Part shown: piece after piece, positions 1 to 64,000 of the stretch | Position numbering within the stretch: position 1 is the first letter of the stretch | Layout of the letters: the number at the start of each line of letters is the position of its first letter | From: Haloarchaeobius iranensis | GTDB lineage: Archaea > Halobacteriota > Halobacteria > Halobacteriales > Natrialbaceae | Reading direction: 5' to 3' | Assembly: GCF_900103505.1 (NCBI RefSeq) | Contig: NZ_FNIA01000006.1 | Coordinates: 124,001 to 188,000, forward strand | Length of the DNA: 64,000 nucleotides | The notes under the pieces: generated by a model | Told to the model about the DNA's origin: nothing | The model's input: the letters and a program-made list of their open reading frames with translations, nothing else | The model's database searches: none | Translations under genes and position numbers: made by a program

Positions 1-1
1 G

Positions 2-274
2 CAGGCAGTCGTCGAGGAACTGCGCCGGCTCTCCGAGAAGGGCGGCGAGGAGGGCACGGCGGCGAACGTCGGCCACGACCTCGTCACGGAACGCTGTCTC
101 GTCGTCGACACGGAGGAATCGTACGCAGACGACGCCATCGTCGAACTCGCCCGCGAGGGCCACGCCGCGTACGTCGTCACCAACGACCTGCCCCTGCGCG
201 ACCGCGTCCTCGACGCGGGCGTTCCGGTAATAGCTTTACGGGGCAAGAACAAACTTGCAATAACTCAACCATAA
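2..274 (+). CDS. PIN-domain protein (FCF1/VapC9-like), 5' end outside window
   Basis: Only the C-terminal 90 codons are visible, ending at TAA 272-274. The part seen carries late PIN-fold features: an acidic SYADD-I-V-ELA helix and a YVVTNDLPLRDRV segment, followed by a conserved tail GVPVIALRGKNKLAI. This matches archaeal PIN proteins related to the rRNA-processing nuclease FCF1. Such proteins are Mg-dependent ribonucleases, or inactive relatives. The stop lies 4 bp before rpo7 on the same strand, so it is probably co-transcribed with the rpo7-spt4 cluster. The catalytic N-terminal half is not visible, so activity cannot be judged. Confidence 0.8.
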   Translation, partial: QAVVEELRRLSEKGGEEGTAANVGHDLVTERCLVVDTEESYADDAIVELAREGHAAYVVTNDLPLRDRVLDAGVPVIALRGKNKLAITQP

Positions 275-278
275 ACAG

Positions 279-848
279 ATGTACAAACGCGTCAGGCTCA
301 AGGACACGGTCGAGGTGCCGCCGGAGGAGCTCGGGGACGTCAGCCCGGACCTCGTGAAGAAACTGCTGCAGGACAAGCTCGAAGGTCGCATGGACGAGGA
401 CGTCGGGAGCGTCGTCACCGTCACGAAGGTGCACGACATCGGCGAGGGGACCGTCCTCCCGAACCGCCCGGGCGTCTACTACGAGGCGGACTTCGACGCG
501 GTCACGTTCGACCCGAAGATGCAGGAGGTCGTCGACGGGACCGTCGTCGAGGTCGTCGAGTTCGGTGCCTTCGTCGGCATCGGCCCGGTCGACGGGCTGC
601 TCCACGTCTCGCAGATCTCCGACGAGTACCTCGCCTTCGACCACGAGAACCAGCAGCTCGCCTCCAGCGAGTCCAACCGAACGCTCGGCGTCGACGACGC
701 CGTCCGAGCGCGCATCGTCACCAAGAGCATCGACGAGCGCAACCCGCGGGACTCGAAGATCGGGCTGACGGCGAAACAGCCCGGCCTCGGCAAGCACGGC
801 TGGCTCGAGGACGACAGACAGAAGCGCGAAGCGCAGGCGGGTGATTAG
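279..848 (+). CDS. rpo7: DNA-directed RNA polymerase subunit Rpo7 (RpoE')
   Basis: 189 aa, the usual size for archaeal Rpo7. The N-terminal half (about 1-80, starting MYKRVRLKDTVEVPP) is the RNP-like tip domain. Residues about 82-165 form an S1-type OB fold (DGTVVEVVEFGAFVGIGPVDGLLHVSQ). With Rpo4 it forms the polymerase stalk that binds emerging RNA and aids promoter opening. Its TAG stop is immediately followed by the ATG of spt4 at 849, so the two are translationally linked. Confidence 0.96.
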   Translation: MYKRVRLKDTVEVPPEELGDVSPDLVKKLLQDKLEGRMDEDVGSVVTVTKVHDIGEGTVLPNRPGVYYEADFDAVTFDPKMQEVVDGTVVEVVEFGAFVGIGPVDGLLHVSQISDEYLAFDHENQQLASSESNRTLGVDDAVRARIVTKSIDERNPRDSKIGLTAKQPGLGKHGWLEDDRQKREAQAGD

Positions 849-1046
849 ATGGCCCAAGACAGAGTCGTCTGCCGCGAGTGCCACCGGGTGAACGAGCCGA
901 ACAACGCGACGTGTGAGTCCTGTGGCTCCAGCTCGCTGACGGAGGACTGGGCGGGCTACGTCATCATCGCCCACCCCGAGCGCTCCGACATCGCCACCGA
1001 GATGGAGGTCACCGAGCCCGGCAAGTACGCCCTGAAGGTTCGGTGA
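849..1046 (+). CDS. spt4: Transcription elongation factor Spt4 (RpoE'')
   Basis: 65 aa zinc protein. Two CxxC pairs (C8/C11 and C22/C25) form the N-terminal zinc ribbon, followed by the EDWAGYVIIAHPERSDIA segment typical of Spt4. It pairs with Spt5 to clamp RNA polymerase during elongation. The gene abuts rpo7 upstream and is one base from the GTG of the next gene, an arrangement common in archaea. Confidence 0.95.
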   Translation: MAQDRVVCRECHRVNEPNNATCESCGSSSLTEDWAGYVIIAHPERSDIATEMEVTEPGKYALKVR

Positions 1047-1047
1047 C

Positions 1048-1590
1048 GTGAGCGGGGACAGCGACGGAACGGTCGTGCTCACGCTCCCCGAGTCGCTCCG
1101 CAGCGCGTTCAAGGAGCCGCTGGGACCGGTCGAGACCGACGCGAACACCCTTCTGCAGGACGTCACCGGGCCGCTCGTCGCGGTCGGCGACATCGTCACC
1201 TACCACTTCGTGCGCGCCGGGCGACAGCCGGACGTAGCCCTGGTCGACGAGCGGACGAAACGCGCGCCCGTCGACGAGGCCGTCCGCGAGGCGGTCGTCG
1301 ACGCGGACGTCACCGTGCCGAACCCGGCCGGGACCATCACCGCGGAGCTACTCGTCGCGCTTCGCGAGGCGCTCGCCGACGGCGAGGCGACGACCATCTT
1401 CGTCGACGGCGAGGAGGACCTCGCGACCCTGCCCGCGGTACTGCTCGCGCCCGACGGTGCGAGCGTCGTCTACGGACAGCCCGACGAGGGGATGGTCCAC
1501 GTCGAGGTAACGCCGGAGAACAAACGCGAGATGCGGTCGTTGCTCGACCGGATGGACGGCGACCACGAACGGGTCGCCGAGCTGCTCTAG
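1048..1590 (+). CDS. GTP-dependent dephospho-CoA kinase (DUF359 family)
   Basis: 180 aa, starting at GTG 1048, one base after the spt4 stop. The motifs LVAVGDIVT (about 43-51), PNPAGTIT, DGEEDLATLP and YGQPDEGMV are those of the archaeal GTP-dependent dephospho-CoA kinase family, which does the last step of coenzyme A synthesis. The family is often linked to spt4 and rps24e. The 3' end overlaps the convergent transducer gene by 4 bp (1587-1590). Confidence 0.9.
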   Translation: MSGDSDGTVVLTLPESLRSAFKEPLGPVETDANTLLQDVTGPLVAVGDIVTYHFVRAGRQPDVALVDERTKRAPVDEAVREAVVDADVTVPNPAGTITAELLVALREALADGEATTIFVDGEEDLATLPAVLLAPDGASVVYGQPDEGMVHVEVTPENKREMRSLLDRMDGDHERVAELL

Positions 1591-4040
1591 TCCTCGTCCG
1601 CACCTTCGCCGAACTCGAACTCCACGTCGTCAGCCGCGGGCTCGTCGGCCGGACCGTCCAGCACCGTCCCCGGGTCGTCCCCTGCCGGGTCCTGCGTCGG
1701 CTGGCCGTCGAGCGAGTCCTCGAGCTGCAGTTCCTCGCCGAGCAGGCCCTCCGCACTGTCGGAGGCGTCCGTATCGAAGCGGTCGAGCGCCTCGCTCAGG
1801 CGGGACGCCTGCTGGCTGAGCGAGCCGGCGCTGTTGGACACTTCGGTGAGCGCGGTGGTCTGCTCCTCCGCGGCGGCGGCGACGTTCTCGGCCTCGCTGG
1901 TGGTCTCCTCGGAGATGGTCGCCGCGTCGTCGACCATCGCCACGACCTCCTCCGTCGACGCTGCCTGCTGTTCGGTCGCCGCCGATATCTCCTGGACGCC
2001 CGTGTTCGTCTCCTGGGCGTACTCGGCGATCTCGTCCAGTGCGTCGGCCGCCCGTTCGACCGACTCGACGTTCTGTGAGACACGTGCCGCCGTGTTCTCG
2101 ACCTCCTCGGCGGTCTCGTCGGTCTGCTCCTGGATGCGCTCGAGGCGTTCCTCGATGTCCTCGGCGGCCTCCTTCGTGTCCTCGGCCAGCTCTTTGACCT
2201 GCTGGGCGACGACCGCGAACCCTTCACCCTCCCCGTCGGCGTTGCCGCCGGCACCCCGCGATGCCTCGATGTTCGCGTTCAGTGCGAGCATGTTCGTCTC
2301 CTTCGCGAGGTCGGTAATGAACTCGGTCAGCTCGTCGATCTGCTGCATCTCGGCCTTGAGCTGGTCGATGGCGTCGACGGCCGATTCGGAGTCCGTCTCG
2401 ATCTCGCGCATCCCTTCGATGGCGTCCCCGGCGGCGTCACGACCGGCACGGCCGGTCTCGGCGGTCCGTTCGGCGATGTCGGCGACCTCGTTCGAGGAGG
2501 CCGCGATCTCCTCGGTGGTCGTCGAGAGACTCTCCATCTCGCCGCTGACGTTCTGGAGGCTCTGGTTCTGCCGTTCCGCCCCGTCCGAAATCTCCTGGAT
2601 GGACTCAGTGACCTGCTCGGACGCGGAGCGGACCTCCTCGCTGGAGGCCGTCACCTGTTCGGACGCAGTCGCGACCTCGCTCGCGAAGCGCTTGAGGCGC
2701 TCGACGGTCGTCTCGATCTCGCCGATCATCTGGTTGAACTCGGTCGCGATGTCGCTCATCGCGTCGGACTTGGACTCGGCGTTCATGCGGGCGGTGAAGT
2801 CACCGTCCCCGCAGGACTGCATCACCCGGGCGTACTGGTCGGCCTTCTGCTCCAGATGGCGGTTCATCTCCTCCGCCTCGGCCTGGGCGAGTTCGGCGGC
2901 TTCACGGGCCTCGTTTGCGTTCTGTATCTGCTCGCGCAGGGCGTCGCGCATGGACGCGAAGCCGGCGTACAGCTGGCCGATGTTGTCGATCCGGCCGGTC
3001 TCGAAGTCGACGTTCAGGTCGCCCTCCTCCATCTTCTCGGCCTTGCTGCGCAGGCGGTCGATGGAGGCCGACGTGTTCCGACCGAGCACCGCGCCGACGA
3101 GACCGATGAGCAGGACGATGCCACCGGTGACGTACAGCCCGTTCTGGGAGATGTCGGAGACGACGCCGTAGGCATCGTCCTGGGGCTTGTGGACCGCGAC
3201 AACCCAGTCAGTGCCCTCGACCGGTGCGTAGCCGACCACGTAGCCGCCTCTGAGACCGTACGAACTGCTGTCGAGGACGCTGTCGGGCGAGCTGGTGGTG
3301 AGCGCCGCGCTGTCGTTGCTGCTGCCGCCGGCGACCCCGGTGATGTCCCCGGCACGGTTCGCGTCGTAGGTCTGGCCGAAGAACAGCGACGCGAACTGGT
3401 CGTCGAAGAGGATGTTCCGGTCGCTGTCCATGACGAGGGTCGCGCCGGAGTCGCCGACGGTACCGCGCAGGTTCAGCGAGTAGGCGTCGGCACTCATCGT
3501 CAGGAGGATGGCGTGTCCGTCACCGGTCGCCGCGGCGTAGGTGACCGCCTGCAGCTGGCCGTTCTGGTAGACGTCGACCATCCGGGGGTTCTCGGTCCCT
3601 TCGATACCGTCGAGTGCGCTGGTGGACGACATCCCGATGCTGTCGACGCTCTGGCCCTCGAGCCCGCGCGTGCTCGCCTCTATCGTCCGGTCGTCGAGGC
3701 TGATGTACTCGATAGCCTCGACGTCCTCGAGCGTGCTGCGCTGTGAGAGCATCGACGAGATACGGGAGATGTTGCCGCGCTCGACCGTCTCGGACGTCGA
3801 CATGATACGGGTCAGCTGTTGGTTCCGTTCGTTCCACTTCGCCAGCTCGTTCGCCTCCTGATTCGCGAGGATGGCGTACTCGTCGTTGGTCCCCTGTTTG
3901 ACCTCCTGTTCGACCTGCGCGGTCGCGGCGAGCCCGACCGCGCCGACGACGACGCCGAGGAGAACGAGTGCGATTGCGAACTTCAATGCATACCGTTTCC
4001 GAATCGCGTTCGGAACGAGCATCCGCACGAACTGGAACAT
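1587..4040 (-). CDS. Methyl-accepting chemotaxis protein (halobacterial transducer, membrane-bound)
   Basis: 817 aa. A membrane segment at about 20-42 and another at about 305-325 (GLYVTGGIVLLIGLVGAVLG) flank a roughly 260-residue extracellular dCache-like sensor. A HAMP linker follows, then a long coiled-coil signalling domain. Its hairpin tip (FAVVAQQVKELAEDTKEAA) is the CheA/CheW contact region. The acidic tail after about 750 is typical of haloarchaeal transducers. The ligand cannot be read from sequence. The gene runs against its neighbours, sits inside an otherwise translation-related cluster and has its own TATA box. Confidence 0.95.
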   Translation of the reverse strand: MFQFVRMLVPNAIRKRYALKFAIALVLLGVVVGAVGLAATAQVEQEVKQGTNDEYAILANQEANELAKWNERNQQLTRIMSTSETVERGNISRISSMLSQRSTLEDVEAIEYISLDDRTIEASTRGLEGQSVDSIGMSSTSALDGIEGTENPRMVDVYQNGQLQAVTYAAATGDGHAILLTMSADAYSLNLRGTVGDSGATLVMDSDRNILFDDQFASLFFGQTYDANRAGDITGVAGGSSNDSAALTTSSPDSVLDSSSYGLRGGYVVGYAPVEGTDWVVAVHKPQDDAYGVVSDISQNGLYVTGGIVLLIGLVGAVLGRNTSASIDRLRSKAEKMEEGDLNVDFETGRIDNIGQLYAGFASMRDALREQIQNANEAREAAELAQAEAEEMNRHLEQKADQYARVMQSCGDGDFTARMNAESKSDAMSDIATEFNQMIGEIETTVERLKRFASEVATASEQVTASSEEVRSASEQVTESIQEISDGAERQNQSLQNVSGEMESLSTTTEEIAASSNEVADIAERTAETGRAGRDAAGDAIEGMREIETDSESAVDAIDQLKAEMQQIDELTEFITDLAKETNMLALNANIEASRGAGGNADGEGEGFAVVAQQVKELAEDTKEAAEDIEERLERIQEQTDETAEEVENTAARVSQNVESVERAADALDEIAEYAQETNTGVQEISAATEQQAASTEEVVAMVDDAATISEETTSEAENVAAAAEEQTTALTEVSNSAGSLSQQASRLSEALDRFDTDASDSAEGLLGEELQLEDSLDGQPTQDPAGDDPGTVLDGPADEPAADDVEFEFGEGADED

Positions 4041-4061
4041 ACAGTTGAATTCAGTGGGTGA

Positions 4062-4070
4062 TTGATAAAG
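4062..4070 (-). promoter_or_regulatory. TATA box of the transducer gene
   Basis: Minus-strand CTTTATCAA is centred about 26 nt before the transducer ATG at 4040. This predicts a leaderless or nearly leaderless transcript. Position and composition only; no experimental data. Confidence 0.55.
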
Positions 4071-4213
4071 CTCTCGGCAGTTATTGTCACTCGAACCGAA
4101 CTACGGTACCGAGGACCGTGGAGAACGTCGGCAGGGAACGTCGCTACTGCTCGCCAGGTCGTTCGCCGCCGGTCACCAGTCGCCTCAGCGGTCGAACCTC
4201 CCACTTCGAAATC

Positions 4214-4221
4214 CTTTTACC
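4214..4221 (+). promoter_or_regulatory. TATA box of the rps24e operon
   Basis: CTTTTACC, about 34-41 nt before the rps24e ATG at 4255, is the only AT-rich stretch in the spacer on this strand. It indicates that rps24e-rps27ae-kae1/bud32 has its own promoter, separate from the rpo7 group. Confidence 0.45.
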
Positions 4222-4254
4222 CGCTTCGCGGGGTAGATTAGGTAACTGGATACC

Positions 4255-4566
4255 ATGGACATCGAGATACTCTCTGAGGAGGAGAACCCCATGTTGCACC
4301 GAACGGACGTGAAGTTCGAGATGGTTCACGAGGAAGCGACCCCGTCTCGTCTTTCGGTTCGCGACAGCCTCGCGGCGATGTTGAACAAGGACGCGGACGA
4401 GGTCGTCATCCGCACGCTCGACACGAAGTTCGGGATGCGCAAGACCGTCGGCCACGCGAAGGTGTACGACACCGCAGAGCGCGCCCGCGACGTCGAACAG
4501 GACCACATGCTCGACCGCAACAAGATCGTCGCCGACGAGGCCGGCGAGGAAGCCGAGGAGGCCTGA
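4255..4566 (+). CDS. rps24e: 30S ribosomal protein S24e
   Basis: 103 aa. [16 protein letters not shown] at the N terminus, then [19 protein letters not shown] and [15 protein letters not shown], are hallmark S24e segments. It is a small-subunit protein shared by archaea and eukaryotes. The acidic tail (EAGEEAEEA) is normal for halophiles. It is followed after 2 bp by rps27ae, its standard partner. Confidence 0.96.
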
Positions 4567-4568
4567 CG

Positions 4569-4703
4569 ATGGCACGCTACGAGTACTACAACGACGACGG
4601 CGAGGCCGAGCGAGAGCTGTGCCCGCGCTGTGGCGACACGTTCCTCGGCGACTACGGCGACCGCAAACACTGCGGGAAGTGCTCCTACACCGAGTGGGAG
4701 TAG
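4569..4703 (+). CDS. rps27ae: 30S ribosomal protein S27ae
   Basis: 44 aa. Four cysteines in two CxxC pairs (CPRCGDTF and CGKCSYTEW) form the zinc ribbon of archaeal S27ae, beginning [15 protein letters not shown]. It lies between rps24e (2 bp gap) and kae1-bud32, whose ATG follows the TAG stop directly. Length and Cys spacing fit the family exactly. Confidence 0.95.
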
Positions 4704-6281
4704 ATGCGCGTCCTCGGCGTAGAGGGGACGGCCTGGTGCGCCAGTGCCGCCTGCTACGACGCTGAGGCCGACGCCGTTCTCATCGAATCTGACGCCTACG
4801 AACCGGAGAGCGGCGGCATTCACCCGCGCGAAGCCGCAGAGCACATGCAGGCGGCGCTCCCGGCCGTCGTAGAGCGCGTCCTCGCGCAGGTCGACGGCCC
4901 CATCGACGCCGTCGCGTTCTCGCGTGGTCCCGGTCTGGGACCCTGCCTCCGCATCGTCGGCACCACGGCGCGGGCGCTCGCGGGTTCGCTCGACGTGCCG
5001 CTCGTTGGCGTCAACCACATGGTCGCCCACCTGGAGATCGGGCGCCATCGCTCGGGGTTCTCGTCGCCGGTCTGTCTGAACGCCAGCGGCGCGAACGCCC
5101 ACCTGCTCGGCTACCGTGACGGCCGCTACCGGGTGCTGGGGGAGACGATGGACACCGGCGTCGGCAACGCCATCGACAAGTTCACGCGCCACGTCGGCTG
5201 GTCGCACCCCGGCGGCCCGAAGGTCGAGGCCCACGCCGAGGACGGCGAATTCGTCGACATGCCCTACGTCGTCAAGGGGATGGACTTCTCCTTCTCGGGC
5301 ATCATGTCGGCGGCGAAGCAGGCCTACGACGAGGGGACGCCGGTCGAGGACGTCTGCTTCTCGCTGCAGGAGCACATCTTCGCGATGCTCACGGAGGTCT
5401 CCGAACGTGCGCTGTCGCTGACCGGCAGCGACGAGCTCGTCCTCGGCGGCGGAGTCGGGCAGAACGCCCGCCTCCGCGAGATGCTCGAGGCGATGTGCGA
5501 GCAACGCGGCGCGGACTTCTTCGCGCCCGAACCCCGGTTCCTGCGCGACAACGCTGGCATGATAGCGGTCCTCGGCGCGAAGATGTACGCGGCGGACGAC
5601 ACCCTCGCCGTCTCCGACTCGGGCGTCGACCCGAACTTCCGGCCCGACGAGGTGCCCGTCACCTGGCGCGGCGACGACGAGGACGTGGCCATCGCTCCGG
5701 AGTCCGGGCCCGTTCGCGGTGCCGAGGCGGTCGTCGAGTTCGACGACGACCACGTGACGAAGCGGCGCCTGCCGAAGACGTACCGTCACCCCGAGCTCGA
5801 CGCGACGCTGCGGCGCGACCGCACGGTGCAGGAGGCCCGGCTGACGAGCCTCGCCCGGCGGGCCGGCGTCCCGACACCGGTCGTCCGCGACATCGATGTC
5901 CGGTCGGCGACCATCGAGTTCGAGCACGTCGGCACGGCGGACCTGCGCGACGGCCTCTCGACGGCACGCGTCCGCGACGTTGGCCGTCACCTCGCGACCA
6001 TCCACGACGCCGGCTTCGTCCACGGCGACCCGACGACCAGAAACGTCCGGGTCGCCGGCGACGACGACCGCACCTACCTCGTCGACTTCGGGCTCGGCTA
6101 CCACACCGACCACGTCGAGGACTACGCGATGGACCTGCACGTCTTCGACCAGAGCCTCGTCGGGACTGCCGACGCGCCCGACGAACTGCGGGCCGCCGTC
6201 CGCGACGGCTACCGGGCGGTCGGCGACGGAGCGGTGCTCACGCGGCTACAGGACGTCGAAGGCCGCGGTCGGTACCGGTGA
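4704..6281 (+). CDS. kae1-bud32: Bifunctional tRNA N6-threonylcarbamoyladenosine synthase Kae1/Bud32 (KEOPS)
   Basis: 525 aa fusion. The N-terminal 330 residues are Kae1/TsaD (VLGVEGTAWCASAA start, metal-binding HMVAHLEIGR, FSFSGIMSAAK, ELVLGGGVGQNARLR), which transfers threonylcarbamoyl to A37 of ANN-decoding tRNAs. The C-terminal about 200 residues are the small kinase/ATPase Bud32, with PKTYRHPELD, catalytic FVHGDPTTRNVRV and metal-binding LVDFGLGY. The fusion is common in euryarchaea. It abuts rps27ae with no spacer and ends 4 bp before the convergent regulator. Confidence 0.96.
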   Translation: MRVLGVEGTAWCASAACYDAEADAVLIESDAYEPESGGIHPREAAEHMQAALPAVVERVLAQVDGPIDAVAFSRGPGLGPCLRIVGTTARALAGSLDVPLVGVNHMVAHLEIGRHRSGFSSPVCLNASGANAHLLGYRDGRYRVLGETMDTGVGNAIDKFTRHVGWSHPGGPKVEAHAEDGEFVDMPYVVKGMDFSFSGIMSAAKQAYDEGTPVEDVCFSLQEHIFAMLTEVSERALSLTGSDELVLGGGVGQNARLREMLEAMCEQRGADFFAPEPRFLRDNAGMIAVLGAKMYAADDTLAVSDSGVDPNFRPDEVPVTWRGDDEDVAIAPESGPVRGAEAVVEFDDDHVTKRRLPKTYRHPELDATLRRDRTVQEARLTSLARRAGVPTPVVRDIDVRSATIEFEHVGTADLRDGLSTARVRDVGRHLATIHDAGFVHGDPTTRNVRVAGDDDRTYLVDFGLGYHTDHVEDYAMDLHVFDQSLVGTADAPDELRAAVRDGYRAVGDGAVLTRLQDVEGRGRYR

Positions 6282-6284
6282 GAA

Positions 6285-7292
6285 TCAGGCGGGCCGCTCC
6301 TCGACGTCGGCGCGCTCGCGGATCAGCTCGCGAAGCTCCTCGGCGTCGCGCATCTTCTCGACCTCCTCGCGCTCGACGATAGCGGTGCCGTCGACGGACT
6401 CGCGCTTCGAGCGGTCCACGAAGTACACCGACCGTGTGCGGGTCACGTCGCCGATGGACGCCATGATTCTGGCCCGCTTCTCGGCGGCCCTGGTGAACGC
6501 CGAGTGGCCGGTGAGGATGGTGTCCTCGCGAACGTCCCACGCGTCGGCGTCGTCGCTGGCCTCGTGGTCCTCGCTGACGGCCTTGAACGGCGCGCGCGTC
6601 GTCGGGTGGACGTCGAAGCCGACACGGGTCATCACCGTGACCATGGGTTCGTCGTCGGGGTCCGCGTCGGGGTCCTCCGGCGTCGGTTCGGCGTCGCGCA
6701 CCTCGTCGGCGCCGTCTTCGAGCACGTCGACGGGGGCCGTGAGGGGTGCGTCGAACATCTCCTCCAGACGCATCGCGACCTCGACGGAGGCGTTCATGCC
6801 GTCCTCGTACTTCGAGACGGTGCGACGGGAGACGCCGAGCTCGTTGGCGAGCTGGCCGAGGCTCATGTCCTGCTCCTCGCGCTCGTCTGCGAGCAGGTCG
6901 CCATCGATGTTGACGTAGAGGCCGCCGGGCGCGGCGTAGACGAGTGGTGGGACGCCCTCGACGAACAGGCCCATGGCGGTGTCGGGGGCGAAGACGGGCA
7001 CGCCGTGGCGGAAGTACACCACGTCGGACTCCAGGTCCTCGTCGCGGGTCCGGAGGCCGATGACCATCGGGGTCGCGTTGAGGTACGCGCCCAGCCGACG
7101 CATCTCCGCGCCGGTCGCGGCGTCGAACGCGTCGATGTTCGACAGCACCTTCAGGAGGACGAGGTCCTCCCCACGGCGGGCCGCGAGGTCGAAGCTCTTG
7201 GGTCGGATGGCACACCGGTCGCTCACGGCGAAGCCCGCGTCCTGGAGCATTGCTGTGAGGTTACCGACCAGTGCATCCCGGGACATACCCAT
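6285..7292 (-). CDS. HTH-type (Cro/C1) transcriptional regulator, archaeal family
   Basis: About 335 aa from ATG 7292; ATG 7286 (MSRDALVGN) is an equally good start. The N-terminal about 125 residues ([26 protein letters not shown]) resemble the conserved archaeal HTH regulator family. A Cro/C1 helix-turn-helix follows at about 130-165 ([21 protein letters not shown]), then an acidic linker and a C-terminal domain with [17 protein letters not shown]. An AT-rich TATA-like ACATATATG lies 20-28 nt upstream. The target is unknown. It is convergent with kae1-bud32. Confidence 0.85.
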
Positions 7293-7467
7293 ACGTAATC
7301 GATTCTTCGCATATATGTGTTGTGTCGGGCGCAAACACCCGATGTCCGGTGATTCCGGGCGGACTCGAGGGGAAGGTTCAAGTACCAGGTCAGCCGCGCC
7401 CGCGGGCTCGCGACCCGTCACCACGCTCCCGAAAGCGCTTACCGGACGCCCCCGCTACCCCCGTGCG

Positions 7468-8736
7468 ATGACCGTCATCGGGCTGGACGACACGGACTCC
7501 CGCGAGCTGGGGATGTGCACGACGTACGTCGCCAGCCGCGTCGCGGACCGGGTATCGGCCGCGGGCGGCCGGGTCGTCCGCGTCCTGCTCGTCCGGCTCA
7601 ACCCCGCCGTCGAGCACAAGACGCGGGGGAACGCCGCACTCGCGGTCCACTGCGACCTCCCGCCCGAGCGGGCCGCGGCCATCGCCCGCGAGGAACTCGC
7701 CGTCGCCGAGACCGACGACCCGCGGACGAACCCGGGCTTCGTCGTCGCCCCCGGAAGCCCCGAGCGCGTGTCGGATGGCGTCGCCGCCTTCGCCCGCGAC
7801 GCGCTCCGCGAGATTCACGCCATCGACGACGCCGTCGCCCTCGCCGACGAGTCCGGCTACCGCCACGGCGGCCGGGGCAACGCCCGCGGCACCGTCGGCG
7901 CGCTCGCCGCCGTCGGGGCGTGGGCCGCCTTCGACGACTGGACGTACGAGCAGATCAGCTACCGCGAGCCCGACCGCTTGGGCACGGAGCGCGACGTCGA
8001 CCTGGACTCCCTCTTCGCGGCCGCGGACCGCCACTACCCCGACGCCTGGGACACCGTCGACCGCGTCGAGGGCGAGGCCGTCTGTGTCCCCCGAACACCC
8101 TGCCCAATCCTTCACGGTATCCGCGGCGACGACCCGGACGCGGTCCGCGCGCTCGCGAGCGAGGTTCAGAGCGAACCCGTCCACGACTCGCGGCTGTTCG
8201 TCACCAACCAGGGCACCGACGCCCACCTCGCCGCCGGCGAGCTCGGCGCGCTCGACCCGAAGCGGGGGTGGCGGGTCGACGGCACCGTCCTCGACGAGCC
8301 GGAGACCCGCGAGGGCGGCCACGTCTTCGTCGCGTTCGGCGAGCCGGACGGCCCCCGCGTCGACTGTGCCGCCTTCGAGCCCACCAAACGGTTCCGCGAC
8401 CGCGTCCGCGCGCTCCGGCCCGGCGACCGCCTCACCGTCTGTGGCGAGGTGAGCGACGGCACCCTCAAGCTGGAGAAGTTCGCGGTACGAGAGCTGGACC
8501 GGACCGAGCACGTGACCCCAGCCTGTCCCGACTGCGGCCGGACGATGGAGTCCGCGGGCCGGAACCAGGGCTACCGCTGCCGGGACTGCGGCACTAGCAC
8601 CGATGGCAAGGTCGAGACCACCGTCGAGCGCGACCTCGAACCCGGCTGGTACGAGGTGCCGCCGTGTGCCCGCCGACACGTCGCCAAACCGCTCGTGAGA
8701 GGTGGGTTCGACGCCGAGACGCACCCGGAGCGCTGA
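7468..8736 (+). CDS. tiaS: tRNA(Ile2) 2-agmatinylcytidine synthetase TiaS
   Basis: 422 aa from ATG 7468 (MTVIGLDDTDSRELGMCTTY); the open frame runs further upstream, but this start gives the family N terminus. TiaS attaches agmatine to C34 of tRNA-Ile so that it reads AUA. Visible parts are the DDTD kinase-like motif at the start, the GGRGNARGT region, an OB-fold segment (GDRLTVCGEVSDGTLKLEKFAV) and a C-terminal zinc ribbon with CPDCGRTM and CRDCGTST. The length is normal. Confidence 0.94.
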   Translation: MTVIGLDDTDSRELGMCTTYVASRVADRVSAAGGRVVRVLLVRLNPAVEHKTRGNAALAVHCDLPPERAAAIAREELAVAETDDPRTNPGFVVAPGSPERVSDGVAAFARDALREIHAIDDAVALADESGYRHGGRGNARGTVGALAAVGAWAAFDDWTYEQISYREPDRLGTERDVDLDSLFAAADRHYPDAWDTVDRVEGEAVCVPRTPCPILHGIRGDDPDAVRALASEVQSEPVHDSRLFVTNQGTDAHLAAGELGALDPKRGWRVDGTVLDEPETREGGHVFVAFGEPDGPRVDCAAFEPTKRFRDRVRALRPGDRLTVCGEVSDGTLKLEKFAVRELDRTEHVTPACPDCGRTMESAGRNQGYRCRDCGTSTDGKVETTVERDLEPGWYEVPPCARRHVAKPLVRGGFDAETHPER

Positions 8737-8825
8737 GCTGGGGGATTTCCGATACGGCGCGGAGCTGGCTCGCGTGGCGAAGCCCGCGAGCGAACGGGGG
8801 CTCGTCGGGGCTTGCTCCGACGGTA

Positions 8826-8930
8826 GGACTGAAAGGGGCTGCTGGCTCGGCGAACTCGGGCGAAGTTAGCACCGCAGCGCAGCGAGGAGCGAAACGAGCA
8901 CCGGGAGTCGAGCCAGCAGGGGCTTTCTGG
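8826..8930. repeat. Intergenic repeat element, copy A (GGACTGAAAGGGG ... GGGGCTTTC)
   Basis: This 105-bp element lies in the 354-bp gap between tiaS and the next gene. It opens with GGACTGAAAGGGG (8826-8838) and closes with GGGGCTTTCTGG (8919-8930). Just inside are perfect 11-bp inverted arms, CTGCTGGCTCG (8839-8849) and CGAGCCAGCAG (8909-8919). The interior (GCACCGCAG..CGAGGAGCG) is shared with the copy at 17838-18002. I see no credible ORF in the gap. Confidence 0.75.
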
Positions 8931-9090
8931 CCGTCCTCGTCACCAACGACTCCCACGACCCGGACGGTGTTCCGACTGTGCTCTGTCTCCGATACCTCGC
9001 CAACGGAGATGCAGCCGAGACTCCCAGTCGAAGCGACGGATACGCCCAGCACCGACACCGACAAACCCCTCCCACCCGAACCCCGGTCCA

Positions 9091-9354
9091 ATGACCGACA
9101 CCGTGCAGTGCTGGCTCGTGGAGCGCTCGTTCGGCGACCGGAACCTCGTCACCGTCGTCTACGCGACGGAGGACGGGACGCTGTACCGCCAGCAGGAGCG
9201 CTCGGAGCACGCCGTCCGCCGGTCGCCGGTCACGGCGGGCGCGGAGTTCCCTGCCGACGAGCTGGAGGAGACGCCCGACGAGGAGACCCGCGAGCGCTAC
9301 GCGCTGGAGGCGACCCGCACGGCGGAGTCGTACGAGCCCGACGAGGAGATCTGA
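9091..9354 (+). CDS. Conserved-looking small haloarchaeal protein, function unknown
   Basis: 87 aa, acidic, starting MTDTVQCWLVERSFGDRNLVTVVYATEDGTLYRQQERS. The first about 45 residues look like an antiparallel beta unit, and the tail is charged and probably disordered. There is no membrane segment, signal or metal motif. Codon use is strongly GC3-biased like its neighbours, which supports a real gene. I do not recognise the family and propose no function. Confidence 0.7.
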   Translation: MTDTVQCWLVERSFGDRNLVTVVYATEDGTLYRQQERSEHAVRRSPVTAGAEFPADELEETPDEETRERYALEATRTAESYEPDEEI

Positions 9355-9444
9355 CACCGGGCGCGCATCAGAAGCCCGAACTGATTCCGGCGAAAGATAC
9401 GAAACCGAACACGAGAACTCGTTTTCACCCATATTCGAACTTCT

Positions 9445-9463
9445 CACGGTTTTTAAGACCGTG
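9445..9463. promoter_or_regulatory. Operator-like dyad before the first ABC cassette
   Basis: CACGGT (9445-9450), seven AT-rich bases (TTTTAAG), then ACCGTG (9458-9463) form a perfect 6-7-6 dyad. Its right edge is 21 bp before the TATA box at 9484. The position suits a regulator site; a hairpin ending the upstream gene is the alternative. Confidence 0.45.
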
Positions 9464-9483
9464 ACACAACCAATCAGAGTACC

Positions 9484-9491
9484 TATAAATA
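9484..9491 (+). promoter_or_regulatory. TATA box of the first ABC cassette
   Basis: TATAAATA, centred 26 nt before the ATG at 9513, is a canonical haloarchaeal box and predicts an almost leaderless mRNA. Confidence 0.7.
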
Positions 9492-9512
9492 TTCGAAAGA
9501 CGTATATCTATT

Positions 9513-10493
9513 ATGGCTTCTGTAATTGAACTTACCAACGTGACGAAGCAGTTCGGTGACGTGACCGCACTGCGTGATGTGGACCTCGCCGTCGAGAAGG
9601 GGGAGGTGTTCGGCTTCCTCGGCCCCAACGGGGCCGGCAAGTCCACCACCATCGACATGCTCCTCGACTTCATCCGGCCGACAGGCGGCGAGATTCGCGT
9701 GCTCGGGATGGAGCCCAAGCACGAGAGCGTCGAGCTCCGAAAGCGCGTCGGCATCCTCCCGGACGGCTACCACGTCTACGACCGGCTGACCGGCCGCCAG
9801 CACGTCCAGTTCGCCATCGACTCCAAGGCCGGCGACGACGACCCGATGGCGCTCCTGGAGCGAGTCGGCATCGCCGACGCCGCCGACCGCAAGGCCGGCG
9901 GCTACTCCAAGGGGATGACCCAGCGCCTCGTCCTGGCGATGGCCCTCGCCGGCGATCCCGACCTCCTCGTCCTCGACGAACCCACCACCGGCCTCGACCC
10001 CGCCGGCGCGCGCGAGATGCGCGAGATCATCCGCGAGGAGGTCGCCCGCGGCGCGACGGTGTTCTTCTCCAGCCACATCCTCGAACAGGTCGAGGCCGTC
10101 TGTGACCGCGTCGCCATCCTCAACCGGGGCGAACTCGTCGCCGTCGACACCATCGACAACCTCCGCGAGAGCGTGGGCGACGGCGCGACCCTGACGGTCA
10201 CCGTCGACGCCGAGCCGACCGCGGAGACGCTCGACGCCATCGAGGCGCTCCCGGGCATCAGCTCCGTCGGTGTGACCGGCACCACCATCACGGTCCACTG
10301 CATCTCGAGCGCCAAGACCGCCGTGCTCGACGCAATCGAGGCCACCGGCCTGCACGTCTCGGACTTCACGACCGAGCGCACCTCGCTGGAGGACCTGTTC
10401 CTCAAGTACACGGGCAACAGCGACGAACCGGCCGAGTCGGGCGACGACGCGGCCGAACCGGCGACCGATGCGGCGATGGAGGTGGAGCAATGA
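9513..10493 (+). CDS. ABC transporter ATP-binding protein (ABC-2 export type), copy 1
   Basis: 326 aa. Walker A GPNGAGKST at about 37-45, a signature loop YSKGMTQRL, Walker B LLVLDEPTTGLDP and the switch region FFSSHILEQVEAV define a complete nucleotide-binding domain. An extra C-terminal domain ends in an acidic tail. It energises the permease encoded next, which it overlaps by 4 bp (ATGA). The same two-gene unit is repeated directly downstream. The substrate is unknown; this class includes multidrug, Na+ and NosF-like exporters. Confidence 0.93.
   Translation: MASVIELTNVTKQFGDVTALRDVDLAVEKGEVFGFLGPNGAGKSTTIDMLLDFIRPTGGEIRVLGMEPKHESVELRKRVGILPDGYHVYDRLTGRQHVQFAIDSKAGDDDPMALLERVGIADAADRKAGGYSKGMTQRLVLAMALAGDPDLLVLDEPTTGLDPAGAREMREIIREEVARGATVFFSSHILEQVEAVCDRVAILNRGELVAVDTIDNLRESVGDGATLTVTVDAEPTAETLDAIEALPGISSVGVTGTTITVHCISSAKTAVLDAIEATGLHVSDFTTERTSLEDLFLKYTGNSDEPAESGDDAAEPATDAAMEVEQ
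9743..9848 (+). repeat. Identical tract shared with the second ATPase gene (copy 1)
   Basis: These 106 bases are identical to 11668-11773, including silent positions, and lie 1925 bp from the partner. On both sides the two genes differ at many third positions. This points to recent gene conversion rather than uniform divergence after duplication. Confidence 0.85.
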
Positions 10494-11338
10494 GCTGGAC
10501 CGCCGTCGCACGGAAGGACTTCCAGGACGCCCGCCTCTCGCGGTCGCTCTGGCTGCTGACCGGGCTGTTCGTCCTGTTCGCGGCCGGCATGGCCTGGGTG
10601 TACACGGAGATCGAGGCCCTCGGCGCGGGCGACCCCGAACTCACCGCGCTCGGGCTGTACGACTTCCTCGCCTCGTCGGCGACGCTGTTCGTCTCCATCG
10701 CGGCGCTGGTGCTGGCGTACAAGGCCGTCGCCGGCGAGCGTGACTCCGGCAGCGTGAAGCTCCTGCTCGGCCTGCCCCACTCCCGACTCGACGTCGTGCT
10801 CGGCAAGGTCGTCGGACGGACCGCGACGCTCGCGGTCTCCATCGTCCTCGGGTTCGTCGTCGCCCTCGGGGTCATCGTGGCCCTGTACGACGCGTACTCG
10901 CTGGTCGACTACGCGCTGTTCGTCGGCGTGACCCTGCTGTTCGCGCTGGTGTACGTGAGCCTCATGGTCGGCATCTCCGCCAGCGTCTCCACCAGCGGCA
11001 AGGCCGCCGCCCTGGCGTTCGGCACGTTCGTCGTCGTCGAGCTCCTCTGGGGTGCGGTCGCCACCGCCGCGGTGTACGTGGCCAACGGCTTCGCGCTCCC
11101 CGCCACCATCACCCAGTACCCGACCTGGTACTTCGGGATCGTGAGCCTCTCGCCCAGCGCGGCCTACCAGTCCGCCCTCGCGACCGTCCTCGACGGCGCG
11201 AGCACCACCGGCGAGGTCATCGGCGGCACCGCCGAAGCGGTCTACCTCGAGCCCTGGTTCGGCTTCGTCTGGCTGGCCCTCTGGCTCGTCGTCCCGCTCG
11301 CAGTCGGTGCGTTCCGGTTCAACCGCGCCGATCTCTGA
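10490..11338 (+). CDS. ABC-2 type transporter permease, copy 1
   Basis: 282 aa integral membrane protein. After an N-terminal WTAVARKDFQDARLSRSLW, hydrophobic stretches at about 18-40, 60-82, 112-140, 145-170, 180-205 and near 255-275 give about six membrane spans, as in NosY-like ABC-2 permeases. The loop YKAVAGERDSGSVKLLLGLPHSR is the conserved coupling region. It is coupled by 4-bp overlap to the ATPase gene. A T5 run at about 11377 follows the stop. Confidence 0.9.
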   Translation: MSWTAVARKDFQDARLSRSLWLLTGLFVLFAAGMAWVYTEIEALGAGDPELTALGLYDFLASSATLFVSIAALVLAYKAVAGERDSGSVKLLLGLPHSRLDVVLGKVVGRTATLAVSIVLGFVVALGVIVALYDAYSLVDYALFVGVTLLFALVYVSLMVGISASVSTSGKAAALAFGTFVVVELLWGAVATAAVYVANGFALPATITQYPTWYFGIVSLSPSAAYQSALATVLDGASTTGEVIGGTAEAVYLEPWFGFVWLALWLVVPLAVGAFRFNRADL

Positions 11339-11405
11339 GCGACCGGCTCGGAGACGGAGCACGGACACGGAAGCCGTTTTTCCGGTTCGGTAACTCGTCT
11401 ACCTG

Positions 11406-11412
11406 TTTTATG
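11406..11412 (+). promoter_or_regulatory. TATA box of the second ABC cassette
   Basis: TTTTATG sits about 30 nt before the ATG at 11441, so the second cassette probably has its own promoter even though it follows the first by only 102 bp. Confidence 0.5.
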
Positions 11413-11440
11413 TCCTGACTGTTCGTAGCGTCGCACACAC

Positions 11441-12352
11441 ATGGCCGCCATCAAACTCGACGATGTCACCAAACGGTTCGACGAGGTCACCGCACTCGAC
11501 GAGCTGAGCATGACCGTCGAGGAGGGGGAGGTGTTCGGCTTCCTCGGCCCCAACGGAGCCGGCAAGTCCACCACAATCGACATCCTCCTCGACTTCGTCC
11601 GCCCGACCAGTGGCTCCTGTACGGTGCTCGGGATGGACCCGCAGCGCCAGCCGGAGGCCGTCCGGCGGCGCGTCGGCATCCTCCCGGACGGCTACCACGT
11701 CTACGACCGGCTGACCGGCCGCCAGCACGTCCAGTTCGCCATCGACTCCAAGGCCGGCGACGACGACCCGATGACCCTCCTCGAACGGGTCGACATCGCC
11801 GACGCCGCGGACCGCAAGGCCGGCGGCTACTCCAAGGGGATGACCCAGCGGCTCGTGCTGGCCATGGCCCTCGCCGGCGAGCCCGACCTCCTCGTCCTCG
11901 ACGAGCCCACGACCGGCCTCGACCCCGCCGGCGCGCGCGAGATGCGCGAGATTATCCGCGAGGAGGTCGACCGCGGCGCGACGGTGTTCTTCTCCAGCCA
12001 CATCCTCGAGCAGGTCGAGGCCGTCGCCGACCGCGTCGGCATCCTCAGCGAGGGCGAGCTCGTCGCCGTCGACACCATCGACAACCTCCGCGACGCCACT
12101 GCCGGCGGAGAGACGCTGACGGTGACGCTCTCGACCCCGCCGGACGACAACGCCCTCGCCGCCGCCGAGAGCGTCGACGGCGTCCAGGACGTCGCCGTCG
12201 ACGGTGCGACGCTCACCATCTCCTGTCAGGGCAACGTGAAGATGGACGTCCTCGACGCATTCGAGTCCGCCGGCCACGAGGTCGTCGACTTCTCCACCGA
12301 GGAGACCTCGCTGGAGGACCTGTTCATGCAGTACACGGAGGTGAGTGCATGA
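11441..12352 (+). CDS. ABC transporter ATP-binding protein (ABC-2 export type), copy 2
   Basis: 303 aa. The same domain order as copy 1: Walker A GPNGAGKST, YSKGMTQRL signature and LLVLDEPTTGLDP Walker B. The central about 150 residues are nearly identical to copy 1, while the first about 60 and last about 80 residues have drifted. It lacks the acidic tail of copy 1. It overlaps its permease by 4 bp (12349-12352). Together with copy 1 it is a tandem duplication of an exporter unit. Confidence 0.93.
   Translation: MAAIKLDDVTKRFDEVTALDELSMTVEEGEVFGFLGPNGAGKSTTIDILLDFVRPTSGSCTVLGMDPQRQPEAVRRRVGILPDGYHVYDRLTGRQHVQFAIDSKAGDDDPMTLLERVDIADAADRKAGGYSKGMTQRLVLAMALAGEPDLLVLDEPTTGLDPAGAREMREIIREEVDRGATVFFSSHILEQVEAVADRVGILSEGELVAVDTIDNLRDATAGGETLTVTLSTPPDDNALAAAESVDGVQDVAVDGATLTISCQGNVKMDVLDAFESAGHEVVDFSTEETSLEDLFMQYTEVSA
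11668..11773 (+). repeat. Identical tract shared with the first ATPase gene (copy 2)
   Basis: Partner of 9743-9848: 106 bp without a mismatch, encoding RVGILPDGYHVYDRL and the following residues up to DDDPM. Confidence 0.85.
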
Positions 12353-13212
12353 GTCTCGCGCTCGTCGCGAAGAAGGACTTCCAGGACGCCAGCCGCTCGA
12401 GGGTGCTGTGGATACTCTCGGTGCTGTACGTCCTGCTAATCTCCGCGATGGTCTGGGCGTTCTCAGCGTTCGAGGGCCTGCTCGCCGGCGACGAGGCTGC
12501 GGCCGCGGCCCAGCAGGGCGTGAGCTTCAACCTCTACATCTTCCTCGCGGGCGCGACCACGCTGTTCATCTCCGCCACCGCGCTCGTCGTGAGCTACAAG
12601 GCCATCGCCGGCGAGCGCGAGTCCGGCCAGATCAAGCTCCTGCTCGGCCTGCCTCACTCCCGGCTGGACGTGCTGCTCGGCAAGGTCCTCGGGCGCACCG
12701 CGGTCCTCGCCGTCCCCGTCCTGCTCGGCTTCGCCGTCGCGCTCGTCGTTGCGTTCGCCCTCGGCGTGAACGTCGTCGTCACCGAGTACGCCTTCTTCGC
12801 ACTGCTGACCGTCCTCTACGCGCTGGTGTACGTGAGCATCGTCGTCGGCGTCTCCGCGATGGCCAACACCACGACGCAGGCGACCGCCGGCGCCATCTCC
12901 GTCTTCGTCGTCCTCGAGGTGCTCTGGGACCTCGTCCCCACCGTCACGCTGTTCGGCTACTACTACGTCACCGACCAGTCCCTCCCCGTGTCCCCGGCGG
13001 AGTATCCCGAGTGGTACTACGTCGTCACCCGGCTCGCGCCCACGTCGGCGTACAACGTCGCCCGGAACGCCGTCCTGCCGAAGTCCGCGTCCGTGAGCAT
13101 CGACAGCAGCTCGTTCCTGCTGCAGGACTGGCTCGGCTTCGTCGTCCTCGGCGTCTGGCTGGTCGTTCCCCTGGTCGTCGGCTACTGGCGGTTCGACGCC
13201 GCCGACCTGTGA
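12349..13212 (+). CDS. ABC-2 type transporter permease, copy 2
   Basis: 287 aa, with about six membrane spans and the coupling loop YKAIAGERESGQIKLLLGLPHSR. It is clearly homologous to the permease at 10490-11338 but much more diverged than the two ATPases are from each other. This suggests the two exporters handle different substrates or pair separately. It is convergent with ligA (43-bp gap). Confidence 0.9.
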   Translation: MSLALVAKKDFQDASRSRVLWILSVLYVLLISAMVWAFSAFEGLLAGDEAAAAAQQGVSFNLYIFLAGATTLFISATALVVSYKAIAGERESGQIKLLLGLPHSRLDVLLGKVLGRTAVLAVPVLLGFAVALVVAFALGVNVVVTEYAFFALLTVLYALVYVSIVVGVSAMANTTTQATAGAISVFVVLEVLWDLVPTVTLFGYYYVTDQSLPVSPAEYPEWYYVVTRLAPTSAYNVARNAVLPKSASVSIDSSSFLLQDWLGFVVLGVWLVVPLVVGYWRFDAADL

Positions 13213-13255
13213 TCCCGCCCCGTGTCCTCCGGGCGGGTTCGCGGCGCACGCGGCC

Positions 13256-16451
<3,196 letters not shown>

Positions 16452-16493
16452 ATCTGCCTGCACTTCCCAACGGCCGAACTTCACACTTCTGGC

Positions 16494-17051
16494 CTACAGC
16501 ACCACCAGTACGACGCCGAACAGGACCAGCACGCCGAGCACGTCGCAGGTGTTCGTCACGACCGGGATGACCACGTCGTCGGGGTCGAGCCCGAGCCGGT
16601 AGGCGGCGTACGTCGTCAGCAGCGTCACCGCGATGGCGAGCACCGCCAGCACCGCGCCCGAGCACGCCGCCACGAGGACGACCCGGGTCGGTGCGAGCGT
16701 CGCCCCCACGGTCAGCTCGGTCAGTGCCCACGCCCCGAGGCCGACGACCGGGAACACCGAGACGGCGAGCCCGGCCGTCGCGACGGCGTTGCCGACGAGC
16801 GTGTCGTCCTCGGGCGAGAACGTGACGGTGCCGAGGTGGACCGCCGTCGAGAGCCGTGCCGCCAGGATGGAGCCGAGGTTGCCGGCCGTCCCGATGGTCA
16901 CCGGCACGAGCACCAGCAGCGACGGCCGCCGCAACAGCTCGTCCTCGAAGCTCCCGAGCACCAGCCCCGAGCCGAGCTCGACCAGCGAGAGCGCGAGCAA
17001 CAGCGGGAGCATCGCCCGCGAGATCGACCGGACCGACCAGTGTTCGGGCAC
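16494..17051 (-). CDS. MgtE-like divalent cation transporter, single membrane domain (second of pair)
   Basis: 185 aa, starting with GTG 17051 directly after the TGA of the upstream gene. About five hydrophobic spans are seen, and the SLC41/MgtE core motif appears as VPVTIGTAGNLGSILAARL. It lacks the N-terminal regulatory and CBS domains of bacterial MgtE. Next to a homologous single-domain gene it probably forms a heteromeric Mg2+ (or related) channel. The hydrophobic core and the TNTCDVLGVLVLF end are typical of the family. Confidence 0.85.
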   Translation of the reverse strand: MPEHWSVRSISRAMLPLLLALSLVELGSGLVLGSFEDELLRRPSLLVLVPVTIGTAGNLGSILAARLSTAVHLGTVTFSPEDDTLVGNAVATAGLAVSVFPVVGLGAWALTELTVGATLAPTRVVLVAACSGAVLAVLAIAVTLLTTYAAYRLGLDPDDVVIPVVTNTCDVLGVLVLFGVVLVVL

Positions 17052-17630
17052 TCAGACACCCCCGAGGAAGAGCACGATGCGCGCCGCGAGCAGGAGGAAG
17101 GCCATCCCGAACACGTCGCCGGTCGTAGTGACGATGGGGCCCACGAGCGTGTCCGGGTTCTGCCCGCGACGGAAGCCGACGAAGACCACCGAGACGACCG
17201 CGACCGTGAGCGTGATGCCCGAGAGCAGCCCCGCGAGCAGCGACACCGCGACCAGCGTCGGCAGCGGCGCGGCCGCCTCCCCGAGCAGCGCGAGCAGCAC
17301 GTACGCCGCCGTCGCCGCGAACACGCTCACGAACAGCCCGTTCGTGATGGCCGCCGCGACCGCCCCCCGGAGCCGCTCGTTCCCCAGGTCGATGCGGGGT
17401 TCGAGCAGCCCCTGGTGGAGCCCGGTCGCCAGCCGCGCGCCCAGCGAGCCGTAGACGTTGCCGCGCGTCGCCAAGAGTGCCGGGACGAGCACGAGCAGCC
17501 CGGGCACCTGCTGGAGCTCCGACCGCATCCCGCCCAGCACCACGCCGGCGAACAGCCCCCCGACGACGCTCGCGCCCAGCGCGGGCAGCGCCTCGCGGTA
17601 GGCCTCGCGTGCGACGGCGCGGATGCTCAT
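17052..17630 (-). CDS. MgtE-like divalent cation transporter, single membrane domain (first of pair)
   Basis: 192 aa from ATG 17630; the frame is open far upstream, but a TATA box at 17654-17661 fixes this start. Its core motif VPALLATRGNVYGSLGARL matches the MgtE pore signature, and TTTGDVFGMAFLLL mirrors the end of its partner. The two proteins correspond to a duplicated MgtE membrane unit without cytosolic gating domains. Stop TGA and the partner's GTG abut, so translation is probably coupled. Confidence 0.85.
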   Translation of the reverse strand: MSIRAVAREAYREALPALGASVVGGLFAGVVLGGMRSELQQVPGLLVLVPALLATRGNVYGSLGARLATGLHQGLLEPRIDLGNERLRGAVAAAITNGLFVSVFAATAAYVLLALLGEAAAPLPTLVAVSLLAGLLSGITLTVAVVSVVFVGFRRGQNPDTLVGPIVTTTGDVFGMAFLLLAARIVLFLGGV

Positions 17631-17653
17631 GTGGGTCGGCACACGGGCGAGGG

Positions 17654-17661
17654 TGATAAAA
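17654..17661 (-). promoter_or_regulatory. TATA box of the MgtE-like pair
   Basis: TTTTATCA on the minus strand, centred about 28 nt before ATG 17630. Confidence 0.6.
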
Positions 17662-17765
17662 GACCACGCCACGACTGGCGGACCGACCGGGTGGCGCGCG
17701 GCTGGCGAGCGTGCCGAGCGCCAGCGAGGCCGTGAGCCGAGGCTCGTGCGAGCGACGAGAAGCGC

Positions 17766-17783
17766 AGGGAGCCTGCGACCGAG
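17766..17783 (+). repeat. 18-bp direct repeat, first copy
   Basis: AGGGAGCCTGCGACCGAG occurs here and again at 17886-17903, exactly 120 bp apart. The first copy is outside and the second inside the larger intergenic element. Confidence 0.8.
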
Positions 17784-17837
17784 CATCGCAGGAGGTTGGG
17801 GAGGTTCGAGGGCGGTCGCGGTGTTGTGCCGCGGGGT

Positions 17838-18002
17838 GGACTGAAAGGGGCGAGGCTGTCGGCGAAGGCAGGCGACGTTCCCGCGAGGGAGCCTGCGACC
17901 GAGTGGGAAGCAGCGAGACGACGGAGGAGTCTCGCCAGCCAAGCACCGCAGGCACGAGGAGCGCAGCGAGCCTCCCGAGCCGACAGGCCCGGGGCTTTCC
18001 GG
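17838..18002. repeat. Intergenic repeat element, copy B (GGACTGAAAGGGG ... GGGGCTTTC)
   Basis: This 165-bp element has the same ends as 8826-8930: GGACTGAAAGGGG (17838-17850) and GGGGCTTTCCGG (17991-18002). Inside are near-perfect inverted arms (GGCTGTCGGC against GCCGACAGGC, one mismatch) and a shared core AGCACCGCAG..CGAGGAGCG. It lies in a 565-bp gene-free stretch between mgtE and surE. That stretch also holds GC-rich sequence with the 18-bp direct repeat, and no believable ORF. Confidence 0.75.
17886..17903 (+). repeat. 18-bp direct repeat, second copy
   Basis: Second exact copy of AGGGAGCCTGCGACCGAG, 120 bp after the first, inside repeat element B. Confidence 0.8.
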
Positions 18003-18195
18003 TTGTTTGCGGCACCAGCGGTTGTCGCCGACGACGGGACGATCCAACCGTTCCCAGTTCAGACGAGCCCCACGGCTGACGGAGAGTCCCCACTGGTCCG
18101 AACTCCTCCGTTACCCCACGAACCGAACCCAACTACTCCCTTCAGAAACGGACTCCGGGAAGACTTAGCCCGTCGAACCCGAACGCACCAGTAAC

Positions 18196-19044
18196 GTGAC
18201 CGACATCCTCCTGACGAACGACGACGGCATCGACGGCGACGGGCTGGCCGCCCTCCGCGAGGAACTCCTCGATATCGGCGACGTGACGGTCGTCGCGCCC
18301 GCGGACAACCAGTCCGGCGTGGGCCGGAAGCGCTCGCGGTACACCACCCGCGAATCGCACGAGTGGGGCTACGCCATCGCGGGGACGCCCGCGGACTGCG
18401 TGGCGTACGGCCTGCGCGGGCTGGACCGCGAGTTCGACCTCGTGGTCTCCGGCTGCAACCACGGGCCGAACATGGGCTCGTACGTGCTCGGGCGCTCGGG
18501 CACCGTCGGCGCGGCGGTCGAGGCCGCGTATCTGGGCACGCCCGCGGTCGCGGTCTCCGCGTACCACAACGTCGAGTTCTTCACCCACCCCGCCGCGGAG
18601 TTCGACTTCTCAGAGCCGACCCGGGTCGCCGGGGAGCTCACCAGGGCCGCACTCGACGCTGACGTGTTCGAGGCCGTCGACATCCTGAACGTGAACGCGC
18701 CCTGTGACGCGACCGACCCGCGGCTCCGGGTGACCCACCCGCACGACGACTTCGACGTGCGCGTCGAACACCGGAGCGTCGAGGAGAGCGAGGTCGAAGA
18801 CCTGCCCGTCGACGTCGAGGCCGACGACGAGCTGGTCGCGCTCAACGACAAGTTCTGGCCGCACGTCGAGAACTGGGAGAACCCCATGACCGAGGCCGAT
18901 TCGGTCCGGGACCGCTACCCCGTCGGGAGCGACCGCCGGGCCGTCGTCGACGGCGAGGTGAGCGTCTCACCGCTGACCGCGCCGCACGAGGCCGCCCACC
19001 ACGAGAAGCTCGACGCCATCGTCGAACAGCTGAACCTCTCCTGA
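18196..19044 (+). CDS. surE: 5'/3'-nucleotidase SurE
   Basis: 282 aa from GTG 18196. The metal site LLTNDDGIDG, VVAPADNQSG and VVSGCNHGPNMGSYVLGRSGTVGAA are diagnostic of SurE, a divalent-metal nucleoside monophosphatase. A TATA-like GACTTAGC lies about 28 nt upstream. The protein is somewhat longer than bacterial SurE (about 250 aa). It is convergent with the OCD-like gene. Confidence 0.95.
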   Translation: MTDILLTNDDGIDGDGLAALREELLDIGDVTVVAPADNQSGVGRKRSRYTTRESHEWGYAIAGTPADCVAYGLRGLDREFDLVVSGCNHGPNMGSYVLGRSGTVGAAVEAAYLGTPAVAVSAYHNVEFFTHPAAEFDFSEPTRVAGELTRAALDADVFEAVDILNVNAPCDATDPRLRVTHPHDDFDVRVEHRSVEESEVEDLPVDVEADDELVALNDKFWPHVENWENPMTEADSVRDRYPVGSDRRAVVDGEVSVSPLTAPHEAAHHEKLDAIVEQLNLS

Positions 19045-19367
19045 CAGGCCCCAGCCAGTCTCGCAAGAACAGCCGGTGGTAACCGTCGAGGGGATGAAGA
19101 GTGATAGACGCCGGGGAGAAAACCATGTTACCGGTGGTACACGGTCCCGCATTCCTTCCTCCAGACCGGACGTAAGACGGATAGCTGTCCGCGACCCCAT
19201 CGAAGCTCGCGAGTCCGACACCGGTGCGGTCCGCTGGAGCATGGTCGGTGCCGGCGACGAGCAGGTCTCGTACGCCGAGCCCGTCGTCGCGTCGGCCCCG
19301 TCGATGGTCGCCTGTTCGCCGGACGAAGCCGAGTAGACAGGCAGCCGGCCGCAGAGTGCTGTAGCCC
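19045..19367. other. 323-bp spacer between convergent genes, with one doubtful ORF
   Basis: A plus-strand frame at 19076-19336 could encode 86 aa (MVTVEGMKSDRRRGEN...). Its second half has GC-rich third positions like real genes, but the first half is rich in AGA codons and AT-ending codons. It resembles no family I know. It may be the tail of a decayed gene. Nothing else is recognisable here. Confidence 0.25.
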
Positions 19368-20342
19368 TCAGAACGACTGCTCGGTCCCGATTCCCGATTC
19401 CGCCGCCGACTCGTACACCTCGGCGGCCGCCGCCACGTCCAGGACGGCCGTGCCGACGCTCTCGACCACCAGGATCTCCTCGTCGGACTCCCGCCCCGCC
19501 TCGCCCTCGAACACCGCCGAGAGCGGGATGAGGTCCTCGACAGTCAGGTCGGTCGCCAGCAGGTCGCCGATCTCGGCGACCTCCGCGGGCACGTCGGCGA
19601 AGACGCGGGCGGCCCGGTCGAACACCGCTGCCTCCAGCTCCTGCATCTCGACGGTGTACGCGCCCACGGCGACGACGAGTGCCCCCGGCGCGAGCGCGTC
19701 GGCGGGGAACACCGGCTCCGTGCTGGTCGTCGCCGTCACGACGACGTTCGAATCCTCGACTGCCGCTGCCGCCGAATCGACCGCCTCCGCGGGAACGTCG
19801 TGTTCACGGAGGTCGGCCGCACAGTCGTCCCGCGAGTCGCTCGGCGAGTAGATGCTGGCCGACTCGACATCGCAGAGCGCCGCGATGGCACGGGTCTGCC
19901 AGCGCGCCTGCGTGCCCGCGCCGAGCACGCCCACGTGGAGCGGTTCCGACACCGCGAGGTCCCGGGCCGCCAGCCCGCCGATACAGCCGGTCCGGGCGTT
20001 CGTGATGCGCCCGCCGTTCATGAAGGAGACGGGCTGGCCCGTCCGCGCGTCGGCGAGCACGACCTGTGCGTGGATGGTCGGCAGCCCACGCTCGGCGTTG
20101 CCCTCGTGGACGCCGACCAGCTTCGTCGCGAAGTACGGCTCGCCGTGGACGTACGCCGGCATCGCCAGTCCCATCCCCAGCGGCTCCGACCCGTCGATGC
20201 CGGCCCCAACGTCGTAGTGTGGACGCTCCGGACGTTCGACCTCGCCCCGACCCTGCTGCACGAGCGCGTCCGCCACCACGGGTGCGAGCGACGGGAGGTC
20301 GACGAGCGACGCGACCTCGTCGTCGGCGAGTACGAGTACCAT
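19368..20342 (-). CDS. Ornithine cyclodeaminase / mu-crystallin family protein
   Basis: 324 aa from ATG 20342. MVLVLADDEVASLVDL at the start, YFATKLVGVHEGN, FMNGGRITNARTGCIGGLAARDLA and the Rossmann motif VGVLGAGTQARWQTRA place it in the OCD/mu-crystallin family, which includes NAD-linked ornithine cyclodeaminase and alanine dehydrogenase. The substrate cannot be told. It is not next to the arg genes. A TATA-like GTTAAC lies about 28 nt upstream, so it may be transcribed apart from the methyltransferase gene 44 bp ahead. Confidence 0.9.
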   Translation of the reverse strand: MVLVLADDEVASLVDLPSLAPVVADALVQQGRGEVERPERPHYDVGAGIDGSEPLGMGLAMPAYVHGEPYFATKLVGVHEGNAERGLPTIHAQVVLADARTGQPVSFMNGGRITNARTGCIGGLAARDLAVSEPLHVGVLGAGTQARWQTRAIAALCDVESASIYSPSDSRDDCAADLREHDVPAEAVDSAAAAVEDSNVVVTATTSTEPVFPADALAPGALVVAVGAYTVEMQELEAAVFDRAARVFADVPAEVAEIGDLLATDLTVEDLIPLSAVFEGEAGRESDEEILVVESVGTAVLDVAAAAEVYESAAESGIGTEQSF

Positions 20343-20386
20343 GTCCGGGGAGTGGCCGGGTGCCGTGTTAACTGTTTCCGGCTGAC

Positions 20387-21103
20387 TCACTTCGCCAGCC
20401 GGGCGTTGTAGTACACCTCGTGGCGATGCTCGACCTCGGTCACGGACCACGGTGTCCCGACGCAGATGTCCCGCAGTCGGGCGGGCGAGAACAGCAGGAA
20501 GTGCAGCGCCCGGCCGAGAATCCGGTCGCCGTCGCGCGGCTCGTACTCGAAGTGGAAGGTTCGATGGGCGAAGCCGTCGCGGGGGTCGGGCCGGAAGCCG
20601 AACAGCTCCGAGTCCACGAGGCTCGCGTCGTAGTTGTCCACCTGCGCGGTGGCCTCGCCGTCGGTGACGTAGGCGAGGTCCGACAGCAGCGAGCGCACGC
20701 CCGCGACCGACTGCGCGAGCCCGACCTGCGTCCCGTTCAACAGCACCGACCGGAACCGGTCGCGCTCGAACGGCAGGGCGAACATGTCCCCGACGGCGAC
20801 GTGCTCGACGCCGCGCTCGCGGGCCGCCTGCACCGCACCGGGGCTCACGTCGACGCCGAGCACCTCGGTTCCGCGGTCCTCGAAGAAGCGGACGTGCTGG
20901 CCCGCGCCGCAGCCGAGGTCGAGCACCGGGCCGTCGAGTTCGCCGAGACGTTCGCGCTGCGCGTCGTCCCAGTCCTCGTGGCTGCCGAAGTAGTTCTCCG
21001 CGATGTGGCCGTCCATCCGGTCGTCGCCGTCGACGTACCAGCAGTCGCCGAGGTCGCCGCGCTGGTAGTCCCACATTGCCGTGCCGAGTGCGTCTGCTGC
21101 CAT
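20387..21103 (-). CDS. SAM-dependent methyltransferase (class I)
   Basis: 238 aa. The SAM-binding motif I is VLDLGCGAGQHVRFF, followed by VLGVDVSPGAVQAAR (motif II) and VAVGDMFALPF. The N terminus (MWDYQRGDLGDCWYVDGDD) and the C-terminal half are less conserved, so the substrate is unknown. It precedes the OCD-like gene on the same strand. A TATA box at 21131-21140 fits ATG 21103. Confidence 0.87.
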   Translation of the reverse strand: MAADALGTAMWDYQRGDLGDCWYVDGDDRMDGHIAENYFGSHEDWDDAQRERLGELDGPVLDLGCGAGQHVRFFEDRGTEVLGVDVSPGAVQAARERGVEHVAVGDMFALPFERDRFRSVLLNGTQVGLAQSVAGVRSLLSDLAYVTDGEATAQVDNYDASLVDSELFGFRPDPRDGFAHRTFHFEYEPRDGDRILGRALHFLLFSPARLRDICVGTPWSVTEVEHRHEVYYNARLAK

Positions 21104-21130
21104 ACAGATGAGCTAGCACACCCCAATTGT

Positions 21131-21140
21131 AATAAAACTG
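21131..21140 (-). promoter_or_regulatory. TATA box of the methyltransferase gene, with a TGTAAT direct repeat
   Basis: Minus-strand CAGTTTTATT lies about 28-37 nt before ATG 21103. On the plus strand TGTAAT is repeated on both sides of it, so the AT-rich patch could also hold a regulator site. Confidence 0.5.
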
Positions 21141-21245
21141 TAATGAAAGATGGTAACGTGCCACAGCTGTGAACGGCTAACGTCCACACGGCCGGTCCGG
21201 CAGGCGGGACAAAGCACTTCCCCACCCGCGCAGAACCGCGAGAAC

Positions 21246-21584
21246 GTGCCAGCACGCCGTCGAATCCTCCAAACGCTCGCCGGAGCCGGAGTCGCCTCGC
21301 TCGCCGGCTGTTCGGTCGGCGGCGAGTTCCACGACTTCGAGGCCGACAACCGGCGCGACCAGACTGTGACAGTCCTCGTGGCGTGGGACGGACAGGAGGA
21401 GCGGTTCGCGCTCGACGCAGGCGAGTCCGTCTCGCGGCGCGACCTGTTGCCCGACGGGGACACCGGCGTCGTCGTCACGGCCGGGGACACGGAAGGCACC
21501 GTCGCGTGGACCGGCGACGGGCCGACGCTGTTCGTCGAAATCGGCCCCGACGGTATCCAGGTGGGAACGTACTACGACGACTGA
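21246..21584 (+). CDS. Small predicted lipoprotein, function unknown
   Basis: 112 aa if translation starts at GTG 21246, chosen because it puts a signal at the N terminus (ARRRILQTLAGAGVASLAGC with lipobox C22); the frame is open to 21150. The mature part is a short beta-rich domain (TVTVLVAWDGQEERFALDAGESV) ending VGTYYDD, resembling small Ig-like or cupredoxin-like folds. It ends 16 bp before the convergent srp54 gene. Confidence 0.7.
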   Translation: MPARRRILQTLAGAGVASLAGCSVGGEFHDFEADNRRDQTVTVLVAWDGQEERFALDAGESVSRRDLLPDGDTGVVVTAGDTEGTVAWTGDGPTLFVEIGPDGIQVGTYYDD

Positions 21585-21599
21585 AAATCGAACGCCCGA

Positions 21600-23009
21600 T
21601 TATCCGAACGGCCCGCCACCGCCGCCGCCGAGGCCACCCATACCGCCACCGCCGCCGCCGCCCTGCTGTTGCATCTTCTTCATCATGCGCTGCATGTCGC
21701 CGTCCATGCCACCCTGGAACTGTTTGAGGGTCTGCTCCATCATCTTGTGCTGCTGGAGCAGCTCGCGGATCTTCTCCTCGGGCTGGCCGGAGCCCCGGGA
21801 GATGCGCTCGACCTGGGACTGGCCGACCGAGCGCGGGTTCTCCATCTCCTGGTCGGTCATCGAGTCCATGATGACCTCGAAGCTGCGCATGCGCTCCTGG
21901 GTGACGTCCATCGCGTCGTCGGGCAGCTGGTCCTTCAGCCCGCCGCCGCCGAAGCCCGGAATCATGTCCATCACCTGGTCGAGCGGGCCCATGCGGTTCA
22001 TCGCGTCCATCTGCTTCTTCATGTCCTTCAGGGTGAACTGGCCCTGGAGCATGTCCTCGGGGTCCCAGTCCTCCTCTTCCTCCTGGGTCTCCTCCATCGC
22101 GCGCTCGACGCGCTCGACGAGCGAGCCCAGGTCGCCCATGCCGAGCAGGCGGGAGATGAACCCCTCCGGCTCGAAGCGCTCGATGTCCTGGACCTCCTCG
22201 CCGGTACCGAGGAAGGCGATGGACGAGTCGGTCTCGTTGACGGCGGTCAGCGCGCCGCCACCCTTCGCGGTCCCGTCGAGCTTCGTGATGACGACGCCGC
22301 CGATACCGACGGACTCGTCGAACTGCTGGGCCTGTTCCTTCGCGCCCTGACCGATGGCCGCGTCGAGCACGAGCAGCGAGATGTCGGGGTCGACCGTCGC
22401 CTCTATCTCCTCGATCTCGTCGATGAGGTCGTCCTCCAGCGCGTGGCGGCCGGCCGTGTCGACGATGTGGACGTCGGCGTCCTCGGTCGCTTCGAGCCCC
22501 TTGCGGGCGATGTCGACCGGGTCGTCGTTGTCCGGGTCGCCGTAGAACTCGACCTCGGCGCGCTCTGCCATCTGCTTGGCCTGGTCGTACGCACCCGGAC
22601 GGAACGTGTCCGTCTGGATGACCGCCGGGCGGAGCCCCTTCTTCGAGAACCACCACGCCATCTTCGCCGCGGAGGTCGTCTTCCCCGACCCCTGCAGGCC
22701 GGCGAGCATGATGGTCTGCTCCTCCAGCGGGAGCTCCGTCGAGTCGCCGATGAGGTCGACCAGCTCCTCGTACACGATACGGAGGACGAAATCACGCGCC
22801 GGCGTGCCAGACGGTGGTTCCTCCTCCAGCGCACGCTGTTTGATGTTGTCCGACAGCTCCATCACGAGGGAGACGTCCACGTCGGCCTGCAGCAGCGACC
22901 GCTGTATCTCCTTGACGACCTCCTCGACGTCCTCCTCGGAGATGCGTGACTTCCCGCGGAGTTTGTCGAGGGTGCCTCGGAGAGAGCTCCCGAGATCGTC
23001 GAGTACCAT
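21600..23009 (-). CDS. srp54: Signal recognition particle 54 kDa protein
   Basis: 469 aa. N domain about 1-90; GTPase G domain with [40 protein letters not shown] and [12 protein letters not shown]; then a methionine-rich M domain (about 320-450) that holds 7S RNA and signal sequences. The Gly-rich end ([15 protein letters not shown]) is a low-complexity tail seen in haloarchaeal Ffh. It works with FtsY, encoded 265 bp upstream on the same strand. A TATA box at about 23036-23043 suggests its own promoter. Confidence 0.97.
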
Positions 23010-23035
23010 TATCGACTGCAGGTACGTGACTCCCG

Positions 23036-23043
23036 CCTAAAGG
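23036..23043 (-). promoter_or_regulatory. TATA box of srp54
   Basis: CCTTTAGG on the minus strand, centred 31 nt before ATG 23009, in an otherwise gene-free 265-bp spacer. A separate plus-strand TATA-like GTTTATACC near 23140 has no gene after it. Confidence 0.45.
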
Positions 23044-23274
23044 CCTTTTTCTCGCCGGAGCCCGGAGGCACGCCCGCTCGCCGCGCGCTCCGAATCGCGA
23101 GCAACGTATCGATTTGACTACCGAAACTGGCTTCTGGGACCGTTTATACCCCCGGTCGTCGTACCGACGTGTGCAGCCTGTCGCCAGCTGTCATCCCACC
23201 CACTTCCATCATCCGATGGCACCCTGGCGATGCTTCTCTCTTTCGAGCGAACCAATCGGAAGAACGGAGGGTCG

Positions 23275-24438
23275 CTACGACTCGTCGCCCAGCAGCCGTC
23301 CGACGACGACCTCCGGGTCGAACCGTTCGAGGTGGTCGTAGCCCTGCCCGACGCCCAGGAAGAGGATGGGCTTGCCCGTGACGTGGGCGACCGAGATGGC
23401 CGCGCCGCCGTTGGAGTCGGCGTCGGCCTTCGTCAGGATGGAGCCGTCGATGGTGACCGCCTCGTCGAACTGCTTGGCGCGCTGGACCGCGTCCTGGCCC
23501 GCGACGGCCTCGTCGACGAACAGCGTCATGTCGGGGTCGACGACCCGCCCGATCTTCTCGAGCTGGTCCATCAGTCCCTCGTTCGTGTGCAGGCGACCCG
23601 CCGTGTCGCCCAGCACCACGTCGACGTCGTTCGCCTCGGCGTACTCGACGGCGTCGTAGATGACCGCCGCCGGGTCGCCGCCCTGCTGGTGGGTGATGAG
23701 CTTCCGGTCGAGCGCCTCCGCGTGCTCGCCGATCTGCTCGTTCGCCCCGGCACGGTAGGTGTCGCCGTTCGCGAGTACGGAGGAGTAGCCGCGCTCTTCG
23801 AGGTACTGCGACATCTTCGCGATGCTCGTCGTCTTCCCGACGCCGTTGACGCCGGTGAAGATGATGACGAGCGGCTTGTCGGCGTCGGCGACGCGCTCCT
23901 CGAAGTCGAACTGCCCAACCGAGATGACCTCGAGCAGCGCCTCGCGCAGCGCGTCCTCGACGATGCTCCCGGTCGATTCGGTGAACTTGCGACGCTCGCC
24001 GACGAGCTCCTCCTCGACGCGGTCGAGGATCTCCTCGGCGACGCTCATCTCCACGTCCGACTCGAGCAGCGCCATCTTGAGGTCCCAGAGCGGCTCCTCC
24101 AGGTCCTCCTCCTCGATGACGAACTTGCCCGTCGCCGCGGCCTTCATCTTCGCCCCGAAGCCCGTCGACTTCTCCTCCTCCTCGGTGGGTTCGTCGGCCG
24201 GCTCGTCGGCCGCCGTGGACGCCTCGTCGGCGTCCTCCGCGGCCGGCTCCGCCACGGCGGACTCGGCAGCCGGGGCGTCGTGCTCGGTCGACCTCTCGGC
24301 GACCGTCGCGGCCTCCGCAGTCTCGCCCTCGGGAGCCTCGGTCGGGGCCTCCTCCTCCTCCTCGGCGGCCTTCTCCTCGGCCGTCTCCTCGACGTCGTCG
24401 CGGAAACTGCCGAGCTTCTCCTTCAGGCTATCGAACAT
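23275..24438 (-). CDS. ftsY: Signal recognition particle receptor FtsY
   Basis: 387 aa. An acidic, low-complexity N-terminal A region (about 15-115) probably contacts membrane or translocon. The NG domain follows, with GVNGVGKTTSIAKMSQYL, NGDTYRAGANEQ, LGDTAGRLHTNEGLMDQLEK and TKADADSNGGAA. It is the GTPase partner of SRP54. It starts 6 bp after the prefoldin alpha stop and is the last gene of the ribosomal-protein/SRP cluster. Confidence 0.97.
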   Translation of the reverse strand: MFDSLKEKLGSFRDDVEETAEEKAAEEEEEAPTEAPEGETAEAATVAERSTEHDAPAAESAVAEPAAEDADEASTAADEPADEPTEEEEKSTGFGAKMKAAATGKFVIEEEDLEEPLWDLKMALLESDVEMSVAEEILDRVEEELVGERRKFTESTGSIVEDALREALLEVISVGQFDFEERVADADKPLVIIFTGVNGVGKTTSIAKMSQYLEERGYSSVLANGDTYRAGANEQIGEHAEALDRKLITHQQGGDPAAVIYDAVEYAEANDVDVVLGDTAGRLHTNEGLMDQLEKIGRVVDPDMTLFVDEAVAGQDAVQRAKQFDEAVTIDGSILTKADADSNGGAAISVAHVTGKPILFLGVGQGYDHLERFDPEVVVGRLLGDES

Positions 24439-24444
24439 CGTCGC

Positions 24445-24912
24445 TTACTCGTCGTCGGCTTCTTCCTGCTGCTGGGCCTGCTGCATCTGCTGCTGGAGCT
24501 GTTGCTGCTGGGCCTGCTGGGCCTGCTGCTCCAGCTTCTCGTTCTCGCTCTCCAGCTCGGCGATCTCGCCCTGCACGTCCTCGATGCGGTCGTCGACCGT
24601 CTCTTTCTTCGTCTCGAGCGTGTCGATTGCGCCGTCCTGGTCGCGCTCCGCGGCGTAGCCGCCGCCGAGACCGACGACGATCTCGTCGATGTCCTCGACC
24701 GTCGCGCGGATGTAGGCGTCGCCACCGAGCGGCACCTGCACGACCGAGTCCGACTCGAGCGTCTCGAGCGCCTCGATGGCCTCGTCGATCTCTGTCTTCT
24801 CGGTGCGGAGGTCCGTGACCTCGCCCTCGAGCTCCTCGATCTCCTGCTGGATGGCCTGCATCTCCTGCTGGAGCTGCTGCATCTGGCCGCCACCGCCGCC
24901 ACCGCCCATCAT
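24445..24912 (-). CDS. pfdA: Prefoldin alpha subunit
   Basis: 155 aa from ATG 24912. Two long coiled-coil helices (about 8-50 and 105-145) flank the beta-hairpin region VVQVPLGGDAYIRATVEDIDEIVVGLGGGYAAE, as in alpha prefoldins. It holds unfolded proteins for the thermosome. The Gln-rich end (QQAQQQQLQQQMQQAQQ) is low-complexity. Its ATG overlaps the TGA of the L18Ae gene (ATGA), and ftsY follows 6 bp downstream. Confidence 0.95.
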   Translation of the reverse strand: MMGGGGGGGQMQQLQQEMQAIQQEIEELEGEVTDLRTEKTEIDEAIEALETLESDSVVQVPLGGDAYIRATVEDIDEIVVGLGGGYAAERDQDGAIDTLETKKETVDDRIEDVQGEIAELESENEKLEQQAQQAQQQQLQQQMQQAQQQEEADDE

Positions 24913-25085
24913 TGTGCCTCGACCTCCGTGACCGTCATCTGCGTGCGCTTCAGACCGTGCTGGCTCCCGAAGGTCGCGAACGTGTGCTCGCGTGCGACGT
25001 TCTCGTTGGGCGCGTCGACTGTCGTCTCGAAGGGGCGGTCCCCCTCGCGTGCCTGGAACGTCCCGCGGACAGTAAACTGACTCAT
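24909..25085 (-). CDS. rpl18Ae: 50S ribosomal protein L18Ae (LX)
   Basis: 58 aa. MSQFTVRGTFQAREG, REHTFATFGSQHGLKRTQMTV and the compact length are those of archaeal LX/L18a/L20a. It sits in its usual place before pfdA. Its ATG at 25085 is preceded by a 239-bp gap to aif6, unusually long for this cluster, which contains the palindrome at 25272-25290. Confidence 0.95.
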   Translation of the reverse strand: MSQFTVRGTFQAREGDRPFETTVDAPNENVAREHTFATFGSQHGLKRTQMTVTEVEAQ

Positions 25086-25271
25086 GGCCGCTACTCGGTC
25101 GGGCAGATGGAAGAATGTTCCCTTCTGTCCGTGCGGGTGTCGATTCGGAGTGGTGTTCCCGCACCGGTCGGCGGCGGCCCGGACGGCCGCGTGTTCGGTG
25201 CGAAACCCGTCGTCCGACGGCGGAATCAACCGAGCCGACACCCGCTCGAAGTCCCGTCCCGCCGGCGGAGA

Positions 25272-25290
25272 GTTTACACTAGAGGTAAAC
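25272..25290. promoter_or_regulatory. Operator-like palindrome GTTTAC-N7-GTAAAC, copy 1
   Basis: GTTTAC (25272-25277), spacer ACTAGAG, GTAAAC (25285-25290). The site is a 19-bp perfect dyad in a GC-rich spacer, 35 bp past the aif6 stop and about 187 bp before rpl18Ae. The same half sites with the same 7-bp spacing recur at 46680-46698. Confidence 0.6.
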
Positions 25291-25324
25291 GCCCGAGCGA
25301 AGTCGACGGCAGAAACGCCGAAAC

Positions 25325-25990
25325 TCAGTCCACGAGCCCGAGCGCGTCCTCGATGCGCCCGAGTTCGGGGCCGGTCGTGTCCTCGCCGGCGACGTAGCCG
25401 TTGTCGTTGACGACGAGGCCGGAGCCGACGAGCGGCGCGCCGTAGTTGACGGTGCCGACATCGGCCGGGACGCCGAGCAGGTCCTCGAGCGCGTCGAGCT
25501 CCGCGTCGGTCGACTTGGGGTGACAGAGCACGCCCTTGTTCGTCGCGACGGCGGCGGTGCCGACGGTCCTGACACCGGCGAGGTCGCCGCGCTCGACGGG
25601 CACGTCGAGGGTGTCCTCGACGACGGCGACGGCGTCGTCCGGGAGGTCCGGGTGGACGTACGCGCCGGTGTCGTTCGCGAGGACGATGTTGCCGGCGGCG
25701 TTGTGCCGCCCGGGCAGCTCGCCGAGCGTGCCGTCGATGGCGTCCTCGAGGCGCTCGCGCTCGTTGTCGCGGATGCGGCTGGTGACGAGCAGGCCGTTGG
25801 AGTTCCCCGTGGCGAGCGCGCCGACGGTGGAGGAGCCGGCGACGTTCGTGGGGATGGCCGGCACCGAGAGCTCGTCGGCGAGCTGGCTCTGGAGTGACTC
25901 GTCGAGGTCGGGGCGACACAGCAGACAGGTGTCGGTGGCCCGCGCGAAGACGCCGACGTAGGGAGACCCGGCGAACGCGGTCCGTAGCAC
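25325..25990 (-). CDS. eif6: Translation initiation factor 6 (aIF6)
   Basis: 221 aa from GTG 25990 ([20 protein letters not shown]). The family consists of five repeated pseudo-symmetric beta-alpha units; visible landmarks are [45 protein letters not shown] and [22 protein letters not shown]. It binds the 50S subunit and blocks premature joining. It lies between rpl31e (7 bp upstream) and the rpl18Ae-pfdA-ftsY genes. Confidence 0.96.
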
Positions 25991-25997
25991 GGCTTCG

Positions 25998-26276
25998 TTA
26001 CTCCGCGTGTTCGGCTTCCACGATCGACTCGCCGTCCTCGTCGAAGCGGGCGGCGCGAACGCGGAGCTTGCTCGGGGGCTTCTTGCGACCGCGCGACCAG
26101 ACCGCCTCGTTGATCGAGGGGTCGAGGCGCACGGCGTCGCCGTCGACACTGAAGTGCTGCGCGAGGTGGTCCCGGATGAGGGACATCGCCTTGTCGGCGC
26201 GCTTGTGCTTCGCTTCCGCGTTCACGTCGCGGAGCGGCACGGTGATGACGCGCTCCTCGAAGTCGTTCGCGCTCAT
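25998..26276 (-). CDS. rpl31e: 50S ribosomal protein L31e
   Basis: 92 aa. [36 protein letters not shown] and [25 protein letters not shown] are L31e signatures. Its ATG shares one base with the TAA of rpl39e (TAATG), so the two are translationally coupled. Confidence 0.96.
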
Positions 26277-26428
26277 TATTCGTCGGTGTCGTTACGCCGC
26301 CAGTTCCGGCGCTTGTAGTTGCGCTGGGTCTCCATGTCGGTCTTCAGCATGACCCATGCAGGCACCCGGCTGTTCTGTCGCTCGAGCTTGGCGAGGCGCT
26401 TTTTCTTCGCCTTCGACTTCTTACCCAT
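26276..26428 (-). CDS. rpl39e: 50S ribosomal protein L39e
   Basis: 50 aa, basic: [18 protein letters not shown] at the start and [16 protein letters not shown] at the end, the exact length and pattern of archaeal L39e. It is the first gene of the rpl39e-rpl31e-aif6 group; its TAA overlaps the L31e start by one base. Confidence 0.96.
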
Positions 26429-26527
26429 AGTGCCCGCAGATACCCCGTCCGCGTTTATAGTGTTGTTCTTTTCGGGCCGCGACGCGTGACCGGGCGGTCC
26501 GGGCCCGATCGCCGCCGCGTCGGAGGG

Positions 26528-27082
26528 CTACAGCGGGAACCGCGCGACGGTCTCGTACTCCGGCCCGTCGTCGGTCAGCGTGCTCTCCGTCAGGCGAATC
26601 TCGTCGACGTGCATCGAGCCGGCGGCGGGGTCGGTCTCGCGGACCAGCTCCTGGACCCGCTCCTTGCCGCCCGCGTGTCGCATCCGTCCGAGGGTGACGT
26701 GCGGCGTGAACGTGTGGGCCTCCGGCGAGAAGCCGATGGCCGTCGTCTCGGCCTCGATGCCCTCGTGGAGCGTCACGAGGTCGTCGCCCCCGTCGCGGAG
26801 CCCGAGCCAGACGACGTTGATGTAGTCGAGCGACGGGAAGACGCCGAGTCCCCCGAACGTCGCCTCGAACGGCTCGACGGTAGCGCGGTCGACGCCGGCG
26901 GCGACGGCATCCTCGACGCGCCCGAGACGGGCCTCGCTCACCTCGCCGAGGAACTTGAGCGTGATGTGGACGCTCTCGGGGTCCGTCGGGTCCATGCCGG
27001 AGACCTCGCCGAACCGCTCCTGCACCGAGGCCACGTCGTCGGCGAGGTCGTCGGGGAGATCGACACTGACAAACAGTCGCAT
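26528..27082 (-). CDS. thpR: RNA 2',3'-cyclic phosphodiesterase ThpR (2H phosphoesterase)
   Basis: 184 aa, the usual length. The two catalytic HxTx motifs are present as H39-I-T-L and H128-V-T-L in a 2H fold (MRLFVSVDLPDD start, FGGLGVFPSLDYINVVWLGL). These enzymes hydrolyse 2',3'-cyclic phosphates and can join tRNA halves in vitro. It is divergent from the TPR gene; a second, shorter 2H protein lies at 42732-43232. Confidence 0.93.
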   Translation of the reverse strand: MRLFVSVDLPDDLADDVASVQERFGEVSGMDPTDPESVHITLKFLGEVSEARLGRVEDAVAAGVDRATVEPFEATFGGLGVFPSLDYINVVWLGLRDGGDDLVTLHEGIEAETTAIGFSPEAHTFTPHVTLGRMRHAGGKERVQELVRETDPAAGSMHVDEIRLTESTLTDDGPEYETVARFPL

Positions 27083-27203
27083 GACCCACCAGATGCCCGA
27101 CTGCGACTTGAAACTATCCTCCGTTCAATCGCAAGCAGAGAGCGGGTTCTCGCCCGGTCCGCACGTCGCAACCCTTACCCGTCCGGACCGCCAACCGCGG
27201 TGT

Positions 27204-27935
27204 ATGACTGACGAGGACCGAACGCACGAGTTCTCCGAGGGTCAGGGCTTCTCCGACCCGTACGAGGGCTTCGACCTCGACCCCCCAGAGCTGGGCGTCG
27301 ACCCGAGCAAGGTCGACCCCGTCGACTCCCGCGTCGTCACAGACATGCTCGACCGGGAGAACCTCGACAGCGGCAACGTCGACGCCGACGCGCTCATCGA
27401 CGTCGGCCTGAACTACATGGGCATCAACCGCCACGAACAGGCCGCCGACGCGTTCGAGCGCGCCGCGCGCTTCGCCGACGACGAGCTCGTCGAGCAGGAG
27501 GGCTGGGTGAACAAGGGCGTCGCCCACGCCGAGATGGAGGAGTGGGACGCCGCCATCGGCGCGTACCGCGAGGCGCTGCACATCGACGACGACTCCGAGC
27601 ACGCCGCCTCCGCCGAGACGAACCTCGCCTACGCGCTGTGGGAGTCCGGCGACGTCTCCCAGGCGCTCGAGCACGCCGAGCGGGCCGTCGAGCTCGACTC
27701 GCGGTTCGCACAGGCGTGGTACAACCGGGGCTTCTTCCTGCTCGAGCGCGGCCTCGCCGAGGACGCGCTCAACGCGCTCGACAACGCCATCCGCCTCGAC
27801 ATGCGGACCGCGGACGTACTCGAGGAGAAGGCTCGCGCGCTGGAGGAGCTCGATAGACATCAGGAGGCCGAGGAGATCGCCGAGGAGGCCGAGGCCATCC
27901 GCCGGCAGCAGGAGCAGGAACTCGTCGACGGATGA
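27204..27935 (+). CDS. TPR-repeat protein
   Basis: 243 aa from ATG 27204. An acidic N-terminal about 75 residues precede about four TPR-type helix pairs (for example INRHEQAADAFERAARFADDE, EEWDAAIGAYREALHIDDDSE, FAQAWYNRGFFLLERGLAEDALNALDNAI). A scaffold or assembly role is likely but the partner is unknown. It overlaps the DUF424 gene by 4 bp (ATGA), so the two are made together. Confidence 0.88.
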   Translation: MTDEDRTHEFSEGQGFSDPYEGFDLDPPELGVDPSKVDPVDSRVVTDMLDRENLDSGNVDADALIDVGLNYMGINRHEQAADAFERAARFADDELVEQEGWVNKGVAHAEMEEWDAAIGAYREALHIDDDSEHAASAETNLAYALWESGDVSQALEHAERAVELDSRFAQAWYNRGFFLLERGLAEDALNALDNAIRLDMRTADVLEEKARALEELDRHQEAEEIAEEAEAIRRQQEQELVDG

Positions 27936-28225
27936 TTCTCAACGAGCGACGGACCGAGGAGGGACTGCTCGTCTCCGTCTGCGACCCGGACGTACTCGGC
28001 GAGACGTTCGAGGACGGCGAGCTCTCGCTGACCGTCTCCGAGGAGTTCTACGCCGGCGACGAGGTCGACGAGGCGGCCGTGGTCGACAGCCTGCGCCGGG
28101 CCAGCGTCGCGAACATCGTCGGCGAGCGCTCGGTCACCGTCGCCATCGACGCCGGCATCGTCGAGGAGGCGAACGTGCTGGCCATCGAGGACACGCTCCA
28201 CGCCCAGCTCCTGCGGCTCGGGTAG
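27932..28225 (+). CDS. DUF424 family protein
   Basis: 97 aa: MILNERRTEEGLLVSVCDPDVLGETFEDGELSLTV, EEFYAGDEVDE and RRASVANIVGERSVTVAIDAGIV are features of this archaeal family. The family is present across archaea, is suspected to act in RNA or translation, and has no settled function. It is translationally coupled to the TPR protein. Confidence 0.88.
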   Translation: MILNERRTEEGLLVSVCDPDVLGETFEDGELSLTVSEEFYAGDEVDEAAVVDSLRRASVANIVGERSVTVAIDAGIVEEANVLAIEDTLHAQLLRLG

Positions 28226-28402
28226 GACGGGGACAGACCGCTCCCGTTCGTGCCGACCATGGACGCCCGCCCGCCACGGGTAGCGTCGGCTTACCCGACC
28301 GGCGGTCGGCCCCGGTCCCTGTTCCCCGAGAACGTCCCGCACAGCGGCGCAACGCGGGCCGCTAGAGGAAACGTTAACCCGGCCGGGCTGGTTGCTTGCG
28401 GC

Positions 28403-29986
28403 ATGAAGGTTCTCGTAACGGACCCCATCGCGGACGCGGGTCTGGACGTGCTCCGCGACGCGGGGCACGAGGTCGAGACGGCGTACGAGGTCTCCGGCGA
28501 CGACCTGCTGGAGGCAGTGAGTGATGCGAACGCACTCGTCGTCCGCTCCGGAACGGAGGTCACCGAGGCCGTCTTCGAGGCGGCCCCCGAGCTCGTCATC
28601 GTCGGGCGGGCCGGCATCGGCGTCGACAACATCGACATCGACGCCGCCACCGACCACGGTGTCATCGTCGCGAACGCACCCGAGGGGAACGTCCGCGCGG
28701 CCGCCGAGCACACGGTCGCGATGGCGTTCGCCACGGCCCGCTCCATCCCGCAGGCACACATCCGCCTGACGGGCGGCGAGTGGGCCAAGGGCGACTACCT
28801 CGGCACCGAGGTCAACGGCAAGACCCTCGGCGTCGTCGGCCTCGGCCGCGTCGGCCAGGAGGTCGCGAAGAAGTGCGGCTCGCTCGGCATGGACATCGTC
28901 GCGTTCGACCCGTACATCTCCGAGGAGCGCGCCGACCAGCTCGGGGCCGAGCTGGTCGACCTCGACGGCTGTCTCGAGCGCGCCGACTTCCTCACCGTCC
29001 ACGTCCCGCTGACCGACGAGACCGAGGGCATGATCGGCGAGGCCGAGCTCGCCCAGCTCGAAGGTGGGTACGTCGTCAACTGCGCCCGCGGCGGCGTCGT
29101 CGACGAGCCCGCCCTCGCCGCGGCAGTCGAGGACGGCGTGGTCGCCGGCGCGGCGGTCGACGTGTTCGCGGAGGAGCCCGTGAGCGAGGATAACCCGCTG
29201 CTCGATGTCGACGACGTGGTCGTCACGCCCCACCTCGGCGCGAGCACCGAGGCCGCACAGGAGAACGTCGCGACCTCGACGGCCGGGCAGGTCGTCGCCG
29301 CGTTCGCCGGCGAGCCGGTGATGAACGCGCTGAACGCCCCCTCCATCGACGAGACGGCGTTCCCGCGCGTCGAGCCCTACATCGGACTGGCCGAGACCGC
29401 CGGGAAGGTCGCCGCCCAGCTCCTCGACGACCGCATCTCGAACGTGGAGGTCGTCTACCAGGGCGACATCGCCGAGGAGGACGTCGACTTCGTCACCGCG
29501 AGCGCGCTCAAGGGCGTGTTCGAGCCGCTGGAGTGGCACGTCAACGCGGTCAACGCACCGAGCATCGCCGAGGAGCGCGGCGTCGAGGTCACCGAGTCGA
29601 AGACCCGCTCGGCCGAGGACTTCCAGAGCCTCGTCACCGTGAAGGTCGCCGACGGCGACCGCGAGGTGTCCGTCTGTGGCACCCTGTTCGCCGGCGACGA
29701 CCCGCGCATCGTCCGCGTCGACGGCTACCGCGTCGACGCCATCCCGCACGGGCGCATGGTCGTCGCGCGCAACGCCGACGAGCCGGGCGTCATCGGTCTC
29801 ATCGGGAGCGTCATGGGCGACCACGACGTCAACATCGCCGGGATGTTCAACGCCCGCGAGACGATCGGCGGCGAGGCGCTGACTGTCTACAACGTCGACG
29901 GCGAGGTGCCGGAGGCGGCCATGGAAGCACTGCTCGCCGACGAGCGCATCATCGAGGTGCGCCAGATCGTGCTCGACGACGACTGA
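28403..29986 (+). CDS. serA: D-3-phosphoglycerate dehydrogenase
   Basis: 527 aa from ATG 28403 (MKVLVTDPIADAGLDVL). The NAD-binding motif is GVVGLGRVGQEVAKK. The catalytic domain includes NCARGGVVDEPALAAA and VVVTPHLGASTEAA. An intervening ASB domain (about 320-445) and a C-terminal ACT domain (VVARNADEPGVIGLIGSVMGDHDVNIAGM) follow, so serine feedback control is likely. It catalyses the first step of serine synthesis. A TATA-like CGTTAACC lies about 30 nt upstream. Confidence 0.96.
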   Translation: MKVLVTDPIADAGLDVLRDAGHEVETAYEVSGDDLLEAVSDANALVVRSGTEVTEAVFEAAPELVIVGRAGIGVDNIDIDAATDHGVIVANAPEGNVRAAAEHTVAMAFATARSIPQAHIRLTGGEWAKGDYLGTEVNGKTLGVVGLGRVGQEVAKKCGSLGMDIVAFDPYISEERADQLGAELVDLDGCLERADFLTVHVPLTDETEGMIGEAELAQLEGGYVVNCARGGVVDEPALAAAVEDGVVAGAAVDVFAEEPVSEDNPLLDVDDVVVTPHLGASTEAAQENVATSTAGQVVAAFAGEPVMNALNAPSIDETAFPRVEPYIGLAETAGKVAAQLLDDRISNVEVVYQGDIAEEDVDFVTASALKGVFEPLEWHVNAVNAPSIAEERGVEVTESKTRSAEDFQSLVTVKVADGDREVSVCGTLFAGDDPRIVRVDGYRVDAIPHGRMVVARNADEPGVIGLIGSVMGDHDVNIAGMFNARETIGGEALTVYNVDGEVPEAAMEALLADERIIEVRQIVLDDD

Positions 29987-30044
29987 GCGACCGGAAACAG
30001 ATGACCCGCCACTGACGACACCCCCTTCTCGGAACGACGCCGAA

Positions 30045-30323
30045 TTACAGCGACAGCGCGTGCCTGAGCCGGTCGACGAGCGTCCGCCCGCCGTCGGTGC
30101 GGAGCTCGCGGTCCTCGTCGCGGTCGCGGGCAGCGAGCGCGGTCTCGTACCGCTCCCGCATCGCGTTCACCTGCGACTCGCGCGCTTCGAGGTCTCGTTC
30201 GAGGAGCGCGACCTGCGCACGCAACGCCGCGGGGTCGGTCGGCGTGTGGTCGGTGTCGCGCTCGTCGGTCGGTTCCGCCCGCGACTGGGCCGACGACGGG
30301 TCGGGTTGGGCGTTTCGGGACAC
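30045..30323 (-). CDS. Small coiled-coil protein, function unknown
   Basis: 92 aa if started at GTG 30323, chosen because a TATA-like TTTTTGTA lies 26-33 nt upstream. A polar N-terminal half (NAQPDPSSAQSRAEPTDERD) is followed by a heptad-like helix (PAALRAQVALLERDLEARESQVNAMRERYETALAARD) and a short amphipathic end (LVDRLRHALSL). The pattern suggests a dimerising helper protein. It is convergent with serA. Confidence 0.7.
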   Translation of the reverse strand: MSRNAQPDPSSAQSRAEPTDERDTDHTPTDPAALRAQVALLERDLEARESQVNAMRERYETALAARDRDEDRELRTDGGRTLVDRLRHALSL

Positions 30324-30411
30324 GGACAGTATGCTACGGTCACACGGTACAAAAATCGGCGGCAGACTCCCGACCGACGGCCGTCTGACTGGCGGGTGAA
30401 AGTGGTCCCGG

Positions 30412-31671
30412 TCAGCTCCCGAGATGCTCGAGCACGCCGGCGGTGTCGCCGGGCACCGGCTCGGGGTCGGCACCGGCCGCGGCGGCCGCGTCGGGGTCCT
30501 TCAGCAGGTGGCCGGTGGTGAGGCAGACGACGCGCTCGTCGGCGCTCACGTCGCCGCGCTCGCGCAGCTTGCGGAGACCGGCGAGGCTCGCCGCGGAGGC
30601 GGGTTCGACGCCGATACCCTCGCCGGCGAGGTCGCGCTGGGCCTGCGTGATGGCGTCGTCCTCGACGGCGACCGCGGTGCCGCCCGTCTCGCGGATGCCG
30701 GGCAGGGCCTTCGGCGCGTTGACCGGGTTGCCGATGCGGATGGCCGTCGCGACCGTCTCGACGTGGTCCCAGCGCCGCGTCTCGTCGTTCCCCTCCTCGA
30801 CGGCCTCGACCATCGGGGCCGCGCCGGCGGCCTGCACGCCGGTCAGCTTCGGCACCTCGTCGCGGTCCATCGCGCCCGCCTGGACGAGCTCGCGGAAGCA
30901 CTTGTACAGCGCCGCGGTGTTGCCGGCGTTGCCCACCGGCAGGACGATGCGGTCGGGGTACTCGCCGTAGTCCGCCCTGTGCGCCTCCAGTATCTCCAGC
31001 CCGATGGTCTTCTGGCCCTCCAGCCGGAACGGGTTGAGCGAGTTGAGCAGGTACGCCTCGCCCCGCTCGGCGAGGTCCTGCACGATGTCGAGGCAGGTGT
31101 CGAAGTTGCCGTCGACCTCCAGGATGCGCGCGCCGTGGAGGCTGGCCTGGGCGACCTTCCCCGCGGCGACCTTCCCCGCGGGCAGCAGCACGAGCGTCTC
31201 CAGCCCGGCGCGTGCGCCGTAGGCCGCGAGCGCGGCGGAGGTGTTGCCCGTCGAGGCACAGGCGAGCCGACCGACGCCGAGCGCCTGGGCGGTCCGCACG
31301 CCGACGGTCATGCCGCGGTCCTTGAACGAGCCGGTGGGATTCATCCCCTCGTGCTTGACACGGAGGCTCTCGACGCCGACCTCGTCCTCGAGCCGTGGGA
31401 CGCGGTGGAACTGGGTGTCGCCCTCGGGCAGGCTCACGCCCTCCGCGAACGGGAGCGCGGCCGCGTAGCGCCAGACGCCGCGACCGGCGAAGTCGTCCCA
31501 GGTCGGCAGGTCCTCGTAGCGGACCTCCAGCAGCGAACCGCAGTCACAGGTGTAGCGGACGGAGTCGAACGGCGCGTAGGCGTCGCCGCAGTCGATGCAT
31601 TCGAGCCAGACGCCGTCGACGGCGGCCGGCGGTGCCGAGGGAGCCTCGGCCGAGAGCGAGAGCGAACTCAT
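30412..31671 (-). CDS. thrC: Threonine synthase
   Basis: 419 aa, PLP-dependent. The lysine that binds PLP is in HEGMNPTGSFKDRGMTVG; STGNTSAALAAYGARAG and LPVGNAGNTAALYKCF bind the phosphate. An N-terminal CIDCGDAY...CDCGSLLEV segment is a small zinc-like module common in archaeal ThrC. It makes threonine from O-phosphohomoserine. A run of seven G residues lies just upstream of the start. It is followed by the coiled-coil gene. Confidence 0.95.
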   Translation of the reverse strand: MSSLSLSAEAPSAPPAAVDGVWLECIDCGDAYAPFDSVRYTCDCGSLLEVRYEDLPTWDDFAGRGVWRYAAALPFAEGVSLPEGDTQFHRVPRLEDEVGVESLRVKHEGMNPTGSFKDRGMTVGVRTAQALGVGRLACASTGNTSAALAAYGARAGLETLVLLPAGKVAAGKVAQASLHGARILEVDGNFDTCLDIVQDLAERGEAYLLNSLNPFRLEGQKTIGLEILEAHRADYGEYPDRIVLPVGNAGNTAALYKCFRELVQAGAMDRDEVPKLTGVQAAGAAPMVEAVEEGNDETRRWDHVETVATAIRIGNPVNAPKALPGIRETGGTAVAVEDDAITQAQRDLAGEGIGVEPASAASLAGLRKLRERGDVSADERVVCLTTGHLLKDPDAAAAAGADPEPVPGDTAGVLEHLGS

Positions 31672-31739
31672 TATGGGGGGGTGGCGCTACGCGGGGAAAA
31701 AGGCGCAGGTTCGTGCGAAGTGATGCCGAATTCGCGGGC

Positions 31740-32120
31740 TCAGGCGTCGCCGTCGAACGTCTCGATGACCCCGTGGACGTGCTCGGTCCACTCGTCGAGC
31801 GCCCCGTGGAGCATCTCCTTCGCCTCGGGCAGTTCGACGCCGGTGTACTGGTAGACGTAGCCGCCGGAGTCGAGCAGTCTGCGTTCGCGTTCGACGAGCC
31901 CCCGGTCGAGCAGCGTCGAGAGCGAGCGGTTGACGTTGCTGCGGTCGCGTTCGAGCTGGTTCGCCAGCTCCTCGACGGTGCTGCCGGGCTGGTCGAGCAG
32001 CAGCAGGTACGTGCGTGTCTCGTGCTCGTGGATGCCGAAGACGCAGCTCATCACCTGCCGGAAGCCCGGCTCGGGCTGTTCGAGCAGGTCGCCGAGGTCG
32101 TCGGGGGAGGCGTCGCTCAT
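31740..32120 (-). CDS. Winged-HTH regulator (TrmB/MarR-like)
   Basis: 126 aa from ATG 32120. The wHTH is at about 35-85: FGIHEHETRTYLLLLDQPGSTVEELANQLERDRSNVNRSLSTLLDRGLVERERRLL, followed by a wing with GGYVYQYTGVELPEAKEM and a C-terminal helix. There is no sensor domain, so it is probably a simple dimeric regulator. It lies 68 bp before thrC on the same strand; control of thrC is possible but unproven. Confidence 0.85.
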   Translation of the reverse strand: MSDASPDDLGDLLEQPEPGFRQVMSCVFGIHEHETRTYLLLLDQPGSTVEELANQLERDRSNVNRSLSTLLDRGLVERERRLLDSGGYVYQYTGVELPEAKEMLHGALDEWTEHVHGVIETFDGDA

Positions 32121-32169
32121 GGGCGAACGCACGGCCGGTGTGACCTAAAGGCTACCCACCTCGACCCGG

Positions 32170-32415
32170 CTACTCCTCCCGCGTCGGCGCGTAGCCCTGG
32201 TTCTCGATGCACTGCCGCATCTCGTCCTCGGTCTCGTGCTTGTGGAGCGTCGTCGGCGTGTCGCAGTAGAAGATCGTGCCGTCGTGCCTGAGCGTCACCT
32301 CGTGGTCCGACCCGAGCAGTTCGGTGACGATACGGACGCGGCGTCCCTCCCGGAGGGCGGCGAGTATCTCGTCGGTCTCGAGCTCGCCGGCGCGGGCGCG
32401 GAGCGGCTCTGTCAT
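32170..32415 (-). CDS. Small conserved haloarchaeal protein, function unknown
   Basis: 81 aa: MTEPLRARAGELETDEILAALREGRRVRIVTELLGSDHEVTLRHDGTIFYCDTPTTLHKHETEDEMRQCIENQGYAPTREE. It combines a short helical part, a small beta hairpin and a C-terminal helix, with one Cys and two close His residues. Composition is like the neighbouring genes. I do not know a function. It lies 49 bp upstream of the wHTH gene on the same strand. Confidence 0.75.
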   Translation of the reverse strand: MTEPLRARAGELETDEILAALREGRRVRIVTELLGSDHEVTLRHDGTIFYCDTPTTLHKHETEDEMRQCIENQGYAPTREE

Positions 32416-32729
32416 CGTGTCTAGCTGCTCGCTTCGACACCTTCGCTCTTTTCCCTCGCGGTCGGCGTGACCGCACCCGGACGCGATGAGCCCTGCCGCC
32501 CGCGTCGTCTCCGGCAGTGTGTTCGGCCTGACTGGCCCCCTCGTGGCGTCGGAGAACCGAGCGACCGCGAACCGGTGAGCGGGGTTCAACAATCGTGCCG
32601 GCCCGGTCGACCGGGAGCGGGGAGGCGACGACGGCGTCGACCCGGCAGCACACGACCGGGACCGACCCCCCATTCTTTACCGGAGCTATCAGACCACATA
32701 TATATCTATCCAGAGTGCCAAGCTATTGT
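32416..32729. other. 314-bp gene-free spacer
   Basis: It contains a 14-bp perfect palindrome CCCGGTCGACCGGG (32602-32615) and, near its end, the TATA box of the next gene. No convincing ORF or RNA gene is seen. Confidence 0.4.
32696..32707 (+). promoter_or_regulatory. TATA box of the small zinc protein gene
   Basis: ACATATATATCT, centred 28 nt before ATG 32730, is one of the strongest AT boxes in the window and points to a leaderless mRNA. Confidence 0.7.
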
Positions 32730-32912
32730 ATGGCACACTCACCGGAGCGGCCGGAGCTGTACGTCTGTGCTGACTGCCAGATAGTGTACGCCGGGACCGT
32801 CGCCGAACACATCGACGGCGGCGACCACGTGTACGAATCCCCGACGGAGTGCGCTGTCTGTGGGTCGACGAGCTTCGTCGAGACCAGCCAGTGGCCCCAC
32901 CGCCACGACTGA
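32730..32912 (+). CDS. Small zinc-finger (CxxC...CxxC) protein
   Basis: 60 aa. Two CxxC knuckles (CADCQIVY and CAVCGSTSF) about 25 residues apart, with several His residues (HIDGGDHVYES, WPHRHD), predict a zinc ribbon. Many such micro-proteins occur in haloarchaea, with regulatory roles shown for a few. It is convergent with argF, 3 bp away. Confidence 0.8.
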   Translation: MAHSPERPELYVCADCQIVYAGTVAEHIDGGDHVYESPTECAVCGSTSFVETSQWPHRHD

Positions 32913-32915
32913 GGT

Positions 32916-33851
32916 CTACCCGACGAGCGTCGCGAGCAGCGCCTTCTGGGCGTGCATCCGGTTCTCGGCCTGCTGCCAGACGACCGACCGGTCGCTCTCG
33001 ATGGTCTCCTCGGTGATCTCCTGCCCGCGGACCGCCGGCAGGCAGTGCATCACCTTCGCGTCGGTGCCGTCGAGCAGCGACTCGCTCAGCGTGAAACCGT
33101 CGAAGTCGTCGACCTTGTCGTCGTCCTCGCCCATGCTCACCCAGACGTCGGTGTAGACGATGTCGGCGTCAGCGACGGCGGTCGCCGGGTCGGTCGTCAC
33201 CGTCGGCGGGGTCCCGACCTCGGCTGCCGCCTCGAGCACCTCGTCGGCCAGCCCGTGGCCCTCGGGGCAGGCGACGGTGAGGTCGATGCCGACCATCGCA
33301 CAGCCGACGGCGAACGAACTGGCGACGTTGTTGCCGTCGCCGACCCACGCCGCCGTCACGTCGTCGAAGCCGCCGAACAGCTCCTTGATGGTGAGCAGGT
33401 CGGCGAGCGTCTGGCACGGGTGCGCGTCGTCGGTCAGGCCGTTGACCACCGGCACCTCGGCGTAGGCCGCCAGCTCGGCCAGGTCGTCGTGGTCGAACAC
33501 GCGAGCCATGATCGCGTCGACGTAGCCCGAGAGCGCGCGGGCGGTGTCCTTCACCGGTTCGCCGCGGTCGAGCTGGGTGTCTTCGGGCCCGAGGAAGACG
33601 GCGTGGCCGCCGAGCTGGGTCATCCCCGTCTCGAAGGAGACGCGGGTTCGCGTCGACGGCTTCTCGAACAGCATCGCGAGGGTCTTGTCGCCGAGTTCGC
33701 CGTGGGGCTCGCCGTCCTCGACGGCGCGCTTGTACTCGGCCGCGAGGTCGAGCACGGACTGGAGCTCGGCCGCCGACAGGTCGTCGACGGTGAGGAAGTG
33801 CTTCGGTGGCTGTGCTGGGTTCGGTGATGTCACGTCGGTGTGTGTGCTCAT
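32916..33851 (-). CDS. argF: Ornithine carbamoyltransferase
   Basis: 311 aa from ATG 33851. The carbamoyl-phosphate site is EKPSTRTRVSFE with DDAHPCQTLADLLT, and HCLPAVRGQEIT binds ornithine. It converts ornithine to citrulline. The last gene of the seven-gene lysW operon, its ATG overlaps the lysK stop (ATGA). Confidence 0.97.
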   Translation of the reverse strand: MSTHTDVTSPNPAQPPKHFLTVDDLSAAELQSVLDLAAEYKRAVEDGEPHGELGDKTLAMLFEKPSTRTRVSFETGMTQLGGHAVFLGPEDTQLDRGEPVKDTARALSGYVDAIMARVFDHDDLAELAAYAEVPVVNGLTDDAHPCQTLADLLTIKELFGGFDDVTAAWVGDGNNVASSFAVGCAMVGIDLTVACPEGHGLADEVLEAAAEVGTPPTVTTDPATAVADADIVYTDVWVSMGEDDDKVDDFDGFTLSESLLDGTDAKVMHCLPAVRGQEITEETIESDRSVVWQQAENRMHAQKALLATLVG

Positions 33852-34951
33852 TGCAGGTCGTCGCAGACGGTCTCGAGGACCGCGATGGCGCGGTCGTACT
33901 CGGGCAGTGCGAGGCGTTCGTCCGGTGCGTGGTCGAGGGCCGAGTCGCCCGGGCCGTAGGTGGCCATCGGGCAGTCCCACGCGCCGGCGAACAGGTTCAC
34001 GTCGGCCGTTCCGGTCTTCTTGAGGAGGCGAGGGGAGCCCCCTCGCTCTCGGATGCCGACGCGGAACGCTCGCCCGACCGCGCTGCGCGGGCTGTCGAGC
34101 ACGGGCGGGATGGCGTCGCGCCACTCGACGGTGCCCGCGTCGAGTTCGGCCTCGACTACCTCGCGTATCTCCTCGGCGCTGCTGCCCGGCGGGATGCGGA
34201 ACTGCACGTCGACCGTCGCCGCGACGGAGAGCCCGTCGTCGGCGACGCCGCCGGACACGTCCACGGGCTTTGCGGTCACCGACTCGAAGACGGCATCGTC
34301 CGGGCTGTCGAACGCGGCCTCGACCCGGTTCCACCACGCCATCGCGTGCTGGATGGCGTTTAGCTCCGGGCGCGACGTGTGGCCCGCCTCGGTCTCGACG
34401 CGGTAGGTCCCGGCGAGGAAGCCGCGGTAGCCGAGCGTCAGGGCGTCCCAGCCCGAGGGTTCGCCGTTGACGACCGCGTCGGGTACCTCGCGCTCCGCGA
34501 CCAGGTGGCGCGCGCCCCGGGAGTCGGTCTCCTCGCCGACGACGCCGACGAAGGAGACGCCCGTCCGCACCGCCGCGACGGCCATCGCACAGAGCGGGCC
34601 GGTCGCGTCGACGCTTCCCCGGCCCCGGAGGACGGCGGCATCCTGGGGTGCCTCGTCGTCGCCGCCCCAGGGCACGGGGTCGTCGGTCTCGTCCGGGCCA
34701 TCGATGCCCACGGGCACGTCGCCCGGGACGGTGTCGACGTGGGATGTCAGCAGCACCGCGTCGTCGGCCGGCGCGCGGACGTTGCCCACGTCGTCCAGCC
34801 ACGCCTCGCGGCCGTGGTCCCGCAGGAAGTCGCGCAGGTGCTCGGCGGCCGCGCGCTCCTCGCCGGTCGGCGACGGGATGGCGACCATGGATTCGAGCAG
34901 CTCCCGCGCGGCGGCGTCGGAGACCCCGCCACCGTCGGCCGCGTCGCTCAC
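33848..34951 (-). CDS. lysK: [LysW]-ornithine/lysine hydrolase (M20 peptidase family)
   Basis: 367 aa from GTG 34951. M20 metallopeptidase motifs LLTSHVDTVPGD (metal His/Asp), GRGSVDATGP and GVVGEETDSRGARHL are present. It releases ornithine (or lysine) from the LysW carrier, the job ArgE does in bacteria. It overlaps argD upstream (GTGA) and argF downstream (ATGA). Confidence 0.94.
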   Translation of the reverse strand: MSDAADGGGVSDAAARELLESMVAIPSPTGEERAAAEHLRDFLRDHGREAWLDDVGNVRAPADDAVLLTSHVDTVPGDVPVGIDGPDETDDPVPWGGDDEAPQDAAVLRGRGSVDATGPLCAMAVAAVRTGVSFVGVVGEETDSRGARHLVAEREVPDAVVNGEPSGWDALTLGYRGFLAGTYRVETEAGHTSRPELNAIQHAMAWWNRVEAAFDSPDDAVFESVTAKPVDVSGGVADDGLSVAATVDVQFRIPPGSSAEEIREVVEAELDAGTVEWRDAIPPVLDSPRSAVGRAFRVGIRERGGSPRLLKKTGTADVNLFAGAWDCPMATYGPGDSALDHAPDERLALPEYDRAIAVLETVCDDLQ

Positions 34952-36081
34952 GCCTCCGTCACCTCCAGCGTGGCTTCGAGCGCCCCGACGACCTCGTCGG
35001 CGTGGCGCTTTCGCAACGTCAGCGGCGGGAGCAGGCGCACGACGGTCCGCCCCGCCGGCAGCGCGAGGACCTGGTGGTTCATCGCGAGGTCGCGCAGGAC
35101 GCGGTTCGCGCCGCGCCCGATCTCGACGCCGACGAGCAGGCCCTCGCCGCGCACGTCCCGCACCGGCAGCTCGGAGAGGCGGTCGACGAGGTACTCGCCC
35201 ACCTCGGCCGCCTGCCCGGGCAGGTCCGCGTCGACGATGGTGTCGAGCGTCGCCGTCGCCGCCGCGGAGACGGCGGGCCCACCGGAGAACGTCGAGCCGT
35301 GTGGGCCGGCGTCCTCGGCGACCCAGTCGGTACAGAGCGTCGCCCCCATGGGAAGCCCGTTCGCGAGTCCCTTCGCCGTCGTCACCACGTCGGGGACGAC
35401 ACCCGCGGCCTCGCAGGCCCAGAACGTCCCCGTTCTACCGAGCCCGGTCTGTACCTCGTCGAAGACGAGCGCCGCGCCGTGGTCCGCCGTCGCCTCGCGG
35501 GCGGACTGCAGGAACTCCGTGGTACTGGGGTTCACGCCGCCCTCGCCCTGGACGGGTTCGAGGATGACCGCGGCCGTCTCGTCGTCGACGGCCTCGCGGA
35601 TGGCCTCGCTGTCGCCGTAGTCCACGAACTCCACGTCGTCGAGCAGCGGTTCGAACGGCGCACGGTACTTGGGCTTCCAGGTGGTCGACAGCGCGCCCAT
35701 CGTCCGGCCGTGGAACCCCTTCTTCGTCGCGACGAACTTGGTCCCGTCAGTGGCGCTACGGGCGAACTTCAGCGCCGCCTCGTTGGCCTCGGTGCCGGAG
35801 TTACAGAGCCAGACGTTCTCCACCCCCGGCGGGGCGACCGACGACAGCTTCTCGTACAGCTCGTCGCGGGCGCTCGTCGGGTACGAGCCCTGGACGTAGG
35901 TGAGGTCGGCGAGCTGTGACTGGGCCGCCTCGACGACGTCGGGGTGCCCGTGGCCGGCGGGCACGCAGGCGTAGCTCGCGCCCACGTCCAGGTACTCGGT
36001 GCCCGAGTCGTCGTAGAGGAACACGTCCTCCCCGCGCTCGATGGTGATGGGCTTGCGCGAGAAGACGAAGTCGGTGGGCAT
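34948..36081 (-). CDS. argD: [LysW]-aminoadipate/glutamate semialdehyde aminotransferase (ArgD/LysJ)
   Basis: 377 aa class-III PLP aminotransferase. The cofactor lysine is in VTTAKGLANGLPMGA; LVFDEVQTGLGRTGTFWACE and NVWLCNSGTEANEAALKFAR are conserved. It aminates the carrier-bound semialdehyde to give LysW-ornithine. Its ATG directly follows the argB stop (TAG ATG), and it overlaps lysK by 4 bp. Confidence 0.95.
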   Translation of the reverse strand: MPTDFVFSRKPITIERGEDVFLYDDSGTEYLDVGASYACVPAGHGHPDVVEAAQSQLADLTYVQGSYPTSARDELYEKLSSVAPPGVENVWLCNSGTEANEAALKFARSATDGTKFVATKKGFHGRTMGALSTTWKPKYRAPFEPLLDDVEFVDYGDSEAIREAVDDETAAVILEPVQGEGGVNPSTTEFLQSAREATADHGAALVFDEVQTGLGRTGTFWACEAAGVVPDVVTTAKGLANGLPMGATLCTDWVAEDAGPHGSTFSGGPAVSAAATATLDTIVDADLPGQAAEVGEYLVDRLSELPVRDVRGEGLLVGVEIGRGANRVLRDLAMNHQVLALPAGRTVVRLLPPLTLRKRHADEVVGALEATLEVTEA

Positions 36082-36957
36082 CTACTGACTCACCTCCGGT
36101 TCGTCGGCGTCGGCATCGGTGTCGTCACCGAGCGCACTCGGCAGCAGCGTCGTCCCGTCGCCGGCCAGTGCGGACTGGATGGGCGCGTCGGCGTTCGCGG
36201 TGGCGACGACGACGGAGGACGCGCCGCCGTCGAGTGCCTCCTCGGCCGCGAGCACCTTCCGGGTCATGAACCCCTCCGCCGCGGCTTCGAGGGCGTCCCA
36301 GTCGGCCGCCGTCTCGACGGTGTCGATGCGGGTCGACTCGTCGTCGGGGTCCGCGTAGACCCCGGAGATGTCCGTGAGGACCACGAGGTCCGCGCCGAGT
36401 GCGCCAGCCACCGCAGCGGCGGCGCGGTCGGCGTCGGCGTTGACCGCGGTGTACGTGCCGTCGCCCTCCGCGCCGAGCATCGGGACGGTCACGACGGGCG
36501 TGTAGCCGCCCGAGAGCATGGTCTCGAGGAGGTCGACGTTCACCGACTCGATGGTGCCGGAGTGGTCGCCGCGGCGGATCTTCTTCTTCCCGTCTTCGAG
36601 GACGCGAACGGCGGACTTGCGCGGCCCTTCGAGCAGGCCGCCGTCGACGCCCGAGAGCCCGACCGCGTCGACCCCCTCGCTCTGGAGCGACTCGACGAGC
36701 CCCGTGTTGAGCTTGCCGGGCAGCACCATCTGGAACACCTCGACGGCGTCCGCGTCGGTGAAGCGCCCGACGACGCCGCCGGGCGTCTCGACGTACTCGG
36801 GCTCCATGCCGAGCGATTCGAGGGTGTCGTCGACCGCGGTCGAGCCGCCGTGGACGACGACGACGTCCTCGCCCGACTCGACGAGGTCCGCTACGTCGGC
36901 GAGCGCGCCTTCGGGGTCGACGGCACGCGCACCGCCGACTTTGACCACAACCGACAT
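36082..36957 (-). CDS. argB: [LysW]-glutamate/aminoadipate kinase (ArgB/LysZ)
   Basis: 291 aa amino-acid kinase fold. VVVKVGGARAV at the start, VVVHGGSTAVDDTLESLG and a late VNADADRAAAAVAGALGADLVVLTDISGVY segment are typical. It phosphorylates the carrier-bound glutamate. It is flanked without spacing by argC and argD. Confidence 0.95.
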   Translation of the reverse strand: MSVVVKVGGARAVDPEGALADVADLVESGEDVVVVHGGSTAVDDTLESLGMEPEYVETPGGVVGRFTDADAVEVFQMVLPGKLNTGLVESLQSEGVDAVGLSGVDGGLLEGPRKSAVRVLEDGKKKIRRGDHSGTIESVNVDLLETMLSGGYTPVVTVPMLGAEGDGTYTAVNADADRAAAAVAGALGADLVVLTDISGVYADPDDESTRIDTVETAADWDALEAAAEGFMTRKVLAAEEALDGGASSVVVATANADAPIQSALAGDGTTLLPSALGDDTDADADEPEVSQ

Positions 36958-38082
36958 CTACGGACTCCCCACGGGGTGCAGCCCCGCGAACTCGAGTCCG
37001 GCGGTCTCCTCGAAGCCGAGCGCGACGTTGGCGGCGTGGACCGCCTGCCCGGCCGAGCCCTTCATCACGTTGTCGATGGCCGAGAACACGACGACGCGCT
37101 CGTTGCCGGGGTCCAGCTCGAACCCCACGTCGGCGTAGTTCGTCCCGGCGACGGCCTTCGGTTCGGGGTAGCGGTACGACCCGGAACCGCCGGCGACGAG
37201 CCGGACGAACGGCTCCGCCTCGTACGCGCCGCGGTAGGCCGTCCAGAGCTCTTTCTTCGAGACCGGTCCATCCGGAAAGACGTGGCAGGTCGCGCTCGCG
37301 CCCCGCACCATGTCGACGGCGTGGCAGGTGAAGGAGACGGAGAGCCCGAGCCACTGCTCGATCTCGGCCTCGTGGCGGTGGCCCGTCGGCGCGTACGGGC
37401 GGACGACGCCCGAGCGCTCGGCGTGGCTGGAGGCCGCGCCGCCGCCAGCGCCGCCTTCGCTGCTGCCGACCTTCACGTCCACGACGACGTCCGCGCCGTC
37501 TCGCGGCTCACCGCCGCTCGACGTATCCGAGGCGCCTTGCGCCTCGCTGCCGAGGACGCCGGCATCTGCGAGCGGTTTCAGCCCGAGCAGCGTCGCCGTC
37601 GCGTTGCAGCCGCCCGAGGCGATGATGTCCGCGTCCCCCAGGTTCTCGCGGTTGAGCTCGGGCAGCGCGTACTCGGCCACCTCCAGGTACTCGGGGGCCG
37701 TGTGGCCGTCGTACCACTCGTCGTACTGTCCCTCGGTGGCGAGGCGGAAGTCCGCCGAGAGGTCGACGAGCAGGTCCGCGGCGTCCGTGTACTCCTCGAC
37801 GTGCTCCATCGTGATGCCGTGGGGCGTCGCGGTGAACAGCACGTCGACGGATTCGAGCGCCGAGGGCTCCGAGAAGCGCAGCTCGCGCCCGCGGAGGTTC
37901 GGGTGGACCCCGCCGATGGACTTGCCGGCGTACTCGCGGCTCGTCGCCTGCACGAGCTCGACGTTCGGATGGCCGTCGAGCAGCCGCAGGAGCTCGCCGC
38001 CGGCGAAGCCGGAGCCACCGACGACGCCCGCGGTGACGGTCTCCGTCTCGGCGTCGGCGTCGGCCGCAGCGGTGGTCCCCAC
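36958..38082 (-). CDS. argC: [LysW]-glutamyl phosphate reductase (ArgC/LysY)
   Basis: 374 aa from GTG 38082. A Rossmann start VTAGVVGGSGFAGGELLRLL, the catalytic Cys in IIASGGCNATATLLGLKPL, and VVVDVKVGSSEGGAGGG are family marks. Between about residues 175 and 200 there appears to be a low-complexity insertion (GSEAQGASDTSSGGEPRDGAD), whose DNA holds a perfect palindrome at 37529-37545. The start overlaps the argX stop by one base (TAGTG). Confidence 0.95.
   Translation of the reverse strand: MGTTAAADADAETETVTAGVVGGSGFAGGELLRLLDGHPNVELVQATSREYAGKSIGGVHPNLRGRELRFSEPSALESVDVLFTATPHGITMEHVEEYTDAADLLVDLSADFRLATEGQYDEWYDGHTAPEYLEVAEYALPELNRENLGDADIIASGGCNATATLLGLKPLADAGVLGSEAQGASDTSSGGEPRDGADVVVDVKVGSSEGGAGGGAASSHAERSGVVRPYAPTGHRHEAEIEQWLGLSVSFTCHAVDMVRGASATCHVFPDGPVSKKELWTAYRGAYEAEPFVRLVAGGSGSYRYPEPKAVAGTNYADVGFELDPGNERVVVFSAIDNVMKGSAGQAVHAANVALGFEETAGLEFAGLHPVGSP
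37529..37545. repeat. Palindrome GAGGCGC-CTT-GCGCCTC inside argC
   Basis: Perfect 7-bp arms around CTT, lying in the stretch of argC that encodes the apparent extra low-complexity residues. The reading frame stays open. Confidence 0.75.
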
Positions 38083-38966
38083 TACGCCGTCACCTCCGCC
38101 GCATCCGTGTCGAGGCCGGGCTCCACGACCGACTCCAGCCAGTCGACGACCGTCGCGGGCACGTCGACGGCGGTCGCGTCGTTGAGCGACTTGAACTCGA
38201 CGGTATGGTTGACCTCGTGGACGGTGTAGCCGCCCTCCTCGGTCTCCATCAGGTCCACACCCAGGAGCCCGCCGCCGACCGCGTCGCTGGCGCGCTGGAC
38301 GAGGTCGCAGACCTCGTCGTCGAGGTCGAACTCCTCGGTGTCCGCGCCCTTCGCGGCGTTCGTGAGCCAGTGGTCCGACGAGCGGGCCATCGCCGCGACG
38401 GGCTCGCCGTCGGTGGCGAGGACGCGCAGGTCGCGGTCCGGCTTGCCGACGAACTCCTGGACGTAGAACACCGAGTGCTCGTAGTGCCCGAGCGTCGACT
38501 TGTGTTCGAGGATGGCCTCGGCGGCCGAGCGCGACTCGACCTTCGCCATCAGGCGACCCCACGAGCCGACGACCGGCTTGAGGACGCAGGGGTAGCCGAA
38601 CGACTCGATGGCCTCGAGGGCGGCGTCGGTCGTGAACGCGACCTTCGTGTCGGGCGTGGGGACGCCCGCGTCGGCGAGCGCGAGGCTCGTCTTCGCCTTG
38701 TCCGCGCAGATGTCGGCGGTCTCGGCCGCGTTGACGACCGGGATGCCGTACGCCTCGCAGAACTGCGTCGCGTAGAGGCTCCGCGAGGTCGCCATACAGC
38801 GGTCGAGCACCACGTCCAGCCCGTCGAACGAGTCGGGGGCCTCGTGGAGGTCGAACTGCTGTTTCCGCACGTCGATCTTGACGACCTCGTGGTCGCGGTC
38901 GCGCAGTTCCGCGAGCAGGAGCTTCTCGTCCCGGCGGATGCGCGAGTAGAGCAGTCCGACCTTCAC
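38082..38966 (-). CDS. argX: Glutamate/aminoadipate-[LysW] ligase (ArgX/LysX)
   Basis: 294 aa from GTG 38966 (VKVGLLYSRIRRDEKLL); GTG 38975 three codons upstream is also possible. ATP-grasp/RimK fold: FGYPCVLKPVVGSWGRLMAKV binds ATP, and VNHTVEFKSL near the end is a metal-binding part. It attaches the alpha-amino group of glutamate (or aminoadipate) to the C-terminal Glu of LysW. It follows lysW by about 57 bp and overlaps argC by one base. Without lysine-pathway genes here, an arginine role is most likely. Confidence 0.93.
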   Translation of the reverse strand: MKVGLLYSRIRRDEKLLLAELRDRDHEVVKIDVRKQQFDLHEAPDSFDGLDVVLDRCMATSRSLYATQFCEAYGIPVVNAAETADICADKAKTSLALADAGVPTPDTKVAFTTDAALEAIESFGYPCVLKPVVGSWGRLMAKVESRSAAEAILEHKSTLGHYEHSVFYVQEFVGKPDRDLRVLATDGEPVAAMARSSDHWLTNAAKGADTEEFDLDDEVCDLVQRASDAVGGGLLGVDLMETEEGGYTVHEVNHTVEFKSLNDATAVDVPATVVDWLESVVEPGLDTDAAEVTA

Positions 38967-39023
38967 GCCGCCCACCTCGACCCGCAGTCCAGCGTCGGGA
39001 GTGCCTGTGCCAGCCCCGTCATC

Positions 39024-39188
39024 CTACTCACCCCAGTCCTCGGCCAGCTCGGGCGCCACGTCCAGCGTGACGGGGTCGGTGTCGATCACTTCGAGCTCGG
39101 CACCGCAGGTGGTACAGTCGACGATCTCTCCGGCTTCGAGGTCCTCGTGCAGGGACAGTGCTGCCCCGCATTCGACGCATTCTGTCAT
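39024..39188 (-). CDS. lysW: Amino-group carrier protein LysW (ArgW)
   Basis: 54 aa, very acidic. Two zinc CxxC pairs (MTECVECGAALS and DCTTCGAELEV) and the C-terminal EDWGE, whose final Glu gamma-carboxyl carries the substrate, are exactly those of LysW. It is the first gene of lysW-argX-argC-argB-argD-lysK-argF. It has its own TATA box (39213-39220), so this group can be expressed apart from argGH. Confidence 0.95.
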   Translation of the reverse strand: MTECVECGAALSLHEDLEAGEIVDCTTCGAELEVIDTDPVTLDVAPELAEDWGE

Positions 39189-39212
39189 CACCTGACGTTC
39201 GAGCCCGACATC

Positions 39213-39220
39213 ACTTAAAG
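39213..39220 (-). promoter_or_regulatory. TATA box of the lysW operon
   Basis: Minus-strand CTTTAAGT, centred about 29 nt before ATG 39188. The 194-bp spacer around it also has an AT-rich patch (39231-39255) upstream. Confidence 0.55.
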
Positions 39221-39314
39221 ATTCCGAACCTACAAAATAATTTACAAAACCAGCAATGCCTCTAACTGGTTTGAAGCGACCAATAACGTGTGAACCCGGT
39301 TTCTACTATCGAGT

Positions 39315-39342
39315 TCTAAATATGTCGTCCCCGTCGGGGGAC
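39315..39342 (-). terminator. Hairpin plus AT tract after argH
   Basis: GTCCCC (39327-39332), loop GTCG, GGGGAC (39337-39342), followed on the minus strand by CATATTTAG. It lies 41-68 nt after the argH stop, so it may end the argGH transcript. Confidence 0.45.
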
Positions 39343-39382
39343 TGGTGGCAGTGGTGGGCGTGGGGCCACCGCGGCGTCGTGC

Positions 39383-40909
39383 TCAGACATGGTCGGTCAC
39401 CTCTGCGGTGAGTTCGTCGTGGGCGGCGGCGATACCCTCGGCGATGCCCTCGACGACCGCCCGGTCGCTGGTGAGGGAGCGCTCGGCCTCGTTCAGCGCG
39501 TCGGCGACGGCGTCGGGTGCGGGGCCGCCGGCCGAGTCGCGCATCGTCACGCTGGCGGCCGGGTCCAGCGCCGTCTCGACCGCCTCGCGCTCGACGTACG
39601 CCGCGATGGACTCGCCGAGGGTCTGCTCGGTCGCCTCGTCGATGATGGCGTAGTCGGGCTCGGTGCCGGCCGCGCTCGCGAGCTCGCCGGCCGTCGCGAC
39701 GACCTCGTGGGCCGTGCGGAACGGCAGGCCGGCCATCGCGAGCAGGTCGGCGACGCCCGTCGCGGTCGAGAAGTTCGAGCCGGCCTCCGCGGCCAGCGTC
39801 TCCTCGTTCCACGTCGCCGTGGCGACCCCGCCCGCCGCGACCTCGGTCGCCTCGGTGACGGCGTCGACCGTCGCCCAGACGTGCGGCGTCGCGTTCTGCA
39901 GGTCGCGGTTGTACGCGCGGGGCAGCCCCTTCAGCGTCGTCAGCAGCCCCGTCAGACTGCCCGAGGCGTCGCCCGCGACCGAGCGGACGAGCTCGAACGT
40001 GTCCGGGTTCTTCTTCTGGGGCATGATGGAGGAGGTCGACGAGTAGTCGTCCGAGAGTTCGAGGTAGCCCTGGTTCGCGAAGAGGACGACGTCCTCCGCG
40101 AGCCCCGACAGCGTGGTCGCGAGCGCGGCCAGCGCGGCCGCCGACTCCACGAGGAAGTCACGGGCGGCGACGGCGTCGGTCGCGTTCGTGATGACCTCGT
40201 CGAAGCCGAGCAGCTCGGCCGTGCGCTCGCGGTCCACGTCGAAGGGCGTGCCGGCGAACGCGGCCGCGCCGAGCGGCGACCGGTTCACGCGCTCGAAGGC
40301 GTCGAGGAGGCGCTCGGTGTCGCGCGCCAGCGCCGACTCGTACGACAGCAGGTAGTGCCCCACCGTCGTCGGCTGGGCGTGCTGCAGGTGCGTGAAGCCG
40401 GGCATCGTCGTCTCGGCGTGCGCCTCGGCGGCCTCGAACAGCACGGCACGCAGGTCACAGACCGCCGTCGCCGCGTCGAGGAGGTCCTCGCGCAGGCGGT
40501 ACCGGATGCAGGTCGCCACCTCGTCGTTGCGCGAGCGGGCGGTGTGCATCTTCCCGCCGTCGGGGCCGACCTGCTCGACGACGGCCGTCTCGATGGCCTC
40601 GTGGACGTCCTCGCCCGCGGGCAGGGCCGCGTGGCCCTCGACCTCGACGACGTTCAGCGCGGTGAGTATCTCGGCGGCGATGTCGTCCTCGATGACGTCC
40701 TGTTCGGCGAGCATGACGACGTGCGCGCGGTCGACGGCCACGTCGGCCGCGAAGATGCGCTCGTCGGCGGCGAGCGACGAGAGGAAGCCACGGGCCGGGC
40801 CGCCGCTGAAGCGGTCGCCGCGGACCGCGGTCCCGTCGCTCCCGCCGAGGCTGTCGCCGTCGTCGCCGTCGAGGGTGAACTCGCCGTCGTCGCCGCCGAA
40901 GCCGGCCAT
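39383..40909 (-). CDS. argH: Argininosuccinate lyase
   Basis: 508 aa from ATG 40909 (MAGFGGDDGEFTLDGDDGD...); an earlier in-frame ATG inside argG is possible. The fumarase-superfamily signature SSIMPQKKNPDTFELVRS, plus GGKMHTARSRNDEVAT and FTHLQHAQPTTVGHYLLSY, are intact. It splits argininosuccinate into arginine and fumarate. An acidic N-terminal extension of about 25 residues is a halophile feature. The start lies two bases after the first base of the argG stop. Confidence 0.96.
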   Translation of the reverse strand: MAGFGGDDGEFTLDGDDGDSLGGSDGTAVRGDRFSGGPARGFLSSLAADERIFAADVAVDRAHVVMLAEQDVIEDDIAAEILTALNVVEVEGHAALPAGEDVHEAIETAVVEQVGPDGGKMHTARSRNDEVATCIRYRLREDLLDAATAVCDLRAVLFEAAEAHAETTMPGFTHLQHAQPTTVGHYLLSYESALARDTERLLDAFERVNRSPLGAAAFAGTPFDVDRERTAELLGFDEVITNATDAVAARDFLVESAAALAALATTLSGLAEDVVLFANQGYLELSDDYSSTSSIMPQKKNPDTFELVRSVAGDASGSLTGLLTTLKGLPRAYNRDLQNATPHVWATVDAVTEATEVAAGGVATATWNEETLAAEAGSNFSTATGVADLLAMAGLPFRTAHEVVATAGELASAAGTEPDYAIIDEATEQTLGESIAAYVEREAVETALDPAASVTMRDSAGGPAPDAVADALNEAERSLTSDRAVVEGIAEGIAAAHDELTAEVTDHV

Positions 40910-40910
40910 C

Positions 40911-42179
40911 TCAGTCGTCCGCGGTGAGTTCGACATCTGTCTCGTCCTCGTCCGTGCCGCCCGCGTTGGCGAGGCGGGCCTGGAAGCCGTGGTACTTGGC
41001 GACGCCCGTCGCATCCGCCTGTGCGATGCCGTCGACGGTCTCCGTGTCGAACGACGCCGCCGACTCGGAGTAGACGGCGTGCTCGCTCTCGCGACCGACC
41101 GGGCGGACCGTCCCGCCCTGGAGCTTCACCGTCACCGTGCCGGTCACGTTCTCCTGGCTCGCCGCGACGTAGGCGTTCAGCGACTTCATGATGGGCGCGT
41201 CGATGAGCCCCTCGTAGGCCTTCTTCGCCCACTGGTGCTCGACCTGGGGCTTGAACTCGCGCTCGTCGGCGGTGAACACGAGCTGTTCGAGCGCCTCGTG
41301 TGCGGTGAGCAGCACCGTCGCGGCCGGGTGCTCGTAGTTCTCACGCACCTTCAGGCCGAGCATGCGGTCCTCCATCATGTCCGTGCGGCCGACGCCGTAC
41401 GCGCCGGCGTACTCGTTGAGGAACTCGATGAGCTCGACCGCATCGAGCTCGCCGCCTTCGCCGTCGGCCGTGGTCGCCGAGACGGGGTAGCCCTGCTCGA
41501 ACTCGACGGTGATGGTCGTCGTCTCGCCCGTGGGCGCGTCGGTCCACTCGTAGATGTCCTCCGGCGGCTGGTAGCTCGGGTCCTCGAGGTTCTTCCCCTC
41601 GACCGAGCGGCTCCAGAGGTTCGTGTCGACCGACCAGTCGCCCTCGTTGCCGCCCTCGACGGGCAGCTCCTTCTCGGCGGCGTACTCCTGCTCCCACTCG
41701 CGAGTGAGCCCGAGTTCGCGCACCGGCGCGATGACCTCGAGGTCGGAGTCGCGCCAGACTGCCTCGAAGCGGAGCTGGTCGTTGCCCTTGCCCGTACAGC
41801 CGTGAGCGATGCCGGTACAGCCCTGCTCGATGGCGACCTCGAGGATGGCCTCCGCGATGACCGGGCGGGCCATCGCCGTGCCGAGCGGGTAGCCCTGGTA
41901 CGTCGCGTTCGCGGTCACGGAGTCGAGGCAGAGCTCGGCGAACGCCTGTTTCGCGTCGACGACGTAGTGCTCCAGCCCGAGCGCCTCGGCCGTCTCCTCG
42001 GCCTCGTCGAACTCGGCCGCCGGCTGGCCGACGTCGACGGTGACGCCGATGACCTCGTCGTAGCCGTACTCCTCCTCGAGCAGCGGGACACAGACCGTCG
42101 TGTCCAGCCCGCCCGAGAACGCGAGTGCTACCTTCCCGCCCGATTCCTGTGTGCTGCCGTCCGATGTCGTGTGTGTCAT
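40911..42179 (-). CDS. argG: Argininosuccinate synthase
   Basis: 422 aa. The P-loop KVALAFSGGLDTTVCVPLL, AHGCTGKGNDQLRFEA and YGVGRTDMMEDRMLGLKVRENYE define the enzyme, which joins citrulline and aspartate with ATP. First gene of argGH. It is preceded by a long structured leader (42180-42355) and an operator-like dyad. Confidence 0.97.
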   Translation of the reverse strand: MTHTTSDGSTQESGGKVALAFSGGLDTTVCVPLLEEEYGYDEVIGVTVDVGQPAAEFDEAEETAEALGLEHYVVDAKQAFAELCLDSVTANATYQGYPLGTAMARPVIAEAILEVAIEQGCTGIAHGCTGKGNDQLRFEAVWRDSDLEVIAPVRELGLTREWEQEYAAEKELPVEGGNEGDWSVDTNLWSRSVEGKNLEDPSYQPPEDIYEWTDAPTGETTTITVEFEQGYPVSATTADGEGGELDAVELIEFLNEYAGAYGVGRTDMMEDRMLGLKVRENYEHPAATVLLTAHEALEQLVFTADEREFKPQVEHQWAKKAYEGLIDAPIMKSLNAYVAASQENVTGTVTVKLQGGTVRPVGRESEHAVYSESAASFDTETVDGIAQADATGVAKYHGFQARLANAGGTDEDETDVELTADD

Positions 42180-42355
42180 TGAATGTCGTGGAAACTGGCG
42201 GACTGACGTCCGCCGGAGTTAGTTGCAAACTGTGCCCAGCGCTGGGGATGAATGAGTGTGGCCCTAACGGGCCGGTCGTGGTCGCGGTCGTCGGACGGCA
42301 ACACCGCTCGCCGAAGAAGTGCGAGCGCGGAAGTCGCGGTGTTGCCTCATCGTAC
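42180..42355 (-). promoter_or_regulatory. Predicted structured 5' leader of argGH (four hairpins)
   Basis: From the TATA box at 42376-42384 the transcript would start near 42355, giving a leader of about 175 nt. In transcript order it holds: an 11-bp perfect stem GGCAACACCGC (42336-42346 with 42297-42307) containing a nested 6-bp stem (42321-42326 with 42306-42311); GGCCC-GTTA-GGGCC (42260-42273); palindrome CCCAGCGCTGGG (42235-42246); and 7-bp stem GGCGGAC-GTCA-GTCCGCC (42197-42214), ending 18 nt before the argG ATG. A weaker TATA nearer the gene cannot be excluded. Confidence 0.5.
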
Positions 42356-42375
42356 TCACTCATACAACGAGGCCG

Positions 42376-42384
42376 CTATTAAAG
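42376..42384 (-). promoter_or_regulatory. TATA box proposed for argGH
   Basis: CTTTAATAG on the minus strand is the best AT box in the 311-bp spacer for this direction. Confidence 0.5.
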
Positions 42385-42426
42385 CCTTGCGGGCAGGCAA
42401 CGCTTGCACGTCAGGCGATTTCGCGG

Positions 42427-42449
42427 TTCGTGCGAACACCCCGCACGAA
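42427..42449. promoter_or_regulatory. Operator-like dyad TTCGTGCG-N7-CGCACGAA
   Basis: A perfect 8-bp inverted repeat with a 7-bp spacer (AACACCC). It sits 11 bp before the plus-strand TATA (42460-42467) and about 43 bp upstream of the argG TATA, between divergent genes. It may serve one or both promoters. Confidence 0.5.
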
Positions 42450-42490
42450 TTGGCCGTGGTTTTTTACACCACCCCGGATAACTGGCGCCC

Positions 42491-42694
42491 ATGTTCGATG
42501 GAATCGACGACAGAGGCGACATCGAGGCCGAGTCGCTCCTGCTGGTCATCCTCGGCCTCGTCGTCGTCTGGATCGCACTGGAGGTCATCAGCGAGCTGCT
42601 CGGCCTGCTTGGCTGGCTCCTCGGGCCGTTCAAGCCGGTGCTCGGGCTGGCCATCGTCGTCATCATCGTCCTGTGGCTGACCGACCGCCTCTGA
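42491..42694 (+). CDS. Small membrane protein, haloarchaeal
   Basis: 67 aa. A short acidic head (MFDGIDDRGDIEAESL) is followed by two hydrophobic segments, about 16-40 (LLLVILGLVVVWIALEVISELLG) and about 46-63 (VLGLAIVVIIVLWL). It is probably a two-span membrane protein. A T-rich box (GTTTTTTACA) 24-31 nt upstream suggests a leaderless mRNA. Function unknown. Confidence 0.8.
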   Translation: MFDGIDDRGDIEAESLLLVILGLVVVWIALEVISELLGLLGWLLGPFKPVLGLAIVVIIVLWLTDRL

Positions 42695-42731
42695 CCGCCA
42701 GCCTCTTCTCCCGCGACTGCCGAGTACGACC

Positions 42732-43232
42732 GTGTTCAGCCTGAACGTCCCGGTCCCCGGCTCGGTCTCGCGGCTCGCCCACGAGCTCCAGCCGGCGCTC
42801 TTTGGCTTCGAGCGCGTCCGCGACGAACACACCCTGCTGGCAAAGCGCATCGGCGACCCGGACCACTTCGACGCCCGCACCCACGAGGTCCGCCGCGCCC
42901 TCCGCGGCCAGCCCGCCTTCGAGGTGCAGGTCACGGGCGTCGACTACTTCGCACAGCCCACCGTCGGCACCGCGCCGGTCGTCTACCTCGCCGTCGAGAG
43001 CCCCGGCCTGCGCGAACTGCACGACTCGCTGGTCGACGAGTTCGGCGCAATCGACGGGCTGGAGGGCGAAGACTACACGCCACACGTGACACTCGCCCGC
43101 GACGGCGACATGGCGAGTGCGGAGCGTGCTGCAGAGTACGACGTGGAGCCGGTGACGTGGACCGTGACCGAGCTGGAGTTCTTCGACGCTCAGTACCGGG
43201 AGGTCGCCGGGCGCATCTCGTTGCCAGCCTGA
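42732..43232 (+). CDS. 2'-5' RNA ligase / 2H phosphoesterase family protein
   Basis: 166 aa from GTG 42732. The second 2H motif is clear (YTPHVTLARDGD); the first is only partly matched (EHTLLAKRIG), so the catalytic pair may be altered. The overall layout (FSLNVPVPGSVSRLAHELQPAL ... FDAQYREVAGRISLPA) is that of haloarchaeal 2'-5' RNA ligase family proteins. It is more diverged from the canonical enzyme than ThpR at 26528-27082. Confidence 0.82.
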   Translation: MFSLNVPVPGSVSRLAHELQPALFGFERVRDEHTLLAKRIGDPDHFDARTHEVRRALRGQPAFEVQVTGVDYFAQPTVGTAPVVYLAVESPGLRELHDSLVDEFGAIDGLEGEDYTPHVTLARDGDMASAERAAEYDVEPVTWTVTELEFFDAQYREVAGRISLPA

Positions 43233-43324
43233 GAGCTTCCTGGCCCGTGTGAACCTGCATCCCCCATCGTGGTACCGCGACCCTCGGAACCCTTATCCCT
43301 CAGCCGCCTGAATATATTATCGTA

Positions 43325-43519
43325 ATGGCAAACGGTAAGGTTGACTTCTTCAACGACACAGGCGGCTACGGTTTCATCGAGACTGAGGATGCGGACGAGG
43401 ACGTTTTCTTCCACATGGAGGACGTTGGCGGACCGGACCTCGAAGAGGGACAGGAGATCGAATTCGACATCGAGGACGCCCCGAAGGGCCCCCGCGCGAC
43501 GAACGTCGTCCGTAACTAA
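43325..43519 (+). CDS. cspA: Cold-shock protein (CspA family)
   Basis: 64 aa single cold-shock domain: MANGKVDFFNDTGGYGFIETEDADEDVFFHMEDV with RNP1 (GYGFI) and RNP2 (DVFFHM), and the ending GPRATNVVRN. It is a nucleic-acid chaperone, highly expressed in haloarchaea. A TATA-like CCCTTATCC lies about 31 nt upstream, and a second AT-rich stretch adjoins the start. Confidence 0.95.
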   Translation: MANGKVDFFNDTGGYGFIETEDADEDVFFHMEDVGGPDLEEGQEIEFDIEDAPKGPRATNVVRN

Positions 43520-43671
43520 CTACGAGTTTCGTCCGTCGCATCCCGCGACCGGCCGATAATTTCGTTCTACAACCCTCACACTCCCGAGCGGCTGCTCCAC
43601 ACGTCACCAGAGTCGGTTTCGGTGCCTCGGACGGCCGACGAGCGGCTGTATTCGGCGTATCCCGAACAGGC

Positions 43672-44364
43672 TCACGAGCGGACGGAGAACCTGGCTGCGA
43701 CGCCGTAGTCCGTCTCGTAGTCGGTCTCGGCCTCCTTCTCGGACGTGACGCCCCAGTACACGAACCGGTACTCCCCGCTCCTGAGCGGCGCACAGACCTG
43801 GTACGTCGGTGAGTGGCGAACTGCGTCCGACGCACCGTCCTGTGTGAACGTGAGTTCCCACCGGAACCCGTCCCCGGGGCTGTGCGTCACGCCTTCGTCC
43901 GACCAGCCTGCGAACACCTCCTCGCGGCCGAAGACGGTGCGCCATCGGTCCGTGTCGCGGTACTGGATGTCGAACTTGCCCTTGTTCCCGGTGCTGTTGG
44001 TCTCGCCCGAAACGTTCTCAAGCGTCGCGACGAGCGTCTCGCCCACCGACATAGACCGGTCCTCGATTGCGAGTCGATACCCGGCGAGTCGGCCGTAGCT
44101 CTCCACGACCCAGTACGGTTCGATTGACTGGTACCCATCACGGCAGGACTCCGCCGTGCCAGCACTCCCGTCGGTTACCGGAGCGGTCGTCCCAGGCTCT
44201 GTCGGGGCTGGCGTCCCGGAGACGGTCTCGGTATGGCTAGTTGTCTGCTGGCCCGTCGTAGGCTCCGGACCGTTTCGGGTGCCGGTGGTGGAGAGACAGC
44301 CTGCGGCCGCGCAGGATAGAGTGGCGGTAACGGTCAGGAGCTTCCGGCGGGTCGGACGGCACAT
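43672..44364 (-). CDS. Tat lipoprotein with Ig-like domain, function unknown
   Basis: 230 aa. RRKLLTVTATLSCAAAGC gives a twin-arginine signal and lipobox (C23). A Thr/Pro-rich linker (about 25-75) leads to a beta-rich domain (LAGYRLAIEDRSMSVGETLVATLENVSG ... PGDGFRWELTF ... LRSGEYRFVYWG) that resembles bacterial Ig-like domains of secreted proteins. It is probably a surface-anchored binding protein. It lies downstream of the helicase gene on the same strand. Confidence 0.75.
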   Translation of the reverse strand: MCRPTRRKLLTVTATLSCAAAGCLSTTGTRNGPEPTTGQQTTSHTETVSGTPAPTEPGTTAPVTDGSAGTAESCRDGYQSIEPYWVVESYGRLAGYRLAIEDRSMSVGETLVATLENVSGETNSTGNKGKFDIQYRDTDRWRTVFGREEVFAGWSDEGVTHSPGDGFRWELTFTQDGASDAVRHSPTYQVCAPLRSGEYRFVYWGVTSEKEAETDYETDYGVAARFSVRS

Positions 44365-44418
44365 ATCACAGTGATGGTATCCCCGGTTGCAAGTAACCTT
44401 CGTCGACCTACAAACCCG

Positions 44419-46602
44419 TCACGGCTGCGGCGGCTCGCCGTCGTAGCCGTCCATATCCTGGTAGAAGTTCAGCATCGCGAACTTCAGCTTCTCCGGCTGG
44501 AGGTCCAGCATCTCGTCGCGCTCCTCCACCGGGAACGTGTCCCGGACGCTGTACTTTCCCATCTCACCCTTGCTCTTTGCGGTGTAGCGCTCGTCGAGCA
44601 GGATGCGGACACCGAAGTCCTCGGGCGAGCGGATGACCCGGCCGATGGCCTGTCTGGTCTTCCTGATGGTGGGGATCTCGACGGCGTAGCGCCAGCCGGC
44701 CTCGCGCTCGCCCTTGCGGCCGAACGCCTCGCCGTAGGCCTCCTGGACGGCCTCGGCGCGGTCGTCGAGGTGTGGGTACGGTACGCCGAGGACCACGACG
44801 GAGCGGGCGTCGTCGCCGTCGAAGCTCACCCCCTCGGAGAGGGTGCCCCACAGCGACGTGAACAGCACGCCGTTCTCGTCGTCGGTGAACCGCTGGCGCA
44901 GGTCCTCCGCGCGGACCCCCGGCTCGTCGAGGTACACCGTCGCGTCGGTCTCGCCGCGCAGGCGGGTGGCGTAGCGCTCGGCCTCGGCGTAGTTCGGCGT
45001 GAACACGAGCGTGTTGCCCGGGGTGAACCGCACCGCGTCGGCGAGCGTCGAGCCGACGGTCTCCTGTACGTCGGCGTCGTTGCGGGCGCTGGCGAACAGC
45101 GCCGGGGTCGAGACGGCGTAGGTGCGCCGCCGTTCGGGCGGGAACTGCAGCCCGAACGCCATCGTCACCGGCTCGGTCAGCCCGAGCACGTCGTTGGTGA
45201 CGTTGAACGGGCGCAGGGTCGCGCTCATCAGCACCGTCGCGTGGACCTCCTCGAACAGGTCCCGCGTCACGTCCTGCGGGATGCAGGTGTACAGCTCCGC
45301 TCGCCCGTACACCTCGTCGGTGCCCTGGTCGCGACGGACCGAGGCGACCGGGTAGAGCCCCTCGTCGGTGCCCTCGCGCATCCACGCCCCGACGAAGCCC
45401 GCCGCCTGCAGGGTCTGTGACTCCTGTCTGGTCGTCGCCTCGCCGTTCTTGTACGCCTCCTCGTAGGCGTCGTCGAGGTCCGAGCCGAGCGTCACCGCCG
45501 CCTCGAGGTCGGTCTTGTAGCCCGGGCCGCTGTACAGCCGGAGGAACGCGAGCGTGAGGTCGTCCCGTTTGTCCTCGTTGGCGACGGTCACGTCGACCCA
45601 GTCGTCGCCGACGCGCTCGCGTTCGCCGAAGCCGAACGACTCCTCGTACGTCTCCACGAGCGCGTTCCGGAACGGCCGGAGGACGTTCTCCGCGCGCTCG
45701 GCGCGGCTGTCGTCGCTCTCATCCAGCTCCTCGAGCGCCGCGTCGAGCGTCTGCTCGGTCAGCGTGCGGGTCGCGTGGTCCCGGGCGGCACCCTCGACGT
45801 TGTGCGCCTCGTCGAACACCGTGATGACGTCCTCCGGCTCGCGCCCCAGCCAGCGGAAGAACTGCTCGCGGATGTTCGGGTCGAGCAGGTGGTGGTAGTT
45901 GCAGACGACGAGGTCGACGCCCTCCATCGACTCCTTCAGCAGCTCGTAGCCGCACATCGTCCGCTCACCCGCGTAGTCGTACACGTCGTCCGGCGTGCGC
46001 ACGTCGTCGAACAGCCACGACCGGAACCCCTCGACGTCGCCGGTGAGGTTGTTCCGGTAGTGGTCGCAGACGTTCTTCTCCTCCGAGATGGCGGTGGCGC
46101 GCTCCTCGACGCTCTCGAGCTCGTCCACGACCGCCTGCCGGGCCTCCGCGGCGTCGGTCTCGCCCGTCTGGGCCTGTGCCAGCAGCTCGCGCTCGCGCTC
46201 GCGGAGCTCCGCGGCCTCGCGCCGCGTGTCGACCAGTTCGCGGGTGTTGTCGCGGAGCACCTGGCACTCCTCGTAGCCCACGTCGATGTGACACATCGAG
46301 GCCTTCCCACGGAAGACGACCGCGCGGATCGGCTCCTGTCTGGTGATGGCCCGGGCTTCCGCGACGAACTGGCGCATCTGCTGGTGGACGTCGGTCGTGA
46401 TGACGACCGTCTTGTCGGCGTCGCGTGCGTACTCCAGTGCCGGGGCAAGCGCCGAGAGGGTCTTCCCCGTCCCACAGGCACCCTCGAACAGCACGTCCTG
46501 GCCGCGCTCCAGGGACGTATGGATGCGCGTCATCGCGCTGTCCTGGTTGGCGTAGGGCGTGTCGTACGGGAAGAACCGCATGTACGCGTCGGTGTCGGCC
46601 AC
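44419..46602 (-). CDS. XPD/Rad3-like superfamily 2 DNA helicase
   Basis: 727 aa if started at GTG 46602, supported by the TATA box 21-29 nt upstream; ATG 46581 is the alternative. Walker A FEGACGTGKTLSA, DEAH box VITVFDEAHNVEG and a late IGRVIRSPEDFGVRILLDERY motif are present. Cysteines in SMCHIDVGYEECQVL, KNVCDHYRNN and RTMCGYELL are spaced like the XPD iron-sulfur cluster. It is a 5'-3' helicase type acting in DNA repair. An operator-like palindrome lies upstream at 46680. Confidence 0.93.
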   Translation of the reverse strand: MADTDAYMRFFPYDTPYANQDSAMTRIHTSLERGQDVLFEGACGTGKTLSALAPALEYARDADKTVVITTDVHQQMRQFVAEARAITRQEPIRAVVFRGKASMCHIDVGYEECQVLRDNTRELVDTRREAAELRERERELLAQAQTGETDAAEARQAVVDELESVEERATAISEEKNVCDHYRNNLTGDVEGFRSWLFDDVRTPDDVYDYAGERTMCGYELLKESMEGVDLVVCNYHHLLDPNIREQFFRWLGREPEDVITVFDEAHNVEGAARDHATRTLTEQTLDAALEELDESDDSRAERAENVLRPFRNALVETYEESFGFGERERVGDDWVDVTVANEDKRDDLTLAFLRLYSGPGYKTDLEAAVTLGSDLDDAYEEAYKNGEATTRQESQTLQAAGFVGAWMREGTDEGLYPVASVRRDQGTDEVYGRAELYTCIPQDVTRDLFEEVHATVLMSATLRPFNVTNDVLGLTEPVTMAFGLQFPPERRRTYAVSTPALFASARNDADVQETVGSTLADAVRFTPGNTLVFTPNYAEAERYATRLRGETDATVYLDEPGVRAEDLRQRFTDDENGVLFTSLWGTLSEGVSFDGDDARSVVVLGVPYPHLDDRAEAVQEAYGEAFGRKGEREAGWRYAVEIPTIRKTRQAIGRVIRSPEDFGVRILLDERYTAKSKGEMGKYSVRDTFPVEERDEMLDLQPEKLKFAMLNFYQDMDGYDGEPPQP

Positions 46603-46622
46603 ATCCGCCTTTGGCCGGCTTC

Positions 46623-46631
46623 GGATAAAAT
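46623..46631 (-). promoter_or_regulatory. TATA box of the helicase gene
   Basis: ATTTTATCC on the minus strand, centred 25 nt before GTG 46602, which supports that start. Confidence 0.6.
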
Positions 46632-46679
46632 GGTTCGTGCCCGTCGGTCGTGGGACGGTACCGCCCGCCCCGCACGTGA

Positions 46680-46698
46680 GTTTACATATACTGTAAAC
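46680..46698. promoter_or_regulatory. Operator-like palindrome GTTTAC-N7-GTAAAC, copy 2
   Basis: GTTTAC (46680-46685), spacer ATATACT, GTAAAC (46693-46698), 49 bp upstream of the helicase TATA box. The half sites and spacing are the same as at 25272-25290, and both are preceded by GA. Probably a repressor or activator site. Confidence 0.65.
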
Positions 46699-46888
46699 CA
46701 AGGAACCGAGGAGTGGTCCGCGGACTCCAGGCGAGGGTTCAGAACCGTCGCCGTCTTCGAGCCGGCCGCGGTGCCCGCCGGCTCCGTCCCGACCGAGCAG
46801 TTCGAACGAGTCGCAGTCACGACCAGCAGTCCGACACGTGGTGCGCCAGTCCCACAGAGCTAAGAGCTATCGAGACATATGGTACCAC

Positions 46889-47071
46889 ATGCCAGTGCCC
46901 GGCTACGACCTCGACGATCTGGACGAATCACTCCGGGAACGCCTCGCACAGCGGGCCCTACAGGACATGCTCGACGACGACGAACTGGCTCGGCTGGAGG
47001 CCGGTGAGGGCCTGACCGACGTGCTCGAACCGGAGGAGATCAGTCGACTGCTCGAGACCGAGGCGAGCTGA
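46889..47071 (+). CDS. Small acidic protein, function unknown
   Basis: 60 aa from ATG 46889 (MPVPGYDLDDLDESLRERLAQRALQDMLDDDELARLEAGEGLTDVLEPEEISRLLETEAS). It is almost wholly helical and strongly acidic; the frame is open to 46838. Such proteins are common in haloarchaea and may be adaptors. It ends 1 bp before the convergent transporter gene. I do not recognise a family. Confidence 0.65.
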   Translation: MPVPGYDLDDLDESLRERLAQRALQDMLDDDELARLEAGEGLTDVLEPEEISRLLETEAS

Positions 47072-47072
47072 G

Positions 47073-48050
47073 CTACGCCGCCGCGTCGGTGCCCGAACCG
47101 CCGTCGAGCCTCGTCTCCGGCTCGATATACACCGTCTTCACCGCGCTGTCGCGTCCCTTCAGCTCGGCCTCGATGGCGCCGATGGCGTCGTCGATCTCGG
47201 CGGTGTCGAGGCCGGCCTCGAACGAGACGTCGGCGGTGACGACGAGGCGGCCGGGACCGAAGTACACCGTCCGGAAGTCGTTGACGGAGACGACGCCGTC
47301 GCCGGCCGCGATGGCGTCACGGAGCTCGGACTCCTCGTCCGCGGGCATGGACTCGCCGAGCAGGAGGCGCTTGTTCTCCCACGCCAGCGCGACGGCGAAG
47401 AACATGAGCAACAGCCCGATGAGCAGCGCCGAGACGGCGTCGTAGATGGGGTTCCTCGTGGCCCGCGTGAGGTAGACGCCGAACAGTGCGATGCCGGCAC
47501 CACCCATCGCGATGGTGTCCTCGGTGAACGCGGTGAGGGTGGTCACGTCGCTGGTCTTGCGGAACGCCTCGCGGTAGCTCGACCAGCCGTGTTTCTCCAT
47601 CTGCAGCTTCAGCGCCTTGTTCGCCTTCCAGAGGGCCCAGGCCTCGAAGACGATGGCCCCGGTGAGGACGGCGTAGTTGACCCAGACCCCCGGGAACGTG
47701 AAGCCCAGCAGGGTCGGGTCCTGCATCTCGGGCAGGTGGGGGTGCATGATGGCGTTGTAGCCGTGCTTCGCGGACTCCCAGCCAGCGATACCGAACAGCA
47801 GCACGCTGACGAGGAAGGAGTAGAAGAACTGTGCCTTCCCGTAGCCGAACGGGTGGCTGCGGCTCGCGTCCTTGTCGGAGTAGCGGATACCGACCAGCAG
47901 GAACACCTGGTTACCCGTGTCGGAGATGGAGTGGTACGTCTCGGAGAGCATCGCCGGGCTCATCGTCAGGAGATACCCGACGAACTTCAGGATCGCGATC
48001 GCGCCGTTGGCGATGAGTGCGGCGATGACGACTGACTTGCTCGAGGCCAT
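47073..48050 (-). CDS. Cation diffusion facilitator (CDF) family transporter
   Basis: 325 aa. Six hydrophobic spans are seen (for example VIAALIANGAIAILKFVGYLL and VLTGAIVFEAWALW), with the metal-site helix ETYHSISDTGNQ and a later TEDTIAMGGAGIALFG. A C-terminal cytosolic domain of about 90 residues follows. It exports divalent cations (Zn2+, Co2+, Fe2+ or Mn2+) against H+ or K+; the metal cannot be told. Confidence 0.92.
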   Translation of the reverse strand: MASSKSVVIAALIANGAIAILKFVGYLLTMSPAMLSETYHSISDTGNQVFLLVGIRYSDKDASRSHPFGYGKAQFFYSFLVSVLLFGIAGWESAKHGYNAIMHPHLPEMQDPTLLGFTFPGVWVNYAVLTGAIVFEAWALWKANKALKLQMEKHGWSSYREAFRKTSDVTTLTAFTEDTIAMGGAGIALFGVYLTRATRNPIYDAVSALLIGLLLMFFAVALAWENKRLLLGESMPADEESELRDAIAAGDGVVSVNDFRTVYFGPGRLVVTADVSFEAGLDTAEIDDAIGAIEAELKGRDSAVKTVYIEPETRLDGGSGTDAAA

Positions 48051-48127
48051 TGTCTACCCGACTGACATGCAGGCAAAAAACCGTTCCGGAGCGGCTTCGG
48101 TAGCCTCTCGGGCGGCGACGGCGCGTT

Positions 48128-48682
48128 TCAGGGGCCGGCGTACGTCCAGGTGGAGCCGTCGTCGGAGGGCCCGTCGACGCCGGGGAGCCGGGTGAGCCGC
48201 GGGCGGAGGAACGCCCACCACGCGTCGGGCGTGTCGTAGCCCGCCTTGTGGCCCGGGTACACCTCGCGCTTGAACGCCCGGTCGCTGGCCCGACCCTCCT
48301 CCGCGAGGTACTCCCAGGCGCGTTCGAGCGCGTCGCGCCGCCAGTCCTGCATCATCTCGCTCACGCCCGGCACGTCGAGCTCGGCGATGGTGCGCTGGAC
48401 GGCCGCACGACGGGCCGTCTCGGGGTCGATGCTGCCGCCCGGATGGACGTCCGGGGAGAGGTAGTACGCCGTGAGCGCGTCGTCGCCGTCCACCAGCTCG
48501 GCCGCTTCGAGCTCGCCCGCTTCGACGAGCGCCGACAGCGTCGCGGCGACGTGGTCACGGCCCACGTCGAGCTCCTCGGCGACCCCCTCCGCCGTCCGCG
48601 GGCCGAGCGAGTCGAACGTCGCGAGGACGACTGCGCGGGGTGGTGCGTCTTCCGCCTCGGGACGCTCGCGCTCCTGTGCCAT
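48128..48682 (-). CDS. Haloarchaeal HTH-containing protein, function unknown
   Basis: 184 aa from ATG 48682. An N-terminal wHTH-like region (VVLATFDSLGPRTAEGVAEELDVGRDHVAATLSALVEAGELEAAELV) is followed by a helical C-terminal part with Trp/Tyr-rich stretches (MMQDWRRDALERAWEYLAEEG, TPDAWWAFLRPRLTRLPG, STWTYAGP). It may bind DNA. It is divergent from the phosphoesterase gene. Confidence 0.75.
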   Translation of the reverse strand: MAQERERPEAEDAPPRAVVLATFDSLGPRTAEGVAEELDVGRDHVAATLSALVEAGELEAAELVDGDDALTAYYLSPDVHPGGSIDPETARRAAVQRTIAELDVPGVSEMMQDWRRDALERAWEYLAEEGRASDRAFKREVYPGHKAGYDTPDAWWAFLRPRLTRLPGVDGPSDDGSTWTYAGP

Positions 48683-48762
48683 GCCCCAACGTTGCGGCGG
48701 CGGCACCAAAGTGGTTTCTGTCGAACGAAACGTACCTCATCCCCGGGGACCTACGACCGAGC

Positions 48763-49293
48763 ATGCTCGTCGTCTGCTCAGACACGCACTCACACACCGT
48801 CCACGCACTGACCGGCCGGACCAGCGAAGCGGTCGGGGCCGCCGAACTCGTCGTCCACGCCGGCGATTTCGTCTCGCCGGACGCGCTCGATGCCTTCTAC
48901 GAGGTGGCGTCCGAACTCCGCGCCGTCCACGGCAACGCGGACGGCCCGGCAGTCACCGAGCGCCTCCCGACCGCACGCGTCGTCGAGCACGAAGGCGTCC
49001 GCATCGCCGTGACACACCGCCGCAGCGGCGGCGCGACCGGCCTGGCGATGTTCGGCCGCGAGAAGGGGGCAGACCTCGTCGTCTCCGGGCACACGCACCG
49101 GCCGACGGTCGTCGACACCGGCGACGTGACCCTGCTGAACCCCGGCAGTCACGCCCAGCCGCGGGGGAACCGACCCGGCCACGCCGAGCTCGAACCGACC
49201 GACGACGGGCTCTCGGGGCGCATCGTCCAGCCCGACGGGACGCTCGTCGAGGAGTTCTCGGTGAGGGCGCGGGATCGCGACACACGGGAGTGA
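48763..49293 (+). CDS. Metallophosphoesterase (YfcE/MJ0936-like)
   Basis: 176 aa from ATG 48763. Metal-binding motifs run in order: MLVVCSDTHSH (D, H), LVVHAGDFVS (GD), AVHGNADG (GN), IAVTHRRSGG (H) and VVSGHTHRP (GHTH). A cytosolic phosphodiesterase is likely; the substrate is unknown. Confidence 0.92.
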   Translation: MLVVCSDTHSHTVHALTGRTSEAVGAAELVVHAGDFVSPDALDAFYEVASELRAVHGNADGPAVTERLPTARVVEHEGVRIAVTHRRSGGATGLAMFGREKGADLVVSGHTHRPTVVDTGDVTLLNPGSHAQPRGNRPGHAELEPTDDGLSGRIVQPDGTLVEEFSVRARDRDTRE

Positions 49294-49352
49294 GCGCCGA
49301 GCAGCGGGTGTCAGACACGGGGATGTGGGGAGAGGGGTGCCGTAGCGTCGGT

Positions 49353-49419
49353 CGTCGGCCGACGTGCCCCGGGGTCGTGTGTCATGACAGGTGGAGGGCC
49401 GAAGCCCCGGGGTCCACGT
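49353..49419. other. Inverted-repeat cluster between convergent genes
   Basis: In the 181-bp spacer: palindrome CGTCGGCCGACG (49353-49364); ACGTG-CCCCGGGG (49362-49374) pairing with CCCCGGGG-TCCACGT (49405-49419); and inside it palindrome TGTCATGACA (49380-49389) and hairpin GGGC-CGAA-GCCC (49396-49407). Together they could fold as a long branched stem in either transcript. Confidence 0.5.
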
Positions 49420-49474
49420 CGACCAACGACACACGTATCAAAAGAGATACTGATAGCACAAAGCCGCGTTTCAC

Positions 49475-50191
49475 CTACTGGTTCGCGGTGTACCAGTAGG
49501 CGAAGCCAGCGGCGAGGATGAGCGCCCCGCCGAGCAGGAACGCCAGTCCCGGGGAGACCGACGAACCGGCCGTGTCGGCCGCGACACGTGTCGCTGCCGT
49601 CGTCGTCTCGACCGCCGTGGTCGCCGTCTCGTTGGGGTTGTTCGCGACCGTCTCGGTCGACGGTGGGGGGAGCGGCTCCCCGCTCGGGGGGCCCCCACCG
49701 CCGAAGTCGAAGAACGAGCCGAGTCCGCCACCGAACGTCTGCTGGACGAGCAACGACCCCACCGCGAGCAGCCCGAAGGCACCGAGCAGTCGGGAGATAG
49801 CCGCCTTCAGTCCCGTCGACTGCTCCGAACCGCCGGCGAAGACCACGAGCGGCTGGTCGGCCGGCGCGTACACCTTCATCTCCCTTCCCTTCGCCGAGTA
49901 CGCCGTATCCACCACCTCGATGATGTCGGCGTCCTCCAGTTTCTCCAGGTGGTACTGCGTGTTCTGGAGGGAGGTGTCGACCACGTCGGCGAGCTGGGAG
50001 GGTGTCGCGGGTTCGTCGTGGAGCGCGGTGAGCACCTCACGCGCCGTCGACGAGGAGAGTGCCCCGATGAGGTCGTCGGCGTCGTCGCTGTCGAGGCCGA
50101 TGACGCGAGGCTCCGCGTCGTCGGCAGCCGACGTGTCCGGAGAGGAGGGCAACAGGTCCGCCATATCGTAGGGATGGGCATCGTCGAACAT
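49475..50191 (-). CDS. Membrane-anchored ArsR-like wHTH regulator
   Basis: 238 aa. A winged HTH at about 35-105 (IGALSSSTAREVLTALHDEPATPSQLADVVDTSLQNTQYHLEKLEDADIIEVVDTAYS) is followed by a first membrane segment at about 132-150 (LLGAFGLLAVGSLLVQQ). A Pro/Gly/Thr-rich outer loop and a second span (LAFLLGGALILAAGFAYWY) end the protein. The layout suggests a DNA-binding domain tethered to the membrane that responds to a surface signal. It is divergent from the small membrane protein at 50399. Confidence 0.87.
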   Translation of the reverse strand: MFDDAHPYDMADLLPSSPDTSAADDAEPRVIGLDSDDADDLIGALSSSTAREVLTALHDEPATPSQLADVVDTSLQNTQYHLEKLEDADIIEVVDTAYSAKGREMKVYAPADQPLVVFAGGSEQSTGLKAAISRLLGAFGLLAVGSLLVQQTFGGGLGSFFDFGGGGPPSGEPLPPPSTETVANNPNETATTAVETTTAATRVAADTAGSSVSPGLAFLLGGALILAAGFAYWYTANQ

Positions 50192-50398
50192 GAACGTTTG
50201 TATATCTTCGATAACTCTTTGTGTTTCCAGAATCGCAAGACAGCACCGCGATTGATAGCCGGTAACACACCACCGCCAGCAGTGATTTCCACGGGAAAAG
50301 ATAACGGGACACTAGACCCACCGACCGACGGCTCGGCCCCATCAGTTCCCACCGGAAACGTCGAAACGCATTTGTCTCGAGCCACGAAACGAAGACCC

Positions 50399-50563
50399 AT
50401 GCAGACACCCGTCCCCGCACAGGCCGACGGCTTCTTCGAGGACCCGTTCACGCTGTTCGTCGTCGTCGTGCTGCTCGCGCTCATCTTCTTCTTCTACCTG
50501 CTGTTCCGGCGCACCATGCTCGGCTTCAAGGAAGGCATGGAGGAAGGCTCGGGGAAGAACTAG
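50399..50563 (+). CDS. Small single-span membrane protein
   Basis: 54 aa: MQTPVPAQADGFFEDPFTLF, a hydrophobic span (about 18-40, VVVVLLALIFFFYLLF), and a basic/acidic tail. The topology is probably N-out, C-in. Divergent from the membrane-anchored regulator, 207 bp away. Function unknown; it could be a partner or target of that regulator. Confidence 0.75.
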   Translation: MQTPVPAQADGFFEDPFTLFVVVVLLALIFFFYLLFRRTMLGFKEGMEEGSGKN

Positions 50564-51576
50564 AGCGCCGACTCGACCCGCTCCACCGTCGCCGCGACCG
50601 CCGCCTCGTCCACGCCCCAGTGCGTGCAGAACCGGACGACGTGCTCGCCGAAGGCCGAACCCAGCACGTCCTCGTCCGCACATCGGTCGAGGAACGTCTC
50701 CGCGGTCAGCCCGCTCTCCGACGTGTCCACGAGCACGATGTTCGTGTCCGGCTCGGTCGCCGAGAGGCCCGGAAGCTCGTCCAGCCCGGCCGCCAGCGTC
50801 CGCGCGTTCTCGTGGTCCTCGGCCAGCCGCTCGACGTTCCCGAGCGCCTGCAGCCCGGGCCCGGCGATGACGCCCGCCTGCCGCATCCCGCCGCCGAACA
50901 GCTTCCGGTTCCGCCGTGCGCGGTCGATGAACTCGGCCGGGCCAGCGAGGATGGAGCCGACCGGCGCTCCCAGCCCCTTCGAGAGACAGAACATCACGGA
51001 GTCGACGTGCTCGGTGATGTCGCTCGCCGGCACGCCCAGCGACACCGCGGCGTTGAACAGGCGCGCGCCGTCGAGGTGCACCGGCACGTCGAGCTCGTGT
51101 GCCGCCTCGGCCGCGGCCGCGATCTCGTCGGGCGTGATGGCCACCCCACCCTTCGAGTTGTGCGTGTTCTCAAGCGTCAGCAGGCCCGTGCCGGGCCGGT
51201 GCAGGTCCTCCGCGACGTAGCCCTCGCGAACCTGCGCGGGCGTCGGGGCCCCGCGTTCGCCCCCGTCGAACGTCCGCACCTGCAGCGACGAGAGCTGGGC
51301 CATCCCGCCGAGCTCCCACTTCACGACGTGGCTCTCCCGCCCCGAGAGCACCTCCTGGCCGCGGTCGGTGTGGGTGCGCACCGCCACCTGGTTGCCCATC
51401 GTCCCCGTCGGGACGAACAGCGCATCCTCCATGCCCACGAGCTCCGCCGCCTCCGTTTCGAGCTCGTTCACCGTCGGGTCCTCCTCGTACACGTCGTCGC
51501 CGACCGGTGCTGACGCGGCCGCTTCGCGCATCGCCTCGTCCGGCTTCGTGACCGTATCGCTGCGTAGGTCGATCAT
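50560..51576 (-). CDS. Low-specificity L-threonine aldolase
   Basis: 338 aa from ATG 51576 (MIDLRSDTVTKPDEAMREA). PLP fold type I: the cofactor lysine is in SVMFCLSKGLGAPVGSIL, with PVHLDGARLFNAAV (PLP Asp) and LENTHNSKGG. It splits threonine or allo-threonine into glycine and acetaldehyde. It overlaps the end of the small membrane gene by 4 bp, convergently. Confidence 0.93.
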   Translation of the reverse strand: MIDLRSDTVTKPDEAMREAAASAPVGDDVYEEDPTVNELETEAAELVGMEDALFVPTGTMGNQVAVRTHTDRGQEVLSGRESHVVKWELGGMAQLSSLQVRTFDGGERGAPTPAQVREGYVAEDLHRPGTGLLTLENTHNSKGGVAITPDEIAAAAEAAHELDVPVHLDGARLFNAAVSLGVPASDITEHVDSVMFCLSKGLGAPVGSILAGPAEFIDRARRNRKLFGGGMRQAGVIAGPGLQALGNVERLAEDHENARTLAAGLDELPGLSATEPDTNIVLVDTSESGLTAETFLDRCADEDVLGSAFGEHVVRFCTHWGVDEAAVAATVERVESAL

Positions 51577-51669
51577 CGTGTGTGAGTGTGTGGGGACCGG
51601 GTGGAAATAGCTCGCGGTCCGACCGTGTGAACTGTCCGTGTCCGCGCAGCCGACCATGAGATGTGTTGA

Positions 51670-51680
51670 CATATAACTTA
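51670..51680 (+). promoter_or_regulatory. TATA box of the zinc-ribbon gene at 51707
   Basis: CATATAACTTA, centred 32 nt before ATG 51707. Confidence 0.55.
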
Positions 51681-51706
51681 AGATTCTGGCTCCCGTCTCT
51701 CCGACC

Positions 51707-52006
51707 ATGTCCCACCAGGACGAGGAGCCACGCATCAGCTTCGGCACGGGTATCTACACCGAGGACGGCACGAAGATCGGCCACGTCCGCGGCTTCGACG
51801 AGCACGGCTTCTACGTGACAGCCGAGGACGGCATCGAGGGCATGAGCATCGGTCACCATCGTGCAGGCCACGAGTTCGGCGAGGGCGAGCTAATGTGGCG
51901 CTGCTGGGAGTGCGGCGAGATGGGCAAGCTCGACAGCGACCTCCCCGACGAGTGCCCGAACTGCGGCACCGAGAAGGAGGACATCTACTACTGGACCGAG
52001 GACTGA
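51707..52006 (+). CDS. Zinc-ribbon protein, haloarchaeal conserved type
   Basis: 99 aa. The N-terminal half (ISFGTGIYTEDGTKIGHVRGFDEHGFYVTAEDGIE) looks like a small beta barrel similar to PRC-barrel proteins. The C-terminal half is a zinc ribbon (MWRCWECGEMGKLDSDLPDECPNCGTEKEDIYYWTED) with two CxxC pairs, rubredoxin-like. It ends near a T5 run (52016-52020) that may terminate transcription. Function unknown. Confidence 0.85.
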   Translation: MSHQDEEPRISFGTGIYTEDGTKIGHVRGFDEHGFYVTAEDGIEGMSIGHHRAGHEFGEGELMWRCWECGEMGKLDSDLPDECPNCGTEKEDIYYWTED

Positions 52007-52045
52007 CCGGCACACTTTTTCTCCGTCGGCCACCCACGTCGAGCC

Positions 52046-52960
52046 ATGCGAATCGTCGTCTACGGCGCGGGCAGCCTCGGCAGCCTGCTCGGCGGCCTCC
52101 TCCAGCGCGGCGGGCACGATGTCACCCTCGTCGGCCGTGACCCGCACGTCGCCACCGTCCGGTCCGAAGGGCTCCGGGTCGAGACGCCCGGCGGCGTGGA
52201 GACCGTCCACCCCGACGCGACGACCGACGGAGCCGACCTCGACGCCGACCTCGCGCTCGTGACGGTGAAGGCGTTCGACACCGAGACCGCCGCACGCGAC
52301 CTCGCCACCGGTAGCTTCGACGCGGTCTGCTCGCTCCAGAACGGGATGGGCAACGAGGCGACCCTGGCCGCACGCGTCGACTACCCCGTCTACGCCGGCA
52401 CCGTCACCTACGGGGCCATCCTCCACGAGCCCGGCCGGGTCGAGTGCACGGGCGTCGGCGAGGTCGTGGTCGGCGTCCACGACGGCGGGACCGGCCCCGC
52501 GGACTACCTGCTCGAACGCGCCCTCGTCGACGGCGGCCTCGTCGCCGCGGTCGTCGACGACATGCCCCGCCGCCTCTGGGAGAAGCTCGCGGTCAACGCC
52601 GGCATCAACACCGTCACCGCGCTCACCCGCAGCGAGAACGGCGCGCTGCTGGACGGGGTCGCCAACGGGCTCGCCCGTGACGCCGCCCGCGAGACCGCCC
52701 GTGTCGCCCGCGGCCACGACGTGTCCCTGTCGAACCGCGAGGCCGTCGAGAGCGTCGAGGACGTGGCCGAGGCGACCGCCGCGAACACCTCCTCGATGCT
52801 GCAGGACATCCAGTCGGGCCGGCGCACCGAGGTCGACGCCATCACCGGCTACGTGGTCGACCGTGCCGGGGAGGTTCGGGACGCCGACGTCGACGTACCC
52901 GTCTGCGAGACGGCGACGCGGTTGCTCAGGGCGTGGGAGGCGGCGCGGGGACTGCGGTGA
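52046..52960 (+). CDS. panE: 2-dehydropantoate 2-reductase (ketopantoate reductase)
   Basis: 304 aa. An N-terminal Rossmann motif MRIVVYGAGSLGSLLGGLL binds NADPH. CSLQNGMGNEATLA and the catalytic Lys region RRLWEKLAVNAGINTVTALT are family marks, and a helical C-terminal dimer domain follows. It reduces ketopantoate to pantoate in coenzyme A synthesis, the same pathway as the dephospho-CoA kinase at 1048-1590. Confidence 0.93.
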   Translation: MRIVVYGAGSLGSLLGGLLQRGGHDVTLVGRDPHVATVRSEGLRVETPGGVETVHPDATTDGADLDADLALVTVKAFDTETAARDLATGSFDAVCSLQNGMGNEATLAARVDYPVYAGTVTYGAILHEPGRVECTGVGEVVVGVHDGGTGPADYLLERALVDGGLVAAVVDDMPRRLWEKLAVNAGINTVTALTRSENGALLDGVANGLARDAARETARVARGHDVSLSNREAVESVEDVAEATAANTSSMLQDIQSGRRTEVDAITGYVVDRAGEVRDADVDVPVCETATRLLRAWEAARGLR

Positions 52961-53007
52961 ACCGGGTTGTCGAAAGTTTTACCTAACTAAGCTGTCAATC
53001 CGGCGGT

Positions 53008-53436
53008 ATGGCGCTGCGCGACTCCGGACTGGCCCCCTCGCCCGTCTTCGTGCTCTTCTTCGTGGGAGTGGTGCTACTCCTGGTCGTCACGACCGCGCTC
53101 GGCATCGGTGCGGTACGGTACGAGTTCAGCTACACCGGGACGGTCGACGAAGCCGAGGGGGTGCGCTGGCGGTTCGACTACGAGGACCTCTCGGCCGAGG
53201 ACAAACGGGTCGTGCAGCGAGCGATGGAGGGCGAACGGTTCGTCTTCGAGGACGAGGGGGCACTGCCCGGTCCCGGACGAGGCGACATCGCGATCAGGTA
53301 TCAGAACGAGTGGCACGGGTTCGAGCGACGAACGTACTTCGAGCCGAAGACCGCGTTCGGGGCCGGGGCGATAGCGAGTGCGTTGGCCGGGGTCGCCTGT
53401 ATCGGGGAGTCGATTCGACGGAAACGAGGGGACTGA
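53008..53436 (+). CDS. Predicted membrane protein, function unknown
   Basis: 142 aa. One N-terminal span (about 13-35, VFVLFFVGVVLLLVVTTALGI), an acidic domain of about 75 residues (YEDLSAEDKRVVQRAMEGERFVF), and a weaker second span (about 117-133, FGAGAIASALAGVACIG). The likely topology puts the middle domain outside the cell. It is convergent with the flippase-like gene. Confidence 0.75.
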   Translation: MALRDSGLAPSPVFVLFFVGVVLLLVVTTALGIGAVRYEFSYTGTVDEAEGVRWRFDYEDLSAEDKRVVQRAMEGERFVFEDEGALPGPGRGDIAIRYQNEWHGFERRTYFEPKTAFGAGAIASALAGVACIGESIRRKRGD

Positions 53437-53503
53437 ACGCACGGCCCGGCTTCGACGCCCCGTGGTCGGCGACGGTGCCCGGCTTCGACGGCACCGACGG
53501 CGG

Positions 53504-54541
53504 TCACACCCGTGCCGTCACCCACAGCGCCGCGATGCCACCTACGAGCAGCGCGAACACGAAGCTCTCGACGCGGTAGAGCGTCGTCACCGCGAACGCC
53601 GTATCCGCGGGCAATCGGCCGATCTCGACGAGCAATCCCGTCAGCGCGCCCTCCACCGCACCCAGTCCGCCCGGCGTCGGCACCAGCCCGGCGATGGTGC
53701 TCGCGGGGACGATGAAGAACACGAGCAGGAGCCGCATCGACGCGTCGACGGCCCGGAGCGCGGCGACCATCGGAAGCGTGAAGAACAGCCAGCCGACGTA
53801 GGAGTAGCCGAGCGCCCGGGCGAGTTCCCGGGGCTCGCCGGCGATGTCCTCGATGGAGCCGTAGAACCGCTCGATGCGGCCGCGCGTCCCGTCGACGCTC
53901 ACCCGGCTGGTCACGCGGGCGACGGGGCGGACCACCCAGACCACGAGTTCCTCGACCGCGTCGCGGTGCCGCCAAGCGAACCAGACCACGAGCGGGATGC
54001 TCACCGCGAGCAGCCCCAGCGCGAGCACGAGGTTCCCGACCGTCTCCGTGTCTCCGAGCGAGGTCTGGACGACGAGGTACGCGGTGCCGACCGCGGCGAA
54101 GTTGAAGAACGGGAGCAGGTTCAGGAGGTCCGCGGTGACGACGCTCGCGAGGCTCTGCTCGTAGTCCGCCTCGGTGTCCCGCGAGAGCACGTACGCGATG
54201 AACGGCTCGCCGCCGGCCTGCCCGAACGGGGTGACGTAGTTCGCAAAGGTCGCCGCGAAGTAGGTGACGACGAGCTTGCGATACGGGACCTCGACGCCGC
54301 CGACGGCGAGGACGATCTGCCACGCCCGGCCCCACGATGCCAGACAGAGGAACGTCGAGAGACAGCCGGCGGCGACCCAGACGGGGTCGGCCCTCCCGAG
54401 CTGGTCGAGCGTGCGCTCCCAACCGACTGCAGTCCCGAGCAGGTAGACGAGCAGCAGCGAGATGCCGAACCCGAGCCCCATCTTCGCGAGCGTCCTGCGA
54501 CCGAACAGGTCCCCGAACGCCCCACCAGATGTCCCGCTCAC
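53504..54541 (-). CDS. Flippase-like membrane protein (LPG synthase TM region / UPF0104)
   Basis: 345 aa from GTG 54541. About eight hydrophobic spans and conserved segments YVTPFGQAGGEPFIAYVLSRD and GLVPTPGGLGAVEGALTGLLVEIG identify the lysylphosphatidylglycerol-synthase transmembrane/flippase-like family. It probably moves a lipid-linked substrate. Its start lies one base after the stop of the sulfatase-superfamily gene, so the two are an operon. Confidence 0.88.
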   Translation of the reverse strand: MSGTSGGAFGDLFGRRTLAKMGLGFGISLLLVYLLGTAVGWERTLDQLGRADPVWVAAGCLSTFLCLASWGRAWQIVLAVGGVEVPYRKLVVTYFAATFANYVTPFGQAGGEPFIAYVLSRDTEADYEQSLASVVTADLLNLLPFFNFAAVGTAYLVVQTSLGDTETVGNLVLALGLLAVSIPLVVWFAWRHRDAVEELVVWVVRPVARVTSRVSVDGTRGRIERFYGSIEDIAGEPRELARALGYSYVGWLFFTLPMVAALRAVDASMRLLLVFFIVPASTIAGLVPTPGGLGAVEGALTGLLVEIGRLPADTAFAVTTLYRVESFVFALLVGGIAALWVTARV

Positions 54542-54542
54542 A

Positions 54543-56045
54543 CTACTCCATGTACCCGAGGTCCTGTAGTCGTTCCTTCGCGGTGTCGCTCATCTCGTCG
54601 AGCTCGCCGTCGCCGTCGTCGGTCGACCAGTTGCCGTCCCACTCGTCGGCGACGCGGTCCTCGAACTCGGCGAGGGCGGCCTCGACCTCGCGCTCGACCG
54701 GGTCGCCCTCGCCGCGACGGTCGTCGGTCTCGTCGGGGTCCTCGTCGAGCCGGTAGAACTCGTCGGGGATGCGCTCGTTGCGGACGTACTTGCCGTCCGC
54801 CCGGCGGGCCGCCCGCATCCGGGAGTAGAACCGGGAGTCCTCGTCGAGCGTGATGCCGGCGTCGGCGGCCTTCCCCTCGAGCTGTTTGAGCTCGACGACG
54901 GGCCGGGAGTACTCGACGAAGGCGTACTCGCCCTGCTCCCGGTCGCCGTGGGAGTCGTCCAGCAGCGACCGGGCAGGCTCCGGGTCGACGCCGCCGCCGA
55001 CGGCCGTCTCGACGCCCGCGTGGTCGAGGACGGTGTGGTAGAGGTCGAGCAGCTCGAACTGCTGGTCGTACCGTCCCGGGTCGAGCGCCGGATGTTTGAC
55101 CATGCAGGGAACGTTCACGAGCGGGTCGTAGATGCAGAACTCGTGGCCGTAGAGGCCGTGCTCCCCGAACAGCTCGCCGTGGTCCGCACAGACGACGACG
55201 AGCGTGTCCTCCCAGTGGCCCTCGGCCTTGAGCCAGTCGAACAGCCGCGTGAGTTCGGCGTCGATGTGGCGTATCTCGGCGTCGTACAGCCCGCGGATGT
55301 CGTCCCACTCGTCGTCGTCGATGTCGCGCGCCCCGGAGTTGTACTCCTTCGAGTTCTGGCACACCGTCGCCGAGTCCACGCCGGGGGCGAACGCCTCGCG
55401 GTGCTCCTCGGGTGGGTGGTACGGCAGGTGGGCGTCCATCAGGTTGACGAACTGGAACCAGTGCTCGCCGTCGGCCTCGGCCTCGGCGATGAACTCCTGC
55501 GTGCGGTCGATGACCTGCGGCGTCTTCGAGTCGGCGCCCTCGCCCGAGGCGGTGTACTCGTGTATCTTGTTCCCCACCGAGACCATCCAGTCGGCGACCC
55601 GTCGGAGGGTCGGGCTGTCGTTCATCGCCTTCCAGGCGCGGGCGATGGGTCCGGAGAGGAACTCGCCGGGCATCACCTCGAAGAAGTTGTCCTGGTCGTC
55701 GAAGCCGTCCGTGAGATGGGTGTACGGCGTGATCCACGCGTTCGAGGAGTAACACGCCGTCCGATGCGTCTCCGCGAGCGTCTCTGCGAGCGTCGTCGCC
55801 CCCTCCAGATACGGGTTCTCCTGGCTGGCCCCGTGCTGGCTCGGGTACAGCCCGGTGAACAGCGAGGCGTGCACCGGGAGCGTCCACGGTGCCTGCGCGA
55901 CCGCACCCTCGTACACTGCGGCCTCCGATGCGAACGCCTCCAGGCCGGGCGTCGTCGGGCGGTCGTACCCGTAGACGGACAGATGGTCTTTCCTGACCGT
56001 GTCCATCACGACGAACAGGACGTTCCGCCCGTCTGTGGGGTTCAT
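54543..56045 (-). CDS. Sulfatase/alkaline-phosphatase superfamily enzyme
   Basis: 500 aa. The metal site includes D15 in VLFVVMDTVRKDHLSVYGYDR and VVCADHGELFGEHGLYGHE. At the nucleophile position the segment reads APWTLPVHASLFTG, placing T55 where formylglycine sulfatases have Cys or Ser. A Thr nucleophile is used by LtaS-type phosphoglycerol transferases, so the reaction may involve a phosphate or phosphodiester. There is no signal peptide or clear membrane span. It is paired with a flippase-like gene, suggesting modification of an envelope lipid or glycan. Confidence 0.88.
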   Translation of the reverse strand: MNPTDGRNVLFVVMDTVRKDHLSVYGYDRPTTPGLEAFASEAAVYEGAVAQAPWTLPVHASLFTGLYPSQHGASQENPYLEGATTLAETLAETHRTACYSSNAWITPYTHLTDGFDDQDNFFEVMPGEFLSGPIARAWKAMNDSPTLRRVADWMVSVGNKIHEYTASGEGADSKTPQVIDRTQEFIAEAEADGEHWFQFVNLMDAHLPYHPPEEHREAFAPGVDSATVCQNSKEYNSGARDIDDDEWDDIRGLYDAEIRHIDAELTRLFDWLKAEGHWEDTLVVVCADHGELFGEHGLYGHEFCIYDPLVNVPCMVKHPALDPGRYDQQFELLDLYHTVLDHAGVETAVGGGVDPEPARSLLDDSHGDREQGEYAFVEYSRPVVELKQLEGKAADAGITLDEDSRFYSRMRAARRADGKYVRNERIPDEFYRLDEDPDETDDRRGEGDPVEREVEAALAEFEDRVADEWDGNWSTDDGDGELDEMSDTAKERLQDLGYME

Positions 56046-56119
56046 ACTCGGCCTCGGGGGGACGAAGGATTAAGAACTGTTGTTTTGCCCGGAGCGAAGT
56101 CGGTTCGACGGCGGCGGCC

Positions 56120-56491
56120 TCAGAACGGGGCCTGCGGGCCTTCGTCCGTCTCGTTGCCGTCGTCGCCGTCCTCGACGGTCTCGCCGGGGAACGAGGGGGA
56201 CTGGCCGCCGCCACCGCCGTGGCCGCCACCCTCCCCGCCGGTGTCGGCGTGGACCTGCTCTATCTCGGGGATCTCCTTGACCATGCGGCTCTTGATGGCC
56301 TGGATGGTCATCGGGGAGATACCACAGCCGGAGCAGGCACCGCCGAGGAGGATGGTGACCTCGCCCGTCTCGCGGTCGAGGTCCTGGATGGCCGCACTGC
56401 CGCCGTGCATCTGAATCTGCGGGAAGTTCCGACGGAGGAAGTTGGTGACGCGCTCCTCCAGGTCGTCGCCGCCCTGTGTCTCGGTGCTCAT
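56120..56491 (-). CDS. NifU-like iron-sulfur scaffold domain protein
   Basis: 123 aa. A NifU C-terminal domain (about 8-85) carries the cluster-binding C53-x-x-C56 in LLGGACSGCGISPMTIQAIKSRMVKEIPEIEQV. The tail (about 85-123) is Gly/His-rich and acidic. It assembles or carries Fe-S clusters to target proteins. A 14-bp palindrome sits between its TATA box and start. Confidence 0.92.
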   Translation of the reverse strand: MSTETQGGDDLEERVTNFLRRNFPQIQMHGGSAAIQDLDRETGEVTILLGGACSGCGISPMTIQAIKSRMVKEIPEIEQVHADTGGEGGGHGGGGGQSPSFPGETVEDGDDGNETDEGPQAPF

Positions 56492-56503
56492 GCTCCGAGT
56501 TTC

Positions 56504-56523
56504 GGGACGGGCGTCCCTAAACT
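56504..56523 (-). promoter_or_regulatory. TATA box and core-promoter palindrome of the nifU-like gene
   Basis: TATA-like GTTTAGGG (56516-56523) lies about 28 nt before ATG 56491. Overlapping it is the perfect palindrome GGGACG-GG-CGTCCC (56504-56517). A protein bound there would cover the core promoter. Confidence 0.45.
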
Positions 56524-56595
56524 TTGCGCACCACGTATTCGCCCCGCGATGGCGGGTGTTCCCCTCCGTTCACCCGCGTCCGGCATGGCGCGAAC

Positions 56596-56602
56596 GTTTA
56601 TG
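56596..56602 (+). promoter_or_regulatory. TATA box of the 39-aa gene
   Basis: GTTTATG, centred 31 nt before ATG 56630, favours that start over ATG 56585. Confidence 0.45.
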
Positions 56603-56629
56603 CTACTCGGTATCGTCTCTCAGGCAGAC

Positions 56630-56749
56630 ATGAACGTCCTCACGGTGCTACTGGAGGCGATCGACGGGTTCCGAGACGGCGGTGCGACGGAGGCCATCTC
56701 GGAAGGGGTCGAGGAGGTCGCAGAGCAGGAGACCGGCCGCGAACTCTGA
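56630..56749 (+). CDS. Micro-protein of 39 aa, function unknown
   Basis: MNVLTVLLEAIDGFRDGGATEAISEGVEEVAEQETGREL. One amphipathic N-terminal helix is followed by an acidic helix. The start is chosen from the TATA box; an upstream in-frame ATG at 56585 would add 15 residues but precedes the box. Codon use fits a real gene. No family recognised. Confidence 0.5.
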   Translation: MNVLTVLLEAIDGFRDGGATEAISEGVEEVAEQETGREL

Positions 56750-56800
56750 CACCCGGCGCCGCCACCAGCCGTCGGGGAAGCCCGCCGGAACGGGACCCGA

Positions 56801-57118
56801 CTACAGCCCGAACACCCGACGGAGCTCGCTCCGGATCTCCTCGCGGTAGCGTTCCATCACCGCGTCGAACTTCTCCTCGTCGACGACGACGGCCGTGAGC
56901 CGGTCGTAGGGGTCGTCGGGCAGCTCGACGGTGAACCCCTCGTCCTCGTCGTAGAACGGCTCGGACTCGTTGAGCACCTGCTGGTCGATGCCGTGGATGA
57001 GCGTCGAGTCGAACTCCTCGTTCATCGTCTCGAACGCGTTCTTGTAGGCGCGCTGGAGCTGGGGGAAGTAGTCGACGTACTTCTCGGCCTCGAAGCGCTC
57101 GGGGTCGAACTCGGTCAT
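56801..57118 (-). CDS. Small conserved haloarchaeal protein, function unknown
   Basis: 105 aa from ATG 57118 (MTEFDPERFEAEKYVDYFPQLQRAYKNAFETMNEEFDS). A helical N-terminal half is followed by a beta-like region (FTVELPDDPYDRLTAVVVDEEKFDAVMERYREEIRSELRRVFGL). Acidic and soluble, with no motif. It resembles a widely distributed haloarchaeal DUF family, but I cannot name it with certainty. Confidence 0.8.
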   Translation of the reverse strand: MTEFDPERFEAEKYVDYFPQLQRAYKNAFETMNEEFDSTLIHGIDQQVLNESEPFYDEDEGFTVELPDDPYDRLTAVVVDEEKFDAVMERYREEIRSELRRVFGL

Positions 57119-57626
57119 GCGTGGAGGAAGGGACAGGGCGGTCAAAAGTGGGGCGTTTCCGAGGTCCGGGAGTTGGCCGTCCTCGGGACACCGCCGTCAG
57201 CGCCGGCGCCGCTCGACCACGGCGAGCGACTCGTCGACGACCAGCTCGAACGGCTCCCTCCCTGTGTCGTGCGTCGATAATCGGCTCTCGTCTTCCATGG
57301 TCCGGGCGGGGGTCCTCTCACCTCGTCGGTACGACCACTGTTCGGCAGGAGCGACAAAAAATCATCCCGTGACCGTGTGCGGAGCCGAAGCTGGGTGGAG
57401 CCGCGCCGGGTCGCCCCGTGCGACCGAACACTCCCGCGCTCGCTACCGACCGGCGGCACCGTCGTGCGACACCGGGAGCCGTTTTCGTATAGTGGCATCC
57501 GATTTATTGGCGGCGGGCCGACGAGCAGCCGACGGACACAGAGACACCGCCTCAGGCAGCGAGCTGGCTGAAATCGGGATTTCACCTTGGAATCACGTTA
57601 TGTGCGTCGCGAAAAAAGAGAGCCGT
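57119..57626. other. 508-bp spacer with one possible 33-aa gene
   Basis: Apart from the minus-strand micro-ORF at 57197-57298, it holds AT boxes near 57353 (AAAAAAT), 57499 (TTTATT) and 57596 (GTTATG). The last is placed to serve the vWA gene. No RNA gene is seen. Confidence 0.4.
57197..57298 (-). CDS. Possible 33-aa micro-protein
   Basis: From ATG 57298: MEDESRLSTHDTGREPFELVVDESLAVVERRRR. The short strand-turn-strand pattern and GC3 bias are gene-like, but the size makes chance likely. The nearest TATA-like run is about 60 nt upstream. Confidence 0.35.
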   Translation of the reverse strand: MEDESRLSTHDTGREPFELVVDESLAVVERRRR

Positions 57627-59387
57627 ATGTCCCCACGAAAGAGACGCTCGTTCCTCGCGCTGGCGACGGCGACGGCCGCGTCGCTGGCCGGCTGTAGCAC
57701 CAGTTCGACGCCGGGGAACGACCCCGCAACGGACGGGCCCACCGACCTCCCGACGACGGCGCCACCGGGCAGCCTCGTCGACGACTGGCAGTTCGACCCG
57801 GCCGACATCGGCCAGGGCGGTGGCGCCGGCTCGAATGGCGGCAGCGGCGGCGCGAACGTCACCTACTCCGCGCAGACCTCCACCGGGAACAGCGTCGGAC
57901 TCGCCGCCGGCGGCGCGAAGGACGTGAACAACTTCCGCCAGAACGTCGAGGAGGGGTACCTCCCGCTGCCCAGCGACATGCCCTACGAGGGGCTCTTCTA
58001 CGACTACTACTTCGACACCGGGAGCGCCGGCGACTGCGACTCGCTGTTCTGCCCGCGCTACGCACCCGCCGTCTCGGCCGACCCGCTGTCGGGCGAGACC
58101 GAACGCTACCTCTCGGTCGGCCTGAACTCCGGCCTCGACGCCGACGACTTCGAGCGGAAACGACTCAACTTCGTCGTCGTGCTCGACGTCTCCGGCTCCA
58201 TGGACTCGCCGTTCGACGAGTACCACTACGACGAGGACGAGAGCGGCGACGAACCCGACTCCCGCCCGAAGATCGCTGTCGCCCGCGACGCGCTCGCCTC
58301 GCTGACGGAGCAGCTCCGCCCGGGCGACCGCTTCGGCGTCGTCCTCTACAACAACCAGGCGACGGTCGCGAAGCCGCTGAACACCGTCGAGACGACCGAC
58401 ATGGACGCCATCCGCGGCCACATCGAGGCAGACATCGAGGCCGGCGGCGGCACGAACCTCTCGGCCGGGCTGGACGAGGCCAGCGCCCTCTTCGACGACG
58501 TCGCCGACGCGGACCCCGACGTCTACGAGAACCGCATCGCCGTGCTCACGGACGCGATGCCGAACCTCGGCGACACCAGCGAGAGCGGTCTCCAGGGCCG
58601 GCTCGAGCGCGAGGCCGAGCGCGGCGTCCACGCGACGTTCGTCGGCGTCGGCGTCGACTTCAACACCGAGATCGTCGACGCCATCACGAGCGTGCGCGGC
58701 GCGAACCACTACTCAGTCCACTCGGCCGACGAGTTCGAACAGCGGGTCACCGACGGCTTCGAGTACATGGTCACGCCGCTCGTGTTCGACCTCTCGCTCG
58801 AACTCGACGCCGCTGGCTACGAGATAGAGACGGTGTACGGCACCTCTGCCGCCGAAGAGTCCACTGGCGAGGTCATGCAGGTCAACACCCTGTTCGCCTC
58901 GGACCGTGAAGAGGGGGCGACGAAAGGCGGGGTCGTGCTCGCGAAACTCCGTCAGACCGGTGAGAGCGGCTCCCTGCAGCTACGAGCGAGCTGGGAGGAC
59001 AGAGCGGGCGAGACGAGCGAGACGACCGCGACGGTCACCTTCCCCGACGGGGGCCCGGAGCAGTTCGCGAACACGGGCGTCCGGAAGGCGGTCCTGCTGA
59101 CCCGCTACGCCGACCTCTGCCGCAACTGGGCGGTCGCCATGCGCGAGGACGACGGCGAACCACCCGGTGACGGCATCAGCCCCGTCGAGTACGACGACCT
59201 CGGACGCTGGGAGCGCCAGTCGACCGACCTGGCCGTCTCGCCGGAGTACGCCGAGCGCTTCGAGTCGTTCGCCGACTACTTCGAGTCCGAGATGGCCGAA
59301 ATCGGCGACGAGAGCCTTTCGCGGGAGCTTGCAGTGCTCGAGCAGCTGGTCGAGGCAGGTGTGACGACTCGGCGACTCGGACGGTGA
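57627..59387 (+). CDS. vWA-domain Tat lipoprotein (YfbK-like)
   Basis: 586 aa from ATG 57627; the frame is open upstream (another ATG at 57600). The signal PRKRRSFLALATATAASLAGC has a twin-arginine start and lipobox C23. A vWA N-terminal region (KDVNNFRQNVEEGYLPLPSDMPYEGLFYDYYFDTG) precedes a vWA domain with MIDAS motif DVSGSMDSPF. A C-terminal beta domain ends the protein. It is probably an adhesion or scaffold protein on the cell surface. Confidence 0.9.
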   Translation: MSPRKRRSFLALATATAASLAGCSTSSTPGNDPATDGPTDLPTTAPPGSLVDDWQFDPADIGQGGGAGSNGGSGGANVTYSAQTSTGNSVGLAAGGAKDVNNFRQNVEEGYLPLPSDMPYEGLFYDYYFDTGSAGDCDSLFCPRYAPAVSADPLSGETERYLSVGLNSGLDADDFERKRLNFVVVLDVSGSMDSPFDEYHYDEDESGDEPDSRPKIAVARDALASLTEQLRPGDRFGVVLYNNQATVAKPLNTVETTDMDAIRGHIEADIEAGGGTNLSAGLDEASALFDDVADADPDVYENRIAVLTDAMPNLGDTSESGLQGRLEREAERGVHATFVGVGVDFNTEIVDAITSVRGANHYSVHSADEFEQRVTDGFEYMVTPLVFDLSLELDAAGYEIETVYGTSAAEESTGEVMQVNTLFASDREEGATKGGVVLAKLRQTGESGSLQLRASWEDRAGETSETTATVTFPDGGPEQFANTGVRKAVLLTRYADLCRNWAVAMREDDGEPPGDGISPVEYDDLGRWERQSTDLAVSPEYAERFESFADYFESEMAEIGDESLSRELAVLEQLVEAGVTTRRLGR

Positions 59388-59486
59388 CGGTGTGACGTAC
59401 GGCCGTTTCGAGGCCTGAACCGGCTTTTTTGTCCCGTTCGCGTGTTCTCTGGATGACAAGCTTCGGCCCTCGCTCGGTACTTCATA

Positions 59487-59798
59487 AACCACATGTCGAG
59501 ATATAGAATAGCTTGCCGGCAGCGTGCCACCGACCGCGAGAACAGCCCTGTTCCCGCGGCGTCGCGACGGAAACCGGCCGCCGACGGTGACGACGGCAAG
59601 TATCTTCCGCACGTCGCGGTCCGAGCAGCCGGCGACGAGACGGACCACGGCGTCCGGGACACCGGGCGAGAGGAACACGACGACAACGCCCGCCAGCCCG
59701 TACTCACCGAGGCCGGTGTCGAATCTGTAGAGCGGTTCGGGTGCGACGACGACCTGCCGGCGGTCCGCATCCTCCGCGAGGAACCGAGTGCGGGTCAC
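59487..59798 (-). pseudogene. Relic of a TVP38/TMEM64 (DedA/VTT) family membrane protein
   Basis: From ATG 59798 the frame reads MTRTRFLAEDADRRQVVVA, like the start of haloarchaeal TVP38 proteins. It jumps straight to a late part (LGEYGLAGVVVVFLSPGVPDAVVRLVAGCSDRDVRKILAVVTVG) that is the conserved PG-PDD-x-x-C-x-x-AG loop and following span. The roughly 130 residues normally between them are absent, the conserved Cys is Arg, and after VGG the sequence looks frameshifted. It is read as a decayed gene in a 437-bp gap; no intact product is expected. Confidence 0.55.
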
Positions 59799-59824
59799 GG
59801 GCCGGGACTCGCGCTCGACGGGTT

Positions 59825-60439
59825 CTATCTGGCCTCGAGCCGTCGGTCGAGCCAGCCGGCGAGGTCCTCGCCCCAGTGACGCAGTCGTGTCGTCGCGAAC
59901 ACCGTCACCACGAGGCCCCCGAGGAGGTTGAACAGCAGGTCGAACATGCTGTCTTCGAGTCCGTAGAGGATGAGGACCGGTTCCTGCCCGAGCCTGATCG
60001 CGACCTCACGGGCGAGGAACTCCGCGACCTCCCAGAGTACGCCCATCGCGAGCACGAACGCGAGCACGAACAGACCGGTGAACGGCGGCGGGAGGTGGAT
60101 GTCCTCCCGATGGACGTCGACGGCCCAGACGACGGTGTACGCGACGACGGCGACGACGGTCGCCGAGAACGTGTGGGTCAGGTGGTCCCACCACCAGACG
60201 CGGTCGTACAGCCCGATCATGCCGATGGAGTGCAGGAAGACGGCGGCGGTGACGACCAGCGCGAACCGTGGGTCGAGCAGGAGGTCACGGTCACGCGCGA
60301 GCACGGCGGGGACCAGCGTCACGCCGAAGCCCGCGAGCGCGTTCACGACGACGCTGACGTTGCGAGCGAGGACGCCGAACGCGAAGACCACGACGAGGCC
60401 GACCTGGAGGGCCCGATTCAGCAGCCGGAAGCGGTCCAT
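59825..60439 (-). CDS. Membrane protein, YjdF/DUF2238-like
   Basis: 204 aa from ATG 60439 (MDRFRLLNRALQVGLVVVFAFGVL). About six spans, with polar motifs YDRVWWWDHLTHTFSATVVAVVAYT and GVLWEVAEFLAREV in and beside spans, are found in DUF2238-type proteins. Function unknown. It is divergent from the YdjM-like gene by about 90 bp. Confidence 0.8.
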   Translation of the reverse strand: MDRFRLLNRALQVGLVVVFAFGVLARNVSVVVNALAGFGVTLVPAVLARDRDLLLDPRFALVVTAAVFLHSIGMIGLYDRVWWWDHLTHTFSATVVAVVAYTVVWAVDVHREDIHLPPPFTGLFVLAFVLAMGVLWEVAEFLAREVAIRLGQEPVLILYGLEDSMFDLLFNLLGGLVVTVFATTRLRHWGEDLAGWLDRRLEAR

Positions 60440-60527
60440 ACAGCGTGGTAGCTCCGGCGGCGACAAAAACCCACCCTCTGTCCTTCCATAGGGGACAGAT
60501 TAGTAAGGCCGCGCCTCGTACGGAGGC

Positions 60528-61127
60528 GTGATGATGGCCATGACCCACGCGCTGGCGGGGCTCGTCCTCGCCGCGCTCGCAGTCGTCGTCGGTGGCGACC
60601 CGGCGACGGTCGCGGTGATGGGGCTCGCCGGGAGCCTGTTCCCCGACCTCGACATATACGCCGGCCACCGGAAGACGCTTCACTACCCGGTGTACGGGTG
60701 GATTCCGGCAGGGGGAGCCGTCGCACTCGCCGTCGCCGTCCCGACGAACGCGACCGTCGCGCTGGCGACGTTCCTCGTCGCCGTGGCGCTCCACCCGGTG
60801 ATGGACATCTACGGCGGCGGCCTCGAACTCCGACCGTGGGAGGGCCGGTCCGAGCGCGCCGTCTACAGTCACTACCACGGGCGCTGGCTCGCGCCGAAGC
60901 GCCTCGTCCCCTACGACGGCTCGCCCCACGACCTGGGGACCGCGGCCGTGCTGGCAGTCCCGGCGATGACCCTGCCCGACCCCGTGCCGGCGTTCGCACT
61001 CGCGCTGCTCGCCGTCGGCGCGGTGTACGTGGCGCTCAGGAAGCGGCTCGCCGCGGTGTGGTCCGCGCTCGCCCGAGCGCTCCCCGAGCCGGTCGCACAG
61101 CACGTTCCGGCCCGGTTCTTCGAGTGA
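60528..61127 (+). CDS. YdjM-like membrane-bound metal-dependent hydrolase family protein
   Basis: 199 aa; possible starts are GTG 60528, ATG 60531, 60534 or 60540, with GGAGG at 60522-60526 upstream. MTHALAGLVLAALA, SLFPDLDIYAGHRKTLHYPVYGW, LHPVMDIYGGG and YSHYHGRW contain the His/Asp residues of the DUF457 (YdjM) family. About four spans. The enzymatic activity of this family is inferred, not proven. Confidence 0.85.
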   Translation: MMMAMTHALAGLVLAALAVVVGGDPATVAVMGLAGSLFPDLDIYAGHRKTLHYPVYGWIPAGGAVALAVAVPTNATVALATFLVAVALHPVMDIYGGGLELRPWEGRSERAVYSHYHGRWLAPKRLVPYDGSPHDLGTAAVLAVPAMTLPDPVPAFALALLAVGAVYVALRKRLAAVWSALARALPEPVAQHVPARFFE

Positions 61128-61133
61128 CCGAGG

Positions 61134-62549
61134 TCAGCCGAGCTGCTCCCCCACCAGCCGGTCCGCCTCCGCGACGAACGCCTCGACCTCACCCCGTGGA
61201 ATCGTCGCCCCGGCCGCGACGACGTGCCCCCCGCCGTCGCCACCCACGGCCTGGGACGCCTCGCGCATCACGACCGACAGGTCGAGTCCCTTGCGAACGA
61301 GCGCACCGCTACCCCGCGCTGAGACCTTGACCTCGGTGTCGCTCTCGTTCGCGAACGCAAGGATGGGCTTGCGAGGGTCGATGCCGCCCGCGCCGAGGGC
61401 CATGCCGGCGACGATGCCGACGATGGTCTCGCGGATACGGTCGTCCGCGTGGAACCACTGCACGTGCGCCTCCGCCGTCGTCCCCTCGTTCTTCACGAAC
61501 TCCAGCCCCTCCGAGAGGTTCCGCCGGTGGTTCCGAAGCAGCGTGCGGGCCGACGTCAGTGCATCGTCGCGGTCGCCCAGACAGACCGCCAGCCCCACAT
61601 CGGCGCGCTCGTATCGCGCGGTGGCGTTCAACAGCGTCGAGAACTCGCTGGCGTCACGGAGCTCGGTGCCCTCGGGTTCGGCCGTGAGGGTGTACGTCGT
61701 CCCGACGAGTTCGTCGATCCGGTCGGCGGGCACGCCCGAGGCGACCGCCCGCTTGACCAGCGCGCTCGCGACGGTCTGGCGCTCGTCGGCGGTGAGGTCG
61801 ACCCACCGACGCCACTCGCCGTCCGCCCGGCAGTCGACGTCGAGTTCCTCGAGGAAGGCGACCGCGCCGTTGTGGTCGTTCGTCACGCCGGGGATCTGCA
61901 CGTCGCTCGCGTACTCCAGCAGCTTCGGGAGCGGGCGGGTCTGCTTGCCGTACACCGCGAGGTCGGTCCCGCTCTCGACGACGCCCGCCGCCACGCCGTC
62001 GTCGACGATGGCCGCGTTCGCGCCGTGGAGCTCGCCGTCCTGGTCCTGCATATCCCCGACCGCACCGACGATGGCCAGCCGGGCCAGGTCGCGGTTGTCG
62101 CCGTCGCCCTCGAGCGCCCGGGCCAGCACGTAGGCCGCGCCCGCGCCCGAGAGCTCGGAGCCGCCGTCGATCCCCTCGAGCAGCGGGTTGAGGTGGAACT
62201 CCGTGTCTGCCTCGCCGGGCTGGTGGTGGTCCGCGATGACCGGCGTGAACGCCCCCCGCTCCTCGTGGGGGACGATGTCGTCGATCTGCCCGCTGCCGAA
62301 GTCGGTGAACAGCACGGTGTCGTAGTCGGTCTCGGCGATGGCGGCGATACGCTCGGCGTCGAGCTGCTTCTCGAAGACGACCTCGTGGTCGATGTCGGCG
62401 CGTTCGAGCGCGCTGGAGGCGACTGCCGCACTGGTGAGCCCGTCGGCGTCGATGTGCGAGGCGAGCAGCACCGCCTCGGCGGCGCGCAGGCGCTCGGCGC
62501 AGGCGGCGGCGCGGTCGGCGAGTTCCGGGACCGGTGACGTGGCGGACAT
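61134..62549 (-). CDS. RecJ-like DHH/DHHA1 phosphoesterase (single-strand nuclease family)
   Basis: 471 aa from ATG 62549, chosen because the TATA box at 62575-62582 is about 30 nt upstream; ATG 62561 is closer than expected. DHH motifs run LLASHIDADGLTSAA, LFTDFGSGQ, VIADHHQPGE and AIVGAVGDMQDQDG, and the DHHA1 end is GGDGGGHVVAAGAT. Archaeal relatives (RecJ/GAN) act on single-stranded DNA or RNA and associate with the replisome. Confidence 0.92.
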   Translation of the reverse strand: MSATSPVPELADRAAACAERLRAAEAVLLASHIDADGLTSAAVASSALERADIDHEVVFEKQLDAERIAAIAETDYDTVLFTDFGSGQIDDIVPHEERGAFTPVIADHHQPGEADTEFHLNPLLEGIDGGSELSGAGAAYVLARALEGDGDNRDLARLAIVGAVGDMQDQDGELHGANAAIVDDGVAAGVVESGTDLAVYGKQTRPLPKLLEYASDVQIPGVTNDHNGAVAFLEELDVDCRADGEWRRWVDLTADERQTVASALVKRAVASGVPADRIDELVGTTYTLTAEPEGTELRDASEFSTLLNATARYERADVGLAVCLGDRDDALTSARTLLRNHRRNLSEGLEFVKNEGTTAEAHVQWFHADDRIRETIVGIVAGMALGAGGIDPRKPILAFANESDTEVKVSARGSGALVRKGLDLSVVMREASQAVGGDGGGHVVAAGATIPRGEVEAFVAEADRLVGEQLG

Positions 62550-62574
62550 TCGTCGGAGCATGGGTCACAATCGC

Positions 62575-62582
62575 GGTTAAAG
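62575..62582 (-). promoter_or_regulatory. TATA box of the RecJ-like gene
   Basis: CTTTAACC on the minus strand, centred 30 nt before ATG 62549. Confidence 0.5.
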
Positions 62583-62651
62583 CCTCGGGTGGGGCGGTCC
62601 CGACGCCGGGCTCGGCGCACGCTTTTCAGGCCGGTCGCCGTACCGCCACCA

Positions 62652-63248
62652 ATGACGGACGACAGTGCGACACCGGCCGTCGACGCGCCCCGGAGCGGCA
62701 AGCGGGTGCGCTACCTGGCGACGGCCGAGGAGACCGACGGCGAGTACGCCCGGTTCGAGATGTGGCTGGCTCCGCCGCCCGACTCACACGGACCGATGCG
62801 CCACGTCCACCCCGAGCAGGACGAGTACCTCGAGGTCAGAGCGGGCACGCTCGGTGTCTGGCACGACGGCACGGAACGGTTGGTCGGACCCGGAGAGAGT
62901 GCGACCGTCCCGGCGGGAGACCCGCACCGGTTCTGGAACGCTGGCGACGACGAGCTCCACCTCGTCGGTGAGGTCAGGCCCGCGCTCGACACGGAGCTGT
63001 TCATGTACGTCACCTACGGCCTCGGCCGCGACTACGCGACGACGCCCTCAGGGATGCCGCTCAACCCGCTCCGGCTCGCGCCGGTCATCGACGAGTTCGA
63101 CGACCTGCTCTACCTCTCGCACCTCCCGACGTGGCTCCAGCGTGCCGGCGTTCGTGTCCTGGCTCCCGCCGCCCGCCGGCTTGGCTACGGCCACGAGTAC
63201 CCCGAGTACGTGCCGGCCGAACGGCGACATCTCATCGACACTGCCTGA
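62652..63248 (+). CDS. Cupin-domain protein
   Basis: 198 aa from ATG 62652. The cupin barrel (about 30-115) contains motif 1 MRHVHPEQDEYLEVRAGTLGVW and motif 2 GDPHRFWNAGDDEL with metal-binding His and Glu. The C-terminal about 80 residues (NPLRLAPVIDEFDDLLYLSHLPTWLQRAGVRVLAPAARRLGY) are an extra helical domain. Substrate unknown. Divergent from the RecJ-like gene. Confidence 0.85.
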   Translation: MTDDSATPAVDAPRSGKRVRYLATAEETDGEYARFEMWLAPPPDSHGPMRHVHPEQDEYLEVRAGTLGVWHDGTERLVGPGESATVPAGDPHRFWNAGDDELHLVGEVRPALDTELFMYVTYGLGRDYATTPSGMPLNPLRLAPVIDEFDDLLYLSHLPTWLQRAGVRVLAPAARRLGYGHEYPEYVPAERRHLIDTA

Positions 63249-63470
63249 CGGAGCGGCGCCACGGACCGCCCCGCCCCCGTTCTCGCCGCCGAACCGTCCA
63301 GAGAGTCACCGACGACGCCGAGCAGCGGGGTTCGACGGAGCCCGCCGTTTCCGGCCGGGAACGCATTTTGTATCGCGAAATATAGTGTATCGTCGGGGCA
63401 GGTCGCACGCTATCCACAGTGAGCAAACAGGCCTTAGAAAGCCCACTCCGTTCGAAAACAGTAGCTTCGC

Positions 63471-64000
63471 TCAGTCCCGATACGTCGGACCCGCCCGTTC
63501 GACGACCGCACAGGCCAGTTCGTCGAACTCCGCCTGCTCGGGCACCACGTCGACCGCGATACCCTCCGTCTCGGCCGTCTCGCGGGTCGGTTCGCCGATG
63601 ACCCCGACGACGGCGTCGTCCAGCCCCGAGACCGCCTCAGTCCGGACGCCCCGCTCCTCGGCCGCAGTGAGGAAGTTCTGGACGGTCAGCGAGGAGGTGA
63701 AACAGGCCGCATCGAGGTCGCCGCTGGCGGCCAGTTCCGCCGACTCGCCGGCGCCCTCGGGGCGGACGAGTTCGTAGAGAACCGTCTCGTGCTGGTACGC
63801 GCCGGCCGACTCGAGCCCCGCGAGCAGCACCTCGCTACCGTGGTCGCTCCGGGCGACCTCGACCCGTGCGCCCTCCACGCGGCCGGCGAGCAACTCGACC
63901 ATCCCGGTCGAGGAGTACTCCTCGGGGACGAGGTCGACCTCGTACCCCTGATCGCGCAACGCCTCGGCGGTCGCGGAACCGATGGCACAGACCGTCGTCT
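63471..64000 (-). CDS. hemD: Uroporphyrinogen-III synthase, 5' end outside window
   Basis: About 176 C-terminal residues are visible. The flow VCAIGSATAEALRDQGYEVDLVPEEYSSTGMVELL, ARSDHGSEVLLAGLESAGAYQHETVLYELV and AACFTSSLTVQNFL is that of HemD, which closes hydroxymethylbilane with inversion of ring D in heme and cobamide synthesis. A 222-bp spacer with no clear gene separates it from the convergent cupin gene. Confidence 0.9.
   Translation of the reverse strand, partial: TTVCAIGSATAEALRDQGYEVDLVPEEYSSTGMVELLAGRVEGARVEVARSDHGSEVLLAGLESAGAYQHETVLYELVRPEGAGESAELAASGDLDAACFTSSLTVQNFLTAAEERGVRTEAVSGLDDAVVGVIGEPTRETAETEGIAVDVVPEQAEFDELACAVVERAGPTYRD

Follow-up and report, generated by a model that had tools for sequence, protein, structure and literature searches.

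The argG gene in the window, i.e. the whole stretch of 64,000 nucleotides that was analysed, is preceded by a leader that we regard, with slightly better than even confidence, as an arginine-responsive leader-peptide attenuator of the argGHWXCBDEF cluster. The predicted anatomy of the sensor is well supported. The output step would be either termination or translation; the attenuator model assumes termination and not translational control of argG, and this choice is less certain. The leader combines a conserved upstream open reading frame (ORF) with an enrichment for codons of the end product and with hairpins that have fixed positions relative to these control codons and show compensating changes.

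Promoter, ORF and hairpins of the leader in the window

According to Pfam and NCBIfam matches, the cluster is complete and runs in one direction with argG first. On the minus strand are located argG (argininosuccinate synthase, 40911..42179, PF00764 and PF20979; ATG at 42179), argH (argininosuccinate lyase, 39383..41014, PF00206 and PF14698; this is the listed ORF, and the real start is probably further in), argW (lysW-type carrier protein, 39024..39188, TIGR01206 and PF21344) and the remaining genes argX, argC, argB, argD, argE and argF (32916..38975, NCBIfam matches). Since a separate TATA box stands at leaderless distance before argW, the cluster may contain an internal promoter. The divergent neighbors on the plus strand (42491-43519) encode a small DUF7554 protein (PF24431), a 2'-5' RNA ligase family protein and a cold-shock-domain protein.

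The leader promoter P1 is marked by the TATA box TTTAATA (42377..42383, minus strand). An ATG at 42350, 33 nt past the first T of this box, opens a leader ORF of 28 codons plus TAG (MRQHRDFRARTSSASGVAVRRPRPRPAR; 42264..42350, minus strand), the TAG ending at 42264. The spacing between TATA box and ATG fits a leaderless transcript. Directly before the stop codon stands a run of Arg codons with a CGA bias (CGA CGA CCG CGA CCA CGA CCG GCC CGT; 42267..42293, minus strand). An out-of-frame ATG at 42363, which would start a 340-codon ORF, was rejected as the start, because it is lost in relatives and lies just 20 nt from the TATA box. An Rfam scan of the window gave no match to a known riboswitch or leader family above the gathering score.

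Four structures on the minus strand had been described in the first-pass annotation, and all of them are present. The first is hairpin H1, a perfect 11-bp stem (GGCAACACCGC/GCGGTGTTGCC, 42346-42336 with 42307-42297, fold z -3.64) with a nested 7-bp stem (42327-42321/42311-42305). H1 lies within the leader ORF, where codons 2-5 pair with codons 15-18. The second is the tetraloop hairpin H2 (GGCCC-GTTA-GGGCC, 42273-42260), which holds the stop codon of the ORF and is followed directly on its 3' side by a G-free, pyrimidine-rich tract (ACACTCATTCATCCCCA, 42243..42259). A 12-bp palindrome (CCCAGCGCTGGG, 42246-42235) and hairpin H3, a 7-bp stem with a tetraloop (42214-42208/42203-42197) that ends 18 nt before the argG ATG, complete the set. 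The 5' 94 nt of the leader, from H1 to H2, have a folding energy of -44.5 kcal/mol (z = -4.07; none of 200 shuffles as good), and the 3' part has a fold z of -1.95. In that annotation, these structures were taken for stems that compete within a long leader without translation, or for a separate non-coding RNA. This is not the reading that we favor, since a conserved ORF that looks translated and contains an Arg run occupies the first half of the leader. The Arg-rich ORF explains the presence of both H1, inside it, and H2, at its end. A separate short transcript ending near H2 would be compatible with attenuation.

Conservation and codon usage of the leader ORF

The argG upstream regions were drawn from a species-level genome collection and from the genus, family, order and phylum. 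The haloarchaeal set comprises 119 loci, with some species represented twice, and 103 distinct peptides. An Arg-rich leader ORF of 22-57 codons could be assigned in 118 of the 119 loci, including all six Haloarchaeobius genomes; the single exception (L056) has both the Arg run and H2, yet no ORF start was assigned in it. The leader of this locus is enlarged by several tandem hairpin-like units ahead of the usual Arg run and H2. In 111 of the 119 loci a TATA-like box is located 30-34 nt upstream of the leader ATG, which is the distance of a leaderless start. The conserved set thus consists of the TATA-to-ATG distance, the Arg run before the stop codon, H1 and H2 with changed arms that still pair, and the G-free tract. 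Additional genomes at the level of the order agree, including the divergent, A+T-richer L262, in which the peptide ends in RQRRPRRADF. The predicted element occurs in most haloarchaeal families and was seen in Haloferax species other than Haloferax volcanii, e.g. in L007, L022 and L032. The leader ORF is absent from f2, f9 and f11, three divergent families within the order, and, at the level of the phylum, from 20 non-haloarchaeal argG upstream regions. In one family (L194, L195, L255, L258 and L261) the leader ORF is far longer, rich in Arg and Pro, and contains two run segments, and two of these five loci seem to use a GTG start.

Arg-rich frames arise by accident from high G+C, and both H2 and the run show conservation at the nucleotide level. 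Both facts would fit a leader that has no ORF at all but a structured RNA or DNA motif of the CGACGACCG type, with the open frame as a by-product of base composition. We consider this extremely improbable. Although the length of the ORF varies, start, Arg run and stop remain in one frame, and the TATA-to-ATG distance is fixed. Since the register of H2 relative to the ORF differs among leaders, the frame is not simply carried along by the hairpin. Within the Arg run, the first two codon positions are invariant as CG and the third varies between A and G. Furthermore, the ORF also occurs in the A+T-richer L262, and background DNA is almost devoid of such ORFs: a scan for a TATA box followed by a short ORF in 536 kb from the window and other haloarchaeal loci (both strands counted) returned two matches, the leader ORF and the real argW gene.

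Arg accounts for 22% of the leader ORFs overall, with 3-8 Arg residues in the densest 10 codons. Across species, the Arg codons of this densest window are CGA in 63.5% (324/510), CGG in 26% and CGC in 3.7% of cases; in argG itself, CGC makes up 72.6% and CGA 1.9%. Outside the densest window of the leader ORFs CGC is again the commonest codon (85 of 206) and CGA falls to 20%. The CGA bias is limited to the Arg run. Among substitutions between close pairs in the Arg window, third positions lead with 26 of 45, a small number from pairs that are not independent. In the genome to which the window belongs, the anticodons GCG, UCG, CCG, UCU and CCU are each represented by a single tRNA-Arg gene. Therefore, the CGA-rich run mainly uses the UCG isoacceptor, which is hardly used by argG. 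In theory, rare isoacceptors may keep their charge longer under starvation, which would blunt a CGA-based sensor.

The encoded peptides differ between genera in their N-terminal halves, apart from the base pairing of H1, and have only the Arg run in common. As with the fungal arginine attenuator peptide, an Arg/Pro-rich peptide could stall the ribosome at or near the stop codon in response to free arginine. The position of the run at the C-terminus and the frequent R-R-P motifs and P-G-L or P-G-R endings are consistent with such an arrest. However, the endings vary (PGL, PGR, PAR, RAL, ADF and APR), some ORFs continue for at least 15 codons beyond the run, and the P-G residues are largely dictated by the nucleotides of H2. 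The peptide sequence is thus not conserved in the manner required for fungal-type arrest, and a requirement for the peptide would leave the preference for CGA among synonymous codons unexplained. Hence, nascent-peptide arrest appears improbable.

Hairpins, G-free tract and the route to argG

Paired base changes in relatives were found for both H1 and H2. The arms of H1 change between lineages with the pairing kept: GGCAACACCGC/GCGGTGTTGCC in the window is replaced elsewhere by CCGTCGG/CCGACGG, CTGTCGG/CCGACAG, CCACCGGTA/TACCGGTGG or GCGGACTCGCGGCTC/GAGCCGCGAGTCCGT, and within the genus the outer pair changes from G-C to A-U in L085 and L086. Across the loci the H1 region, i.e. the ORF before the run, has a median fold z of -1.6, versus +0.1 in a control region that lies upstream of the TATA box. 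The best H1 helix exceeds that of codon-shuffled versions (Wilcoxon P = 8e-15, which is indicative, since the loci are related). For H2, the arm pairs GGGCC/GGCCC, GGCCC/GGGCC, GGGGTC/GACCCC and GGGCTC/GAGCCC occur in different lineages. The search for H2 demanded a stem, and only 2 of 117 leaders failed it. In L014-L016 and L018 the stop codon of the leader ORF does not lie within H2. A tool count on a MAFFT alignment placed both the paired cells and the covariation score above nearly all shuffles; this count is weakened by the misalignment of shifted H2 registers.

Control of arginine synthesis at the RNA level, as suggested in the first-pass annotation, is strongly supported, and the test named there, paired base changes in relatives, had a positive outcome for H1 and H2. 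Competition between stems, the means it proposed, is not the best reading. Of the stems themselves, H1 and H2 are kept as structures. The nested stem and the palindrome are specific to lineages, and H3 is kept within the genus and was not seen outside it. A role of the palindrome as operator or hairpin was discarded, since it is lost inside the genus (L085 and L086).

At positions 2-17 after H2, G accounts for 1.1% of the bases (15 of 1408 in 88 distinct leaders) versus 22.6% at positions 18-70, and the tract is C-rich at positions 14-17. No poly-T terminator follows directly after H2, and no conserved alternative pairing that would form a clear antiterminator was recognized.

It is possible, but rather doubtful, that the arginine-sensing ORF acts on the translation of argG or the stability of its mRNA and not on termination. 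Stalling could remodel the downstream RNA, or the position of a stalled or terminating ribosome could determine how accessible the argG start is or how far the RNA is exposed to RNases. The evidence from the ORF and its codons is identical to that for the attenuator, and the missing poly-T after H2 as well as interleaved stems ahead of argG in some families speak for such an action. The same holds for a 13/14 complement in the window between the leader ORF (42291-42304, comprising the 3' arm of H1 and the first part of the Arg run) and early codons of argG (42151-42164); when the longer stretch is folded, this complement is the dominant feature of the prediction. This long-range pairing, however, is not kept in the genus (L083-L086). 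Moreover, leader and argG are separated by a long spacer of variable length (76-156 nt), and in many lineages a second TATA-like box points to a near-leaderless start of argG.

By eye, interleaved stems that resemble an H-type pseudoknot were seen just upstream of argG in L062, L063, L066, L073, L076, L077, L079 and L264. Their arms change but match, e.g. CCGCCC..GTCGGGT..GGGCGG..ACCCGAC and, in L264, CACCGC..GTTCGG..GCGGTG..CCGAAC.

The second TATA-like box is located close to argG in at least 57 of 93 distinct leaders, and in 45 of these 57 the spacer contains at least four T in a row. In lineages with this box the leader is not the sole route to argG, since the box adjoins the gene; here, the leader transcript may supplement a leaderless route with one that is controlled by arginine. 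Lineages that lack the second box, such as the genus of the window, seem to rely on the leader promoter. In L010, L028, L064, L096, L101 and other loci of the Natrialbaceae type, as well as in L007 and L038 (Haloferacaceae type), the distance from the box to the argG start is about 45 nt, and the box is preceded by a conserved element, GGTTAGC...CGCTCTA or a similar sequence, that could be a regulator site.

The own TATA box of the leader, and the T run and second box that often separate it from argG, would also suit a small gene or small RNA that is independent of argG, happens to lie upstream of it and acts in trans or has no role in its control. We regard this as very improbable. Apart from the H1 pairing, the N-terminal peptide is unconserved between genera, and the apparent need for the leader promoter where the second box is missing argues against it as well. 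A covariance model of Arg run, H2 and G-free tract was searched in 40 whole genomes, some but not all of which had supplied sequences to the model, and gave a single strong match per genome. In all 24 genomes with a best match of E < 0.007 this match is located just upstream of argG, and in six members of the genus it is the only one below E = 0.02. A looser scan near carA, hisG and trpC detected nothing comparable, and Arg-rich ORFs near argS were isolated matches without consistency. For these targeted genes, analogues with His or Trp codons before hisG and trpC, and consistent Arg ORFs before carA and argS, were sought without success.

Proposed mechanism and related systems

We propose the following course of events for the attenuator. 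The first two steps are well supported from the sequence. Transcription would start at or beside the leader ATG, so that ribosomes load at the extreme 5' end. The ribosome would then read the ORF through H1 into the mostly CGA-encoded Arg run before the stop codon. If arginine is scarce, charged tRNA-Arg(UCG) presumably becomes short and the ribosome stalls in the run, beside or over the 5' arm of H2; if arginine is ample, the ribosome should reach the stop codon in H2 and depart. With the ribosome gone, H2 could fold, and H2 together with the G-free tract would promote early termination or 3'-end cleavage, hence little argG mRNA would be made. A stalled ribosome would block this effect of H2, and the cluster would be expressed. 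Timing matters in this model, because a ribosome at the stop codon would itself cover H2.

For the attenuator speak the position of the ORF at leaderless distance from its TATA box, the CGA run, the compensated hairpins H1 and H2, the G-free tract, the location before argG only, the arginine-pathway genes downstream and the presence of one tRNA-Arg(UCG) gene. The lack of a poly-T stretch after H2 and of a clear antiterminator, the second box near argG and the stop codons outside H2 in some leaders count against it. Hairpins are able to terminate in this group: in Haloferax, a hairpin taken from a coding region terminated 59% of the transcripts in vivo, although the intergenic signal consists of T stretches (PMC7237163).

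The chances appear evenly balanced that Archaea possess ribosome-mediated transcription attenuation of this kind, in which a leaderless CGA-rich ORF senses charged tRNA-Arg(UCG), its stop codon lies in a termination hairpin, and a G-free tract serves the archaeal termination machinery for loading or cleavage. If so, it would be an attenuator design without a Shine-Dalgarno start or a bacterial poly-U terminator across most haloarchaeal families, and it would show how genes with leaderless mRNAs can obtain amino acid feedback control. Since the element occurs before argG only and is present in the genetically tractable Haloferax, the question whether archaeal transcription-translation coupling is tight enough to control termination is now directly testable. 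An archaeal leader-peptide attenuator was not found in the open-access papers searched, and an earlier report may exist. The argG leader apparently is the first candidate of its kind in Archaea.

Leader-peptide attenuation is a textbook mechanism of Bacteria. Like the bacterial trp, his, leu, thr and ilv attenuators, the haloarchaeal leader has a short ORF rich in end-product codons and hairpins upstream of a biosynthetic operon. It differs from them by its archaeal promoter, its leaderless start and the stop codon in a hairpin, and it has neither poly-U after the last hairpin nor a clear antiterminator; termination is here a presumed step. The fungal arginine attenuator peptide (arg-2/CPA1 uORF) likewise is an upstream ORF that controls an arginine biosynthesis gene. 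Its sequence is conserved, it acts by nascent-chain arrest and it is not Arg-rich, whereas conservation of the haloarchaeal leader is limited to base pairing and the Arg codons.

Short ORFs in haloarchaeal leaders were also reported in a dRNA-seq survey of Haloferax volcanii, which lists 16 uORF peptides with isoelectric points of 4.2-6.7 and proposes no role in attenuation (PMC4983044). The list includes trpS and pheS but not argG, and some of its members have a second transcription start site at the main gene (PMC4983044). The cysteine leader ORFs of mycobacteria are leaderless (PMC4633059); their codon run is located near the stop, their pyrimidine-rich motifs have been proposed to be Rho sites, and they have no classical terminator (PMC1262725, PMC4633059). 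The haloarchaeal leader shares the leaderless start, the codon run near the stop, the pyrimidine-rich stretch and the lack of a classical terminator. The mycobacterial leaders, however, belong to cysteine and to Bacteria, and their upstream regions have no conserved hairpins (PMC1262725, PMC4633059), in contrast to arginine, Archaea and conserved hairpins in the present case. The bacterial amino acid attenuators are the nearest known systems in predicted function, and the mycobacterial cysteine leader ORFs are the nearest in anatomy.
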